DNA from: Lactococcus sp. S-13
GTDB taxonomy: Bacteria; Bacillota; Bacilli; Lactobacillales; Streptococcaceae
Assembly: GCF_004210295.1 (NCBI RefSeq)
Contig: NZ_SDAK01000001.1
Span: 1,612,001-1,676,000 of the forward strand
Direction of reading: 5' to 3'
DNA length: 64,000 nucleotides
How positions within the stretch are numbered: the first letter of the stretch is position 1; the number at the start of each line of letters is the position of its first letter. Made by a program: the position numbers and the translations under genes. Shown one piece after another: positions 1-64,000 of this stretch. The notes beneath the pieces are model-generated. The model was given only the letters and a program-made list of their open reading frames with translations, was not told where the DNA came from and searched no databases.

Positions 1-27
1 AAAAGCGTTCTAACGAGCGCTTTTTTT
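1..27. terminator. Hairpin terminator beyond recG
   Basis: Arms AAAAGCG (1-7) and CGCTTTT (18-24) enclose a ten-base loop and are followed by a T run on the plus strand. It could end a plus-strand gene lying left of the window or act beyond recG on the minus strand. Its partner gene cannot be told from this window. Confidence 0.55.
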
Positions 28-30
28 CTA

Positions 31-80
31 AGAGAAATTACTGACGGAAATAAATTTAAACTTACGTCAGCATTTTCTCT
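31..80. repeat. CTGACG dispersed repeat, inverted pair
   Basis: Two copies of the dispersed repeat face each other: 31-47 (AGAGAAATTACTGACGG) and 65-80 (CGTCAGCATTTTCTCT). The 16-base arms match at 14 positions, so a stem-loop can form just beyond the recG stop codon. The same family recurs at 3938-4015, 31045-31086, 32142-32171, 38398-38525 and elsewhere. Confidence 0.6.
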
Positions 81-89
81 GATTGAAAA

Positions 90-2132
90 TCAATCAAAAC
101 CACCATCCACACTGACCTGAGCAATCAGTGCCTTAAAGTCATCAGCGTGCTTAAAAATTTCGACGGCTTCTTGTCTTGCCACTTCCAAAATATTATAATC
201 ATTGACCAAATCTGCCGCAATAAATTCTGGTAAGCCTGATTGACGAACACCAAAGATTTCACCAGAACCCCGCATCTTCAAATCTTCTTCAGCCAAAACA
301 AAACCATTTTGTGTTTCACACATGATTTTCATCCGCTGCTTCCCACTGTCCGATTTAGGATTTGCCACCAAAATGGTATAGGACTTCTTACTTCCACGTC
401 CCACGCGGCCCCGCAACTGATGCAACTGGGACAAGCCAAAGCGATCAGCATCCATAATAACCATGATTGTGGCATTGGGCACATCGACTCCAACTTCAAT
501 AACTGTTGTTGAGACCAGAATATCCAGTTTTTTCGCCTTGAAATCCTGCATAATTTGATCTTTTTCGTCATTTTTCATCTTTCCATGCAAAAGACCAATT
601 TGAGCAAATAGACCAAAATAATCCGTCAATTCACTATAAAGTGCTTCCGCATTTTTTAGATCCAACGCTTCCGATTCCTCGATTAAGGGCGACACAAAAT
701 AAACCTGTGGTGTTGAATCATCTTGAGCGCCCTGACTCAATTCCTTTTTGATCCATGCCAATACCTCGGAAAACTGTTCATGTTTAACCCAGCGCGTCGT
801 GATGGGCTGACGTCCCTTCGGCAATTCATCAATAATAGAGACATCCATATCGCCAAAAGCTGTAATCGCAAGCGTTCGTGGAATCGGTGTCGCCGTCATC
901 ATCAGTACATCTGGATTTTGCCCTTTTTCCCGCAAAATCTTCCGCTGATTGACCCCAAAGCGGTGCTGCTCATCCGTAATCACAAGACCAAGATTATAAA
1001 AATCAACCCCATCCTGAATCAAAGCGTGCGTCCCAACCACCATGTGCGTATGGCCACTCGCCAAATCCGCCAAAATATCTCGCCGTTGAGCCGCCTTCAA
1101 ACCAGAAACCAAAAGTGAAATCTTCAGCTCTGGAAAAAGTTGCCGCAAGTTGGCATAGTGCTGCCTCGCTAAAATTTCAGTAGGAACCATGATTGCTGCC
1201 TGAAAATTAGCCAAACAAGCAGCATACATCGCTAAAGAAGCCACCACCGTTTTCCCCGAACCCACATCCCCTTGGAGCAAACGATTCATGTGATAAGACG
1301 ACTTCATATCCACCAAAATTTCATCCAAAGCCCGTTTTTGCGCTCCGGTCAGTTCAAAAGGCAACTCAAAAATCTTATCTTCCACTTCTCGCTCATCAAA
1401 CTCCACTTGTAGACCAGCTCGACCAGATTTTTCTTTATGTTTCAATGCCTGAAGCTTAAGTTGAAACATGAAAAGTTCTTCAAATTTCACCCGGCGTAAG
1501 GCCTGTTTGTGTGCCGCCATGTCCTCAGGAAAATGCATGGCCCGCACTGCTTCTTGCCGGCCCATCAGTCGATATTTCGTCAGCAAAAACTCTGGCAAAT
1601 TTTCCGACAACTCTGCCAAAAGTCCCGAATCAAAAACTTGCTGAATCACTTTAACAAGGGTACTTTGCTTCATTCCAGCCGTCAAATGATAAACTGGCTC
1701 CAAACGTGCGCTAGAAGTTGCATCGACAGCCGGATCCAATTGTCCAACCACCTTCACCCCTAAAAGTTGCTGTTTAGCCCGTTCCCATTTGCCATAAACA
1801 GCAATCTCTTGACCCACTTCTACCTTGTCAGCCAAATAAGGCTGATTGAAAAAGCTGACGGCGACCACAGCTTCATCTTGTTTGATTTTAAAAGAAAGAC
1901 GATTACGCTTGAATCCATAATACTGTACATTTGCTGGGGTAACCACCTTACCGATGATCGTTGCCTTCTCCCCATCAAGTAATTCAAGTACCGATCGGCC
2001 AGCGAAATCTTCATAACGAAATGGAAAATAAAGGAGTAAATCCTGCACTGTAAAAATCCCCAATTTATGGAAATTTTCTACGGATTTTGGCCCCACTCCT
2101 TTCAAAAATTGGACGGAATCTGTAAGTTTCAT
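90..2132 (-). CDS. recG: ATP-dependent DNA helicase RecG
   Basis: RecG is a superfamily 2 DNA translocase that regresses stalled replication forks and branch-migrates Holliday junctions. The 680-residue product has the usual full length. The N-terminal wedge/OB region is followed by a Walker A motif (GDVGSGKT, near residue 290), a DEQH box (near 387) and the C-terminal helicase motifs with QLRGRVGRG. The ATG at 2132 is the only sensible start: the family N-terminus (LxxLKGVGPKSVENFHKLGI) begins directly after it. No Shine-Dalgarno sequence is present. An extended -10 box (TGCTATAAT) ends six bases before the ATG, so the mRNA may be leaderless. The gene stands alone, with the next upstream gene about 150 bases away. 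Confidence 0.97.
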   Translation of the reverse strand: MKLTDSVQFLKGVGPKSVENFHKLGIFTVQDLLLYFPFRYEDFAGRSVLELLDGEKATIIGKVVTPANVQYYGFKRNRLSFKIKQDEAVVAVSFFNQPYLADKVEVGQEIAVYGKWERAKQQLLGVKVVGQLDPAVDATSSARLEPVYHLTAGMKQSTLVKVIQQVFDSGLLAELSENLPEFLLTKYRLMGRQEAVRAMHFPEDMAAHKQALRRVKFEELFMFQLKLQALKHKEKSGRAGLQVEFDEREVEDKIFELPFELTGAQKRALDEILVDMKSSYHMNRLLQGDVGSGKTVVASLAMYAACLANFQAAIMVPTEILARQHYANLRQLFPELKISLLVSGLKAAQRRDILADLASGHTHMVVGTHALIQDGVDFYNLGLVITDEQHRFGVNQRKILREKGQNPDVLMMTATPIPRTLAITAFGDMDVSIIDELPKGRQPITTRWVKHEQFSEVLAWIKKELSQGAQDDSTPQVYFVSPLIEESEALDLKNAEALYSELTDYFGLFAQIGLLHGKMKNDEKDQIMQDFKAKKLDILVSTTVIEVGVDVPNATIMVIMDADRFGLSQLHQLRGRVGRGSKKSYTILVANPKSDSGKQRMKIMCETQNGFVLAEEDLKMRGSGEIFGVRQSGLPEFIAADLVNDYNILEVARQEAVEIFKHADDFKALIAQVSVDGGFD

Positions 2133-2138
2133 GCTTTC

Positions 2139-2144
2139 ATTATA
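2139..2144 (-). promoter_or_regulatory. recG extended -10 promoter
   Basis: TATAAT on the minus strand, preceded by TG one base upstream (TGCTATAAT). Only six bases separate it from the recG ATG, so transcription should begin at or within a base or two of the start codon. No good -35 hexamer is visible. Confidence 0.55.
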
Positions 2145-2237
2145 GCATACCCTACAAGCGAACCTCCACAGATGACGACCTAACGCAGTAAAAACACCAC
2201 TTTTTTATCCTCTTTAGGCAAGTTTTACGAATTTACA

Positions 2238-2276
2238 CAAAAAAACCGCCAAAGTGATTAAATCACATCCAGCGGT
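2238..2276 (-). terminator. Terminator of the PhnA-like gene
   Basis: On the minus strand, ACCGC and GCGGT arms enclose an inner GTGATTTAATCAC palindrome and are followed by seven T residues. It lies just past the stop of the 2282-2626 gene. Confidence 0.75.
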
Positions 2277-2281
2277 AATCT

Positions 2282-2626
2282 TTAGGCTTTCTTAACGACA
2301 GATCCTTTCAGACCAATCGCACCAAATCCAGTAATTTTTGAATCAATAAAATGTTCATTTTTGCCATCTGGATTGATTCGAATATTTTTGACCTTGGTTC
2401 CTTGTTTAATCGGTTTTGGCATCCCCTTAACTGGTAAATCTTGCACAATAACCACATCATCACCCGTTTCAAGCGGATTACCGAGACTATCAAGGACAAT
2501 AAATTTTCCAGCCGCTTCAAGTTCATCTGCCGTAAATTCATTGCCACATTCCGAACAACCAAATGTTGTATCTGATAATTCATAAGTATATTCACTCGAA
2601 CAATGAATGCATTTTGGTGTTTCCAT
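2282..2626 (-). CDS. yjdM: PhnA/YjdM family zinc-ribbon protein
   Basis: A 114-residue protein of the PhnA/YjdM family. It has an N-terminal zinc ribbon (CIHC near residue 6 and CSEC near residue 25) followed by a small beta-barrel domain (DDVVIVQDLPVKG, then KGxxVKNIRI). The family was first linked to phosphonate use because of its position beside the E. coli phn cluster, but its biochemical role is unsettled, and no phosphonate gene is present here. The ATG at 2626 has a TGGAGG ribosome site. The gap terminator (2646-2672) lies only about 20 bases upstream, so expression may depend on read-through from gap or on a promoter inside that hairpin region. A strong terminator follows the gene. 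Confidence 0.85.
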   Translation of the reverse strand: METPKCIHCSSEYTYELSDTTFGCSECGNEFTADELEAAGKFIVLDSLGNPLETGDDVVIVQDLPVKGMPKPIKQGTKVKNIRINPDGKNEHFIDSKITGFGAIGLKGSVVKKA

Positions 2627-2645
2627 TTTTCCTCCATAAAACTAA

Positions 2646-2672
2646 CAAAAAACCGTCAAAAGACGGTTTTTT
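2646..2672. terminator. Terminator of gap
   Basis: Perfect 11-base arms AAAAAACCGTC and GACGGTTTTTT with a four-base loop. It reads as an intrinsic terminator in both directions and lies about 55 bases past the gap stop codon. Confidence 0.85.
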
Positions 2673-2727
2673 GATGTTCGCTCGCGAACCTTGCTTCTAA
2701 ACAGCTCAAGCCGTAAGAATCAATGGC

Positions 2728-3738
2728 TTATTTAGCGATTTTAGCGAAGTATTCAAGAGTACGAACAAGTTGTGCAGTGTATGACATTTCGTTATCATAC
2801 CAAGCAACTGTTTTAACGAGTTGTTTGTCGCCAACTGTTGTAACTTCAGTTTGAGTTGGGTCGAAGATTGAACCGTGTGAATCACCGATGATGTCGCGTG
2901 AAACGATTTGGTCAGCGTTGTAACCGAATGATTCGTTTTCAGCAGCTTTCATAGCAGCATTTACTTCGTCAACAGTAACTGATTTAGAAAGAATTGAAAC
3001 CAATTCAGTCAATGAACCTGTTGGTGATGGTACACGTTGTGCATGACCTTGAAGTTTACCGTTCAATTCAGGGATAACAAGACCGATTGCTTTAGCAGCA
3101 CCAGTTGAGTTAGGAACGATGTTTTCAGCAGCAGCACGAGCGCGACGGAAGTCTCCACCACGGTGTGGGCCATCAAGAAGCATTTGGTCACCAGTGTAGC
3201 TGTGGATTGTAGTCATTGTACCAACTTCAACGCCGAATGATTTGTTCAAAGCGTCAGCCATTGGAGCAAGACAGTTTGTAGTACATGAAGCACCAGAAAT
3301 TACTGTTTCTGTACCATCAAGGATGTCGTGGTTAGTGTTGAAAACAACAGTTTTAACGTCATTTCCACCAGGTGCAGTGATAACAACTTTTTTAGCACCG
3401 TTAGCGTGCAAGTGTTGTTCAGCTTTTTCTTTAGTTGCGAAGAAACCAGTTGCTTCAAGAACGATTTCAGCACCAACTTCAGCCCAGTTGATGTTAGCTG
3501 GGTTAGCTTCAGCAGTTACTTTAACGAATTTACCGTTAACTTCAAAACCACCATCTTTAACTTCAACTGTACCATCAAATTTACCTTGAGTTGAATCATA
3601 TTTCAACAAGTGAGCAAGCATTGCTGGATCTGTAAGGTCGTTAATTGCAACAACTTCAACACCTTCAACATTTTGAATACGACGGAAAGCAAGACGACCG
3701 ATACGACCGAAACCGTTAATACCAACTTTAACTACCAT
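2728..3738 (-). CDS. gap: Glyceraldehyde-3-phosphate dehydrogenase
   Basis: Phosphorylating NAD-dependent GAPDH of glycolysis, converting glyceraldehyde 3-phosphate to 1,3-bisphosphoglycerate in the cytosol. The 336-residue chain has the usual length. The N-terminal Rossmann motif ([10 protein letters not shown]) is intact, the catalytic cysteine lies in GASCTTNC (near residue 152), and the phosphate-binding HSYTGDQ segment follows. The ATG at 3738 has an AAGGAGG site. Codon choice is strongly biased, as expected for a highly expressed glycolytic gene. It is transcribed alone, with its own promoter near 3824-3851 and a terminator at 2646-2672. The leader contains an inverted repeat (TTAAATTG/CAATTTAA). 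Confidence 0.98.
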
Positions 3739-3786
3739 TAGTAGTTTCCTCCTTATAGGGATTAGATTTTATAAAAGGCGAGCCTT

Positions 3787-3851
3787 TTAAATTGACTAAG
3801 TTAACAATTTAACTTACTCTTTTATTTTATCACTTTTTTAAAAATTTGCAA
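3787..3851 (-). promoter_or_regulatory. gap promoter and leader hairpin
   Basis: Minus-strand -35 TTGCAA (3846-3851) and -10 TAAAAT (3824-3829) are 16 bases apart. Between the start site and the ribosome site lies an inverted repeat, TTAAATTG/CAATTTAA, at about 3787-3812. A weak cre-like sequence (TGAAAGCGTTTAAT, 3905-3918) lies further upstream. Confidence 0.5.
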
Positions 3852-3937
3852 ACATAAACTCCCTTAGAAAGCGCTCTACAAAAGCAACGAAGGCATAAAA
3901 GTCGTGAAAGCGTTTAATATTATAAGCCCAGAGCATT

Positions 3938-4015
3938 CCGTCAGCATTTTTTCTTCTATCCTTAAATCCGTCAGTATTTTCTCTAGAGAACCTCCTTTTC
4001 GTCAGTAAAATCTCT
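3938..4015. repeat. CTGACG dispersed repeat, three copies
   Basis: Three same-direction copies: 3938-3957 (CCGTCAGCATTTTTTCTTCT), 3968-3984 (CCGTCAGTATTTTCTCT) and 4000-4015 (CGTCAGTAAAATCTCT). They occupy the space between the gap promoter and the DUF536 gene terminator. Confidence 0.7.
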
Positions 4016-4016
4016 A

Positions 4017-4055
4017 CAAAAAAAACTCACTGATAAAGAGATCAGTAAGTTTTTT
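4017..4055 (-). terminator. Terminator of the DUF536 gene
   Basis: On the minus strand the arms AAAACTTACTGATC and CAGTGAGTTTTTTTT fold into a hairpin with a terminal T run. It overlaps the stop codon of the 4054-4575 gene. Confidence 0.7.
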
Positions 4056-4575
4056 ACTTCTTATTGAATAAACGACCCCAAAAACCTTTAGTTTCTGTAG
4101 CATCAGTTGCTTTAATTTGTTCTTGCAACTCCACAAAAAATTGGTTTTGATCTGTCAGCGCTTTTTCCATCAGTTCTTGCTGTTTTTTAATCTGCGCATC
4201 TTTTTGGGCAATTTGCTCATCTTTAACCGTTAACTGCTGATCCTTAGACAAAAGCTGAGTGTTTAAACGCTCAATCTCAGCGTTTTTGTCCTTCATCAAT
4301 GCACCAATCATTTCATAAGCAGCTGAGGCAGCATCCTCAGTTTTGACCGCAAGTTCAACGCCCTTTTTGCCAGACTCTTCCAAAACCTCAGCCTTAGCCG
4401 TCACTACTTTACCATATAAATGTTCCAACTCATGAATGCCTTGCGAATTCACCACCGTTACATTTTTCTCGTTTTTTTCGACAAATTGAGCATCGAGCGA
4501 TTTCACACGTTTATTCATCGCCTGACGTGTTACCCCAAAAAGCTCTGCCAACTCACTTACTGTTTTAGTTTCCAT
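4054..4575 (-). CDS. DUF536 HTH/coiled-coil protein
   Basis: A 173-residue protein in three parts. The N-terminal helix-turn-helix (VSELAELFGVTRQAMNKRV, residues 4-22) is followed by a long coiled coil rich in Q, K and E (about 75-155). It ends with the short signature WGRLFNKK typical of DUF536 proteins. Relatives are common beside the replication genes of lactococcal theta plasmids (RepX/OrfX type) and also occur on chromosomes. Their function is not established; a DNA-binding partitioning or replication accessory role is inference. I prefer the ATG at 4575. An upstream GTG (4623) in the same frame would add a basic tail unlike the family. No neighbour is plasmid-like, so this is probably a resident chromosomal copy. 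Confidence 0.75.
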   Translation of the reverse strand: METKTVSELAELFGVTRQAMNKRVKSLDAQFVEKNEKNVTVVNSQGIHELEHLYGKVVTAKAEVLEESGKKGVELAVKTEDAASAAYEMIGALMKDKNAEIERLNTQLLSKDQQLTVKDEQIAQKDAQIKKQQELMEKALTDQNQFFVELQEQIKATDATETKGFWGRLFNKK

Positions 4576-4704
4576 ACCATCCATAATACCATATTTTCCG
4601 CGATTTATACAACTTTTTATCACAAAAATATTTACATATCACTCTAATATTTATGAGAAATATATTATAATTAAATTATAATACCCCCATAGAAAGGACA
4701 GAAA

Positions 4705-7401
4705 ATGAATTATAGAACAGAAAATATCAAAAACTTAGAAACTCACTACGAACTCGACTTAGAAAAAGGCTTAAGTCCCGACCAAGTCGAAAACCATCGC
4801 ACAAAATATGGTAACAACGAATTCTCCACCCAAAAAGGGCCCAACCTCTTCCAAAAAATTCTCCATCACCTTTTGGAAATAATGAATATTATCCTCCTTC
4901 TTGTTGCCGTACTCGCCACCTATTTAGCCTTCATTGGCAATGGAAATTACACCAAAACCATCGTTGTTCTTCTCATTGTCATCATCAATGTCATTGTCTC
5001 TACCCTGCAAGAAAGCCGAGCAGAAGCTGCTCTTTCTGCGCTCAAGAAACTCTCCTCTCCCACCTCAACAGTCATACGAAACGGCCAGCGTCAAACCATC
5101 GCCTCACGTGAACTCGTTTGTGGTGATTTCATAGAACTCACCGCGGGTGTCCAAATTGGTGCAGACATTCGCTTGCTCAGTAGCAATTCTCTGCAGGTTG
5201 ACGAATCTTCCCTAACTGGAGAATCCGAACCCATTGATAAAAACGCCAATCTCGAAATCACCACTGAAGTCCCTCTTGGAGACCAACTCAATATGGTCTT
5301 CTCAGGAACCAATGTTCTGAACGGAACTGCTCGTGGTATCGTCGTTGCCGTCGGCAATCAGTCACAAATGGGACAAATTGCCACCCTCATTGGCGAGCAG
5401 ATCAAGGGGAAAACACCCCTCCAAAAACGTATTGATAAACTCGCAAAACGTTTAGCAATCATTGCCTTTGGCGCAGGTGTGCTCATTTTCATCATCAATC
5501 TTCTCTATGGAAACGTTCCACTTGTTGATAACCTGATGACCGCAGTCGTCCTCGGAGTTGCCGCTGTTCCCGAAACACTTCCCGTTATCGTCACGTTAAG
5601 TTTGATTTACGGTGTCGAAAACATGGCGCAAAAACAAGCCATTATCCGAAATATACCCGCCGTTGAGACTCTTGGTAATGCCACAGTCATCGCCTCTGAT
5701 AAGACTGGTACACTAACTCAAAACCAGATGACCATTCAAAAGCTCTGGCTTTCAGGTAAGGACATCTGGTCAGGCGGACACCTGTCAGACCACGAAGTTA
5801 CCCTTATGCAAAACTTCGCCTATGCCTCAAACGCCACAGCTCAATTAAAAAATGGAGAATGGGAAGTTCACGGCGATCCCACCGAAGCAGCCATTATCCG
5901 CTTCTTGATCACCCATAATCTCTATCACCCCGAAAAAGCGCCCAAGCGCCTAGCTGAGTTTCCCTTTGATAGCTCGCGCAAAAAGATGTCCGTAGTCATT
6001 GCCCATCCTCAGTACAAAGGACGCTACATGGTGTTAACCAAAGGAGCCTTTGACCGCCTAGCTCCAACTAGCCAACATCTCACCCATCATCCGCACATTC
6101 TCAACATTGATGGTACAACTGCCCTTCAACCCGATCCCGAAGAAGCCCTCCTTGCCGAAGCCCAGCAAGTCCATGATGAGTTTGCTGATAACGCCCTTCG
6201 AGTACTTTCTCTGTCTTATAAGGTTATTGATGAAATTCCCTCAAAACTCTCTGATTTAGAAGAAAACCTGAACTTTCTAGGTATGATTGGAATGATTGAC
6301 CCCCCACGAGCAGAATCCAAAGCAGCCGTCCAAGAAGCCCGTACCGCAGGGATCAAACCCATCATGATTACTGGTGACCATGCTCTAACTGCCAAAGCCA
6401 TTGCCAAAGAAATAGACATCTTCCGGGAAGGCGATCTTGTCGTGGACGGTTTGACCCTGTCCAACATGACCGATGCCGAACTCAGCGCAGATATAGAAAA
6501 AATATCTGTCTACGCTCGAGTCAGTCCTGAAGACAAACTACGTATTGTAAAAAGTTGGCAAGCCAAAGGACAAATTGTAGCCATGACTGGTGACGGTGTT
6601 AATGATGCACCCAGCTTACGGGCCGCCGATGTCGGTACTGCAATGGGAATCGCTGGTACAGAGGTTGCAAAATCAGCCTCAGATATTGTCTTAGCCGATG
6701 ATAACTTCGCCACAATTGTTGCTGCTATTCGCGAAGGACGGCGTGTCTACACCAATATCAAGAAAACAATTTACTACCTCCTCTCAGCTAATGTCGCTGA
6801 AATTCTTACAATGCTGATTGGGGCAATCATTGGTTGGGGATTACCCTTCACAGGGATTCAGTTACTCTATATCAATGTCTTGGCCGATGGTATCCCCGGT
6901 TTTGGACTATCCCGCGAAAAAGCGGACAGTCACCTCATGAACCAAGATCCCGTTGGAGTCAAAGAAAGTCTCTTCTCACGCGGAGTCAATTGGCGTATCG
7001 CCATCTGTTCAACAGCTTTCATCATAACTGCCCTTGTAGGATTCTATCTTGGCCGCTTTGTTGAAATTGCTGGCCTCACTCCAAGTCACCAACTAGGTCA
7101 AACTATGGCCTTCATTACCTTGACCCTTGCCTCTACAATAAACGTATATAATGCCCGAAGCAACCAATCTATCTTACGTGTTGGATTAACGAGTAACAAG
7201 ATGATTTTTGGTACAACCCTTCTTTCACTTGGCCTCACCATTCTTTTCATGAATATTCCAATCTTGATGAATGTTTTGGAAGTAAGCCCCCTCTCTATTA
7301 CCCATTGGCTCATTGCAATTGGTTTAGCATTGGCGACTACATTAACTATTGAAACAACTAAGTTTATCCTTAATAAACAAGGCAAAAAATTTATCGGATA
7401 A
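4705..7401 (+). CDS. Cation-transporting P-type ATPase (Ca2+ type)
   Basis: An 898-residue P-type ATPase of the P2A (SERCA/PMCA-like) class, expected to export Ca2+ or a related cation across the cell membrane. It has an N-terminal cation ATPase domain, the actuator TGES loop (SLTGESEP, near 170), the phosphorylation site DKTGTLTQ (near 331), and the TGDHALTA and TGDGVNDAP hinge motifs. About ten membrane segments are present, with the NVLAD ion-site motif in M6. The M4 motif reads PETLP instead of the usual PEGLP. The ATG at 4705 has an AAAGGAC site. The gene is monocistronic, with a strong terminator at 7411-7445. Substrate is inferred from class and not proven. Confidence 0.92.
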   Translation: MNYRTENIKNLETHYELDLEKGLSPDQVENHRTKYGNNEFSTQKGPNLFQKILHHLLEIMNIILLLVAVLATYLAFIGNGNYTKTIVVLLIVIINVIVSTLQESRAEAALSALKKLSSPTSTVIRNGQRQTIASRELVCGDFIELTAGVQIGADIRLLSSNSLQVDESSLTGESEPIDKNANLEITTEVPLGDQLNMVFSGTNVLNGTARGIVVAVGNQSQMGQIATLIGEQIKGKTPLQKRIDKLAKRLAIIAFGAGVLIFIINLLYGNVPLVDNLMTAVVLGVAAVPETLPVIVTLSLIYGVENMAQKQAIIRNIPAVETLGNATVIASDKTGTLTQNQMTIQKLWLSGKDIWSGGHLSDHEVTLMQNFAYASNATAQLKNGEWEVHGDPTEAAIIRFLITHNLYHPEKAPKRLAEFPFDSSRKKMSVVIAHPQYKGRYMVLTKGAFDRLAPTSQHLTHHPHILNIDGTTALQPDPEEALLAEAQQVHDEFADNALRVLSLSYKVIDEIPSKLSDLEENLNFLGMIGMIDPPRAESKAAVQEARTAGIKPIMITGDHALTAKAIAKEIDIFREGDLVVDGLTLSNMTDAELSADIEKISVYARVSPEDKLRIVKSWQAKGQIVAMTGDGVNDAPSLRAADVGTAMGIAGTEVAKSASDIVLADDNFATIVAAIREGRRVYTNIKKTIYYLLSANVAEILTMLIGAIIGWGLPFTGIQLLYINVLADGIPGFGLSREKADSHLMNQDPVGVKESLFSRGVNWRIAICSTAFIITALVGFYLGRFVEIAGLTPSHQLGQTMAFITLTLASTINVYNARSNQSILRVGLTSNKMIFGTTLLSLGLTILFMNIPILMNVLEVSPLSITHWLIAIGLALATTLTIETTKFILNKQGKKFIG

Positions 7402-7410
7402 AACAAAAAA

Positions 7411-7445
7411 AACAATCAAAAATAATTTTTGATTGTTTTTTTAAT
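7411..7445 (+). terminator. Terminator of the P-type ATPase gene
   Basis: Arms AACAATCAAAAAT and ATTTTTGATTGTT followed by a run of T. Confidence 0.85.
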
Positions 7446-7541
7446 ATCGTCATTTCATTACAAATCAAACCTATGAATCACACAAAATTTCCCCCAAAAA
7501 TAATGATAGATAGACAAGCAGATCCATAACTATCAAGTAAC

Positions 7542-7572
7542 AAAAAAAGCTAACTATAGGCAGTTAGCTTTA
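7542..7572 (-). terminator. Terminator of rRNA/tRNA operon A
   Basis: On the minus strand, AAAGCTAACT and AGTTAGCTTT arms are followed by a T run, a few bases past the 3' end of tRNA-Leu. Confidence 0.8.
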
Positions 7573-7579
7573 TTTACTA

Positions 7580-7663
7580 TGCCGAAGGCCGGGGTCGAAC
7601 CGGCACTCCCGTGAAGGAACCAGATTTTGAGTCTGGCGCGTCTGCCTATTCCGCCACTTCGGC
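7580..7663 (-). tRNA. tRNA-Leu (CAA)
   Basis: An 84-base class II tRNA with a long variable arm. Acceptor arms GCCGAAG/CTTCGGC; anticodon loop CTCAAAA gives CAA, reading UUG. CCA is not encoded. It is the last tRNA of operon A. Confidence 0.95.
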
Positions 7664-7674
7664 GAACATAGCAA

Positions 7675-7746
7675 CTGGGGTAGCTGGATTCGAACCAACG
7701 CATGAGGGAGTCAAAGTCCCTTGCCTTACCGCTTGGCTATACCCCA
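7675..7746 (-). tRNA. tRNA-Gln (TTG)
   Basis: 72 bases. Acceptor TGGGGTA/TACCCCA with discriminator G; anticodon TTG in the loop CTTTGAC. CCA is not encoded. Confidence 0.95.
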
Positions 7747-7753
7747 TTAAATA

Positions 7754-7827
7754 GGCGGATGACGAGGATCGAACTCGCGAGTGCCGGCGCCACAAGCCGG
7801 TGTGTTAACCACTTCACCACATCCGCC
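7754..7827 (-). tRNA. tRNA-His (GTG)
   Basis: 74 bases with an eight-pair acceptor stem (GGCGGATG/CATCCGCC). This gives the extra G-1:C73 pair that marks tRNA-His. Anticodon GTG. Confidence 0.95.
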
Positions 7828-7838
7828 ATAATTTAAAA

Positions 7839-7909
7839 CACGGGCAGCAGGAATTGAACCCACACTAAAGGTTTTGGAGACCTTTGTACTACCTTTATAC
7901 GATGCCCGT
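7839..7909 (-). tRNA. tRNA-Trp (CCA)
   Basis: 71 bases. Acceptor ACGGGCA/TGCCCGT, discriminator G, anticodon CCA. Confidence 0.95.
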
Positions 7910-7917
7910 ACAACTTA

Positions 7918-7998
7918 TGGAAGGGGAGGGATTCGAACCCCCGAACCCGAAGGAGCGGATTTACAGTCCGCCGCGTTTAGCCTCTTCGCTACCCTTCC
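7918..7998 (-). tRNA. tRNA-Tyr (GTA)
   Basis: 81-base class II tRNA with a long variable arm. Acceptor GGAAGGG/CCCTTCC, discriminator A, anticodon GTA. Confidence 0.95.
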
Positions 7999-8033
7999 AA
8001 CGCTTTTTTTCACTTAAAGGCTGAAACAACCTA

Positions 8034-8106
8034 TGGGAGTTAACGGGATCGAACCGCTGACCCTCTGCTTGTAAGGCAGATGCTCTCCCAGCTGAGCTAA
8101 ACTCCC
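8034..8106 (-). tRNA. tRNA-Val (TAC)
   Basis: 73 bases. Acceptor GGGAGTT/AACTCCC, discriminator A, anticodon TAC. It is the first tRNA after the 5S gene, five bases away. Confidence 0.95.
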
Positions 8107-8110
8107 ATAA

Positions 8111-8226
8111 ACTTGGCCACGAGCCTATCTCCCAGGGGGCAACCCCCAAGTACTTCCACCGTAGATGGACTTAACTGCTGTGTTCGACATGGGAACAGGT
8201 GTATCTCCATCACTATGATGACCAAA
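8111..8226 (-). rRNA. rrf: 5S ribosomal RNA, operon A
   Basis: About 115 bases, beginning TTTGGT and ending GGCCAAGT, which pair as the terminal helix. The conserved CCCATGTCGAACACAG-type loop is present. It differs from the operon B copy at one position seen by eye (plus-strand A at 8158, G at 42316). Confidence 0.95.
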
Positions 8227-8309
8227 TCTTTAAATGTTACTTTGAACATTCAAAACTAAATAACACTTCTTCTAACGCTTAACCTTAAGCTTTTTATATT
8301 TGACTCTTT

Positions 8310-11205
<2,896 letters not shown>

Positions 11206-11345
11206 CCATGATGAATTTAATCATCTTTTTTCAAGTATAAGTTTGTAAATTCTTTAAAATTCACAGCTTTTGGTTTATTTTATCGTTATTAGATATTGTT
11301 ATTTAGTTTTCAATGTTCAAGTGATTTTAACGTCTTGTCTGACAA

Positions 11346-11418
11346 TGGAGCCTAGCGGGATCGAACCGCTGACCTCCTGCGTGCAAAGCAGGCGCTCTCC
11401 CAGCTGAGCTAAGGCCCC
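11346..11418 (-). tRNA. tRNA-Ala (TGC), operon A spacer
   Basis: 73 bases in the 16S-23S spacer. Acceptor GGGGCCT/AGGCTCC, discriminator A, anticodon TGC. A single tRNA-Ala in this spacer is the usual lactococcal arrangement. Confidence 0.96.
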
Positions 11419-11505
11419 ACAATCAAGAAATTGATTCTTGTATAGGTTTTCTACTAAACCCCTCAAAACTGAATAAAGTTGAATGCTCACGTCTTTGTAT
11501 ATATT

Positions 11506-13058
<1,553 letters not shown>

Positions 13059-13212
13059 AGTATTTAAGTCACACTAATGTGACTGGCTTGTCTTTCATTA
13101 TTGATTGACAGATTTTTTGATGTCTTTCGACATCACATGAGTCATTCTTCTTTATTCAGTTTTCAATGGTCTAGCTCGCTTCAAGACCCTCGTCTCTTGC
13201 GACAACTATTAT

Positions 13213-13241
13213 ATTCTATCAAACCCCCCTCCCTTTGTCAA
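13213..13241 (-). promoter_or_regulatory. rrn promoter, operon A
   Basis: Perfect -35 TTGACA (13236-13241), a 17-base G-rich spacer, and -10 TAGAAT (13213-13218) that runs into an overlapping TATAAT. The identical promoter serves operon B at 47371-47399. Sequence identity between the operons ends at 13248, just upstream of this -35 box. Confidence 0.85.
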
Positions 13242-13248
13242 GGATTAA

Positions 13249-13416
13249 ATGTGAATTTCTACAATTTTTTTGAGCTTCTTCCTTTTTTTGCTGTCATAGT
13301 GCGCCTTATACGCTTTATTAAAAGCGATACACCACCAAAAAATATTCAGGAGCAAACCATTTTACTACTTGTGCAATGTACAATGTGCTTGTACCAATAT
13401 TAATATTCTAAATTCT
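13249..13416. other. Spacer between rrn A promoter and the WxL island
   Basis: AT-rich sequence unique to this copy, upstream of rRNA operon A. I see no gene with a credible start. An open frame across 13101-13403 lacks a ribosome site and overlaps the rRNA leader. Confidence 0.5.
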
Positions 13417-13443
13417 AAAAGCAGCACCATCAGGCGCTGCTGT
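13417..13443 (-). terminator. Terminator of the WxL island
   Basis: On the minus strand, AGCAGCGCC and GGTGCTGCT arms with a TGAT loop are followed by TTTTAG. It lies about 80 bases past the stop of the DUF916 gene. A second inverted repeat (AGAAAGAAT/ATTCTTTCT) lies between it and the gene. Confidence 0.6.
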
Positions 13444-13522
13444 TCCTTATATTAATAAGATAGCAGAAAGAATCAAAACACCCCTTTCTATTCTTTCTTA
13501 TAATACCTTTTGACCTATTTTC

Positions 13523-14689
13523 CTACTTCTTCCACAAATCATCTGGAAGTTCTGCTCCACATTTTTGGCAGAATTTATCTTTCTTAGATACCTTTGCTTC
13601 ACATTCTGGACATTCGCGTGTATTGCGACGTTTCCACAAAATGAAGAACAGCAAGAATAAAGCAAGTAATAAAATTAACAATCCAATAACCAACATCCAA
13701 GGGAAGACTTTCTCGTGCTTGATTGTCACATCCTTAGCATTCAAAGCTTTGGCTTTAGCTGCCGTAATCGTAAAGTCTTGTGTAAATTGCCAACGATAAT
13801 CAAATTTCTGCAAAGCTCCAGTACTATCTTTCATCGAATACTGTCCCTTTTCCGCATCTTTTTGACCATAAACTGTCATAGTCAGACGGTACTTCCCAGC
13901 CTCTAATTTCTTGCCTTCACCAATCGCTAACGGATAATTAAAGTTAGAGTTGGGCGCCATTTGCATACTTTCTTTGTTAACTTTATAATCCAAGGATTTG
14001 TTCGTCAGACCTTTAATCTCAGCGTTGACATACATCTGATTGAGATAGCCTGCTTTTGGATTTTGTAAGCCTACGTTGATAACGTTACGATAATTAACCA
14101 ATCCAGGTGCAACTTTCAACAACTTCAAGTCTGGTGCCACTTTTGTTGCCCCTTGTTGCATCAAAAGACCTACCACAAAAGCATATTTATTTTTGATGCT
14201 GATGCCTTTGTTTTTAGCAGAGTTAGCAGAGTCACTATCTTTTTCCGCATAAGTCAATCCACCAGCAATCACACCAGAGAATGACTCGTTCGGCATTGTC
14301 ACTTGCACAGTCACTGCCTGAGTTGACTTGGGCTTTAAGACAATCTCTTTTGGCGCCTTGACATAGTCTACTAAATTATATTTTAACGTTGTATCTGGTT
14401 TAATGGCATTTGGCGAATATTCTACAACACCATTGATGTTCGTTGTCGCACTAGCAACAGACTGCTCGACCGTGACCGTTTTATCCGTTGAATTTCCCAA
14501 AACCACTGTCAAATCCTGAGTCTGTCCTGGTTTCAAAAGCAAATCAAAATAAGAAGACTTTCCTACCTGATTACTTGGAATTGCGGGATCCACACTAAAA
14601 TTAAATTCATTGGCAAAAGTCGTTTTTCCAAAGCCAATTAGGCCAAGCGTGACCACTCCCAAAGCAAACCATTTACTAAATTTTTTCAT
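13523..14689 (-). CDS. WxL-interacting anchor protein, DUF916/DUF3324 (CscA-like)
   Basis: A 388-residue surface protein of the WxLIP (CscA) type. A signal peptide (MKKFSKWFALGVVTLGLIGF, cut near FANE) is followed by a DUF916 peptidoglycan-binding domain (about 30-150) and a DUF3324 domain (about 165-310). One membrane helix follows (about 330-352) and then a basic KRR stop-transfer. In characterised clusters these proteins hold WxL proteins at the cell wall. Unusually, the cytoplasmic tail does not end after the basic residues. It continues into a CPEC...CQKC zinc ribbon (last 30 residues). It is the last gene of the island, separated from the giant WxL gene by a 187-base gap containing a strong hairpin. 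Confidence 0.88.
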   Translation of the reverse strand: MKKFSKWFALGVVTLGLIGFGKTTFANEFNFSVDPAIPSNQVGKSSYFDLLLKPGQTQDLTVVLGNSTDKTVTVEQSVASATTNINGVVEYSPNAIKPDTTLKYNLVDYVKAPKEIVLKPKSTQAVTVQVTMPNESFSGVIAGGLTYAEKDSDSANSAKNKGISIKNKYAFVVGLLMQQGATKVAPDLKLLKVAPGLVNYRNVINVGLQNPKAGYLNQMYVNAEIKGLTNKSLDYKVNKESMQMAPNSNFNYPLAIGEGKKLEAGKYRLTMTVYGQKDAEKGQYSMKDSTGALQKFDYRWQFTQDFTITAAKAKALNAKDVTIKHEKVFPWMLVIGLLILLLALFLLFFILWKRRNTRECPECEAKVSKKDKFCQKCGAELPDDLWKK

Positions 14690-14830
14690 CTTTTTTCCTT
14701 TCTCAAGATGTGAGTTCGACTGCTTTTTTCAAAGAGGCAAACCCTATTTGTCATAAGGTTTTCGTCTAAAATCTCAATTTCAGAAAAATTATAAAACTAA
14801 ATCTAACTCAAATATATAGAATAATACCGT

Positions 14831-14865
14831 GGAAATCAAGCGAGATGCAAGCTCACTTGATTTCC
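14831..14865 (-). other. Long hairpin between WxL genes
   Basis: Fourteen-base arms (GGAAATCAAGTGAG and CTCGCTTGATTTCC on the minus strand, one G-U pair) with a seven-base loop, 12 bases past the giant WxL gene. No T run follows, so it looks more like an RNA processing or stability hairpin, or a partial attenuator, than a full terminator. Confidence 0.5.
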
Positions 14866-14876
14866 AAAATAAAGGA

Positions 14877-17800
14877 TTAGTTACCCGGAGTATCATTTAA
14901 CGTCCAAGTCACTGTCCCTTTGTAATTTCCAGCCATTTGGTCGCTGGTTGGGATATTGAGATATACCCCTTTTTTAGAGCTTGCGCCCCAGTTTGAATCC
15001 AATGTGTAGGTTTGGTCTCTTTGAGAGATATCCTTTGAGTATTCGCTATAATCAGAGCTTGAGGCAATAACTACTGCCTGCGAGTTCAACGCTACACTGC
15101 TTGAACCATCCTTACTAAAGTATAAGTCTTTGCCTAAATTGTTACTACCGTTTGACAAACTCCCATTATCAAGCGAAGCCGTCACATTCCAACCCGTACG
15201 TTCACTACCAGAACGGGTATCTTCTACAACTAAGGTCGAGCCTGTTCCAGAACTATTGCTATTGGTTGAGAATTTGGTCAAATTACCATTTTTGATTTTT
15301 AAAGTACCAAAATCCATTAGTTCTGGCGCGCTGACAAACGATAACGAACCTGCCGCAGGGACTGTGAGCGCGACATCCATCTTCAAAACTTGACCATTTC
15401 CACTTGTTCCTGTAAAGGTATAGTTCGCTGGGAATTGTGTCGCAGTGATCACCGTGTTCAAATCAGGAATTAACGTACTCAGGTTAGTCAAACTTGGTGT
15501 GTAAGTCTGACCACTTGAGTCAATAGCCAAAGCATAAGTGTACTGATTGATACCTGTTCCGTCCGTGTTAGTATCGTTCTTCATGTTCTTGGCTTGGTCA
15601 TAGGTCAAGCCAGCATCATAAGCATCCAATGCGTTTTGACCATCAGTTGCGATATTCGCATGATCTGGGACAACTACCAAAGTAGATTTAACCCCTCCCC
15701 AGTTAAGTTGAATCGCTCTGTACTGCTCACCATCAGATAAACCATCTTGAGAACCATCAACCGCTGGTTGGTAATTTTCATCTACCGGAGTTGGCACAAG
15801 ACCTGTCCCTTTAAGACCTACTAACTTATCAAGCTGTTCTTCAGTCAAACTTTCGTAAGTAGAGTCATGGATGATTACGTTGGATGCCTGAGATACCCAA
15901 CCATCACTAGTTTCCGTAATTGTCGTTAACAGATAGGAGCCTGATACAGCACCAGAAGGGTAAGAACCATCTTTATTACTGCCTGTAAAGTAGTCACTTG
16001 TGTCAAATTTCTGAACAGCACCAGAAGTTTGCCCTGTGCTAAAGTCATAATCAGGCGAATACTCAGGATAGTTATCTTGCACGCTACCATCGTATTTTGT
16101 TACCACACGAGATTTCACGTAGGTACCACCTGTAAAAGTATCATCACAATCAAAACCAAAAGCTTTAGCATTTCCAGTCGTAAAGGTTGGTTGATAATTT
16201 TGAGTATACATTATTGTTAGTACTGAGCCAGGAACCGAACCTTGGCCCGCCCCAAAATTAGAGTAAGCACTTCTGGCAACCCCTGGCGTCGCGTCGTTTG
16301 AAACATTCGCTAAGTTATGCCACCACTGTCCAACCATCGTTGCTTCCGGATCATCAATCGTAAACTCTCGAATATTACCTGGTACAACGTATGCAATCCA
16401 AGTTGGATTAGTTGGTGATGATTGCGAACTTGTTGTGTAGTCACCTAAAAAAGCATAGTTATTAACTTCATCAATCCCCTTGAAAAGGTTAATATTACTA
16501 ATAGACTTAGCACCAGAATAAGTCGTACTATCGCCACCGTTAAGGGTCAGAACTGGATAACCTTTTTGAGTGCCCCAGTATGCGCCAGTATAACTGTTTG
16601 TTGGTGCAATCGGAGTACCCGTTGGAAGCCAAGTCAACTGTCCGTTCATTACCAAATCAGAAAAGTTCATCAAACCTACTGTATTAGTGTAGGGTGAGGT
16701 AATATTGACATTTCCATTAACGGTCAGTTTTGAAGCTGAGATTACTGAATTTGTTGAGGTAACGCCAAGCGTTGATTTGTCGTTTAGTGTCAACGTGCCA
16801 CTCTTAGCATAAGTTCCGGCATGATTAGCCGCTGTAGCTTTTGCCCCATTGAGCAAACCTCCAGTAACTATAGCAGTAATCCCTGCATTAACAGTTGCAT
16901 CCGTAAAGTTTGCGACTCTACCTGTGATTGTGATTGGTTGGTTAGCTGCAGCTGAGCCATCTCCCAGAGTAAGTGTTGATTTATTGGTCGAAGCGGTCGC
17001 TACTGCCGAGGTATAATCATCACCAGAAGCCGAGTTATAAACGTCCCCCACAATGGTTGAACCTTCACCAATTTTTGTATTGATATTTTTTGTAATCTTG
17101 CTTGAGGAAATCATGCTTTGATTAGACGCGTAAACATTACCGACCCTAGCACCAGGTGCATCAATCGTGATATTAATCGTTCCAGCATTAACTGTTGCAC
17201 GTCCTGAACCATCACCATAAATCGTAGCTGATGCCAGTTTTGACGCTGTGGTGGCGTTGGCTTTAATGATAAGATTTACAGCGTTAGAGCTATCTGCCCC
17301 AACAGTGCCATAGGAATTTCCGTATCCTGTTGTAGCTGACAGCGCAGTGTTTCCAGATGGAAATTGGAAGGTACTTCCTGTCGGCCCTGTAAGGTCAAGG
17401 TTCAGTGTTGTGTTGCCAAGGATTTTAGAATTCCCATTATAGAAAGGGCCACCCGACAATTGTTTCGTTCCTGTTCGTGGACTTCCTGAGAAGTTTCCAC
17501 CGTAGACATTAACCGTCGAGTTTCCTGAAATAACCTCAATTCCTGCCGCCCCATAGTTACCTCCTGCAATTGCATTGATGTAACCGTCATAAACGTTAAC
17601 TTCTGCATTACCTGTCTGGTATAAATCACCCCAGCAACCGCCAGATAAGAACCAGTTTACCTGTCCCATATTGACTTGTGCAGAGCTTGAACCCCACTTT
17701 GTTGTTGCTGTGTAGCCAGCACCTTCTAGTGTATCAACGATTCCACCATTCAAAATATTATAGGAGTTTCCGACTTGATTCCCATTTGACTGTCCCCCGT

Positions 17801-19835
17801 AAGTCCAACGCGCCATATCATTGTTGTGGACGACATATGAATCCCCATTTTGTAAGAAGGCAGAACGGTAAGTCCAGACCGTACCACCACCACCCCAGAG
17901 ATCCCAACCAGAACTATTAGCTGAGTTAACATCTGAAGTTCCGTAAGCTACCGTCCCTTTAGCAGCAAGTGTGCTTTCAGCTGTGCCTGTCATCGCAGTA
18001 CAATAAACCACTCCAGCTCCACCGACAGAATTATCATTATTTGAAGTTCCCGCTTCAAGAACAGATTGTCCTTGGAGGTAACCGTTTGAGCTGGCACCAT
18101 AAGCGTAGCCATCCCAGTCATTTGCGCCACCACCAGAAGTTGTAGACATAACCCCTGATTGTAACCAAGTATAGATGTTACCGTAGATGGCGTTTGTAGT
18201 AATTTGTTGTGCAGCAGCAACCACGGTATTCGAAGCAACCTGTCCCCATTGTTGCGCTGTCGATGCATTCGGCCCATAGTTCGTATCTGTCGAAGCCCCT
18301 AAGCCTTGTTGACTTGGAGAAATCTTCATTGAGTCGTGACCATTTCCTCCAACGATACCATAGACCGCGCCTGCAGTGCCTGTCGAGAAGGCCGATTTCA
18401 CATAGTTCGTAATATTAGCATAGGTTACGCCACCTGCTGCTGTTGAAGTATTTTGTGCCGTGCTATAACTAGCTGACGTTCCTGCTTGATTCCCTGTAAA
18501 AAGCGCTTGACCTGTCGTGAAACCAGAAGTATCATAGCTATTTGAGATGACATTGCCAGCGCCTTGCGTACCAGTATTCCCCTGAAAACTTCCGCCATTA
18601 TAAGTTGATGCAGGGCCTGTCGAACCATTGATATTACTTGTCGAACCTGTCCAACCACCAGAACCTTTGAAGGTATTATAGATAGAGCCTGAAATATTGC
18701 CATAAACAGCTCCGCCTTGGTAAAGCTGATAACGCGCACTACCGTTGGTCGAATTGATATAGGTTATGGCACTTCCTTTTAGAGTAACTGGTTTGGTAGA
18801 TGTACCTACACCCGCACCATAGATATTTGTTACTTGTGCTGCGATGTCACCGTTAATATCAAGGTTGGTATCACCATTGATTGTTGCCCCTGCTGCACTT
18901 CCTCCAGAAATACTTGCAATCGTAGACGAAGCTTGCTTAACTGTCACGTGAGTACTTCCTGAGATTGTACCACTAGTAGAGTTTCCACCATAGATATTCC
19001 ATCCAGCTGTGTTTCCTGTCGCACCAATATAAACATTGGTATCACCAGAGATGTCAGCTGTGTCAGAGCCACCATAGATACTCGGAGCACCTGTTATCCA
19101 TGAGCCACCTACCGTTGCAAAAGCATTCCCTTGAGCATAGAAGTTATCTCCTCCTGCTGCAAATGTGACGTTACGAAAAACAGTCGGTACTCCAAAGTAG
19201 ACATTCGTAGGTGTTGTGATTGTTGAGGCACCTGTCGCTGCACTACCTGCAGGACTTGATAAACTATCTGTCGGTGCAGAAACAATCGTCAGAGATTGAG
19301 CGTGACCCGCCAATCCCGAAAAACTTCCTGCTGCACCAGAATTTGCTGTCGTTGTCGCTGATAGTGTGACGTTACCTCCTACGAAAAGTACATAGTCTGT
19401 TGCGTTTGAACCATTGCCAGTGATATATTTCAGTGCCGCTTGAACATTAGCGTCTGAAACACTTGTAGCATTGAAGACAGTATTCCCGCCTGCAATCACT
19501 GCGACGCTCCCAGATGTGACACTAGGCAATCCACTGATGCTCGCTTGATAGCCAAAGTTAGACTTTGCGTCTGTTATAGCCTTCGTTGGAAGGCTGGGTC
19601 TTGTTGGCGCACTAACCGACTTTCCCGCAAAAGTGCTTGGGGTTGTGGTGTCAGTTGATGTTGCAGTATCTGCCAACGCAGAAGGTAAAGCGGAAATCTT
19701 ACTTGCTGCCTGTTTCAGACTTGTTGGCGTAACCTTACCACTGGTGAAGACTTGATAAACTGAGCCAAAATTGGCAAAGGGAAGGAGGGTAATAGTTGCC
19801 AATAATGAGAAGTATTTAATTGTTCTTTGTTTCAT
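14877..19835 (-). CDS. Giant WxL-domain surface protein, beta-helix-like repeats
   Basis: A 1652-residue secreted protein. The N-terminal signal peptide (hydrophobic LLATITLLPFANF) is followed by about 1,000 residues rich in G, S, T and N. Irregular repeats of the form 'SGGSTVNVYGGN' (IYGGS, ITVNVYGG, NVYDGYINAIAGG) suggest a right-handed parallel beta-helix, as in adhesins and pectate-lyase-like proteins. A more globular region follows (about 1050-1480). The last 150 residues form a WxL domain with both motifs (GWNV and TWTLNDTPGN), which binds peptidoglycan non-covalently. The ATG at 19835 has a perfect GGAGG site and lies 27 bases past the preceding WxL gene. Its ligand is unknown; adhesion or glycan binding is inferred. 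Confidence 0.88.
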   Translation of the reverse strand: MKQRTIKYFSLLATITLLPFANFGSVYQVFTSGKVTPTSLKQAASKISALPSALADTATSTDTTTPSTFAGKSVSAPTRPSLPTKAITDAKSNFGYQASISGLPSVTSGSVAVIAGGNTVFNATSVSDANVQAALKYITGNGSNATDYVLFVGGNVTLSATTTANSGAAGSFSGLAGHAQSLTIVSAPTDSLSSPAGSAATGASTITTPTNVYFGVPTVFRNVTFAAGGDNFYAQGNAFATVGGSWITGAPSIYGGSDTADISGDTNVYIGATGNTAGWNIYGGNSTSGTISGSTHVTVKQASSTIASISGGSAAGATINGDTNLDINGDIAAQVTNIYGAGVGTSTKPVTLKGSAITYINSTNGSARYQLYQGGAVYGNISGSIYNTFKGSGGWTGSTSNINGSTGPASTYNGGSFQGNTGTQGAGNVISNSYDTSGFTTGQALFTGNQAGTSASYSTAQNTSTAAGGVTYANITNYVKSAFSTGTAGAVYGIVGGNGHDSMKISPSQQGLGASTDTNYGPNASTAQQWGQVASNTVVAAAQQITTNAIYGNIYTWLQSGVMSTTSGGGANDWDGYAYGASSNGYLQGQSVLEAGTSNNDNSVGGAGVVYCTAMTGTAESTLAAKGTVAYGTSDVNSANSSGWDLWGGGGTVWTYRSAFLQNGDSYVVHNNDMARWTYGGQSNGNQVGNSYNILNGGIVDTLEGAGYTATTKWGSSSAQVNMGQVNWFLSGGCWGDLYQTGNAEVNVYDGYINAIAGGNYGAAGIEVISGNSTVNVYGGNFSGSPRTGTKQLSGGPFYNGNSKILGNTTLNLDLTGPTGSTFQFPSGNTALSATTGYGNSYGTVGADSSNAVNLIIKANATTASKLASATIYGDGSGRATVNAGTINITIDAPGARVGNVYASNQSMISSSKITKNINTKIGEGSTIVGDVYNSASGDDYTSAVATASTNKSTLTLGDGSAAANQPITITGRVANFTDATVNAGITAIVTGGLLNGAKATAANHAGTYAKSGTLTLNDKSTLGVTSTNSVISASKLTVNGNVNITSPYTNTVGLMNFSDLVMNGQLTWLPTGTPIAPTNSYTGAYWGTQKGYPVLTLNGGDSTTYSGAKSISNINLFKGIDEVNNYAFLGDYTTSSQSSPTNPTWIAYVVPGNIREFTIDDPEATMVGQWWHNLANVSNDATPGVARSAYSNFGAGQGSVPGSVLTIMYTQNYQPTFTTGNAKAFGFDCDDTFTGGTYVKSRVVTKYDGSVQDNYPEYSPDYDFSTGQTSGAVQKFDTSDYFTGSNKDGSYPSGAVSGSYLLTTITETSDGWVSQASNVIIHDSTYESLTEEQLDKLVGLKGTGLVPTPVDENYQPAVDGSQDGLSDGEQYRAIQLNWGGVKSTLVVVPDHANIATDGQNALDAYDAGLTYDQAKNMKNDTNTDGTGINQYTYALAIDSSGQTYTPSLTNLSTLIPDLNTVITATQFPANYTFTGTSGNGQVLKMDVALTVPAAGSLSFVSAPELMDFGTLKIKNGNLTKFSTNSNSSGTGSTLVVEDTRSGSERTGWNVTASLDNGSLSNGSNNLGKDLYFSKDGSSSVALNSQAVVIASSSDYSEYSKDISQRDQTYTLDSNWGASSKKGVYLNIPTSDQMAGNYKGTVTWTLNDTPGN

Positions 19836-19862
19836 ATTACCTCCAGTTAAATTTAGCCGATA

Positions 19863-20600
19863 TTAGTTGGCTGGTGTATCCGCCAGTGTCCAAGTCAAAT
19901 CAGCAGTTGAACTACCAGCCATTACGTTATCCGCAACGTTTGGAACAGTGATAGAAACTGATGAATCGTCATTTGTCACGCCGTCTTTGCTACCAAAGTT
20001 GAGCAAGTTAGTACCTGTCCCTGTACCTGCCGTTGCACCAAGGATTGTACCAGAAACAACACCTGGTGTAAGAACTGTAGTAGTTGCTGACGTATCAGCT
20101 GGATTAGCTGAAGCTGATTGGATTGCACCATTATCAAGTTTGACAGTTGAACCAGGCAATGTACCTGCTGCACCGGCGAAAGCACCAAGCTTAACATTCA
20201 GTGACCAACCTTCTGCAGTACCACGCAAGTCAGTTACTTGGACGTAGTTATCACGCGCAGTACCATCACTAAGCTTTTGAGACGCAGCATAGTAAGTTTG
20301 AGTGCCTTGTGCGATAGCATGTGTTCCAAAGTCAAAACTTGAAGCAAAGTCAATGGTTAAGTCACCGTCTGTACCTGGCTGTGGTTTACCGTCAGGAGCA
20401 TTAGGGTCAACTGGTGTCACTGGAGTTTCTGGGTTAGATGGGTCAACTGGTGATACCGGACCGTTCCCTTTTTCAAAGGCTACTTTTGCTGTTGAGCCAT
20501 AATCAACTGTTTCATCAGCATGAGCGAGAGGAGCTGCAACTGATGCAGCGAGAAGTCCAAGCGTGGCAAATGAAACAAGTTTTACTGTTGTTTTAGTCAT
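19863..20600 (-). CDS. WxL-domain surface protein (245 aa)
   Basis: A small secreted WxL protein of 245 residues. The signal peptide ends at AHA-DETVD. An N-terminal YGSTAKVAFEKGNG motif is followed by a proline-rich linker of PVDP/PETP units and a WxL domain (from LTIDFASSFDFG) with motifs GWSL and TWTLADTPAN. WxL domains bind cell-wall peptidoglycan and pair with DUF916 proteins, one of which is encoded downstream. The ATG at 20600 has an AAGGAAG site. A palindrome (20641-20657) lies about 40 bases upstream, so it may have its own regulated promoter. Confidence 0.9.
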   Translation of the reverse strand: MTKTTVKLVSFATLGLLAASVAAPLAHADETVDYGSTAKVAFEKGNGPVSPVDPSNPETPVTPVDPNAPDGKPQPGTDGDLTIDFASSFDFGTHAIAQGTQTYYAASQKLSDGTARDNYVQVTDLRGTAEGWSLNVKLGAFAGAAGTLPGSTVKLDNGAIQSASANPADTSATTTVLTPGVVSGTILGATAGTGTGTNLLNFGSKDGVTNDDSSVSITVPNVADNVMAGSSTADLTWTLADTPAN

Positions 20601-20640
20601 ATTGAGTTACTTCCTTTTTTACTATTTTTCATGTGCATTG

Positions 20641-20657
20641 GTGTTACTTAGTAACAC
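20641..20657. promoter_or_regulatory. Palindromic operator candidate, internal copy
   Basis: GTGTTACTTAGTAACAC is a perfect palindrome with the same 15-base core (TGTTACTTAGTAACA) as the two tandem copies at the head of the island. It sits between two WxL genes, 41 bases before the 19863-20600 start. No T run follows, so it is not a terminator. Confidence 0.6.
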
Positions 20658-20668
20658 TTTTTATAAGT

Positions 20669-21427
20669 TTACTTATTGGCAGGTAGGTCTGATAAGAGCC
20701 ACCTTAGTGATGTTGTATAGGCTGCTGCGTCCTTGGGTGATGAACCTGGAACAAACAAAGTAACATTAGGTGTGAAAGTTGTGCCATCTTGTGTTTGTAG
20801 GCTTGACTGGTCGCCCCAGCGGATAACCCACGTCCCCGCGCCTTGTCCACTCGTAGCATGTGCCACGGTTGTCTCGGTGTTGGGTAAGAGGTTCAGAACC
20901 TCTTGGGTAGCTGGTGCGTTTTGATTAGTATCTGAGGCAGGTGTTGGATTTTTCAAGGAGATTGAAGCACCTTTGAGTTCCGGATATTTGTTAGGGCCTG
21001 AACTCTGTTCTTTAAATTGCGATTCTTCAATAACTTTGAGCGTCCATCCTGCTGCTGTACCACGTAAGTCAGTAACTTGAACATAATCTGGTGTTACTGT
21101 ATTTGATTGGAAATACTTCTGAGCTTTGGCAAGGTAGGTCTGATCATCATGCGAAATACTGTGCGTGCCAAAATCAAAACTTGAAGCAAAATCAATGGTT
21201 AAGGTTCCGTTTCCACCTGGAGCAGGCTTGCTCCCGTCTGGATTTTCTGGACTAACTGGATCAGTCGGATCGGGCTGATTGGGATCCACAGGCGGAGTTG
21301 TTCCTGATCCGGCGGTAAAGCCAATCTTAGCATCTGATTGATAGGCTACTGTGTCCGCATCTGTCTGTACAGTTGCTCCCAGAATCATCAAGAAAAGAGG
21401 CACGCTAAGCAAAAATGTTTTTTTCAC
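20669..21427 (-). CDS. WxL-domain surface protein (252 aa)
   Basis: The second small WxL protein, 252 residues. The signal peptide (FLLSVPLFLMILGATVQTDA) is followed by VAYQSDAKIGFTAGSG, a PVDPNQPDPTDPV linker and a WxL domain starting LTIDFASSFDFG. The first motif is normal (GWTL), but the second reads RWLLSDLPANK, where paralogues have TWTL, and an extra lysine ends the chain. It is probably still a cell-wall binding module. It lies 27 bases after the 21455-22258 gene and shares its transcript. Confidence 0.88.
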   Translation of the reverse strand: MKKTFLLSVPLFLMILGATVQTDADTVAYQSDAKIGFTAGSGTTPPVDPNQPDPTDPVSPENPDGSKPAPGGNGTLTIDFASSFDFGTHSISHDDQTYLAKAQKYFQSNTVTPDYVQVTDLRGTAAGWTLKVIEESQFKEQSSGPNKYPELKGASISLKNPTPASDTNQNAPATQEVLNLLPNTETTVAHATSGQGAGTWVIRWGDQSSLQTQDGTTFTPNVTLFVPGSSPKDAAAYTTSLRWLLSDLPANK

Positions 21428-21454
21428 GAAAGCCTCCTTTTTTAGTAAGAACCC

Positions 21455-22258
21455 TTAGTTCGCAGGGGTGTCATTCAGCGTCCAAGTCAAGTTTGTCTTG
21501 TAAGTGTCTACTGCACCTACACCAGCTGGAACTTTCAATGTGATTGGAGATTTTGTTGATACGGCTGTCAAGTCAAGTTTTGCTCCACCATTTTCTTGGT
21601 AAGCAGCATTATTTGCTGCAAGTGTTGAGTTATCTGTACCACTTACCCCAGCGCCAGCACCGAGAACCCAAGTCCCTGTACCTTCGTTAGCGTTAGCTGC
21701 CATAACTTTTTGCGCTTGTCCTGGTGTTAATTCGCCAGAAGCTTGGACGAATGATGGCGCTGTTGTCAAACCTGCTGTATAAGCGCCTGTATAACCAAGC
21801 GTTGCGCCTGTCAATGCTTCACCAGAAGCTCCGACAAATCCCGCTGCATCTTCTGTAACTGTCAAAGTCCAGCCAGCTGCTGTACCACGCAAGTCAGAAA
21901 CTTGGACGTAGTCAGGACGTGTAGTACCATCACTCAAAGCTTGCGCATGAGCATAGAATGTTTGTGCTTGTCCCGAAATCTTTTGAGTACCAAAAGCCAA
22001 AGATGACGCAAAGTCAATTGACAAACTTCCGCCTGTACCTGGATTTGTAGGGACACTTGGATCTGGATTTTCTGGTACCACAGGTTTTGTTGGGTCTGTT
22101 GGGTCGACTGGGTTTGTGCCATCGCCTGGTGTCAATGTAACTTGAGCATCAGAGCTATAGTCGACAGAAGTAGCGGCGCTTGCGACTTGTGCAACGCCAG
22201 TACCTGCGATAAGTAGTGCTGTCAGCAAAGCTGATGATTTAAGAAGTGGTGATTTCAT
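21455..22258 (-). CDS. WxL-domain surface protein (267 aa)
   Basis: The first WxL gene of the operon, 267 residues. The signal peptide (LLTALLIAGTGVAQVASA) precedes VDYSSDAQVTLTPGDG, a proline-rich PTDPTKPVVPENPDP linker and a WxL domain (LSIDFASSLAFG) with motifs GWTL and TWTLNDTPAN. Codon choice is biased toward frequent codons more than in the giant gene, suggesting good expression. The ATG at 22258 is preceded by AAAGGAG. Role: non-covalent cell-wall display, probably in a complex with the small LPXTG protein upstream and the DUF916 anchor downstream. Confidence 0.9.
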   Translation of the reverse strand: MKSPLLKSSALLTALLIAGTGVAQVASAATSVDYSSDAQVTLTPGDGTNPVDPTDPTKPVVPENPDPSVPTNPGTGGSLSIDFASSLAFGTQKISGQAQTFYAHAQALSDGTTRPDYVQVSDLRGTAAGWTLTVTEDAAGFVGASGEALTGATLGYTGAYTAGLTTAPSFVQASGELTPGQAQKVMAANANEGTGTWVLGAGAGVSGTDNSTLAANNAAYQENGGAKLDLTAVSTKSPITLKVPAGVGAVDTYKTNLTWTLNDTPAN

Positions 22259-22334
22259 TTAGTTCTCCTTTTTGGGAAATATTTATTATCATTCATTCGT
22301 AGATGAACCATAAACAAAATAAAAATATGCGTCA

Positions 22335-22631
22335 TCAGTGACTTTGGCGTTTAACTAAAATTGTAGCCAATCCAAGTATAGTTACTCCAGAAAGTAGACC
22401 AAAGGCGTCACTTAAAGTGTCATCACCCGTTTTGGGTAAGGTGGTTTGATTGCCACCTGGTGATGGCGTAGGCGTAGGCCTGTTGCTTTCTGGATTGGTT
22501 GAGGACGGTGTTGTCCATTCTCCAGTAAAACCTACGTTATCTTTCGTACCATAGCTTGACGTATCCGCTTGTGCGCGTGCGGGTGGAGCTATGAGAAAAA
22601 TCAACGCTGCAACGAGCAGTAATTTTTTCAT
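22335..22631 (-). CDS. Small LPXTG-anchored protein of the WxL cluster (CscD-like)
   Basis: A 98-residue sortase substrate. A signal peptide (MKKLLLVAALIFLIAPPARA) is followed by a short SSYGTKDNVGFTGEW segment and a P/T/S linker. The LPKTGDD sortase motif, a membrane helix and an RQSH tail complete it. Small LPXTG proteins of this kind are regular members of Csc clusters. I use the ATG at 22631, which has a GGAGG site. A longer in-frame start at 22679 would lie inside the promoter region. The central segment resembles the N-terminus of the WxL proteins encoded downstream. It is the first gene of the operon. Confidence 0.88.
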   Translation of the reverse strand: MKKLLLVAALIFLIAPPARAQADTSSYGTKDNVGFTGEWTTPSSTNPESNRPTPTPSPGGNQTTLPKTGDDTLSDAFGLLSGVTILGLATILVKRQSH

Positions 22632-22646
22632 TTGGGTTCCTCCATT

Positions 22647-22660
22647 TTTTAGCGCTTCCA
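22647..22660 (-). promoter_or_regulatory. cre-like site in the WxL operon leader
   Basis: Minus-strand TGGAAGCGCTAAAA matches the CcpA consensus TGNNARCGNWWWCA at 13 of 14 positions. It sits just downstream of the predicted transcription start, where CcpA binding would block elongation. Confidence 0.45.
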
Positions 22661-22677
22661 CTGATAAAAAACAACTC

Positions 22678-22706
22678 ATTTAATGTTCCTTGTTACTTAG
22701 TAACAA
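22678..22706 (-). promoter_or_regulatory. WxL operon promoter
   Basis: Minus-strand -35 TTGTTA (22701-22706), a 17-base spacer and -10 TTAAAT (22678-22683). The -35 box and half the spacer are covered by the palindrome at 22691-22705, so a bound protein would exclude RNA polymerase. Confidence 0.55.
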
Positions 22707-22764
22707 GGAAAAGGGTTCCCTTTTCCTTGTTACTTAGTAACAAGGAAAAGGGTTCCCTTTTCCG
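22691..22764. repeat. Two tandem 37-bp repeats of nested palindromes
   Basis: Two copies of a 37-base unit (22691-22727 and 22728-22764), differing only at the last base. Each holds a perfect 15-base palindrome, TGTTACTTAGTAACA (22691-22705, 22728-22742), and a second palindrome, GGAAAAGGGTTCCCTTTTCC. The array overlaps the operon promoter. Confidence 0.85.
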
Positions 22765-23036
22765 AAATGTTAAGCGCCCGTGTTTTTTGTTTTTCACACT
22801 TGTTACTTTAACATTTTTTATGACGTAATTCAATATCTTTTTATCAAATATATTACAAAATAATCAAATATTAGAAAACTCATTTTATAAGAATCACTCT
22901 ACCACCAGCTTTAAACCTTGTTATTGCGTGTACTTTTTATCTATTTTTAATTTTTATTTCATTGTTTTGACATTTTCATTCCGTAATATTTGGAATAAAT
23001 AGACTTAATAGTGCAAAAATACTGGTAAAAAAAGGG
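22765..23036. other. AT-rich spacer upstream of the WxL island
   Basis: No gene is visible. One more half-site-like sequence (ACTTGTTACTTTAACA) occurs near 22798. Confidence 0.4.
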
Positions 23037-23110
23037 AGGGCACCAAGTTCCAAATGTTTTCATGTAGTACTTTTGACACTTGACGAAAAAGAGAACCAAC
23101 AAAGTGCCCT
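23037..23110. repeat. Short inverted-repeat element (possible MITE remnant)
   Basis: A 74-base segment bounded by AGGGCAC (23037-23043) and GTGCCCT (23104-23110). It lies in an otherwise empty spacer and carries no open frame. It may be a small non-autonomous mobile element or an RNA hairpin. I cannot name a parent element. Confidence 0.3.
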
Positions 23111-23123
23111 ATCCTTAAATGTC

Positions 23124-23147
23124 AAAAAATCACGTTAATACGTGATA
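23124..23147 (-). terminator. Secondary terminator-like hairpin
   Basis: On the minus strand, ATCACG and CGTGAT arms with a six-base loop are followed by TTTT. It may back up the rplM-rpsI terminator. Confidence 0.45.
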
Positions 23148-23204
23148 ATTAAGTTTATAGGTTATTTTAAAAGACAACCACAAGAATTATTGGCTCGTAG
23201 GCAC

Positions 23205-23234
23205 AAAAAAAGCACCAACAAAATGTTGGTGCTT
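23205..23234 (-). terminator. Terminator of rplM-rpsI
   Basis: On the minus strand, AGCACCAACA and TGTTGGTGCT arms are followed by seven T residues. Confidence 0.85.
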
Positions 23235-23358
23235 CGTTATTGAGTCTTTATCAAATTAAAGTATCTGTTTTTAAGCCCTGATCCAGCTGATATTGCAATG
23301 CAATTTCCACCAGATGCGCCCAACAGTACTTGTAAATGTTGAACCAGAGAAATTCTGA

Positions 23359-23751
23359 TTAACGTTTTGAGAATTGTGAAGCTTTACGTGCTTTCTTAAG
23401 ACCTGCTTTTTTACGTTCAACCATACGAGCGTCACGTGTAAGAAGTCCAGCGCGTTTCAACGCACCACGGAAATCTGGGTCTACTTGGAGCAATGCACGA
23501 GCGATACCGTGACGGATAGCTCCTGCTTGACCTGATACACCACCACCGTTTACGTTTACGAGTGTATCGTAGCTACCTTCTGTTTGTGTAGCTGCAAATG
23601 GTTGGTTGATAACAAGACGCATATCTGCGTGTGGAATGTAGCTTTCTACTTCACGTCCGTTAACTGTGATTTTACCAGTACCAGGTACGAGACGTACGCG
23701 TGCTACTGCATTTTTACGACGGCCTGTGCCGGCATATTGTACTTGTGCCAT
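23359..23751 (-). CDS. rpsI: 30S ribosomal protein S9
   Basis: S9, 130 residues, with the normal basic tail ending in SQFSKR that reaches the ribosomal P site. The ATG at 23751 has an AGGAAGG site and lies 19 bases after rplM, its usual partner. The stop codon is followed in the same frame by 35 more sense codons before the next stop, which is discussed as a finding. Confidence 0.98.
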
Positions 23752-23770
23752 TATGTTCGTTCCTTCCTGA

Positions 23771-24217
23771 TTAGATCAAACCTGAGATGTCAAGGACTTC
23801 TGGTTTTTGAGCTGTGTGTGTGTGTTCTGCACCTACAAATACTTTAAGTTTCATGCCTTGAGCACGTCCAAGTGTATTGTGTGGAAGCATACCTTTTACT
23901 GATTTTTCAATCAAACGAACAGCATTTTTTTCACGGAGTTCACCAGCAGTAACTGATTTCAGTCCACCTGGGTGAAGTGAGTGTGAGTAGTAAACTTTAT
24001 CAGTTGCTTTTTTACCAGTCAATTTGATTTTTTCAGCGTTAACGACGATTACGAAGTCACCTGTATCAGTGTGTGGTGTGTATGTTGGTTTGTTTTTTCC
24101 GCGGAGTACGCTTGCGACAACTGCAGAAAGACGTCCAAGAGGAACATCAGTTGCATCGACGACGTACCATTTACGGTCAACGTTTTGAGCGTTAGCCATG
24201 AATGTAGTTTTCATCAT
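23771..24217 (-). CDS. rplM: 50S ribosomal protein L13
   Basis: L13, 148 residues, with the typical [17 protein letters not shown] start, the [15 protein letters not shown] block and the [18 protein letters not shown] block. Start codons at 24217 and 24214 are adjacent; the AAAGGAAAA site favours either. It is co-transcribed with rpsI from a strong promoter at 24327-24356 through a leader of about 100 bases that may form the L13 autoregulatory structure. Confidence 0.97.
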
Positions 24218-24225
24218 TTTGGTTA

Positions 24226-24320
24226 TTTTCCTTTTACTAGAATTTGTTTACGGCAGGTGTAAGAGTCCTGCGAGTTATTTTTGGGTTTCCGGGGCCACAA
24301 AAATGGGGTAAACAATACCG
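24226..24320 (-). promoter_or_regulatory. rplM leader, candidate L13 autoregulatory RNA
   Basis: The roughly 95-base untranslated leader contains GTTTACCCC, TGTGGCCCCGG and CCTGCCGTAAAC blocks. The first and last can pair (GTTTAC with GTAAAC). L13 leaders of low-GC Gram-positive bacteria are a described family; this assignment is from position and base-pairing, not from a model search. Confidence 0.45.
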
Positions 24321-24326
24321 TTTATC

Positions 24327-24356
24327 ATCATATCACATTAACCCTTGCTTTGTCAA
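24327..24356 (-). promoter_or_regulatory. rplM-rpsI promoter
   Basis: Minus-strand -35 TTGACA (24351-24356), 18-base spacer and -10 TATGAT (24327-24332). Confidence 0.75.
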
Positions 24357-24520
24357 GCTTTTTTTGACTTTTATTCTCTTATCATCTGACGATATAGAGA
24401 ATTTTATCTTGTTTTTTATAAAATGGAGCTATTAGTTTAATTTTATGCACTCTTACTTACGTTCAAGCAATCCCTTAGGACTTTTGTTTGAAGTGTGATA
24501 AACTTTCTTTAAAGGGTAGT

Positions 24521-24544
24521 CTTTAACATACACTTTAACATACA
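24521..24544 (+). repeat. Tandem 12-base repeat upstream of the lipid operon
   Basis: CTTTAACATACA occurs twice in direct tandem (24521-24532, 24533-24544), 55 bases before the DUF2177 start codon. It may be a tandem binding site for a response-regulator-type protein. The rest of the 24360-24598 spacer shows nothing clear beyond possible promoter elements. Confidence 0.55.
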
Positions 24545-24598
24545 TTAGAAGACTTCTATATTTATCTTTATTCATTTTTCAAAAGAGAGGGGAACATT

Positions 24599-25012
24599 AT
24601 GCTTCAATTTTTTAAGCTTTTTCTACTAAGTGCTGCGATTTTTCTTGTTTTTGATCTGTTCTGGTTGCTGGTTGTTTCTAAAAAGATATACCAGCATTAT
24701 ATTGGACACCTAATGGGTGAAGTTCGTCTTTTGCCAGCAATTGTCTTTTATTTACTTTATACTGCTGGATTAGTTTTCTTTGTCTTGCTGGTGGCTATTG
24801 ATAAAAATAGTTTGATTTACGCTATTTTAGCTGGTGCTTTATTTGGGCTAATTTGTTATGCCACTTATGATTTAACTAACTTATCTACCTTGAAGGGTTG
24901 GCCATTGCAGATGACTATTATTGATTTGATGTGGGGAAGTTTTGTTTCATGTGCAACTTCTGCGCTTGGTTTCCTTATTAATCTTCACTTTTTAGGAGGT
25001 GGAGGCAAATGA
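24599..25012 (+). CDS. DUF2177 family membrane protein
   Basis: A 137-residue integral membrane protein with four predicted helices (about 5-28, 44-65, 73-90, 108-128). It has the DUF2177 signatures DLFWLLVV near the N-terminus, YATYDLTNLSTLKGWP (about 88-103) and IDLMWGSF. The function of the family is unknown. In other bacteria it tends to occur near fatty-acid-modifying genes, including DUF1295 proteins (general knowledge). Here it heads an operon: its stop overlaps the start of the next gene by four bases (ATGA), and a DUF1295 gene lies two genes on. The ATG at 24599 is preceded by AGAGAGGGG. Confidence 0.85.
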   Translation: MLQFFKLFLLSAAIFLVFDLFWLLVVSKKIYQHYIGHLMGEVRLLPAIVFYLLYTAGLVFFVLLVAIDKNSLIYAILAGALFGLICYATYDLTNLSTLKGWPLQMTIIDLMWGSFVSCATSALGFLINLHFLGGGGK

Positions 25013-26799
25013 GCCAGAAAATAGAAAGCCAAAAGTTATTTTACAGTATTTTAGGTGGTGCAAATGAAGTCATTCTCAAAAAAGAAGAATTAAATCGGAT
25101 TAATGTTTTCCCCGTAGCTGATGGGGATACAGGAAGTAATCTAGCAGCTTTAATGCAGTCCATCATCAATCAGCTTGTTCCAAAAGATTATTCAGTAAAG
25201 GAGTTATTGGATCAAGTAGCTTTTGCTTCTTTGGTTGGCGCTCGAGGTAATTCTGGTTTAATTTTTGCCCAATATCTGAACGCTGTGGCAGATAATTATG
25301 CACAAAGTGAAGATTCACCAAAAGGTTTGATTCAATCTTTTCCCAAAGCTGTGAAAAAAGCTTATGCTGCACTTCTTGAACCGCGTGAAGGAACGATTTT
25401 ATCAGTGATGAGTGCTTGGTCAGAGTCCCTTGCTCATTCTTTCGAGCAAGAGGAGTCTTTTTCTAAAGCACTTATTGAGGCAGAAATTGTGGCTCAGCAG
25501 GCTTTGAGTGACACTCAATTTCAACTTAGCGTACTCAAAAAAAATCGATTAGTAGATTCTGGAGCTAAGGGGTTTTATTATTTTATTAGTGGTTTGACAA
25601 GGGCCTATTGTTCAACAGAGGAGCATGAAATGCTCTCAAAGCCTGCTAGCTTTCAACCAGAATTTATCATCTCAGAGCATTTTGAAACAAAAGAACCCCT
25701 TTATCGCTTTTGTTCGGAGTTTATGGTGACGGATTTACAAGAGGGTTTAGAATTTGTGCGTGCGCTTTTGGTCCAACATGGGGACTCGCTAGTAATTGCG
25801 GGCAACGAGCGACAGCTTAAAATTCACATCCATACTAACCAGCCCCAGCAGGTTTTACAAATTTTGGAAGATAAGGGGACAATTATCTATCAGAAAGTTG
25901 ATGATATGCGACTCCAATATGAGATTTCTAAAAATCGACGATCACCGATTGCCCTTATCACTGACTCTGTGGCAGATTTGCCTGCTGAGTTCTTATTGGA
26001 GCATCAGGTACAGCTTTTACCAATGAATATTATGGTTGGTGACAAGAATTTTTTGGATAAATTGACGATTGATTCAGCCACCATGGGATTAAAATTAGTG
26101 CAAGACACAAAAATGAGTACTGCTCAACCAAGTATACAAGCGGTAGATGCCTTGCTTTCATTTTTGGAAAATAAGTATGAATATGTCCTTGTCATCACAG
26201 TGTCCTCCAAGTTGAGTGGAACTTATCAACTTATCAATCAGCGGATTCAAGAGAAAAATCTTTCGCCGGAATGGATTCGAGTGATTGATTCTCGATTAAA
26301 TTCGGTAGGACAAGGCTTAGTTATTCAGCAAGCTATCCAACTGATTGAGCGGGGATACGCATTCGAAAGTTTGGTTTATGAGATTGAAAAAATTATTAAC
26401 CGCACATTTATTTATGTTGCAGTAGCAGATCTCTCTGCGATGACTAATTCTGGTAGGATTCCAAAATTTTTAGGAAGAATTGCTCAAAAATTATCTTTGC
26501 ACCCTATTGTGAGTTTAGATGCGGCTGGAAAGGCACGTTTGAGCGGTTTGGCTTTTAGTCAAAGGCAGAGTATGACCAAGATTCGAAAGAAAATCACGCG
26601 CCTTATTGAACAAAAGCAAATTGATTCACTTGCAATTGGTCATGTTTGTGTACCTGATACTGCGCACCAGTGGTACGAGGAACTAGGTTCTGGGGTCAAT
26701 AAAGTGAGTTATATCGTTGATAGCTCAGCTGCAATTGCAATTAGTGCTGGAATGGGTAGTGTTGCCATTGCTGGAATAAAGGAGGAGAAAGCTAAATGA
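25009..26799 (+). CDS. Fatty acid kinase/DegV fusion (DhaL + FakA middle + DegV)
   Basis: A 596-residue protein joining two normally separate partners. Residues 1-200 form a DhaL (DAK2) kinase domain with the ATP/Mg site [14 protein letters not shown] and the GARGNSGLI loop. Residues about 215-305 match the FakA middle domain ([27 protein letters not shown]). Residues about 312-596 form a complete DegV lipid-binding domain ([29 protein letters not shown], the NSGRIPKF segment). In the Fak system FakA phosphorylates a fatty acid held by a DegV-type FakB. Here donor and carrier are one chain, with DegV in place of the usual FakA C-terminal domain. The start and stop both overlap neighbours (ATGA), so translation is coupled. 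Confidence 0.9.
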
Positions 26800-27569
26800 T
26801 TTATACATTTGTAGCGATTAGTTTATTGATTTACTTTGTCGTTTGGTTTATCATCTCAGTGGTTAGGAATAAATATGCTTTAGTTGATATTGCTTGGGGT
26901 GGCGGATTTGTTCTTGTGGCATGGGTAGGCTTTTTGAGCACACTTCATGCCACTTGGCAGCAGCTGGTGATTTTGAGTCTGGTTTCAATCTGGGGGCTGC
27001 GGCTTCTGTGGCATTTAGGACGGAGAAATTGGAATAAACCTGAGGATTATCGGTATATTAAGTTAAGGAAGCGCTGGGGGACGAAATTCGTCTATTTGAA
27101 AGCTTTTCTAAATGTTTTCTTTTTACAAGGAGTTCTGCTCTTTATCATTGCTCTGCCAATTAGTCATAGTTTTGCAGTGAGAAATGTCAATTTTTCGTGG
27201 TGGCAATTTTGGGGAATTTTAGTTTGGATAATTGGTTTTGTATTTGAAGTTATCGGAGATTGGCAACTTGAAAAGTTCAAGAAAAATCCAATGAATAAGG
27301 GAAAATTATTAACTTCTGGTCTATGGTCAACGACGAGACATCCCAATTATTTTGGTGAGGCAACTTGTTGGTGGGGTATCTTTTTAGTTAGTTTAGGGCA
27401 GTGGGGTGATTTTTGGCTAGTACTCAGTCCGCTCGTCATCACTTTATTGTTACTCTTTGTTTCTGGGGTACCTTTACTGGAAAAAAAATATCGTGAACGC
27501 GAAGATTTTCAGGTTTATGCTAGAAAAACTTCAAAATTTTTCCCATTTGTAGGAAAGAAAGATCTTTAA
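26796..27569 (+). CDS. DUF1295 family membrane protein
   Basis: A 257-residue protein with about six membrane helices. It belongs to the DUF1295 family (steroid 5-alpha-reductase / isoprenylcysteine-methyltransferase fold). The signature [17 protein letters not shown] (about 167-183) and the following WWGIF are intact; this region binds a nucleotide cofactor or SAM in related enzymes. DUF1295 proteins are thought to act on lipid or isoprenoid chains, but no substrate can be read from sequence. The ATG overlaps the stop of the kinase/DegV gene by four bases, which argues for a linked function in fatty-acid handling. Confidence 0.87.
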
Positions 27570-27602
27570 ATTTAAGAAATGAATGTTTTGTGAGGAGAAA
27601 AA

Positions 27603-28682
27603 ATGTTTTTAGCAATCAATGAGATTCGACACTCAAAATTAAGGTATGCATTGGTGGTTGGAGTGATGTTTCTAATTGCTTATCTCGTGTTCTTTTTATC
27701 TGGACTGGCTTATGGTCTGGCTCAAGAAAATAGAATGGCGGTTGATAAGTGGAAGGCAACGGAAATTCTCTTATCAACCAAAGCTAATAATACACTTTCA
27801 ATGTCTTCGATTGATCCAGCTTTGATTGATCAGGTAAAAGCAAAAGATAAGGCTGTTTTGGCGCAAACTCCAGGAATTGTTTATGCTGCTAAGGATAGTA
27901 GCAATAAGCAAAATGTGAGTTTTTTTGGAATTGATGCACAACAATTTTTGAAGCCTAATATTGTTGAGGGAAAAATTTTTTCTGAGCAAGGGGATGTTGT
28001 CGCTGATATGAGTTTGAAAAAACGATACGGTTATAAAATTGGTGATCAACTTAAGCTGTCTACCAATAATGAGAAACTCAAGATTGTCGGGTTTACAGCC
28101 AAGGCGAAATTCAGTGTAGCTCCTGTGCTTTATGGCTCCTTGGATACCTTTCAAATGATTCGCTATGGAGGGATGATGGCCAACCAGCAAAAGGGCTCCC
28201 TTTCTTCTGTTAATGCGATTGTTGTTAGAGGGAAGGTTTCTGAGAAGGTCGCAGGGTTACAAGAATTGTCAATCGGAAAATTTATCAATAAACTTCCTGG
28301 TTATAATGCTCAGGTTCTCACTTTTGGTTTTATGATTGGATTTCTTGTAGTTATTGCAGCCGTAGTGATTGGGATTTTCATTTACGTGTTAACAATGCAA
28401 AAAATTGCGATTTTTGGTGTGATGAAAGCCCAAGGGATTTCTAGTACTTATATTGCCCGTTCAGTCATTGCCCAAACATTTCTTTTGGCTTTTACTGGTG
28501 TAATGATTGGATTTTTAGCTACTCTTGGTTCTGCGCTGGTCTTGCCTGTGGCAGTACCTTTCCAAAATAACTTATTATTTTTCACGACAATGGGAGTAGC
28601 CATGATTTTTGTAGCTATTGTAGGAGCTTTATTCTCTGTGGGAACAATTGTTAAGATTGATCCTTTGAAGGCGATTGGTTAG
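27603..28682 (+). CDS. ABC transporter permease, FtsX/DevC type
   Basis: A 359-residue permease with the FtsX (MacB-like) plan. One N-terminal helix (about 17-37) is followed by an extracellular domain of about 200 residues and three C-terminal helices (about 240-265, 288-312, 325-345), ending VKIDPLKAIG. Such proteins do not usually form a classic substrate channel; they transmit ATPase motion to extract lipids, drugs or peptides. It has a GAGGAGA site, lies 33 bases after the DUF1295 gene and pairs with the ATPase downstream. Substrate unknown; a lipid-related role is suggested only by neighbours. Confidence 0.87.
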   Translation: MFLAINEIRHSKLRYALVVGVMFLIAYLVFFLSGLAYGLAQENRMAVDKWKATEILLSTKANNTLSMSSIDPALIDQVKAKDKAVLAQTPGIVYAAKDSSNKQNVSFFGIDAQQFLKPNIVEGKIFSEQGDVVADMSLKKRYGYKIGDQLKLSTNNEKLKIVGFTAKAKFSVAPVLYGSLDTFQMIRYGGMMANQQKGSLSSVNAIVVRGKVSEKVAGLQELSIGKFINKLPGYNAQVLTFGFMIGFLVVIAAVVIGIFIYVLTMQKIAIFGVMKAQGISSTYIARSVIAQTFLLAFTGVMIGFLATLGSALVLPVAVPFQNNLLFFTTMGVAMIFVAIVGALFSVGTIVKIDPLKAIG

Positions 28683-28688
28683 GGGGGA

Positions 28689-29363
28689 ATGATGAAAGCA
28701 ATTGAATTAAAGCAAGTATCAAAATTTTTTAAAGATGGTGATGAAACGATTGAAGCGTTGAAAGCTACTGATTTTTCTGTAGAGAACGGTGAATTTGTAG
28801 CAATTATTGGGCCTTCTGGCTCAGGAAAGAGCACCTTATTGACAATCGTTGGTGGTCTGCAGAGTCCATCTGATGGAGAGGTATTAATCAATGGGCTGTC
28901 TTTTAGTGAAAAAAAGGAAAAAGAACGCGCAAAATTACGTTTTGATGAGATTGGATTTATCTTGCAAAGTTCTAATCTCGTGCCTTTTTTGACGGTGAAA
29001 AAACAATTGCAATTGGTGGATAAAATTTCTAAAAAACATTCTAGAACTGAGTATTCCCTACTTGAACAACTTGGCGTGGATGGTTTAGTTAACAAGTATC
29101 CTGATGAACTATCTGGTGGTGAACGACAACGGGTAGCGATTGTTCGAGCACTTTATAATGATCCAACTATTATTCTAGCTGATGAACCAACGGCGAGCCT
29201 TGATACTGAAAAAGCTTATGAAGTTGTTAAAATACTGGCTAAAGAGGCAAAGGAAAAAAATAAAGCGACAATTATGGTGACTCATGATTTGCGTTTAGTG
29301 GAGTTTTGTGACCGTGTTTATGTGATGGAAGATGGTCGTTTGACAGAAAAAGAGAAGTTTTAA
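28689..29363 (+). CDS. ABC transporter ATP-binding protein (LolD/MacB type)
   Basis: A 224-residue ATPase. It has Walker A GPSGSGKST (near 38-46), a Q-loop (ILQSSNLVPFLTV), the ABC signature LSGGERQRVAIVRAL, Walker B IILADEPTASLD and a switch histidine (VTHD). Length and motif spacing fit the MacB/LolD group that works with FtsX-type permeases such as the gene just upstream. Two adjacent ATG codons (28689, 28692) follow a GGGGGG site six bases past the permease stop. No clear terminator follows. Confidence 0.92.
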   Translation: MMKAIELKQVSKFFKDGDETIEALKATDFSVENGEFVAIIGPSGSGKSTLLTIVGGLQSPSDGEVLINGLSFSEKKEKERAKLRFDEIGFILQSSNLVPFLTVKKQLQLVDKISKKHSRTEYSLLEQLGVDGLVNKYPDELSGGERQRVAIVRALYNDPTIILADEPTASLDTEKAYEVVKILAKEAKEKNKATIMVTHDLRLVEFCDRVYVMEDGRLTEKEKF

Positions 29364-29497
29364 TTATTGTATTTACCTCTATCTTCTAACATATGAGATT
29401 TTTTTTGGAAAAAAAGCTCTATTTTGTTTTATATCTGGTATAATAGAGTATGTATAAGTAATTGATTTGTAAAAAATATGAATTGGATATTTTATGG

Positions 29498-29503
29498 TAA
29501 AAT
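29498..29503 (+). promoter_or_regulatory. rnhC extended -10 promoter
   Basis: TGGTAAAAT: an extended -10 box ending six bases before the rnhC ATG, with no Shine-Dalgarno sequence between. A second possible promoter (TGGTATAAT) lies near 29436-29444 and would give a normal leader, so leaderless initiation is not the only option. Confidence 0.45.
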
Positions 29504-29509
29504 ATTCTT

Positions 29510-30388
29510 ATGAATATTGTCCTGAAATTAAACGCCACTGAACTTAAAAAACTCTGTGCTAAATACAGCTCCTATCAACTTACGTCAAAGAATCCTTATA
29601 TTTCTTTCTTTGCTAAAGTAGGGAAAACTTCTATTTCAGTTTATCATTCTGGAAAAGTGGTTTTTCAAGGAAGCGATGCTGAAAAACTGGCGAGTGATTT
29701 TGGATATATTGCACAGAAAGTCCCTAAGCAGCAGACTAATTTAATCGGAACTGACGAGGTAGGAAATGGTTCTTATTTCGGTGGTTTGATTGTCACTGCT
29801 AGTTTCATCGATGAAAAAGATCTTGATTTTTTAAAAAATATTGGGGTCGCTGATTCTAAAAAATTGACGGATGAAAAAATTTGTCAAATTGCGCCACTCT
29901 TGATGGAAAAAATTCCACATATCGCTTTGGTAGTTGAACCCACTAAGTATAATGAAGTCATTGAATCTGGTTATAATGCGGTTAGTATAAAGGTTGCTTT
30001 ACATAATCAGGCAATCTTTTTGTTGGAAAAACAACTTGTAGCTTTACCAGATAATGTAGTCATTGATGCTTTTACAACTGAGGCTAATTATCAGAAATAT
30101 GTGATGAAGGAGAAAAATCATCCTCTATCCAAGGTTACTTTACTGACAAAGGCTGAGGATCAGTTTTTAGCTGTTGCAGTGAGTTCGATCATTTCTCGGT
30201 TTCTCTTTTTAGAAAATCTCAAAAAGCTTTCTCAGGAATCTGGTTTTATTTTACCTAGTGGTGCCGGAAGTTTATCGGATAAAACCGCCTCACAAATTAT
30301 CAAAGTTCATGGCGTCGATGCGCTGCGTTCTTTGGCTAAATTACACTTTGCGAACACTGAAAAAGCACTCAAAATTGCTCAAAAATAG
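29510..30388 (+). CDS. rnhC: Ribonuclease HIII
   Basis: RNase HIII, 292 residues, removes RNA from RNA/DNA hybrids and lagging-strand primers. An N-terminal TBP-like substrate-binding domain (about 1-80) precedes the catalytic domain with [13 protein letters not shown] (near 84) and the ADSKKLTD block. The first ATG (29510) begins the family N-terminus. No ribosome site is evident, and an extended -10 box ends six bases upstream. It pairs with lepB 12 bases downstream, as in other Streptococcaceae. Confidence 0.95.
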
Positions 30389-30400
30389 AAAGTCAACAAT

Positions 30401-31030
30401 ATGCTCAAATTTTTAAAAGAGTGGGGATTATTCATCTTGGTAATCGCTACCGTTCTTCTCTCTCGTATTTTCGTCTGGTCACTTGTCATTGTCGATGGTC
30501 ATTCAATGGATCCAACTTTGGCTGATAAAGAGCGTTTAATCATCACCAAAATTTCTAAGATCAATCGATTTGATATTGTTGTTGCCAAAGAGGGGACTGG
30601 CTCTGGGGGAACAAAGGATATTGTGAAACGTGTTATCGGGATGCCTGGTGATGTTGTTAAATTTAACAATGATCAATTGACAATCAATAATAAAGTTTAT
30701 CCTGAAGCTTATTTAAAAGATTTCCAAAATCAATTTTCTAATAAAACCTTGGCTAAAACTTATGGTGCTTATCCACTGACAAATGAGCTTACTTCACAAA
30801 ATCGCGACTATTTCGTCAGTTTAGCAGAGAATACACGCGCTTTTACTACGGATAGTACAGGGAATCCAACTTTCACAGCTATTATCCCTAAAGGTCAGTA
30901 TTATTTGATGGGAGATAATCGGGTTGTTTCTCAAGATAGCCGAGCAGTGGGGACGTTTAATCGCTCAGCAATTGTAGGAGAAGCAAAGGTCAGGGTTTGG
31001 CCACTCAATAAAATTGGTTTGCTTGAATAA
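30401..31030 (+). CDS. lepB: Signal peptidase I
   Basis: A 209-residue type I signal peptidase that removes signal peptides at the outer face of the membrane. One N-terminal anchor helix (about 7-27) is followed by the catalytic serine in DGHSMDPTL (near residue 35), the catalytic lysine in DIVKRVIGMPGD (near 75) and the GDNR box with its substrate-site residues (YLMGDNRVVSQDSR). Its substrates will include the secreted WxL proteins. It follows rnhC closely and probably shares its transcript. The CTGACG inverted repeat at 31045-31086 follows the stop and probably ends the transcript. Confidence 0.95.
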   Translation: MLKFLKEWGLFILVIATVLLSRIFVWSLVIVDGHSMDPTLADKERLIITKISKINRFDIVVAKEGTGSGGTKDIVKRVIGMPGDVVKFNNDQLTINNKVYPEAYLKDFQNQFSNKTLAKTYGAYPLTNELTSQNRDYFVSLAENTRAFTTDSTGNPTFTAIIPKGQYYLMGDNRVVSQDSRAVGTFNRSAIVGEAKVRVWPLNKIGLLE

Positions 31031-31044
31031 TTTACGGATGAAAT

Positions 31045-31086
31045 GAGAAAAAATACTGACGGATTGATTTCGTCAGTATTTTCTCT
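31045..31086. repeat. CTGACG repeat as hairpin between lepB and purR
   Basis: Two copies in opposite directions: 31045-31062 and 31071-31086, with perfect AAAATACTGACG/CGTCAGTATTTT arms. It sits between two convergent genes and is the only terminator candidate for either. Confidence 0.75.
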
Positions 31087-31093
31087 TATTTTT

Positions 31094-31909
31094 TTATTCT
31101 TCGTCAAAAATATTTCCTAATTTAACATCTATTGAGCGGTTGGCAATATCAATACGATCAACTTTTAGGATAGATTTATACTCATCAACGAGTCGTTCAC
31201 CTTTGAAAGGCCCTTCAAGGAACACAGCAACGCCTGCGAGGAAACAATCAAATTCATGAACAAGACTTCTCATTCCGTTTATTGTGCCTGCACCTTTCAT
31301 GAAGTCATCAACGATCAGTACATTTTGACCGATGGAAAGGCTGCGCTTAGAGAGGGTCATGTTTTCTACGCGTGAACTTGATCCAGACATATAGTTAACA
31401 TTGAGTGTTGCGCCTTCCGTTACTTTTGGGTCACGACGCACAATAACAAAGGGAACATCAAGGATTTCTGCTACGGACTGAGCGATTGGAATTCCTTTGG
31501 TGGCAATGGTCATCACCACATCAACCTGCTTTCCGTGGTATTCGTGCGCAATGATTTGCCCAATTTTTCGAAGATTAACCGGCGTCCCAAGAATATCCGA
31601 AAGGTAAATGTATCCGCCGGGAAGAATTCGGTTTTCCTCACGCAGTAGCTCAGCAATTTCTTCGCTCATCTCCCGCGAGCGTTCATCTGTAATATAAGGA
31701 GTAAAGCGCACCCCACCAAGACTTCCTGGAAAAGTTTCAATTAAGCCAACACCTTGATGTTCAAAAACGCGCTTGATAAAAACCAAATCTTCTGAAATGG
31801 ATGACTTCGCTACTTCATAGTGTTTACTCAATTCATTCAAATTTAACATTTGATTGGGATGATTGATTAAAAAATTCGTAAAATCAACTAATCGTTCGTT
31901 TCTTTTCAT
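31094..31909 (-). CDS. purR: Purine regulator PurR
   Basis: PurR of the Bacillus/Lactococcus type, 271 residues. An N-terminal winged helix (ERLVDFTNFLINHP..., about 3-70) precedes a phosphoribosyltransferase-like domain with the PRPP motif VLIVDDFMKGAGT (about 194-206). In Lactococcus PurR activates purine genes when PRPP is high, binding PurBox sequences. The family N-terminus MKRNERLVDF fixes the start at 31909; an upstream in-frame ATG at 31984 lies upstream of the promoter. A perfect PurBox overlaps the promoter, which suggests autoregulation. Confidence 0.96.
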   Translation of the reverse strand: MKRNERLVDFTNFLINHPNQMLNLNELSKHYEVAKSSISEDLVFIKRVFEHQGVGLIETFPGSLGGVRFTPYITDERSREMSEEIAELLREENRILPGGYIYLSDILGTPVNLRKIGQIIAHEYHGKQVDVVMTIATKGIPIAQSVAEILDVPFVIVRRDPKVTEGATLNVNYMSGSSSRVENMTLSKRSLSIGQNVLIVDDFMKGAGTINGMRSLVHEFDCFLAGVAVFLEGPFKGERLVDEYKSILKVDRIDIANRSIDVKLGNIFDEE

Positions 31910-31939
31910 TGCTTTACCCGTTCTTTTTTTGATAGTTAC

Positions 31940-31968
31940 ATTATAACACTGCATTTCCGAACATTCAA
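31940..31968 (-). promoter_or_regulatory. purR promoter with overlapping PurBox
   Basis: Minus-strand -35 TTGAAT (31963-31968), 17-base spacer, -10 TATAAT (31940-31945). A PurBox on the plus strand, ATTTCCGAACATT (31953-31965), matches AWWWCCGAACWWT exactly and overlaps the -35 box. Confidence 0.75.
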
Positions 31969-32014
31969 GTTTCACGGGAAACAAGACGGGTTCATTTTAT
32001 TCTGAAATAACCAG

Positions 32015-32047
32015 CAAAAAACAGCGGTAACCAGCCGCTGTTTTTTG
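32015..32047. terminator. Bidirectional terminator upstream of purR
   Basis: AAAAAACAGCGG and CCGCTGTTTTTT arms with a seven-base loop. On the minus strand it insulates purR from the genes at 32.2-33.4 kb. Confidence 0.8.
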
Positions 32048-32141
32048 ATTAGGAGTAAACTTTATGAAAAATTTTATTGGAATAAATATATTATAACGAC
32101 TCTTGCTTAATTCTTCTTTAATTCAAGATAAAATGAATCTA

Positions 32142-32171
32142 AAATGCTGACGAAAAATTTCGTCAGCATTT
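32142..32171. repeat. CTGACG repeat as perfect palindromic hairpin
   Basis: AAATGCTGACG and CGTCAGCATTT arms form a perfect inverted repeat. It overlaps the stop codon of the DUF6287 gene by two bases and may act as its terminator. Confidence 0.7.
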
Positions 32172-33119
32172 ATTTTATCTTGTAGTAAGCACAATCTGAT
32201 ACAGCAAAATTCGTTTGTCCACCGTTATTCGCAACGACAATCCTATCTTTAGAAGTGTCCGTCTTATCTACTCCTCCAATATTTTGGGGTGATATGCCTG
32301 CGGGAGCAAACATGAAACCAATGCCATCTGGTTGAGGGGCTGGATTTCCCGAAGCCCAAGCAATATTGTCATAAAACATTTTAGGCACGCTTCCACCTAC
32401 TATTAAATTTCCAGACCAACTCCAAGCATTAGATGAGCAATTCCCATTATCAAAAACTAATAAATCTCCCCGGGAATTTCGCCAAGTACCATTGATTGAC
32501 GAATAATCGCCAGATATAATTTCCTCTAAATTCATTTTTGAACTGCCTGATTTTTCCAGCCATACTTCGTCAACTCCACCAGCACGCATCATATTATCCG
32601 TCAGAACTAACTGCCCATTTTCTAGCTGATAACCAAAGTAATCTTGATTTCCCCCCCACAATCCCAGACAACATGGATTTTCACTTGAGCAATTTTCTTA
32701 GTTATTATGGGACTAGTTGCAGTATTTTGAACACTCCCATAAGTAAACACCAACTGATTTGAGCTTGAAATCTTCGACTGCCCTTTAAAAATCCGTCCGT
32801 CTGTCTTATCTTGGGTTTGAGTAACATTTCCATTTTTATTGAAAACCAAGCTCATTTGATGGTCAGAACTTTTTGCAGCATAAAACTCATAAGATCTCAA
32901 CCACTTACTCAAATCCACTTTTGAATTTAAATTTTTATCTTTGATTGAAAGAGTAGCGGAATTGGAACGATAAGGCTCACCTTGATTATTCTGGACCACT
33001 ATTGGAATTGTCGGAAAAGCAGTAATCACAATCAACAAAAGAATAATAATCAGACCTAAAATTAAACTAAGCAAAATGATTGGATTTTCTTTTTGAGGTT
33101 TCTTTTCCATACAAATCAA
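32170..33119 (-). pseudogene. DUF6287-type membrane protein split by a frameshift
   Basis: Two overlapping frames read as one gene. The upstream part (33119 or 33110 down to 32622) has a membrane helix (PIILLSLILGLIIILLLIVITAF) followed by an extracellular segment. The downstream part (32661-32170) continues it with a DUF6287-like domain (MNLEEIISGDYSSINGTWRNS). The switch falls at a run of seven G on the minus strand (32651-32657). With six G the frames join smoothly as VVWDCGGNQDYFGYQ, giving a protein of about 310 residues. The first ATG overlaps the preceding small gene (ATGA). Whether this is a true break, a phase-variable tract or a sequencing error cannot be told here. Confidence 0.7.
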
Positions 33120-33370
33120 AAATCTTGTATTTGACTATCAACAATTCGCTTTGCATTATCCACCGCAGAATTTCTAAGAAGTTCCACAAAAAAACCTACA
33201 AGTCCAAAGAAAAATAACATTATAAAAGTGATAAAAGGATGCTCCAAACGATATTCACATACACTATCAATAATAAAATAGCCAATCAACAAAATGATGA
33301 GCTGAACAATCACAACCAAAACACCAACTACAAAAAAATTATCTGTTAAAATTTGTCCTAAATTCTCCAC
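33116..33370 (-). CDS. Small membrane protein of unknown function
   Basis: An 84-residue protein with two strong membrane segments (FFVVGVLVVIVQLIILLIGYF and FITFIMLFFFGLVGFFVEL) and a charged C-terminal tail. I do not recognise a family. I prefer the GTG at 33370, which follows a GGCGGGGG ribosome-site-like run; a TTG at 33388 would add six residues. Its stop overlaps the start of the DUF6287-like gene (ATGA), so the two form a translationally coupled pair of membrane proteins. Confidence 0.6.
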   Translation of the reverse strand: MENLGQILTDNFFVVGVLVVIVQLIILLIGYFIIDSVCEYRLEHPFITFIMLFFFGLVGFFVELLRNSAVDNAKRIVDSQIQDF

Positions 33371-33449
33371 ATTAACCCCCGCCTTCAAGTACTAGTAATC
33401 TTATGATAATGACACTACTAGATTTTTTGAGATAAAAAAATTACTGAAA

Positions 33450-33473
33450 GAGCCTGTCAATAATGACAGGCTC
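33450..33473 (-). terminator. Terminator candidate of fusA
   Basis: Perfect 10-base arms GAGCCTGTCA/TGACAGGCTC with a four-base loop, just past the fusA stop. The T run is weak. Confidence 0.6.
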
Positions 33474-33495
33474 AATATTTTGTTAAAATTAAAGC

Positions 33496-35625
33496 TTAGT
33501 CAGCGTTACGGCCGTTTTTAGCGATAATTTCTTCTTGTACTGATTTAGGTACGTCTGAATAGTGGTCAAATACCATCATGAAGGTACCGCGTCCTTGTGT
33601 AGATGAACGGAGAGTTGTTGCGTAACCGAACATTTCAGCAAGTGGAACGAAAGCATTAACGATTTGTGATTTACCGTGAGCTTCCATTGAGTTAACTTGA
33701 CCACGACGAGCAGTCACGTGACCCATGATATCTCCAAGGTTTTCTTCAGGAACAGTGATTGTAACTTTCATCATTGGTTCAAGGATAGCTGGTTTAGCAG
33801 TTTTAGCAGCTTCTTTCATTGCAAGAGATGCGGCAACCTTGAAGGCTGTTTCTGATGAATCGACATCGTGGTATGAACCATCGTAAAGTTTAGCTTTGAT
33901 GTCAACCATTGGGTAACCAGCGAGGACACCGTTAGCCATAGTTTCTACCAAACCTTTTTCAACGGCTGGTACGAATTCACGAGGAACGACACCACCGACG
34001 ATAGCATTTTCAAATTCAAATCCAGCGCCTTCTTCGTTTGGTGTGAATTCGATCCATACGTCACCGTATTGACCTTTACCACCTGATTGACGTTTGAAGA
34101 ATCCACGTGCTGAAGTTCCAGCGCGGAATGTTTCACGGTAAGCAACTTGAGGTGCACCTACGTTAGCTTCAACTTTGAACTCACGACGCATACGGTCAAC
34201 GAGGACATCCAAGTGAAGTTCTCCCATACCAGAGATAACTGTTTCACCAGTTTCTGGGTTAGTTTCAACACGGAAAGTTGGATCTTCTTCTGCCAATTTT
34301 TGAAGGGCAACACCCATTTTATCTTGGTCAGCTTTAGTCTTAGGTTCAACCATCAATTGGATAACTGGTTCTGGAACTTCGATTGATTCAAGGATGATTT
34401 TAGCTTTTTCATCTGTCAATGAGTCACCAGTTGTTGTATTTTTCAAACCAACAGCAGCAGCGATATCCCCAGCGTAAACTGTTTGGATTTCTTTACGAGT
34501 GTTAGCGTGCATTTGAAGAATACGTCCGATACGTTCACGTTTACCTTTTGAAGTATTCAAAACGTATGAACCAGCATCAAGTGTTCCTGAGTAAACACGG
34601 AAGAATGAAAGACGTCCAACAAATGGGTCAGTCATGATCTTGAAGGCAAGCGCTGCAAATGGTGCTTCGTCTGAAGCTGGACGGTCGTCTTCTTCGTCTG
34701 TATCTGGGTTTACACCTTTGATTGCAGGGATATCAAGTGGGCTTGGGAGGTAGTCGATGACTGCATCAAGCATCATTTGAACACCTTTGTTTTTGAAGGC
34801 AGAACCAGCAAGCATTGGGTAGAAATCAACGTTGATTGTTGCTTTACGGATAGCAGCTTTGAGTTCAGCTTCTGTAATTTCTTCACCAGCGAAGTATTTT
34901 TCCATGATATCTTCATCGAAATCAGCGATTGCTTCGATGAGTTTTTCACGCCATTCGTTAGCTAATTCTGTGTATTCTTCAGCATTGAAGTTCAATGATG
35001 CCAATTCAGCGTTGAATTCGTCTGATCCTACAACTGTTTCTTTGATATCTGTACCAAGGTCATTTGTGTAGATTTCAGATTTCATTGTTACCAAGTCAAT
35101 GATACCGATGAAGTCGTCTTCAGCACCGATTGGGATTTGGATTGGATGTGCATTTGCACCCAAACGATCGCCCAATGTAGAAAGTGAGTAGTAGAAATCA
35201 GCACCGATTTTGTCCATTTTGTTAGCAAAAACGATACGTGGAACACCGTATTCAGTTGCTTGACGCCAAACTGTTTCAGTTTGAGGTTCAACACCTGATT
35301 GAGCATCAAGAACGGTTACAGCACCATCAAGAACGCGGAGTGAACGTTGTACTTCGATTGTGAAGTCAACGTGACCTGGTGTGTCGATGATGTTGACGCG
35401 GTTACCTTTCCATTGCGCAGTAGTCGCAGCGGAAGTGATTGTGATACCACGTTCTTGTTCTTGTTCCATCCAGTCCATTTGTGAAGCACCTTCGTGGGTT
35501 TCACCGATTTTGTGGATTTTACCAGTGTAATAAAGAACACGTTCTGTTGTTGTTGTTTTACCAGCATCGACGTGGGCCATGATACCGATATTACGTGTAT
35601 TAGCAAGTGAAAATTCGCGAGCCAT
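33496..35625 (-). CDS. fusA: Elongation factor G
   Basis: EF-G, 709 residues, the GTPase that drives ribosomal translocation. The G motifs are intact: [12 protein letters not shown] (G1, near 17), [12 protein letters not shown] (G3, near 81) and NKMDK (G4, near 136). Domains II to V follow to the C-terminus. The ATG at 35625 has an AGGAGAAC site. It is the last gene of the str cluster here; tuf is not adjacent. A 260-base structured gap separates it from rpsG. Confidence 0.98.
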
Positions 35626-35699
35626 GTTGTTCTCCTATTTGATTTTAATAATGAGAGTTTCTCATTAAGTTTATTGTACCAAATTTTTGTTTAAAAATT

Positions 35700-35844
35700 A
35701 AAACAAAACCGAGCAGGCGAGGAGCCCAAGCCCGGTAATGTTCGTTTTTATCACCAATTTGATGATTTACAATCTTTTCGATTGTAAAATTCGATTTGCT
35801 AAGCAGATTCGAGGAAAGAGGTTCCGAAGCGTACAGAGGTACGC
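35700..35844 (-). other. Structured rpsG-fusA spacer
   Basis: This 260-base gap contains three inverted repeats: GCGTAC/GTACGC (35829-35844), TTTACAATC/GATTGTAAA (35766-35788), and a terminator-like ACCGGGC/GCTCGGT stem followed by TTTGTTTT on the minus strand (35701-35737). No gene is visible. It may set the ratio of ribosomal protein to EF-G expression by partial termination. Confidence 0.5.
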
Positions 35845-35885
35845 GAGGGTTCTCTTGACGAAGAAGCTGCGACGCAAATTGGATT

Positions 35886-36353
35886 TTACCAGCGGAAGTG
35901 AGCGAACGCACGGTTAGCTTCAGCCATTTTGTGAGTGTCTTCACGTTTTTTGACTGCTGCACCTGTGTTGTTAGCTGCATCCAAGATTTCTTTTGCAAGA
36001 CGATCTTGCATAGTGTGTTCACCACGGTTACGAGCGATTGTTACCAACCAACGAAGTCCGAGAGTTGTACGACGTTCTGGACGAACTTCAACTGGGACTT
36101 GATAGTTAGAACCACCAACACGACGAGCGCGAACTTCAAGAACTGGCATGATGTTTTCCATAGCAGTTTCGAAGACTTCGAGTGGGTTGTTTCCAGTAGC
36201 TTCTTCAAGTTGTTTGAAGGCTCCGTAAACGATTTGAGCAGCAACTCCGCGTTTACCATCAAGCATTACGCGGTTGATAAGACGAGTTACTACGACTGAG
36301 TTGTACATTGGATCTGCCAAAACTTCACGTTTTGGGGCACGATTTTTACGCAT
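35886..36353 (-). CDS. rpsG: 30S ribosomal protein S7
   Basis: S7, 155 residues, a primary 16S binding protein of the 30S head. It begins [15 protein letters not shown] and ends [12 protein letters not shown], both typical. It lies 18 bases after rpsL with an AAGGGAGA site. In many bacteria S7 or its mRNA region autoregulates the str operon. Confidence 0.98.
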
Positions 36354-36371
36354 TCTTACTTATCTCCCTTC

Positions 36372-36785
36372 TTAAGCTTTTGGTTTTTTAGCACCGTATT
36401 TAGAACGGCTTTGTTTACGGTCAGATACACCTGCTGTATCAAGTGCACCACGAACGATATGGTAACGTACCCCTGGAAGGTCTTTTACACGTCCACCACG
36501 AAGAAGTACAACACTGTGTTCTTGGAGGTTGTGTCCGATACCTGGGATGTACGCTGTTACTTCCATAAGGTTTGAAAGACGTACACGCGCGAATTTACGG
36601 AGCGCTGAGTTAGGTTTTTTAGGTGTCATAGTACCAACACGTGTTGCTACTCCACGTTTTTGTGGGCTGGCAAGTTTAGTTTGTACTTTTTTACGGCTGT
36701 TGTAGCCAACGTTCATAGCTGGTGACTTAGATTTAGACACTTGAGCTTGACGTGGTTTGCGTACCAATTGGTTAATTGTAGGCAT
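36372..36785 (-). CDS. rpsL: 30S ribosomal protein S12
   Basis: S12, 137 residues, in the decoding centre. The streptomycin-related loops are present in wild-type form ([15 protein letters not shown] with K near 56; [14 protein letters not shown] with K near 101). It is the first gene of the str operon, with a leader of about 190 bases and a strong promoter at 36982-37010. The start [12 protein letters not shown] is standard; the ribosome site is weak. Confidence 0.98.
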
Positions 36786-36981
36786 TTTACTGTCTGCTTT
36801 TTATATTTTTCCACATTATCTGCGAAGCGATGAGAAATACAAAAGCATTCCTTTCTTTTTATTGGATGGCGAATCGCCAATTTTTTAGTCAGTATATGGT
36901 CGCTTAAGCCAAGTTCTGACAAGAAGTTTAGCAACTTATACAAGTTCTCCTGGGAGTCCAAAGTAAAAAGTACCGTCTAAT

Positions 36982-37010
36982 ATAATATCATGTTTTCTTT
37001 TTTTTGTCAA
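36982..37010 (-). promoter_or_regulatory. str operon promoter
   Basis: Minus-strand -35 TTGACA (37005-37010), 17-base A-rich spacer and -10 TATTAT (36982-36987). The long leader (36786-36975) holds the direct motif CTTGT and no convincing gene. Confidence 0.8.
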
Positions 37011-37052
37011 TCTTTTTTTGTTGGTTTTTTACCTCTTAATTTTTCACTTACC

Positions 37053-37081
37053 TTGGGCTTTTGCGCTTTTTTTGGTATAAT
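37053..37081 (+). promoter_or_regulatory. dacA promoter, six bases from the ATG
   Basis: -35 TTGGGC (37053-37058), 17-base spacer, -10 TATAAT (37076-37081). The dacA ATG begins at 37088, so the transcript should start at or near the start codon. Confidence 0.65.
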
Positions 37082-37087
37082 CAAATC

Positions 37088-38395
37088 ATGAAAAAAATTG
37101 GAATTGTTTTTTGTATTTTATTGATAAGTTTGCCTTTGTTTGCTGGATTTTCAGCAAAGGCGGATACGACTTCGGCGGCAGCTGATTTTTCAGTGGCGGC
37201 AAAATCTTCCATTGCTATCGATGCTTCGAGCGGAAAGATTTTGTATGCCCAAAATGCTGATGATTCGAGTACGGCTATTGCTTCAATTACTAAATTGCTG
37301 ACGGCTTATTTGGTTTATAAAAATGTGGCTGACGGAAAATTAACTTGGGATACCAAAGTTGGCTTGTCTGATTATGCTTATGAATTGACGCAAAATTCTA
37401 ATGCCAGCAACATTCCACTGGCGCAAACAGAAAAATACACGGTCAAAGATTTGGTCAACGCACTTTTGCTTCCGTCAGCAAATTCGGCGGCAGTGGCTTT
37501 AGCTGAAAAAATTGCGGGTTCTGAGCCAAAATTTGTAGATATGATGACGGCACAAATGAAAGCTTGGGGAATTACAGACACGCATTTGGTTAATGCTTCG
37601 GGCTTGCCTAATGATGATTTAAATGGTCATATTTATCCTGGATCAGCGCAAACAGCGACAAATACGATGAGCGCTAAAGCCGTCGCTGTGCTTTCTTATC
37701 ATTTGCTCAAAGACTATCCTGAAATTTTAAAAATTACGAAAAAAACAAGTCTTCCTTTTGATGAAGGAGGAAAGTCGCAGATGACTTTGACCAATACAAA
37801 TCAGATGTTGGATGGTTTTGCGACTTCACGTAAGGGTGTGGATGGTCTGAAAACAGGATCAACGAGCTTTCAAATTGACTGTTTTGCTGGAACGACGCAA
37901 CAAAATGGTTTTAGAATTATCACCGTTGTTTTAGAAGCAGAAAATCCTGCAACGGATAATTCTACTCCTTTTACATTGACCAATCAGCTGATGAACTACG
38001 TTTATGGCCACTGGCGGACGACAACTTTGGCTCAAAAAAATCATGTTTTTCCTGAATTTCCTAAGCTTTCTGTGCGTGATGGTCGAGCAAACGCCACTCA
38101 GCTGGTAGCAGGAAAAACAATTTCTCCCGTTGTTCCTTATGCCAGTGATGGCAGTGCGGATGTCAAAGGGATAAAGTTGAAATTTAGTGATAAAAAATCA
38201 AGTGTTGTCGAGGCACCTGTCGCCAAAGGCAAAAAACTGGTGGAATTATCTATCTCGGTCAAAGATAAACTTGGCTATCTGCCACAATGCAGCGGCGAAC
38301 ATTTCCCGCTCGTCGCCAAGAGTGCTGTGGCGCGCAGCAATCCTCTCAAAGTGATGTGGAATCACTTTGTCACTTTTGTCAATGAAAAATTGTAA
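37088..38395 (+). CDS. dacA: D-alanyl-D-alanine carboxypeptidase (PBP3/DacA type)
   Basis: A 435-residue low-molecular-weight penicillin-binding protein that trims the terminal D-Ala from peptidoglycan stem peptides. A signal peptide (MKKIGIVFCILLISLPLFAGF) precedes the serine peptidase domain with SITK (near 65), SAN (near 130) and KTG (near 254). A beta-rich C-terminal domain follows, and a C-terminal amphipathic segment likely touches the membrane. Only the ATG at 37088 puts the signal peptide at the N-terminus. No ribosome site exists and the -10 box is six bases upstream, so translation may be leaderless. The stop is followed at once by CTGACG repeats that can form a terminator. Confidence 0.93.
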   Translation: MKKIGIVFCILLISLPLFAGFSAKADTTSAAADFSVAAKSSIAIDASSGKILYAQNADDSSTAIASITKLLTAYLVYKNVADGKLTWDTKVGLSDYAYELTQNSNASNIPLAQTEKYTVKDLVNALLLPSANSAAVALAEKIAGSEPKFVDMMTAQMKAWGITDTHLVNASGLPNDDLNGHIYPGSAQTATNTMSAKAVAVLSYHLLKDYPEILKITKKTSLPFDEGGKSQMTLTNTNQMLDGFATSRKGVDGLKTGSTSFQIDCFAGTTQQNGFRIITVVLEAENPATDNSTPFTLTNQLMNYVYGHWRTTTLAQKNHVFPEFPKLSVRDGRANATQLVAGKTISPVVPYASDGSADVKGIKLKFSDKKSSVVEAPVAKGKKLVELSISVKDKLGYLPQCSGEHFPLVAKSAVARSNPLKVMWNHFVTFVNEKL

Positions 38396-38397
38396 GA

Positions 38398-38525
38398 AAA
38401 ATGCTGACGGAAACTTTTTGCCGTCAGTTTTTTTGTCAATTTATTTTCGTCAGTATTTTCTCTGGTGAAATTGGGTTGCGTCAGTGATTTCTCTGACCAA
38501 ATTCAATTCCGTCAGCATTTTCTCT
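38398..38525. repeat. CTGACG dispersed repeat, five copies
   Basis: The densest intergenic cluster: 38398-38410, 38421-38427, 38448-38463, 38479-38498 and 38509-38525. The first two face each other (AAATGCTGACGG/CCGTCAGTTTTTTT) and act as a dacA terminator candidate; the other three are direct copies of CCGTCAGTATTTTCTCT variants. Confidence 0.8.
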
Positions 38526-38526
38526 A

Positions 38527-38558
38527 ACAAAAAACACTGTCAGCTGACAGCGTTTTTT
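38527..38558. terminator. Terminator of the glcU-like gene
   Basis: AAAAAACACTGTCAG and CTGACAGCGTTTTTT arms around a central AGCT; it works on both strands between two convergent genes. Confidence 0.75.
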
Positions 38559-38560
38559 TA

Positions 38561-39448
38561 TTAACCTTTTGATTTGACAATCGCCAGCAAAATCGCACCG
38601 ACAATGAACAAAACAATCCCGATAAGCACATAAACCATTTCTTTTTTGGTTTTCTTTTCGCCAAGAAAGAGAATCCCACCAATGGTTGAAATAATGATAC
38701 CCAACTGTGAAAATGAGAAGGCAATCGCATTTCCAGCTGCACTCGCCGCCATCAACATGAAGATATTACCAATTCCCCACATGATACCAACCAGCATATT
38801 TTGGAAAACATATTTTTCCATTTTGATTTGAAAGCGACCCATAACCAGCGCTCCAACAATCATTCCGACCGACATCGGCAAGATAATCGTCAATGTATCA
38901 AAATGAATATTAAACCAAAGTGCTGACAAATTATTGAACAAAATGACATAAGCCACATAACCCAAAGTAGAGTAAGTCAATGCTGTCAAGCCTTTAGCAT
39001 AGTTGTAATTTCCAGCAACAACCGTATTTTCAGGGTCACGTTTTGATGAGAAATAGAAACCGACTACCAAGATAATCATGGCAATGAAACCAAGAATAAA
39101 TTGGATTTGTTTTGTCCATTCATGAAAGGCAAAAACACCAATCAAACCACCAAGAACGAGCTGTGTTCCTGAAGAAAGCGGACTTGCCACTGAAACACCC
39201 ATATACTTCATTGAATTAAATTGACCAAATTGACCCACTGACCAAATCAAGCCGCCGATAAAACCAATCAAGAAAATCTGCCAAGTCAAATGGGGCATCC
39301 GGAATAAGAAAACGATAAGTGCGAAAACAAAAGCGCCTAATGTCATTCCAAGCGTTTGTTGTTTGGCATCTCCACCGAATTTATTAGCTACAAATCCGAT
39401 TGAACCCCAAGCAAACATTGGAACAAGCGCAAGTAAAACTCCTTGCAT
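38561..39448 (-). CDS. GRP family sugar transporter (GlcU-like)
   Basis: A 295-residue membrane protein with ten helices of the GRP/DMT transporter superfamily, close in plan to GlcU (glucose/H+ uptake) of Bacillus, Staphylococcus and Lactococcus. The first helix holds PMFAWGSIGFVANKFGG and a conserved GQFGQFNSMKYMGVSVASP segment (about 71-89) follows. It would provide PTS-independent sugar uptake. The ATG at 39448 has a GAGGGAG site. It is transcribed alone, with a -10-like TGTAAAAT upstream. The precise sugar is inferred from the family. Confidence 0.88.
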   Translation of the reverse strand: MQGVLLALVPMFAWGSIGFVANKFGGDAKQQTLGMTLGAFVFALIVFLFRMPHLTWQIFLIGFIGGLIWSVGQFGQFNSMKYMGVSVASPLSSGTQLVLGGLIGVFAFHEWTKQIQFILGFIAMIILVVGFYFSSKRDPENTVVAGNYNYAKGLTALTYSTLGYVAYVILFNNLSALWFNIHFDTLTIILPMSVGMIVGALVMGRFQIKMEKYVFQNMLVGIMWGIGNIFMLMAASAAGNAIAFSFSQLGIIISTIGGILFLGEKKTKKEMVYVLIGIVLFIVGAILLAIVKSKG

Positions 39449-39561
39449 ATCTACTATCTCCCTCTTTTATTTTTTAATCTTGCCAAAAAGCAAGCATTTC
39501 TCTATTTTACACTATTTTTTGGAAAAATCAAGAGGACAATAGATGACAAGCTTCAAGCAGC

Positions 39562-40194
39562 TCAGCACCGTTTTTCCAGCACCACCAAAATAGGGGGCTG
39601 ATGAATCTGATTTAAAGCAGCGAAAGAAAAAACATTCCATTGTTTTTGAGCTAAAGCAGAAACCCAGCTTAACACCGCATTTTTCTCACTTTCTCCCCCC
39701 TCATGCCCATAATAAATCATTATCGCAATTCGCCCGCCAATCACCAGTTTTTCGGTCAATGCCGTCAAGGCAGCCAGCGTCGTCTCCCCTTTAGTGATCA
39801 CATTTTTATCTGCTTTTGGCAAATAACCCAGATTAAAAATCGCCGCTTTGATCGGTTTTTGCACAAATTTTGCCACATTTTCATGTCCAGACAAGATCAA
39901 TTTCACTGACAAATCCGTCAGCATTTTCTCTGAATCCGTCAGACCTTGATTAGATTGCGTCAGTAAATTCTCTGCTTCCGTCAGTATTTTCGTCACTGAT
40001 TTCCCTGCTGCAAGCACCCTTTTTTCCGTGGCCGACAGTGCCGCCTCTTGCACATCAAAAGCAAAAACTTCCGCAGCCAAATTCGCTAAAAACAGCGTAT
40101 CATAGCCATTCCCCATTGTCGCATCCACCACAACATCCCCCGGCTCAATCACTTGTGCCAACAAAGAATGTGCCATATCTAAAACTTTCAACAC
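39562..40194 (-). CDS. Class I SAM methyltransferase, MnmM/YtqB-like
   Basis: A 210-residue SAM-dependent methyltransferase like B. subtilis YtqB/MnmM, which methylates the tRNA wobble uridine side chain. The SAM site VVDATMGNGYDTLFLA (about 19-34), the NLGYLPKADK motif and the IYYGHEGGESEKNAV block are intact. It is about 15-20 residues longer than relatives I recall. The extra length falls at residues 65-95, where the chain reads in EKMLTD/TKILTE/ENLLTQ units encoded by CTGACG repeats (39908-39995). It overlaps the upstream nucleotidyltransferase gene by seven bases and lies near a ytqA-like gene, its usual partner. Confidence 0.87.
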   Translation of the reverse strand: MLKVLDMAHSLLAQVIEPGDVVVDATMGNGYDTLFLANLAAEVFAFDVQEAALSATEKRVLAAGKSVTKILTEAENLLTQSNQGLTDSEKMLTDLSVKLILSGHENVAKFVQKPIKAAIFNLGYLPKADKNVITKGETTLAALTALTEKLVIGGRIAIMIYYGHEGGESEKNAVLSWVSALAQKQWNVFSFAALNQIHQPPILVVLEKRC

Positions 40195-40988
40195 TTGATT
40201 TTTTCCACCACTTTCTTAAATTTTTCTTCATCAAATTCTAATTGATAATGCTGACTAATTTTTTGAAGCACTAACCAAACCGTCAGTGAAATCTCTCGTA
40301 AAAATACATTTCCGTCAGTAAAAATGTCATATTTTCTCAACCAATTTTGCTGATAAGTCGTCAATTTGGAACGTTTTCCCTCATATTTTGACCAATCCCC
40401 TAAACCATTCGGCTGTTCCCCCAGCTCCATGTACCAAAAAGCAACCAAACAATTTTTCAAAAAAATACCACACTCATCCCGATAATTTCGTTCCCCTCGC
40501 TGATTGCGCCGATAAAATTCATGCAAATATGCATAAAATTTCATTAAGAAAAAATTAAATTCTTCCTGATGCAAATGATAAATCAAAAGCTTTGACTGCT
40601 CATAAATTCTCGCTAAAAAACCATCATCTTTGAAAATTCTTATCTTTTTCAGCCACACAGACGGAGCCAATTCTCGCTTATAATAAACAAAAATGTCCAC
40701 CTTAACAAAGCAATCAAAATGCAAAACCACATAAGATTCCGCCAAGGTTTCCACAAATAAAACACCTGGTAGATTTATCAGCTCCTTTAAAAACTCACTT
40801 TTAGGACAAACATCAGCAAGTACCAGTCGCAAATCAATATCTGAAAATTCGTCAGCATTTTCAGCTGCTAGAGACCCGCCGAGAAAAGTTCCCAAAACAT
40901 CAGAATGAGTTGAAAAATTCGTCAAAAGCGCTTTTAATAATTCTTCTCGCTCCAAAACCAATTCTTTTGCATTTCTCATAAAGTTCAA
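40188..40988 (-). CDS. Nucleotidyltransferase (AadE-like fold)
   Basis: A 266-residue protein with a Pol-beta-type nucleotidyltransferase core (GTFLGGSLAAENADEFSDIDLRLV, about 34-57: GGS followed by DxD). A helical C-terminal half follows, as in aminoglycoside 6-adenylyltransferases. It need not be a resistance enzyme; many chromosomal relatives have unknown substrates. CTGACG repeat copies lie in its coding sequence near 40280-40325 (as FTDGNVFLREISLTV) and near 40850 (NADEFSDID). The ATG at 40988 follows a GAGAGTTG site and a TATAAT box. Translation of the downstream methyltransferase is coupled by overlap. Confidence 0.75.
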   Translation of the reverse strand: MNFMRNAKELVLEREELLKALLTNFSTHSDVLGTFLGGSLAAENADEFSDIDLRLVLADVCPKSEFLKELINLPGVLFVETLAESYVVLHFDCFVKVDIFVYYKRELAPSVWLKKIRIFKDDGFLARIYEQSKLLIYHLHQEEFNFFLMKFYAYLHEFYRRNQRGERNYRDECGIFLKNCLVAFWYMELGEQPNGLGDWSKYEGKRSKLTTYQQNWLRKYDIFTDGNVFLREISLTVWLVLQKISQHYQLEFDEEKFKKVVEKIKC

Positions 40989-41065
40989 CTCTCATTCATT
41001 TTCTTCTTATTATACACCAAAAATACCCAACAAAAAAGACGAATAAAAATCCGCCTTTATTTCAC

Positions 41066-42007
41066 TTAAAAAGTAACACTTTCACTTTGACGGACATCAC
41101 GACAGCCTTGAATAGAACCTCGTCGTTCCATTTCTGCATCAATCGCATTTAAAACTTCCCATTTTTTCAGCGACCACATCGGACCAATAATCAAGTCCCG
41201 TGGCGCATCACCCGTCAATCGATGGATTACAATTTCTTTAGGAATCATCTCCAGCTGATCACAGATCACTTGCACATAATTCTCCTGCGACATCAACTGC
41301 AAGCGTCCCTCGTGATAATCCCGCTGCAAACGTGTCTGTTTCATCAAATGTAACAAATGTAACTTCACACCTTGAATATCCGAGTCCAAAACCATACGCC
41401 TTACATTTTCCAACATCATCTCTGGCGTTTCCCCAGGCAGACCATTAATTAAATGCGTACAAACATTGATGCCATGAACCCGCAGACGCTTCACTGCATC
41501 GACATAAGTCTGATAATCATGCGCGCGATTGATTAAATCCGAAGTTTCCTCAAAAGTCGTCTGCAAGCCCAAATCAATCCAAACCTCCATGCGTTCATTC
41601 AATTCCGCCAAATAATCCACCACATCTGGCGGCAAACAATCCGGTCGCGTCCCGATTGAAATTCCGACCACATCTGGCTGGTTCACCGCCTGCTCAAAAC
41701 GCTCACGCAGCAGCTCCACAGGGCCATGTGTATTAGTAAAATTTTGGAAATAAACAATATACTTCTGAACCCCAGGCCATTTCTTATGAAATTGCGCAAC
41801 TTCAGCAGCAAATTGATCTGCAATTGGCGCCTCTGGCTCCAAAATCATGTCCCCAGAACCAGAAACCGTGCAAAATGTACAGCCTCCATGTGCCACCGTC
41901 CCATCCCGATTGGGACAATCAAAGCCCGCATCAATTGGAACTTTAAAAATCTTTTCACCAAAATTTTTACGCAGATACTCATTCCACGTCGTATATCTTT
42001 TTTGCAT
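41066..42007 (-). CDS. TIGR01212 radical SAM protein (YtqA-like)
   Basis: A 313-residue radical SAM enzyme of the YtqA/TIGR01212 (Elp3-like) group. The iron-sulfur motif is CPNRDGTVAHGGCTFC (near residues 29-44). An SAM-fold barrel follows (GISIGTRPDCLPPDVVDYL, EVWIDLGLQT, GINVCTHLINGLPGE). Proteins of this group are inferred to modify tRNA. In Bacillus ytqA sits beside ytqB/mnmM; here the two are separated by one gene on the same strand. I use the ATG at 42007, with a GAGGGA site, rather than the in-frame start at 42037. Confidence 0.88.
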   Translation of the reverse strand: MQKRYTTWNEYLRKNFGEKIFKVPIDAGFDCPNRDGTVAHGGCTFCTVSGSGDMILEPEAPIADQFAAEVAQFHKKWPGVQKYIVYFQNFTNTHGPVELLRERFEQAVNQPDVVGISIGTRPDCLPPDVVDYLAELNERMEVWIDLGLQTTFEETSDLINRAHDYQTYVDAVKRLRVHGINVCTHLINGLPGETPEMMLENVRRMVLDSDIQGVKLHLLHLMKQTRLQRDYHEGRLQLMSQENYVQVICDQLEMIPKEIVIHRLTGDAPRDLIIGPMWSLKKWEVLNAIDAEMERRGSIQGCRDVRQSESVTF

Positions 42008-42043
42008 TCTATCCCTCAAGTCAAAAATATAAATCAATTATAA

Positions 42044-42069
42044 CAAAAAAGGAGACCTCTAGTCCCCTA
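42044..42069 (-). terminator. Terminator of rRNA/tRNA operon B
   Basis: On the minus strand, AGGGGAC and GTCTCCT arms followed by six T, five bases past tRNA-Asn. Confidence 0.75.
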
Positions 42070-42074
42070 AAAAG

Positions 42075-42148
42075 CTGCGGATGTCAGACTCGAACTGACG
42101 ACATCATGATTAACAGTCATGCGCTACTACCAACTGAGCTAATCCGCA
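42075..42148 (-). tRNA. tRNA-Asn (GTT)
   Basis: 74 bases. Acceptor TGCGGAT/ATCCGCA, discriminator G, anticodon GTT. Last gene of operon B. Confidence 0.95.
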
Positions 42149-42184
42149 ATAACATAAAACCCGGTTTCCCGAGTTTTAATAATA

Positions 42185-42256
42185 TAGTCCGTACGGGATT
42201 CGAACCCGTGTTACCGCCGTGAAAAGGCGGTGTCTTAACCCCTTGACCAACGGACC
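42185..42256 (-). tRNA. tRNA-Glu (TTC)
   Basis: 72 bases. Acceptor GGTCCGT/ACGGACT with a terminal G-U pair, discriminator A, anticodon TTC. Confidence 0.95.
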
Positions 42257-42268
42257 ATACTTATTTCA

Positions 42269-42384
42269 ACTTGGCCACGAGCCTATCTCCCAGGGGGCAA
42301 CCCCCAAGTACTTCCGCCGTAGATGGACTTAACTGCTGTGTTCGACATGGGAACAGGTGTATCTCCATCACTATGATGACCAAA
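42269..42384 (-). rRNA. rrf: 5S ribosomal RNA, operon B
   Basis: Same as the operon A copy at an offset of 34,158 bases, apart from one base difference at plus position 42316 (G; A in copy A). Confidence 0.95.
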
Positions 42385-42467
42385 TCTTTAAATGTTACTT
42401 TGAACATTCAAAACTAAATAACACTTCTTCTAACGCTTAACCTTAAGCTTTTTATATTTGACTCTTT

Positions 42468-45363
<2,896 letters not shown>

Positions 45364-45503
45364 CCATGATGAATTTAATCATCTTTTTTCAAGTATAAGT
45401 TTGTAAATTCTTTAAAATTCACAGCTTTTGGTTTATTTTATCGTTATTAGATATTGTTATTTAGTTTTCAATGTTCAAGTGATTTTAACGTCTTGTCTGA
45501 CAA

Positions 45504-45576
45504 TGGAGCCTAGCGGGATCGAACCGCTGACCTCCTGCGTGCAAAGCAGGCGCTCTCCCAGCTGAGCTAAGGCCCC
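45504..45576 (-). tRNA. tRNA-Ala (TGC), operon B spacer
   Basis: Same sequence as the operon A copy: acceptor GGGGCCT/AGGCTCC, anticodon TGC. Confidence 0.96.
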
Positions 45577-45663
45577 ACAATCAAGAAATTGATTCTTGTA
45601 TAGGTTTTCTACTAAACCCCTCAAAACTGAATAAAGTTGAATGCTCACGTCTTTGTATATATT

Positions 45664-47216
<1,553 letters not shown>

Positions 47217-47370
47217 AGTATTTAAGTCACACTAATGTGACTGGCTTGTCTTTCATTATTGATTGACAGATTTTTTGATGTCTTTCGACATCACATGAGT
47301 CATTCTTCTTTATTCAGTTTTCAATGGTCTAGCTCGCTTCAAGACCCTCGTCTCTTGCGACAACTATTAT

Positions 47371-47399
47371 ATTCTATCAAACCCCCCTCCCTTTGTCAA
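47371..47399 (-). promoter_or_regulatory. rrn promoter, operon B
   Basis: Same promoter as operon A: -35 TTGACA (47394-47399), 17-base spacer, -10 TAGAAT (47371-47376). Identity with operon A stops at 47406, seven bases upstream of the -35 box. Confidence 0.85.
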
Positions 47400-47512
47400 G
47401 GATTAACTGTATTCCTTCTCACTTTTTTTTAGTTTTGTTCGCTTTTTAACCTCGCCTGTATCCCTTTTCTTCCTTACCATGACTCAGTTATCATACTATT
47501 TAGGAGGTATAA

Positions 47513-47545
47513 AAAAACTTTTCCCAAAACAAGGGAAAAGCTTTT
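47513..47545 (-). terminator. Terminator of comX
   Basis: On the minus strand, AAGCTTTTCCC and GGGAAAAGTTTTTTT arms, ten bases past the comX stop. It separates comX from the rrn B promoter. Confidence 0.8.
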
Positions 47546-47555
47546 CTATTTCCTT

Positions 47556-48035
47556 TTAGTCTTCATCATCAAATAAGATACTCTTGATTTTTTCTCTCAA
47601 ACGATAGCGTTCCATGCGTGTAAGTTCCTCTCCGCGCATTTGACGAAGTAAAAGTTCCTGGTAATGAGGAGTAAGTTTCTCATATACTTCACTAAGTAGG
47701 TGATTGAAGACTAGTTCCCCTTCAGGTGTTTCCTCTGTAGAGGCAATCCAATCTGAGCATTCATAAATATCCAAGCCCTCAAAGCGATCAAATCCTCTTT
47801 TTTTAGCACGGGAATGACGGATTTCATCAATTAGGCGCTGATGATATTGAACCTTGAACTTTAAATGAATTTTTTCGAGATTCTCCAATTTTTGAAGCAA
47901 CTCATATAGGGTAATCATTCCTTCTTGAAAATAATCTTCATATTCCCAAGCACTTACACGAAGCTGCTTCATTTGCTTAAAAATGATTGGTTTTACTTCT
48001 TCAAATAGTTTTACAAAAATTTCATCGTTTTCCAT
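47556..48035 (-). CDS. comX: Competence sigma factor ComX
   Basis: A 159-residue alternative sigma factor of the ComX/SigX type that directs RNA polymerase to late competence genes for natural transformation. Region 2 is recognisable (QLRVSAWEYEDYFQEGMITLYELL, about 23-46), as is the short region 4 (LTPHYQELLLRQMRGEELTRMERYRLREKI). It is shorter than vegetative sigma factors and lacks region 1, as in the family. The ATG at 48035 has a GGAGAC site. Its place between an rRNA operon and oriC gives it high gene dosage in growing cells. The protein looks intact, so competence is at least possible. Confidence 0.9.
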   Translation of the reverse strand: MENDEIFVKLFEEVKPIIFKQMKQLRVSAWEYEDYFQEGMITLYELLQKLENLEKIHLKFKVQYHQRLIDEIRHSRAKKRGFDRFEGLDIYECSDWIASTEETPEGELVFNHLLSEVYEKLTPHYQELLLRQMRGEELTRMERYRLREKIKSILFDDED

Positions 48036-48059
48036 ATTTTAAGTCTCCTAATCTTTATT

Positions 48060-48420
48060 TTTAATTTGACATCATAAAAATAAAGCAGGATGGTGGATGT
48101 GAGGTTTTTCTTACATTAGACAAATGGAGTCTCTGTTGCGCCAAAGGTTTTCTCATATTAGTTGTCCTTTCAACTCCTATTTGTTTACCTCACTTTTTGT
48201 TCTTTCATTATATAACCTTATTTTCTTTTTTACTAATGATATGAAAAAACTATTTCAATCAAAAAATACTTTTATTCTCGCATTTATATAGTAGAAACTA
48301 ATAATTTTTCAAAAAAAATCTAGTAATCCATTCGGCGGTGTTTAGCTTTTTAATTTTAATTTTTATTTATTGTTCACAATCCTTGAAAATTCTGTCTAAA
48401 AGCTGTGATGCTTTTTTCAC
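48060..48420. other. AT-rich region between comX and the DnaA boxes
   Basis: No gene seen. Very AT-rich (especially 48220-48370), so it may include the DNA-unwinding part of oriC. The comX promoter must also lie here but I cannot place it with confidence. Confidence 0.45.
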
Positions 48421-48430
48421 CAATTATTTT

Positions 48431-48637
48431 TTATCCACAGGATTTTTTGCCATTTTTCTTCGTTTTTCTTTGTTGTGGATAAGCTCGAAATCACCTGTTT
48501 TACCTCGTTGATTCTTGTGGATAAATATAATTGTTCACACTTTCCACAGAAATGTTAGTAACTTTTTAAAGCGGTGGAAAACTTTCTTTATGTAATTTTA
48601 ACAGACTGTGGAAAAATATGAGTTGAAATGATATAAT
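48431..48637 (+). other. oriC: oriC, upstream DnaA box cluster, and dnaA promoter
   Basis: DnaA boxes TTATCCACA at 48431-48439, and in reverse at 48474-48482 and 48516-48524, with weaker boxes at 48540-48548 (CTTTCCACA) and 48607-48615 (TGTGGAAAA). The dnaA promoter has an extended -10 box (TGATATAAT, hexamer 48632-48637). The last weak box covers the -35 position, so DnaA can repress its own gene. Confidence 0.88.
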
Positions 48638-48670
48638 GAGTTATCAACAAACTAAAAGCAAAGGAGTAAC

Positions 48671-50035
48671 ATGGCATCCCTTAATGAAAATCAAAAATTT
48701 TGGGCTCGGGTAACAGAACTCGCCAAACAGAGTATTGGCAAACAAGCTTATGATTTTTTTATTGAACCCGCTCAATTGATGTCCGTCGAACAAGACACTG
48801 CTAATATCTTGCTTGACAGTGGAATGAAAAAAGATTATTGGAAGAAACAATCTGATTTAATTACAACAGCGGGATTTGAGGTTTTTGGACGGTTGGTTGA
48901 TTATGAGCTTTACGCTAATGATGAATTAACAGAACTTGAGCTTCGACGTTTGAATAATCAAGCACCAACTGAAGAACCCGTTACTAAAAATAAAGCTGCT
49001 TCTCCTTTAGTGAGCGGTCTTAACGAAAAATATAATTTCGAAAATTTTGTGCAAGGTCCTGGTAACCGTTGGACTTTAGCTGCTGCGATTGCGGTAGCTG
49101 ATAAACCTGGTGATACCTACAATCCTTTGTTTATCTATGGTGGCGCCGGTTTAGGTAAAACTCACTTGATGCACGCGATTGGTAATCAAATTTTGACGGA
49201 TAATCCAACAGCGCGAATCAAATATGTCTCATCTGAAAACTTTGTTAATGACTACGTCAATGCAACCCGTAAAAACCAGATGGAGAATTTCGAAAACACT
49301 TATCGAAATTTGGATTTGCTTCTATTGGATGATGTTCAATTTTTTAGTGATAAAGAAGGAACTAAAAATGAGTTTTTCAATACCTTCAACGCGCTCTATG
49401 ACAAAGGTTCACAGATTGTTTTGACTTCTGACCGTATCCCGCAGGAATTGAATAATCTGGAAGATCGGCTGGTTTCACGTTTCTCTTGGGGCTTAACCAC
49501 TGATATTACAGCTCCTGACTATGAAACACGGATGGCCATTCTTTTGATAAAATCTGAGTCAAGTAACTTAGAATTTCCAAGTGAAACCCTCTCTTATATT
49601 GCTGGGCAAATTGATTCTAACGTCCGTGAGCTCGAAGGGGCTTTAAATCGAGTTGAATTTGTTGCTCGTGCTAATGGAATTGCAGTAGTCGATATTGAAA
49701 CAGCCAGTCAAGCTTTACGTTCTTTGAAAAATGCGGTGCAACAGTCTTTATCTAACTTGACCATTAAAAAAATTCAAGATGAAGTAGCAAACTATTATCA
49801 CATTTCATTTTCTGACTTGGTGGGACCTAAACGTCCTAAGGAAATTGCCTTCCCACGACAAATTGCAATGTATCTCGTCCGGGAACTCTTAGGGACAAGT
49901 TTGCCTGCAATTGGAAATGCCTTTGGAGGTCGTGATCATACAACCGTGATGTATGCTTACAGACAAATTTCAGATAAAATGAAAAATGATATGGATGTCC
50001 AAAAAGACATTGATAGCATTAAACGTAAATTTTAA
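48671..50035 (+). CDS. dnaA: Chromosomal replication initiator DnaA
   Basis: DnaA, 454 residues. It melts oriC and loads the replicative helicase. The N-terminal domain I (about 1-85) and a linker are followed by the AAA+ domain with Walker [10 protein letters not shown] (about 157-165) and Walker [11 protein letters not shown]. Domain IV carries the DNA signature [14 protein letters not shown] (about 417-430). The ATG at 48671 has an AAAGGAG site. DnaA boxes flank the gene on both sides. Confidence 0.99.
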
Positions 50036-50038
50036 ACT

Positions 50039-50138
50039 TGTGGAAAAGTACAGGACTTATAAAAGCTTTATTCTTTAATTATCCACAGGGAAAAACCTTG
50101 TGTTTCTGGGTTGATTTGTCTTATGCAGATTATCCACA
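50039..50138 (+). other. oriC, downstream DnaA boxes (dnaA-dnaN spacer)
   Basis: Two perfect boxes TTATCCACA (50079-50087, 50130-50138) and one weak box (TGTGGAAAA, 50039-50047). Together with the upstream cluster this makes a bipartite origin, as in Bacillus-type chromosomes. Confidence 0.85.
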
Positions 50139-50191
50139 GGACCTACTACTATTACTATTATATTTATAAAAAGAAATAATAAAGGAGACTC

Positions 50192-51337
50192 ATGATTAAA
50201 TTTTCAATTAATAAAAATGCTTTTCAAAATGCTTTAAGAATTACAAAACAAGCTATTGGAACAAAAGTGACTATTCCTGCTTTGACAAAGCTAAAAATTG
50301 AAGTTGAAGAAAAAGGAATTACTTTAATTGGTTCAAATGGTCAAATTTCAATAAAGAACTTTTTACCTGCTGATAATAAAGATGCGAGCATGCTTATTTC
50401 TGGCACTGGTTCTGTCTTATTGGAAGCTGGATTCTTTGAGAATGTTGTTAGCCAATTACCAGAGGTCACTTTGGAATTTATTGAAAAAGAACAAAAACAA
50501 GTGCTTTTGACTTCTGGCAAGTCTGAAATTACTTTGAAAGGTTTGGATTCTGAAATGTATCCGCACTTGCAAGAAATTTCGCAAGGCGCTTCTTTAAAAA
50601 TGAAAGTTAAGGCACTCAAGGAAATTTTTACAGAGACTGTCTTTGCGGTAAGTACTCAGGAAAATCGTCCGATTTTTACAGGGGTTCATTTGGAAACTTT
50701 GGCAACAGGTGAATTAAAAGCTGTTGCAACGGACTCACATCGAATGAGCCAACGCTTGCTTGCATTAGAAAATCCGACAGACTTGAAATTTGATGTGATT
50801 TTGCCAAGCAAATCAATCAATAGTTTTAAAAATGTTTTCACTAATGACGAACAAGAAATTGAAATTTTCATTAGCGGAAGCCAAATGTTGTTCCAAAATG
50901 AAACAATTAGTTATTATAGCCGCTTGATTGAAGGAGCTTACCCTGATACCAATCGGTTGATTCCTAAAGAAACAGATTATACTTTGGATCTAGTTTTTGA
51001 TGCTGCAGAGTTGCGTCATACAATGGATCGTGCACGCCTCTTGACCGTGATGACAACGAACGGAACGGTTAAATTGACTGTTTCTGGTGATTCTGTGGTA
51101 ACAACAGCTAATTCACCAGAGGTTGGTTCTGTTCATGAAGAATTGACAGCTTTGTCAAAAGAAGGTAGTGATTTATCAATTAGTTTCAACCCTGAGTATT
51201 TGATTGATGCTTTAAAAGTAATCAAAGCGCCTGAAGTGCGCGTGCGCTTTATTTCTAATGTGCGTCCTTTTACTTTGCAACCTCGTAATGAAGAAATTGG
51301 CTTTGTGCAATTGATTACGCCAGTACGTACAAATTGA
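50192..51337 (+). CDS. dnaN: DNA polymerase III beta subunit (sliding clamp)
   Basis: DnaN, 381 residues, forms the ring-shaped processivity clamp. The three repeated clamp folds span the whole length, and the C-terminus is typical ([23 protein letters not shown]). The ATG at 50192 has an AAAGGAG site. The stop codon is overlapped by the first base pair of a CTGACG repeat copy. The gene holds one lactococcal Chi sequence (GCGCGTG, 51238-51244). Confidence 0.99.
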
Positions 51338-51383
51338 GAAATTACTGACGAAAAGTTGGTCAGTGAGAGATTTTACTGACGAA
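51336..51383 (+). repeat. CTGACG dispersed repeat, two copies after dnaN
   Basis: Direct copies 51336-51352 (GAGAAATTACTGACGAA) and 51364-51383 (GTGAGAGATTTTACTGACGA region). They fill the space between the dnaN stop and the rexB promoter. No other terminator for dnaN is visible. Confidence 0.65.
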
Positions 51384-51414
51384 TTTACTAATGAACTAAA
51401 AAATAAGATTTTGA

Positions 51415-51420
51415 TATAAT
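51415..51420 (+). promoter_or_regulatory. rexB -10 box
   Basis: Extended -10 TGATATAAT (hexamer 51415-51420), 30 bases before the rexB ATG. Confidence 0.6.
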
Positions 51421-51449
51421 GGACTTAACGAAAGTTAGGTCTATTTTTT

Positions 51450-54400
51450 ATGGAAATTTTATATACTGAAATCACACAAGATTTGACAGCAGGACTTTTA
51501 GAGATTGTGCTGGAAGAACTTGCTGCGAAGCGAAAAATCTATTATATTGTTCCTTCATCAATGTCTTTTGAAAAGGAAAAAGAAATTTTAGAACGGATTG
51601 GTGCCGGTCAGGACACGGCTGTTTTTGACTTGCTTGTGACAAGGTTCAAACAGCTCCCCTATTATTTTGACAAGAGAGAAAAAGCAACAGAAAAGGTTGA
51701 GTTGGGCTCTGTCGGACTTGCTATGCTTTTTCGTCGGATTTTGAGAAGTTTTTCCAAAGAAGAACTCCCTCTTTATTTTGCCCAACAAAATTCTGCGGGA
51801 TTTTTAGAAATGTTGATTCAACTGCGAGCAGAATTGTTGACTGCCAATTTGAGCGCAGAAGATTTACCAAATAACCCTAAAAATCAAGAATTAAAAAAGA
51901 TATTTTCAAGATTTGAAGAATATCTATCTGCTGACTATGCAAATTTTTCAGAGTTCGGTGATTTTACAACACGAGTTGAGCAAGGAGAATTTGATGAGCA
52001 GCTCAAAGAGGCGGTTATCATTATTGATGGTTATACGCGTTTTTCAGCAGAGGAAGAATTGTTCATTTCAGTTGTGCAAAAGCGTGTGGGACGCCTAGTT
52101 ATTGGAACTTACGCTGACGAAAATTCACTGACGGGCTTATCAGAAAGCATTTATGCTAATGCTGCGCAGATGATTGCAAGATTTAAAGAAAAATTTGGTG
52201 CAAAAATTGTAAAATTCACTGACGGGTTTGTCAACGAAGTTTACAACAAGTTGACACAATTGATTGATCAAGATACACGTTTTGTATTGAGTGATCAGCC
52301 AATAAAACTAGAAGACCATGAGGAAAAAAATTTTCAAATATGGGAAGCGGAGAATCAAACCGCTGAGATTGAACGAGTAGCCAAAGAAATTCGACAAAAA
52401 ATCAGCCAAGGAGTTCACTTTAAAGATTTCACAGTGTTAGTTGGTGATACTAAAGCATATGAGATTACTTTGAAAGAAATCTTCAATCTTTATGAAATTC
52501 CATTTTTCTACGCCCAAGAAGAGGCAATGAGTCAGCATCCATTAATCGTCTTTTTTGAGAGTGTCTACGCAATAAAAAAAAGTAACTATCGCACAGATGA
52601 TGTGGTGAATTTATTGAAAAGTAAGGTTTACACTGATGTAAACTTTGCTGATGAAACTATTGATTACTTTGAATATTATGTGCAAAGATTTAAAATATCA
52701 GGTCGAAAAAAATTTACTGAAACTTTTATTGAAGAGGAGTTTTCACAGCTTGATTCTGTAAATAATTTGCGGGAAAATTTATTAGGAAACAACTCCCCTT
52801 TACAAGAATTCTTAACCAAAAATGTACAAAAAACAGGAAAAAAATGGGTTTCTGATTTAAAAATTCTTCTTGAAAATGGAAATATAATGACGAATATGAA
52901 TCGTTATTTTTCAGAAGCGGAGCAAGAAGGAAACCATAAAATTGCTGACCAACATGAACAAGTTTGGAAAATGCTTCTATCGGTGTTGACAGAATTTACG
53001 TCAGTATTTTCGGACGAAAAAATGAAAGTTCTTGAATTTTTGGACATTCTATTAGCAGGAATGAAAGCAGCAAAATATCGTCAAATTCCAGCGAATGTTG
53101 ACGTCGTAAATGTTAAAGACTACGAACTCGTCGAACCTCAAACTAATCAATATATTTACGCCATTGGATTGAGTCAAACCAATTTTCCACGTATCAAAAA
53201 GAATTCAACACTTTTGTCAGATGCTGAGCGGTTAGAAATCAATGAAAAAACTTCTGAACATCAATTTATTGAGCAGCTCAATGTTGTCAACTATCATAAA
53301 AATATGTTTACAGTCCTTTCACTCATCAATTCTGCAACAAAATCATTAGTCTTATCTATGCCACAGATTATGGGAAATGAACAAGGCGAACTTTCACCAA
53401 TTTTCCAACTTTTTACCAGTCATTCTGATGAAAAAATTCTCAAAAAAGTTCGCAGCGCGAATGCTCAAGAAAGTTTAGAACACGTTGGAAATAGTCGTGC
53501 GGTCATTTCTATGATTGGAAAAATTGAACGAGAACTTGCAGAAAACGAGTCTGAAGATGAGGACAAGCGTACTTTTTGGTCTAGTCTTTTTCGTTTACTT
53601 GTCAAAAATAACCCAGATTTTCAAAAAATCCTTATGGATTTGGATAAAGATATTGAAACGGTTGGGCTTTCTAAAGAAACTTTAAAGCACGTTTATGAAG
53701 ATAAAATCTATGCCTCTGTCAGCAGTTTTGAGCGTTTTTATAACTGCGAATATCAATATTTCTTAGAAAATACCTTAGGCCTTGAAACTTTTGAAAACAT
53801 TGATATTAACTCAAAAATTGTTGGAAATTTCTTCCATGAAGTCTTTGAAAAAATCATGCAAGCACCAGAAATATCAGCAGAAAACTTTGATAAAAAGTTG
53901 ACAGATGTTTTACACGAGGTTGACAAAAACTATGCTCGCTATTTCACTCAAGATGCAACAGCTCGCTTCACTTGGAGTAATCTTGAAGAAATTGTTAAAC
54001 AAACAGCAATTATGTTGAAAAAAACAGTTTCCACCAATAAAATAAAAACTTTATTGACGGAAAGTAGTTTTGGACTTCCTCAAAGTGAGCTAGGAAATTT
54101 TTCAGTAGATGATATCTACTTACGAGGCCAAATTGACCGAGTTGATCAGCTTGTTTCTGAGCGCTTAGGAGCAGTTGATTACAAGTCTAGTGCTCATGCT
54201 TTTAAATTACAAGACGCTTATGACGGATTAAGTTTGCAATTTTTGACTTATCTGGACGTTCTCAAACAGGCTTTTCCCCAACAAAAAATATGGGGTGCGC
54301 TCTATTTACAATTCAAAAATCAACCAATCAATTTAAGTGAAATCAACCAACTTTCAGAAATTTCAAATCTTTTAAATCAATCGATGCGCTATGAAGGTTT

Positions 54401-54749
54401 GCTTTTGTCAGAGGCAGTTGATGAAATTAAATCAATTGATAGCATTGCCGTCAAGAAAAACGATATTTATGCCGAAGATGAATTTGAAGCACTTTTACAG
54501 ATGAACGCCCATCATTATCGCTCAGCAGGCGAGCGACTAAAATCGGGAAAAATTGCCATCAATCCGGTCATGAAGCGCTCCGATGGGATTGATAAATCAG
54601 GAAATGTAAAAGGCTGTCGCTATTGTCCACTAAAATCAATTTGTCGTTTTGAAGCAAATGTACACATGAACGACTACAGCCGTGAAATCGGTCAAAAATC
54701 ACATGCAGAAATTTTAGCAGAACTAAAAGGGGATAAGGGAGATGAGTGA
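51450..54749 (+). CDS. rexB: ATP-dependent nuclease subunit B (RexB/AddB)
   Basis: RexB, 1099 residues, partner of RexA in the lactococcal RecBCD-like enzyme that resects double-strand breaks until it meets Chi. The C-terminal nuclease motif is GAVDYKSS (near 908-915). An iron-sulfur staple is visible as YNCEYQYF (near 765) plus CRYCPLKSIC (near 1055-1070). The N-terminal region is an inactivated helicase, as usual in AddB. CTGACG repeat units lie in frame at 52112-52135, near 52215 and near 53000. The stop overlaps rexA by eight bases, so translation is coupled. Confidence 0.95.
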   Translation: MEILYTEITQDLTAGLLEIVLEELAAKRKIYYIVPSSMSFEKEKEILERIGAGQDTAVFDLLVTRFKQLPYYFDKREKATEKVELGSVGLAMLFRRILRSFSKEELPLYFAQQNSAGFLEMLIQLRAELLTANLSAEDLPNNPKNQELKKIFSRFEEYLSADYANFSEFGDFTTRVEQGEFDEQLKEAVIIIDGYTRFSAEEELFISVVQKRVGRLVIGTYADENSLTGLSESIYANAAQMIARFKEKFGAKIVKFTDGFVNEVYNKLTQLIDQDTRFVLSDQPIKLEDHEEKNFQIWEAENQTAEIERVAKEIRQKISQGVHFKDFTVLVGDTKAYEITLKEIFNLYEIPFFYAQEEAMSQHPLIVFFESVYAIKKSNYRTDDVVNLLKSKVYTDVNFADETIDYFEYYVQRFKISGRKKFTETFIEEEFSQLDSVNNLRENLLGNNSPLQEFLTKNVQKTGKKWVSDLKILLENGNIMTNMNRYFSEAEQEGNHKIADQHEQVWKMLLSVLTEFTSVFSDEKMKVLEFLDILLAGMKAAKYRQIPANVDVVNVKDYELVEPQTNQYIYAIGLSQTNFPRIKKNSTLLSDAERLEINEKTSEHQFIEQLNVVNYHKNMFTVLSLINSATKSLVLSMPQIMGNEQGELSPIFQLFTSHSDEKILKKVRSANAQESLEHVGNSRAVISMIGKIERELAENESEDEDKRTFWSSLFRLLVKNNPDFQKILMDLDKDIETVGLSKETLKHVYEDKIYASVSSFERFYNCEYQYFLENTLGLETFENIDINSKIVGNFFHEVFEKIMQAPEISAENFDKKLTDVLHEVDKNYARYFTQDATARFTWSNLEEIVKQTAIMLKKTVSTNKIKTLLTESSFGLPQSELGNFSVDDIYLRGQIDRVDQLVSERLGAVDYKSSAHAFKLQDAYDGLSLQFLTYLDVLKQAFPQQKIWGALYLQFKNQPINLSEINQLSEISNLLNQSMRYEGLLLSEAVDEIKSIDSIAVKKNDIYAEDEFEALLQMNAHHYRSAGERLKSGKIAINPVMKRSDGIDKSGNVKGCRYCPLKSICRFEANVHMNDYSREIGQKSHAEILAELKGDKGDE

Positions 54750-57700
54750 AATCAAACTAACACCAGAACAAGAAGAGGCAATTTATAGTTCTGGGAAAAA
54801 TATTTTAGTTTCCGCCAGTGCAGGATCAGGAAAAACCTTTGTCATGGCGCAGAGAATTGTTGAGAAGGTAAAAAAAGGAGTTGAAATTGATCGGCTTTTC
54901 ATCTCAACCTTTACAAAAAAAGCAGCGAGTGAGCTGCGAATGCGTCTAGAAAGAGATTTGAAAAAGGCTAGAAAAAACAGTTTTGACAACGAAGAGCGTT
55001 ATAAATTGACACTTGCTTTACAGAATTTGTCAAATGCAGACATCGGAACAATGGACAGTTTTACTCAAAAACTTACCAAAATGCATTTTAACCGTGTCAA
55101 TATTGATCCAAATTTTCGAATTTTAGCGGATCAAACCGAAAGTGATTTGATTAAGCAGGAAGTATTTGAGACTTTAGTTGAAGAATATTTGTCTAATTCA
55201 GAAGAAGTAAACATCGATAAAAAATCATTTGAGCAGTTGATTAAGAACTTCTCTAAAGATCGCAACATTTCAGGGTTTCAAGATGTAGTGTACAGTGTTT
55301 ACAGATTTGCATCGGCGACAGAAAATCCGTTAAAATGGTTAGAAAATCAGTTCTTGAAAGGTTTTGAAACTTATCGCTCCTTGAGTGATTTATCACCAAG
55401 TTTTACAGAAAACGGTAAAGAAAATTTATTGGATTTTTTTGAACTTCTAGAGCGTTCTCTAACTAATGATGTTATTGCTAAAAAAGGAGCAGGTCGAGAT
55501 AAGGCAAATATTATCTTAGATAATAAAAAAGAGCTTTTAGAAGCACTAAGCACGAAAAATTTTACAAGTTTCTCTGAACTTTTTTTGACATTAGATACGG
55601 ATATCCGTGTAGGTTCATCAAAAGACGAAACGATTTCAGCATTGAAAAAAGAATTTTCAGCTCAAAAGCAAGAACTAGTAGGTTCTAAAAGTAAACCAGG
55701 AGAAATTCGTCAATTTGTCAATAAAGTTAAACATGGACAAGTGATTGAAAAATATCAAAATCAAGCTTTAGAAGTTGCAAAAAACTTACAGAAATTTGTT
55801 ATTCAGTTTTATAAGACTTACTTAGAGCGAAAACGTCTCGAAAATGCTTTCGAATACTCGGATATTGCTCATTTTGCGATTGAAATTTTGGAAGAAAATC
55901 CAGATATTCGAGAAAATTTACGCGAGCACTATAACGAAATTATGATTGATGAGTATCAAGATACAAGCCATACACAAGAACGGATGTTGGAGTTACTTTC
56001 TAACGGATATAATCTATTTATGGTAGGTGATATTAAACAGTCAATTTATGGCTTTCGTCTGGCTGATCCGGGCTTGTTTTTAGAAAAATATAAAACTTAT
56101 AATGAAGCTCAAAATCCTAATCAACTTATTCGCTTAAAAGAAAATTTTCGCTCGCGTGGTGAGGTTTTGACTTTTACTAATGATGTTTTCAAACATTTGA
56201 TGAATGAGAAGCTAGGGGAGATGGTTTACGGCAAAGAAGAAGCGCTTGTCCAAGGAAACACTACCGATTATCCCAGTGAGTTGGACAAGGAATACTATCC
56301 AGAATTACTGTTATATAAAGAAAATGCAGATGATGAGTTGAATGATGAATCCGAAGAAAATATCTCAGATGGTGAAATTAAAGGTGCGGCGCAAGAAATA
56401 AAAAGTTTAATCGCCTCAGGAGTTGAACCGAAAGATATCGCAATTTTAGTTCGTTCAAAATCAAATAATAATAAAATTGAAGATGTTTTACTAAGTTACG
56501 ATATCCCAGTTGTTCTGGACGAAGGGCGCGTTGATTTCTTAAAATCAATGGAAGTTTTAGTCATGCTAGATGTTTTGCGAGCAATTGATAATCCATTGTA
56601 TGACCTGTCTTTAGTTGCATTGTTACGCTCACCTTTATTCAGTTTTAATGAAGATGAGTTGACCAAAATAAGTTTGCAAGCTACTCGTGATACACGTTTT
56701 TGGGATAAAGTTCAACTTTCAGTGGAAAAAAATGGAGCAAATCCAGAGCTTATTGACTCATCACTTCAGAAAAAACTGCTCAATTTCTATCGGAAGTTTA
56801 CAGGTTGGCGTAAACTTGTCAATCAAATTTCAATCCATGAATTGCTGTGGAAAATTTATATAGAAACCTATTATTTTGATTATGTGGGTGCCTTAAAAAA
56901 TGGAGAGATGCGTCAAGCTAATCTGCAAGCTTTATCTATCCGGGCAGAAGTTTACGAAAACTCAGGTTATAAAGGTTTATTTAAATTTATTCGTCTCATT
57001 AATAAGTTTATGGAGCAAAATAATGATTTAGCTTCAGTTAATATTAAACTACCACAAAATGCTGTACGTGTGATGACCTTCCATAAATCAAAAGGACTAG
57101 AATTTGATTATGTTTTCCTAATGAATTTACAATCTCGGTTCAATGAACGCGACTTAAAAGGAAATGTTATTCTAAGCCGTGAAAATGGCTTAGGAATGAA
57201 GTATCTTGCAGATCTAAAAGGAGAGCCTGAAGTAGATACAGAATTTCCCTATGCTTTAGTAAAAATGGAAACCCTCCCTTATACAGTCAATAAAGAATTA
57301 AAACAAAATGCAGGACTTTCAGAGGAAATGAGGGTTTTATATGTTGCATTTACAAGGGCTAAGAGAAAGTTATACCTTGTAGGAAAAATCAAAGAAACCG
57401 ATAAAAAACAGGCACTTGATTATTACGAAACAGCTGTACTAGAACAGAATGTTCTTAGTGATAAGTTTCGAAAATCGAGCAAAGGATTTCAACATTGGTT
57501 GTTGGCTCTACAAGCAACAACATCGCTCCCTATGAAGATGAATATTTATACAAAAGAGGATTTACAACAGCAACAAAAGGGATTTTCAAGCCAACCTAAC
57601 TTCAAAAAACTTGTCGAAGACTCAGCTAAATTTGATAATATTATGGCTTTTTCTGAAGAAATAAAAAATGCTCAGAAAATAATGACCTACGAGTACCCCC

Positions 57701-58350
57701 ATCAAGCAGCCACGGAGCTTGCAAGTATTCAAACTCCAAGTCAAGTGAAAAAACGGAGCTATGAAAAACAACTTGAAGTTGGTAATATTCAACCCATTAG
57801 TGAATTTGTCCGAGTAAAAAATCTGGATTTTTCTGACTTTGAATCAAAAAAAATTACAGCAGCAAAAATTGGTTCTGCAATTCATAGTTTCATGCAATAT
57901 GCAGATTTTTCTCGAGTAAATTTGGTCAACTTTCAAAGAACCCTTGATGAGATGGGATTTGATGAAAAGTTGAAACGACAGATTGATCTTGAAAAAATCT
58001 TGACTTTATTTGACACAGACTTTGGTCAATTGTTAATCGATAACGTCAATAAGACAGTAAAAGAGGCCCCTTTTTCAATGTTGAGAACGGATGATTTGGC
58101 GGGTGAGCAATACATTGTTCGGGGGATTTGTGATGGATTCATTCGCTTAGAAGATCGAATTGTTTTATTTGATTATAAGACAGACCGATTTACAAAAATT
58201 TCGGATATCGCTGAAATAAAGAATCGCTATCAAGAACAGATGGAACTTTATAGTGAGGCTTTGAGAAAGGCGTATGGAATTGCCCAAGTTGACAAATATT
58301 TAATTTTATTAGGAGGATCGACGAAAGTTTTTGTTGAAAAATTAGATTAA
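54742..58350 (+). CDS. rexA: ATP-dependent helicase/nuclease subunit A (RexA/AddA)
   Basis: RexA, 1202 residues, a UvrD-type helicase plus nuclease. Walker A is SASAGSGKTF (about 23-31), motif II MIDEYQDTSH (near 402), motif III GDIKQSIYGFR, motif IV LKENFRSRGEV, motif V MTFHKSKGLEFDYVF and motif VI VLYVAFTRAKRKLYLVG. The C-terminal nuclease motif is VLFDYKTDRF (near 1143), preceded by RGICDGFIRLED. It forms the heterodimer with RexB encoded just upstream. Confidence 0.97.
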   Translation: MSEIKLTPEQEEAIYSSGKNILVSASAGSGKTFVMAQRIVEKVKKGVEIDRLFISTFTKKAASELRMRLERDLKKARKNSFDNEERYKLTLALQNLSNADIGTMDSFTQKLTKMHFNRVNIDPNFRILADQTESDLIKQEVFETLVEEYLSNSEEVNIDKKSFEQLIKNFSKDRNISGFQDVVYSVYRFASATENPLKWLENQFLKGFETYRSLSDLSPSFTENGKENLLDFFELLERSLTNDVIAKKGAGRDKANIILDNKKELLEALSTKNFTSFSELFLTLDTDIRVGSSKDETISALKKEFSAQKQELVGSKSKPGEIRQFVNKVKHGQVIEKYQNQALEVAKNLQKFVIQFYKTYLERKRLENAFEYSDIAHFAIEILEENPDIRENLREHYNEIMIDEYQDTSHTQERMLELLSNGYNLFMVGDIKQSIYGFRLADPGLFLEKYKTYNEAQNPNQLIRLKENFRSRGEVLTFTNDVFKHLMNEKLGEMVYGKEEALVQGNTTDYPSELDKEYYPELLLYKENADDELNDESEENISDGEIKGAAQEIKSLIASGVEPKDIAILVRSKSNNNKIEDVLLSYDIPVVLDEGRVDFLKSMEVLVMLDVLRAIDNPLYDLSLVALLRSPLFSFNEDELTKISLQATRDTRFWDKVQLSVEKNGANPELIDSSLQKKLLNFYRKFTGWRKLVNQISIHELLWKIYIETYYFDYVGALKNGEMRQANLQALSIRAEVYENSGYKGLFKFIRLINKFMEQNNDLASVNIKLPQNAVRVMTFHKSKGLEFDYVFLMNLQSRFNERDLKGNVILSRENGLGMKYLADLKGEPEVDTEFPYALVKMETLPYTVNKELKQNAGLSEEMRVLYVAFTRAKRKLYLVGKIKETDKKQALDYYETAVLEQNVLSDKFRKSSKGFQHWLLALQATTSLPMKMNIYTKEDLQQQQKGFSSQPNFKKLVEDSAKFDNIMAFSEEIKNAQKIMTYEYPHQAATELASIQTPSQVKKRSYEKQLEVGNIQPISEFVRVKNLDFSDFESKKITAAKIGSAIHSFMQYADFSRVNLVNFQRTLDEMGFDEKLKRQIDLEKILTLFDTDFGQLLIDNVNKTVKEAPFSMLRTDDLAGEQYIVRGICDGFIRLEDRIVLFDYKTDRFTKISDIAEIKNRYQEQMELYSEALRKAYGIAQVDKYLILLGGSTKVFVEKLD

Positions 58351-58386
58351 ATCTTATAAAAATTTATCAGAGAAGAAGGAAGAAAA

Positions 58387-58590
58387 ATGCAAGATTACGA
58401 ACTTGGGTCGATTGTAGAAATGAAAAAACCCCATGCGTGTACGATTAAAGCCACAGGGAAAAAAGCAAATGCTTGGGAAATTGTACGTCTAGGGGCAGAT
58501 ATTAGAATAAAATGTACGAATTGCAACCATGAAGTGATGATGGGGAGATTTGATTTTAATAAAAAGTTGAAAAAAATACTACAAAAATAA
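58387..58590 (+). CDS. DUF951 small protein
   Basis: A 67-residue basic protein of the DUF951 family, conserved in low-GC Gram-positive bacteria. It has a zinc-knuckle-like pair (KCTNCNHEVMMGR, about 40-52) and an earlier cysteine (HACTIK). Function unknown; nucleic-acid binding is plausible. It follows rexA by 36 bases with a GAAGGAAG site and ends at a strong terminator. A gene of this family commonly precedes ychF. Confidence 0.88.
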   Translation: MQDYELGSIVEMKKPHACTIKATGKKANAWEIVRLGADIRIKCTNCNHEVMMGRFDFNKKLKKILQK

Positions 58591-58617
58591 AGCAACAAAA
58601 GTTGCTTTATTTTTTTG
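58588..58617 (+). terminator. Terminator of the rexBA-DUF951 operon
   Basis: ATAAAGCAAC and GTTGCTTTAT arms with a four-base loop, followed by a T run. Confidence 0.85.
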
Positions 58618-58633
58618 CGATGAAAGGAATGTA

Positions 58634-59191
58634 TCAGTTGTAAACTGCTTTTAGGTTAAATTTGAGATATTTGATTAACCAAAAATAAAGTAGTTTTGTA
58701 AATTTCCAAATATAAGGAAGTCCTAGAATAGTCAATGAGCAACCAACAATCCCCAATAGCCAATACCACCAATCAAAACCCGTTGCTCCTGTAGCGTTGA
58801 TGAAAGTAATCGAAGGGTTGTGTGTGGCTGTAGCAAAAATCATCAAGAAAGGGGCAAGTAGTAAGGCTAAAAGAACCATATAAACAGCGGCAAGAACTAG
58901 TACAATAGCAACAATGAGCCAGACACCAAGCACAAAATTAAAGAGCAAGATGCCAAATCCGGCGAAAAGATTGAGGTGTTTTTTTCTTTTTTGAGGTTGG
59001 ATTCCTTCGGTTAATGCAGTTAAGTCAGTGTCATAAATTTGGGCTAGTGAAATCAATGTTTCAAGATTTGGTTCTGTCTTTCCGGCCTCCCAACGCGAAA
59101 TGGCTTGACGACTGAAATAAAGTTCTTTTGCGACTTCCTCTTGGGTTAAATTTTGGGCAAGTCGTGCTTTTTGTAGATTTTCTCCGAGCAT
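58634..59191 (-). CDS. XRE-type HTH protein with membrane tail (185 aa)
   Basis: An N-terminal XRE helix-turn-helix (NLQKARLAQNLTQEEVAKEL, RQAISRWEAGKTEPN; residues 5-42) and a cytoplasmic linker precede three hydrophobic segments (about 74-98, 98-122 and 145-165). Membrane-tethered XRE regulators of this plan sense envelope or small-molecule signals in some Firmicutes; the signal here is unknown. The ATG at 59191 has an AAGGAG site. It is one of three such genes within 3 kb. Confidence 0.82.
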   Translation of the reverse strand: MLGENLQKARLAQNLTQEEVAKELYFSRQAISRWEAGKTEPNLETLISLAQIYDTDLTALTEGIQPQKRKKHLNLFAGFGILLFNFVLGVWLIVAIVLVLAAVYMVLLALLLAPFLMIFATATHNPSITFINATGATGFDWWYWLLGIVGCSLTILGLPYIWKFTKLLYFWLIKYLKFNLKAVYN

Positions 59192-59376
59192 TTTTTATCT
59201 CCTTGATAGGTGAGGGTAGGAGTCTTGGACTCCCTTTGTGTACATTCTCATTATCAACTAAAAAAAATCAAATATCAAGCGATTTTAAGTAAAAGGAAAG
59301 CAACATTTTGTGGCTTTTAAGTTGTTTGTCGTGCAATGGATGTTTTGTGGAAAGGTTGTAAACGTGTAAACCCAGG

Positions 59377-59853
59377 CTATTTTTTTAATCGGATTGTTTT
59401 GATTGTCCAAAGACTAATAAAGTAAAGTGGAATGGCAAGAAAAATAAAGAAAGTAAATTTGCCAATTTCCAAGAGGGTAGCTCCATTAGAAAAACTGAGT
59501 ATAGAGTAAGCTACTCCTCCCAAGAGTAGTCCCCATAAGCAAAAAAGCCAGAGGAAAAGAGCGAATTGTAGATACTTGAACCAGAAAAAATTTATTCTCA
59601 TCATATCTTGGATATAATCTCGATTTATTTTAAAGAAGTTACTTTGTTTAGGTGTGACAAGTTCTCTGATAAGTTCATCCGTTGTACAGCTGTAGAGATT
59701 ACTTAAGTCTTTTAGATAGTAAATATTTGGAAGTGTTCGGTCAGTTTCCCAACGTGAAACAGTTTGTCTTGTAACAAATAATTTTTCTGCGACTTCTTCT
59801 TGAGTAAACTGTGATTTTATTCTTGCTTTTTGCAAATTTTCTCCAAAAGTCAT
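59377..59853 (-). CDS. XRE-type HTH protein with membrane tail (158 aa)
   Basis: An XRE helix-turn-helix (GENLQKARIKSQFTQEEVAEKL, RQTVSRWETDRTLPN; residues 4-43) is followed by about 40 residues and two membrane segments (about 95-120 and 128-152). Closely similar at the N-terminus to the 58634-59191 protein, so they are probably paralogues. The ATG at 59853 has an AAGGACACC site. It diverges from ychF, and the promoters share a 130-base space. Confidence 0.8.
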   Translation of the reverse strand: MTFGENLQKARIKSQFTQEEVAEKLFVTRQTVSRWETDRTLPNIYYLKDLSNLYSCTTDELIRELVTPKQSNFFKINRDYIQDMMRINFFWFKYLQFALFLWLFCLWGLLLGGVAYSILSFSNGATLLEIGKFTFFIFLAIPLYFISLWTIKTIRLKK

Positions 59854-59940
59854 GTGGTGTCCTTATTTCGATTTGTTGATTTTATTTTAACTCAAATCAA
59901 ATGAATTACAAGCAACAAACCTGTTGCAATGAAGGTTTTT

Positions 59941-59969
59941 TTGTCTTTTCTTTTGATTTACGATATAAT
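59941..59969 (+). promoter_or_regulatory. ychF promoter
   Basis: -35 TTGTCT (59941-59946), 17-base spacer and -10 TATAAT (59964-59969). Confidence 0.65.
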
Positions 59970-60002
59970 GAAACAAGATTATTTATAAAGGAAATAGAAA
60001 AA

Positions 60003-61118
60003 ATGGCTTTAACAGCAGGTATCGTTGGTTTACCCAATGTTGGTAAATCAACACTTTTTAACGCAATTACAAAAGCAGGCGCGGAGGCTGCAAACTATCC
60101 TTTCGCAACAATTGATCCTAATGTTGGTATGGTTGAAGTTCCAGATGAACGCTTGAACAAATTGACTGAGTTGATTAAACCGAAGAAAACTGTTCCAACT
60201 ACTTTTGAGTTTACTGATATTGCAGGAATTGTTAAAGGGGCTTCACGGGGTGAAGGTTTAGGGAATAAATTCCTAGCCAATATCCGTGAAGTGGACGCGA
60301 TTGTCCACGTTGTTCGTGCTTTTGATGACGAAAATGTTATGCGGGAAAACAATCGTGAAGATGCCTTTGTAGATCCAATGGCAGATATTGAAACCATCAA
60401 CTTGGAATTGATCTTGGCAGACTTGGAATCGGTCAATAAACGCTATGCGCGTGTTGAAAAGATTGCTCGTACAGCAAAAGATAAAGAGGCGGTTGCAGAA
60501 TTTAACGTACTGAAAAAAATCAAACCTGTACTTGAAGATGGAAAATCAGCACGTACAGTCGAGTTTGATGAAGACGAAGCAAAAGTTGTCAAAAGTTTAT
60601 TCTTATTGACAACGAAACCAGTGCTCTATGTGGCAAATGTTTCTGAAGATGAGGTGGGTGAGCCTGATAATATTGAGTACGTCAAACAAATTCGTGAATT
60701 TGCGGCGACTGAAAATGCAGAGGTTGCTGTGATTTCTGCACGCGTGGAGGAAGAAATTTCAGAACTTGAAGATGATGAAAAAGCAGAATTTTTAGAAGCG
60801 ATTGGTCTGCATGAGTCTGGTGTAGATATGTTGACTCGAGCTGCTTATCATCTTCTGGGACTTGCGACTTACTTTACAGCCGGCGAAAAAGAAGTGCGCG
60901 CATGGACCTTCAAACGAGGAATGAAAGCTCCTCAGATGGCTGGAATCATCCACACAGATTTTGAGAAAGGATTTATCCGTGCTGTAACGATGTCGTATGA
61001 GGATTTACTTAAATATGGCTCAGAAAAAGCTGTTCGTGAAGCTGGTCGTTTGCGTGAAGAAGGTAAGGAATATATTGGTCAAGATGGAGATATTATGGAG
61101 TTCCGTTTTAATGTGTAA
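60003..61118 (+). CDS. ychF: Redox-regulated ATPase YchF (Obg-like)
   Basis: YchF/OLA1-type P-loop NTPase, 371 residues, which binds ATP more readily than GTP and associates with ribosomes in stress control. G1 is [19 protein letters not shown]3 [17 protein letters not shown], and a TGS domain ends the chain ([41 protein letters not shown]). The start at 60003 has an AAAGGAA site and begins the family N-terminus [12 protein letters not shown]; a longer in-frame start at 59901 precedes the promoter. The last 42 codons are duplicated in diverged form at 61622-61750. It contains a Chi sequence (60446-60452). Confidence 0.97.
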
Positions 61119-61144
61119 AGCTTTAGTGTAAACCTGATAAATTT

Positions 61145-61173
61145 TGAAAATGCACCGGATTGGTGCATTTTTG
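61145..61173 (+). terminator. Terminator of ychF
   Basis: AAAATGCACC and GGTGCATTTT arms with a five-base loop, followed by T residues. Confidence 0.8.
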
Positions 61174-61243
61174 CAACCTGAAAGTGCTTGTGGAGCAAGA
61201 TAAAAAGCGTTATGCTTAAGGCATGACATGAAAGGAAAGCAAC

Positions 61244-61582
61244 ATGGAAATTTCGGAACTTATCAAAGAAAATCGTAAACTGAAAAAGCTTAGTCAAGAA
61301 GATTTGGCAAAACAACTCCATATTTCACGTCAATCTATCTCTAAATGGGAAACTGGAAAAACACTACCCACGACTGACCAGTTGATTCTCTTAAGTGAAA
61401 TTTTTGATTTGTCTTTGGACACGTTGCTCAAAGGTGACCCCAATATGAAAGAAAAAGTGAAAAAAGAAAGTAGCCAATTTTTGTGGTGGAAAGATCCGAT
61501 TACCCGCCGGATTATGTTTGTTTTTTGGTCGGTAATCATTCCGCTCCTCTTTATCTTGAAGTATGTTCTCCATCTATTTTAA
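61244..61582 (+). CDS. XRE-type HTH protein with one membrane helix (112 aa)
   Basis: An XRE helix-turn-helix (LIKENRKLKKLSQEDLAKQLHI, RQSISKWETGKTLPTTD; residues 5-45) and a charged linker are followed by one C-terminal membrane helix (IMFVFWSVIIPLLFILKYVL, about 89-108). The ATG at 61244 has an AAAGGAAAG site. It sits between ychF and a second, diverged copy of the ychF tail, so it lies next to a recombination join. Function unknown; membrane-tethered regulator by inference. Confidence 0.8.
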   Translation: MEISELIKENRKLKKLSQEDLAKQLHISRQSISKWETGKTLPTTDQLILLSEIFDLSLDTLLKGDPNMKEKVKKESSQFLWWKDPITRRIMFVFWSVIIPLLFILKYVLHLF

Positions 61583-61618
61583 AAGAAAAGTCGAAAATTT
61601 TTAAAATTACTTACACTA

Positions 61619-61750
61619 TGGATGTCTTATGAGGACTTAATTAAATACGGTTCTGAAAAAACCGTCCATGAAGCTGGGCTCCTGCGTGAAGAAGTCAAAG
61701 ACTACGTCGGCCAAGATGGTGATATTATGGAATCCCGCTTTAATGTGTAA
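61619..61750 (+). pseudogene. ychF 3'-end fragment (diverged duplicate)
   Basis: Translating from 61622 gives MSYEDLIKYGSEKTVHEAG and on to [13 protein letters not shown] with a TAA stop at 61748-61750. It matches the last 42 residues of the complete ychF at 34 positions. Codons differ widely from the intact gene (for example GTC, GGC, GAC and CGC are used), so it is not a recent copy of it. There is no start or ribosome site. It looks like the tail of another strain's or species' ychF. Confidence 0.88.
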
Positions 61751-61770
61751 ACTTGACAATCTATCTAAAT

Positions 61771-61815
61771 AAAAATTGAGTTAAATTTTTTCTAACTCAA
61801 TTTTTATTTTTTTTA
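61771..61815 (+). terminator. Terminator after the ychF fragment
   Basis: AAAAATTGAGTTA and TAACTCAATTTTT arms with a nine-base loop followed by a T run. It was presumably the terminator of the donor's ychF. Confidence 0.85.
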
Positions 61816-61864
61816 TGATAAAAGTCTGAAAATTACGATAAACTGAGAAAAGTAGGAGGTTCTC

Positions 61865-62650
61865 ATGACTTTAAAAATAGCCTTAGCTCAAATTGATATT
61901 GCTTTGGGTCAGCTAGAGCAGAATTTTAATAAGATTGCTGACTTTGTCAGGCAAGCTGCTGCGCAAAATGCTGCGGTGGTAGTCTTTCCTGAAATGTGGA
62001 ATACCGGGTACGCCCTGAGTGACTTAGGAAAATTAGCAGACCCACAGGGGCAGCGTAGTCAGCAAGTCCTGTCTCAGCTAGCCAAACAGTATCATATTAA
62101 CATCGTAGGCGGCTCTGTTGCCACAGCCAAAGCGGGCAAGTTTTATAACAGTCAGGTGATTGTTGATTGCGAGGGGCAAATCCTTAGCAACTATGACAAG
62201 GTTCACCTGTTTGGACCTATGGACGAAGAAAAATATGTGTCTAGAGGCTCTGTTGACAACGTCTTTGACCTGGCTGGGGTCAAGTCAGCCGGTGTGATTT
62301 GTTATGATTTACGCTTTCCAGAATGGGTGCGTACTCAGATGAGACAAGGAGCGAAAATCCTCTATGTGGTAGCAGAGTGGCCTGAGCAAAGGATTGAGCA
62401 GTGGAAGATTTTGCTGCAGGCCAGAGCGATTGAAAATCAAGCTTTTGTGGTGGGGGTCAATCGAGTGGGAGCAGATCCTAACAACCGCTTCAACGGTCAT
62501 TCCTTGGTCATTGATCCCTTGGGAAAAATTTTGTTGGATGTTGGTCAAGAGGAAACTTTACAAGTGGCTGAGCTAGAATTGGCTCAAGTGGAGCAGGTAA
62601 GGGGATTTATTCCGGTATTCGCTGACCGCAGACCAGAACTTTACAAATAG
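61865..62650 (+). CDS. Carbon-nitrogen hydrolase, omega-amidase type (MtnU-like)
   Basis: A 261-residue nitrilase-superfamily amidase. The catalytic triad is visible as glutamate in FPEMWNTGY (near 42), lysine in YDKVHLFG (near 111) and cysteine in GVICYDLRFPEW (near 145). Close relatives (YkrU/MtnU, Nit2) hydrolyse 2-oxoglutaramate or 2-oxosuccinamate, the by-products of glutamine- or asparagine-dependent transaminases. An aminotransferase gene follows 33 bases on, which fits exactly. The ATG at 61865 has an AGGAGG site. It uses more C- and G-ending codons than the rexBA and ychF genes. Confidence 0.88.
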   Translation: MTLKIALAQIDIALGQLEQNFNKIADFVRQAAAQNAAVVVFPEMWNTGYALSDLGKLADPQGQRSQQVLSQLAKQYHINIVGGSVATAKAGKFYNSQVIVDCEGQILSNYDKVHLFGPMDEEKYVSRGSVDNVFDLAGVKSAGVICYDLRFPEWVRTQMRQGAKILYVVAEWPEQRIEQWKILLQARAIENQAFVVGVNRVGADPNNRFNGHSLVIDPLGKILLDVGQEETLQVAELELAQVEQVRGFIPVFADRRPELYK

Positions 62651-62683
62651 GGTTTACAGAACTGTAAACTGTAGGGAGAAGAA

Positions 62684-63859
62684 ATGAAATTTTCAGAATC
62701 AGAACTGATGCAACAACTACCTAAACAATTTTTTGCCAGCTTGGTCTTGAAGGTCAATGCAAAAATTGAGCAAGGTGTGGACGTGATTAACTTAGGACAG
62801 GGTAATCCTGATCAGCCAACCCCAGAATATATTGTCAGGGCTGCTCAAGCAGCTACCGCTAAGCCACTCAACCATAAGTATTCCCCTTTTCGAGGTCGGC
62901 ATGATTTAAAAGTGGCGGCCAGTCAGTTTTATCAAGAAAAATATAAGACTAGTTTTAATCCTGAATCTGAAGTGGTGATTTTAGCGGGAAGCAAGATTGG
63001 TCTGGTGGAATTGCCCTGGGCTTTGATGAATCCTGGAGACCTTCTGCTACTGCCAGATCCTGGCTATCCAGATTATCTATCTGGCTCTGCTTTGGGCCGG
63101 GTTGATTTTGAGACTTTTCCTCTCTTAGAAGAAAATGGATTTTTACCTGATTTATCAGCTATTCCTGAAGAATCAGCTAAGCGTGCTAAGTTTCTCTATC
63201 TGAATTACCCCAATAATCCGACGGGAGCAGTGGCCACACGGGAATTTTATGAAGAGTTGGTGATCTGGGCCAAACGCTATCAGATCGGCATCATTTCGGA
63301 TTTTGCCTATGGCGCTATCGGTTATGATGGGCAAGCGCCGATTTCATTCATGGAAGTGCCAGGGGCCAAAGAAGTAGGTGTAGAATTTTACACTTACTCT
63401 AAAACCTTTAATATGGCCGGCTGGCGATTAGGGTTTGCTGTAGGAAACGCGGACATTATTGAGGCTTTGAATCTGATTCAGGATCATCTGTTTGTGAGTA
63501 TATTTCCAGCTTTGCAGGAGGCGGGTATTGTTGCTCTTCAAGCACCTGAGCGCGATGCAGAAATTGCAAAATTGGTGGCGACTTATGAAGCGCGGCGCAA
63601 TGCTTTTATTGAAGCGGCAGCCAAGATCGGCTGGCAGGCTGTGGTGCCAGGTGGTGCATTTTATGTCTTCATGCCTGTACCTGAAGGATACACCAGCGAA
63701 AGTTTTTCTGACTTGTTACTGGATAAAGTTGGTGTGGCTGTGGCAGCCGCCAATGGTTTTGGGCAATATGGTGAAGGTTATGTGCGAATCGGTTTGTTGG
63801 TCTCTCCAGAGCGCTTGATCGAAGCCGTCGAACGAGTCGGTTCACTGGGATTTTTTTAA
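62684..63859 (+). CDS. PLP-dependent aminotransferase (MtnE-like)
   Basis: A 391-residue class I/II aminotransferase. The PLP lysine lies in YSKTFNMAGWRLGF (near 238), with the NYPNNPTGA substrate segment (near 171-179), SDFAYG and a C-terminal RIGLL. In Bacillus the homologue YkrV/MtnE converts 4-methylthio-2-oxobutyrate to methionine with glutamine as donor; the amidase encoded upstream then removes the oxo-acid amide. The rest of the methionine salvage pathway is not in the window, so other 2-oxo acids are possible. An AGGGAGAAG site precedes the ATG. Confidence 0.88.
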   Translation: MKFSESELMQQLPKQFFASLVLKVNAKIEQGVDVINLGQGNPDQPTPEYIVRAAQAATAKPLNHKYSPFRGRHDLKVAASQFYQEKYKTSFNPESEVVILAGSKIGLVELPWALMNPGDLLLLPDPGYPDYLSGSALGRVDFETFPLLEENGFLPDLSAIPEESAKRAKFLYLNYPNNPTGAVATREFYEELVIWAKRYQIGIISDFAYGAIGYDGQAPISFMEVPGAKEVGVEFYTYSKTFNMAGWRLGFAVGNADIIEALNLIQDHLFVSIFPALQEAGIVALQAPERDAEIAKLVATYEARRNAFIEAAAKIGWQAVVPGGAFYVFMPVPEGYTSESFSDLLLDKVGVAVAAANGFGQYGEGYVRIGLLVSPERLIEAVERVGSLGFF

Positions 63860-63862
63860 TCA

Positions 63863-63888
63863 AAAAGGGCGTTTAGCCTTTTTTATTA
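63863..63888 (+). terminator. Terminator of the amidase-aminotransferase pair
   Basis: AAAAAGGGC and GCCTTTTTT arms with a five-base loop, right after the aminotransferase stop. Confidence 0.75.
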
Positions 63889-63958
63889 TGGCTTGTAATG
63901 TTGTGAAATTATTGACAGCTTTGTTAGTAAAAAAGTGACATTTTCGCTGACGAGATGT

Positions 63959-63996
63959 GTTATAATAAATGAAGTCGCTGATTTCTAGAAATCAGC
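63959..63996 (+). promoter_or_regulatory. Promoter-like -10 and leader palindrome at window end
   Basis: TGTTATAAT (hexamer 63961-63966) is followed by a perfect 20-base palindrome, GCTGATTTCT/AGAAATCAGC (63976-63995). It probably belongs to a gene beyond the window; the palindrome may begin a leader hairpin. Confidence 0.4.
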
Positions 63997-64000
63997 CTTT

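Follow-up and report, generated by a model that had tools for sequence, protein, structure and literature searches.

A displaced ychF end in Lactococcus sp. S-13 most likely joins two alternative gene arrangements of the ychF-pth interval

Results

Genes and features at the ychF locus

The DNA analysed, hereafter the window, is a 64,000 nt stretch of the Lactococcus sp. S-13 genome (contig NZ_SDAK01000001.1, positions 1,612,001 to 1,676,000). Close to its right end lies a complete ychF gene (60003-61118, plus strand), encoding the redox-regulated ATPase YchF. The product, of 371 amino acids, contains the Pfam domains MMR_HSR1 and YchF-GTPase_C. At the DNA level the gene is 84.1% identical to ychF of L. 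taiwanensis, 85.8% to that of genome G008 and 86.4% to that of genome G002. A hairpin follows on the same strand (61146-61172; fold -14.2 kcal/mol, z -4.5) and aligns with the ychF-XRE haplotype of G008 and G002. The cargo of that haplotype, a small XRE-type helix-turn-helix gene (61244-61582, plus strand; Pfam HTH_3), comes next. Beyond a short join (61583-61621) there is a second ychF tail of 42 codons (61622-61750, plus strand), which is recognised by the YchF-GTPase_C model with an E value of 4e-10. The tail has its own terminator hairpin, with a T run (61771-61805, plus strand; fold -10.9 kcal/mol, z -5.7).

To the right of this terminator are two further plus strand genes. The first encodes a carbon-nitrogen hydrolase (61865-62650; Pfam CN_hydrolase), referred to here as the amidase, and is the cargo of the ychF-amidase haplotype. 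Its partner encodes a class I/II aminotransferase (62684-63859; Pfam Aminotran_1_2) that scores 641.7 bits against NCBIfam model PRK08068, for which the cut-off is 494. We presume that the two may form an omega-amidase/transaminase pair, as in methionine salvage. The sequence-only reading had described the same series of a complete ychF, terminator, XRE gene, second tail, terminator and amidase/aminotransferase pair. The open reading frames, Pfam matches and folds bear this out, and the interval to which it drew attention (61244-61760) spans the XRE gene and the second tail. Outside the window, to the right, are a reading frame called F11, then pth and mfd. F11 scores below the cut-off against models of DNA topology modulation proteins.

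At 63977-63996 there is a palindromic element, GCTGATTT..AAATCAGC, with CTTTTGG behind it. Similar elements are found between ychF and pth in many lactococci, including lactococci with differing cargo. The element has no Rfam match at gathering thresholds, and nothing in the region from 58 to 64 kb passed these thresholds.

By Pfam, three small XRE-type genes flank ychF (58634-59191, 59377-59853 and 61244-61582), two on the minus strand and one on the plus strand. By eye, their products have hydrophobic C-terminal stretches. Relatives of these genes sit upstream of ychF in several related genomes.

The second ychF tail is a decaying relic

The likeness of the second tail to the end of the complete gene is far above chance (80% identity over 131 bases, E = 4.6e-28). 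The two differ at 26 of 129 bases and the longest identical run is 12 nt. As counted in the sequence-only reading, 34 of the 42 residues are identical (35 of 43 including the stop). The reading frame of the tail is open as far as the native stop. Four substitutions, A343T, R349L, G354V and F367S, fall at near-invariant positions; the residues replaced are kept in 96, 95, 96 and 96, respectively, of 96 intact ychF ends, a set that includes a few duplicates. By eye, no ribosome-binding site or Shine-Dalgarno-like sequence precedes the tail. The second tail is a decaying relic.

Over its 129 bases the tail is 82.9% identical to L. taiwanensis (G016), 82.2% to L. termiticola, 80.6% to G008, 79.8% to the genome's own ychF, 78.3% to G002 and 72.9% to G015. 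Some Streptococcus ychF ends also reach 82.2%. At sites that distinguish L. taiwanensis from G008 and G002, the tail matches the former at 7, the latter at 5 and neither at 3. Maximum likelihood AU tests returned p values of 0.33 for pairing with the own ychF, 0.33 with L. taiwanensis and 0.17 with G015. The partner in the best tree was L. termiticola, with support of 28/65. The tail is too short for placement in a tree. The sequence-only reading would be undermined were the tail closest to the genome's own ychF. Nominally it is nearer to L. taiwanensis, yet the AU test rejects neither pairing.

The terminator of the tail matches that of a ychF-amidase locus

Both hairpins are called terminators from folds of chosen stretches and the T runs that follow; a simple consensus terminator scan listed neither. 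The terminator of the second tail aligns with the terminator between ychF and the amidase in G015. The alignment score was 55, compared with a shuffled mean of 18.6 (standard deviation 3.2). The z value was 11.5, and the score was reached in 0 of 300 shuffles. Among 19 ychF 3' regions the match was strong in G015 alone. The other 18, including that of the genome's own ychF, scored 15-25, and the next best by z (G009) had its score matched in 8 of 300 shuffles.

Between the XRE stop codon and the second tail there is no stable fold. Since 61583-61621 lacks such a fold, the hairpin of the relic (61771-61805) is the first seen behind the XRE gene. It now probably closes the XRE transcript. Thus, the end of a relic gene has probably been reused as the terminator of an unrelated gene.

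The left join shares no clear homology with either arrangement

Clear ychF homology in the second tail begins at codon 330 (position 61622). A gapped tblastn alignment stretches to 61598 (ychF residue 324), which may reflect a few more ychF bases or chance and would move the join by only ~24 bases. Downstream of the XRE stop, alignment revealed no clear homology to G008 or G002, in which this stretch is not conserved. The interval 61583-61621 therefore lacks clear homology to either ychF or G008/G002, in agreement with the illegitimate join that the sequence-only reading had proposed at one side.

The ychF-pth interval carries alternative cargo in lactococci

In a DNA search of 18 genus genomes, two same-strand matches to the ychF end were found in Lactococcus sp. 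S-13, together with a palindromic minus strand match at the terminator. Fifteen of the 17 other genomes had one match and two (G003 and G013) had none. In these two, ychF was detected by protein search, and inspection of the 500 nt behind the gene revealed no second tail. When 22 ychF ends were compared by tblastn with the same number of downstream stretches (E values up to 1; 40 best rows), the second tail was found only in Lactococcus sp. S-13; the next matches among these best 40 had E values of 0.015 or worse. The double tail is therefore not general in the genus; the 17 other genomes gave no sign of one in the parts examined.

The 22 ychF regions surveyed are from Lactococcus, a metagenome-assembled genome (MAG) and Floricoccus, and include some duplicates. 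In the stretches read, the core order is ychF, pth, mfd; the exception is G010, with no pth in its stretch. Optional genes sit between ychF and pth in many genomes. The interval is therefore a slot with variable cargo. The XRE gene was detected (E <= 1e-20) in 3 of 18 genomes, namely this one, G002 and G008, and adjoins the 3' end of ychF in the latter two. G001 and G012 have more distantly related XRE genes from this cluster upstream of ychF. The amidase was present in 4 of the 18 (this one, G006, G010 and G015), in each case downstream of ychF on the same strand and with the aminotransferase next. The order in G015 is ychF, terminator, amidase, aminotransferase, F11, a methyltransferase-like gene (by eye) and pth. 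In G006, F11 comes first. Hence, the donor order that the sequence-only reading predicted, ychF-terminator-amidase-aminotransferase, exists in G015. The pair is missing from L. taiwanensis, which rules out this closest named genome as the donor.

Because of the terminator homology and the gene order of G015, the second tail can be assigned to a ychF of the amidase haplotype. Most likely it once closed a ychF with the amidase as its natural neighbour. The window would then most likely fuse two alternative haplotypes of one slot. By eye, the slot of G008 contains more reading frames behind the XRE gene, including transposase-like and ABC-transporter-like proteins.

A switch in relatedness lies within mfd

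From 48.6 to 61.6 kb, every gene compared is nearer to G008 and G002 than to L. taiwanensis. To the right, the ratio of taiwanensis-type to G008/G002-type sites is 55:14 for F11, 45:30 for pth and 45:5 for the first 300 nt of mfd. F11 is 85.0% identical to its L. taiwanensis counterpart and 67.3% to that of G008; the L. taiwanensis F11 gene is shortened. Over its first 300 nt, mfd is 95.0% identical to L. taiwanensis; over the following 900, the figure is 75.4%. All 15 differences in the first 291 nt are synonymous. The switch falls ~3.8 kb to the right, beyond the edge of the window, at nt 354-370 of mfd (chromosome 1677420-1677436). To its left, 57 of 66 sites that separate L. taiwanensis from G002 are taiwanensis-like; to its right, 265 of 547 are. 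The statistic was reached in 0 of 2000 permutations. On this sequence pattern, the switch is a candidate for the homologous end of an exchange. No clear break in relatedness was found in ychF (p = 0.56), rexA (p = 0.21) or pth (p = 0.24), and pth, within the supposed block, is only weakly taiwanensis-like. The break tests compared L. taiwanensis with G002.

Other segments bear on how the switch is read. In the ~60 kb compared, seven further segments lean to L. taiwanensis by at least 12 points and two or three match the strength of mfd; equally strong segments leaning to G008 are also scattered over this distance. For the homologous end that the sequence-only reading called for there is a candidate breakpoint in mfd; given the similar patches elsewhere, the mfd break may be an unrelated exchange. 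Four genes compared between 68.5 and 74.3 kb lean to G002 (13:34, 113:183, 147:184 and 33:41), and beyond 74.4 kb the genes have no clear lean in either direction. Across 44 flanking genes, shared sites number 3879 for own-taiwanensis, 4724 for own-G008 and 4249 for taiwanensis-G008, so that the three lineages are not far from equidistant. The wider comparison covered G016, G008 and G002, the last as far as its contig reaches. Short reading frames were dropped, as were genes with less than 55% or 60% amino acid identity (in the two comparisons) to either relative.

DNA exchange between this genome and each of the two neighbours has probably occurred. In a tree of mfd from nt 1201 onwards, the own sequence and L. 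taiwanensis are sisters (95/96), so part of the closeness on the right may reflect descent. Conversely, the ychF tree disfavours this pairing (AU p = 0.042). The ychF of L. taiwanensis (G016) has a mosaic structure of its own. Over the first 258 nt it shares 98% identity with G008, and GC3 is 51-52% in its last 210 nt compared with 19-37% elsewhere in the gene. This mosaic could alone yield the result of the ychF tree. For trees and matrices, the second L. ileimucosae, L. termiticola and MAG copies were omitted because they duplicate G007, G017 and G014. The place of G003 was taken by L. fujiensis (L094), in which the sequence behind ychF looks alike. The matrices were built without G013, and G010 contributed neither pth nor mfd, which are absent from the stretch used.

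Base composition and searches for a donor

GC3 is 42 in the second tail, 46 in the amidase, 39 in the aminotransferase and 29 in the ychF reading frame. The local contrast in codon usage described in the sequence-only reading is therefore real. As a sign of foreign origin it is weak. The block from the tail to F11 has a GC3 of 42.8%, the median of equal-sized coding blocks is 32.8%, and values as high occur in 4.9% of 469 such blocks from 183 kb of chromosome. In the other three genomes that carry them, the amidase and aminotransferase genes have a GC3 of 26-34%. The window also has GC-rich 4-kb blocks at 8-12 and 40-48 kb. These contain or border tRNA genes; our guess is that they also hold rRNA.

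Searches of plasmid collections returned 43 records, all at 60-80% identity and 32 of them from Ligilactobacillus; the 20 listed match in the amidase, and none was accepted as the donor. In phage collections, two Enterococcus records (PQ519979.1, 4541-4667; OR846609.1, 8182-8308) contain a ychF-like stretch with 70% identity to the tail, which is either host DNA in the record or real cargo. Among 295 genomes sampled from a larger family, the amidase search gave 29 matches at E <= 1e-80. The best identity outside the genus was 55%, and no closer donor was found.

Discussion

Origin of the double tail

Our leading explanation, to which we give about an even chance, is that the block on the right is foreign, with a homologous right end and an illegitimate left end. 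The resident chromosome would have carried ychF and the XRE gene ahead of pth, as G002 and G008 still do. DNA taken up from another lactococcus would have had the order ychF-terminator-amidase-aminotransferase-F11-pth-mfd, kept in outline in G015. At the right end, homologous recombination may have taken place ~0.36 kb into mfd. At the left end, a non-homologous join would have linked the stretch immediately downstream of the XRE gene to the final codons of the donor ychF. In this way the genome would have acquired the amidase/aminotransferase pair and kept both ychF and the XRE gene. Left outside any gene, the end of the donor ychF would have been decaying since, with its terminator now ending the XRE transcript. 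Exchange with both neighbours is probable, and the tie between the mfd break and the second tail, as products of a single event, is therefore putative. Uptake would presumably have been by transformation. The sequence-only reading had put forward the same combination of one homologous and one illegitimate end, and this scenario leads.

Were the right-hand block foreign, an ordinary left side would be expected, and ychF and rexA have no break. Were the left side foreign, ychF should be the odd gene, and here the ychF and mfd 1201+ trees disagree. The direction of exchange given above is our favoured one, and the opposite polarity has a smaller chance. The resident order would then have been ychF-amidase-aminotransferase; incoming ychF-XRE DNA, paired through homology on the left, would have joined illegitimately inside the resident ychF, leaving the resident tail and terminator in place. 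The newest cargo would adjoin ychF and the oldest lie behind it, as in Vibrio immunity-gene arrays. The tail, terminator, pair, F11 and pth do stand in the outline order of G015, and the pairing of own and taiwanensis sequences, sisters in mfd 1201+, is disfavoured by ychF, as though ychF were the odd gene. However, a left breakpoint in ychF or rexA was not found, genes leftward to 48.6 kb lean the same way, and the XRE protein is 66 and 73% identical to those of G008 and G002, so that recent import is not visible.

Three further explanations were weighed. In this lineage ychF, or its end alone, could have been duplicated locally in tandem and then have suffered deletion and decay; the AU test does not reject the tail with the own ychF. 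Such a duplication is improbable: the terminator of the tail is homologous to that of G015, unlike that of the complete gene, the amidase lies behind it as in G015, and the tail is 79.8% identical to the own end compared with 82.9% for L. taiwanensis. Insertion of elements at gene ends leaves a displaced tail. A mobile element could likewise have integrated at a specific site in the 3' end of ychF, duplicating this end, with later loss of the integrase. In the part of one report available, a pneumococcal prophage attachment site is located next to ychF, with a DUF951 gene on its other side (PMC8637289). Despite both precedents we consider such integration very improbable. There is no integrase in the open reading frame list or in a Pfam scan of the named genes (60003-63859), and no long identical core, the longest run being 12 nt with 80% identity over 129. 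In addition, the excerpts of one paper on ychF, attachment sites and integrases put the site on the upstream side of ychF. Least credible, and scarcely so, is a function for the 42-codon frame, as a small protein or a regulatory RNA. The frame is open to the native stop, but has no ribosome-binding site (by eye), is substituted at four near-invariant positions, and is unseen in the 17 other genus genomes; at gathering thresholds Rfam is empty from 58 to 64 kb.

Relation to known systems

In the excerpt available, homology-facilitated illegitimate recombination is described in S. pneumoniae, A. baylyi and P. stutzeri; one end is homologous and the other illegitimate, mostly with 3-10 bp of microhomology and generally with deletion (PMC3240628). 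The proposed exchange would be alike in its candidate homologous end, its non-homologous end, which is what the left join displays, and the foreign DNA trapped between. The published process was RecA-dependent by experiment, according to the same excerpt, whereas ours is deduced by comparing sequences. In the V. cholerae T6SS clusters, as far as the portion of the report available goes, displaced 3' ends lie between stacked effector modules and record sequential displacement (PMC5361080). Both systems have an anchor gene, stacked cargo and the displaced 3' end of an older copy between modules. Here, a 3' remnant of the anchor is followed by its own cargo, since the tail, terminator and amidase are in the G015 order. 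Unlike the arrays in that portion of the report, the anchor is a housekeeping gene, the cargo is metabolic or regulatory and there is a single event. On whether the module next to the anchor is the newer one, the signs differ: the ychF-XRE part has no signal of recent import, yet the own ychF disfavours the mfd pairing. Homology-assisted illegitimate recombination was also proposed, in the excerpt available, for dimorphic variable segments, where a single site has alternative segments (PMC2884548). The ychF-pth slot likewise has alternatives but, unlike the segments in that excerpt, the two are kept next to each other here. L. lactis is reported to undergo natural transformation (PMC11244767).

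In a search of the literature on ychF, Lactococcus and recombination, no title or opening of an abstract concerned the ychF-pth slot. The process is known, and the double-tail locus is a clear but modest new example. It is a natural record of a bacterium adding optional genes while keeping earlier ones, and it draws attention to the lactococcal ychF-pth interval as a site of variable cargo. A broader proposition, which we regard as doubtful, is that the ychF end is a recurrent natural anchor. Lactococcal cargos would be swapped repeatedly between ychF and pth by one-sided homologous uptake, with stacked tails recording the order of arrival. If so, the ychF anchor would be a housekeeping-gene analogue of the Vibrio orphan arrays.

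Other repeats in the surrounding chromosome

A scan for similar scars in 183 kb of chromosome identified seven same-strand repeat pairs within 15 kb of each other at E <= 1e-8, including the ychF tail. Among the others, one is an intergenic 97-nt repeat, one is in two tRNA genes and one is inside a single reading frame (87771-89372). The copies of the 97-nt repeat are 97% identical and lie outside the window, at chromosome positions C1:1788688-1788784 and 1791048-1791144. By eye, they bound ~2.3 kb containing two SDR-like genes and a TetR-like regulator gene.
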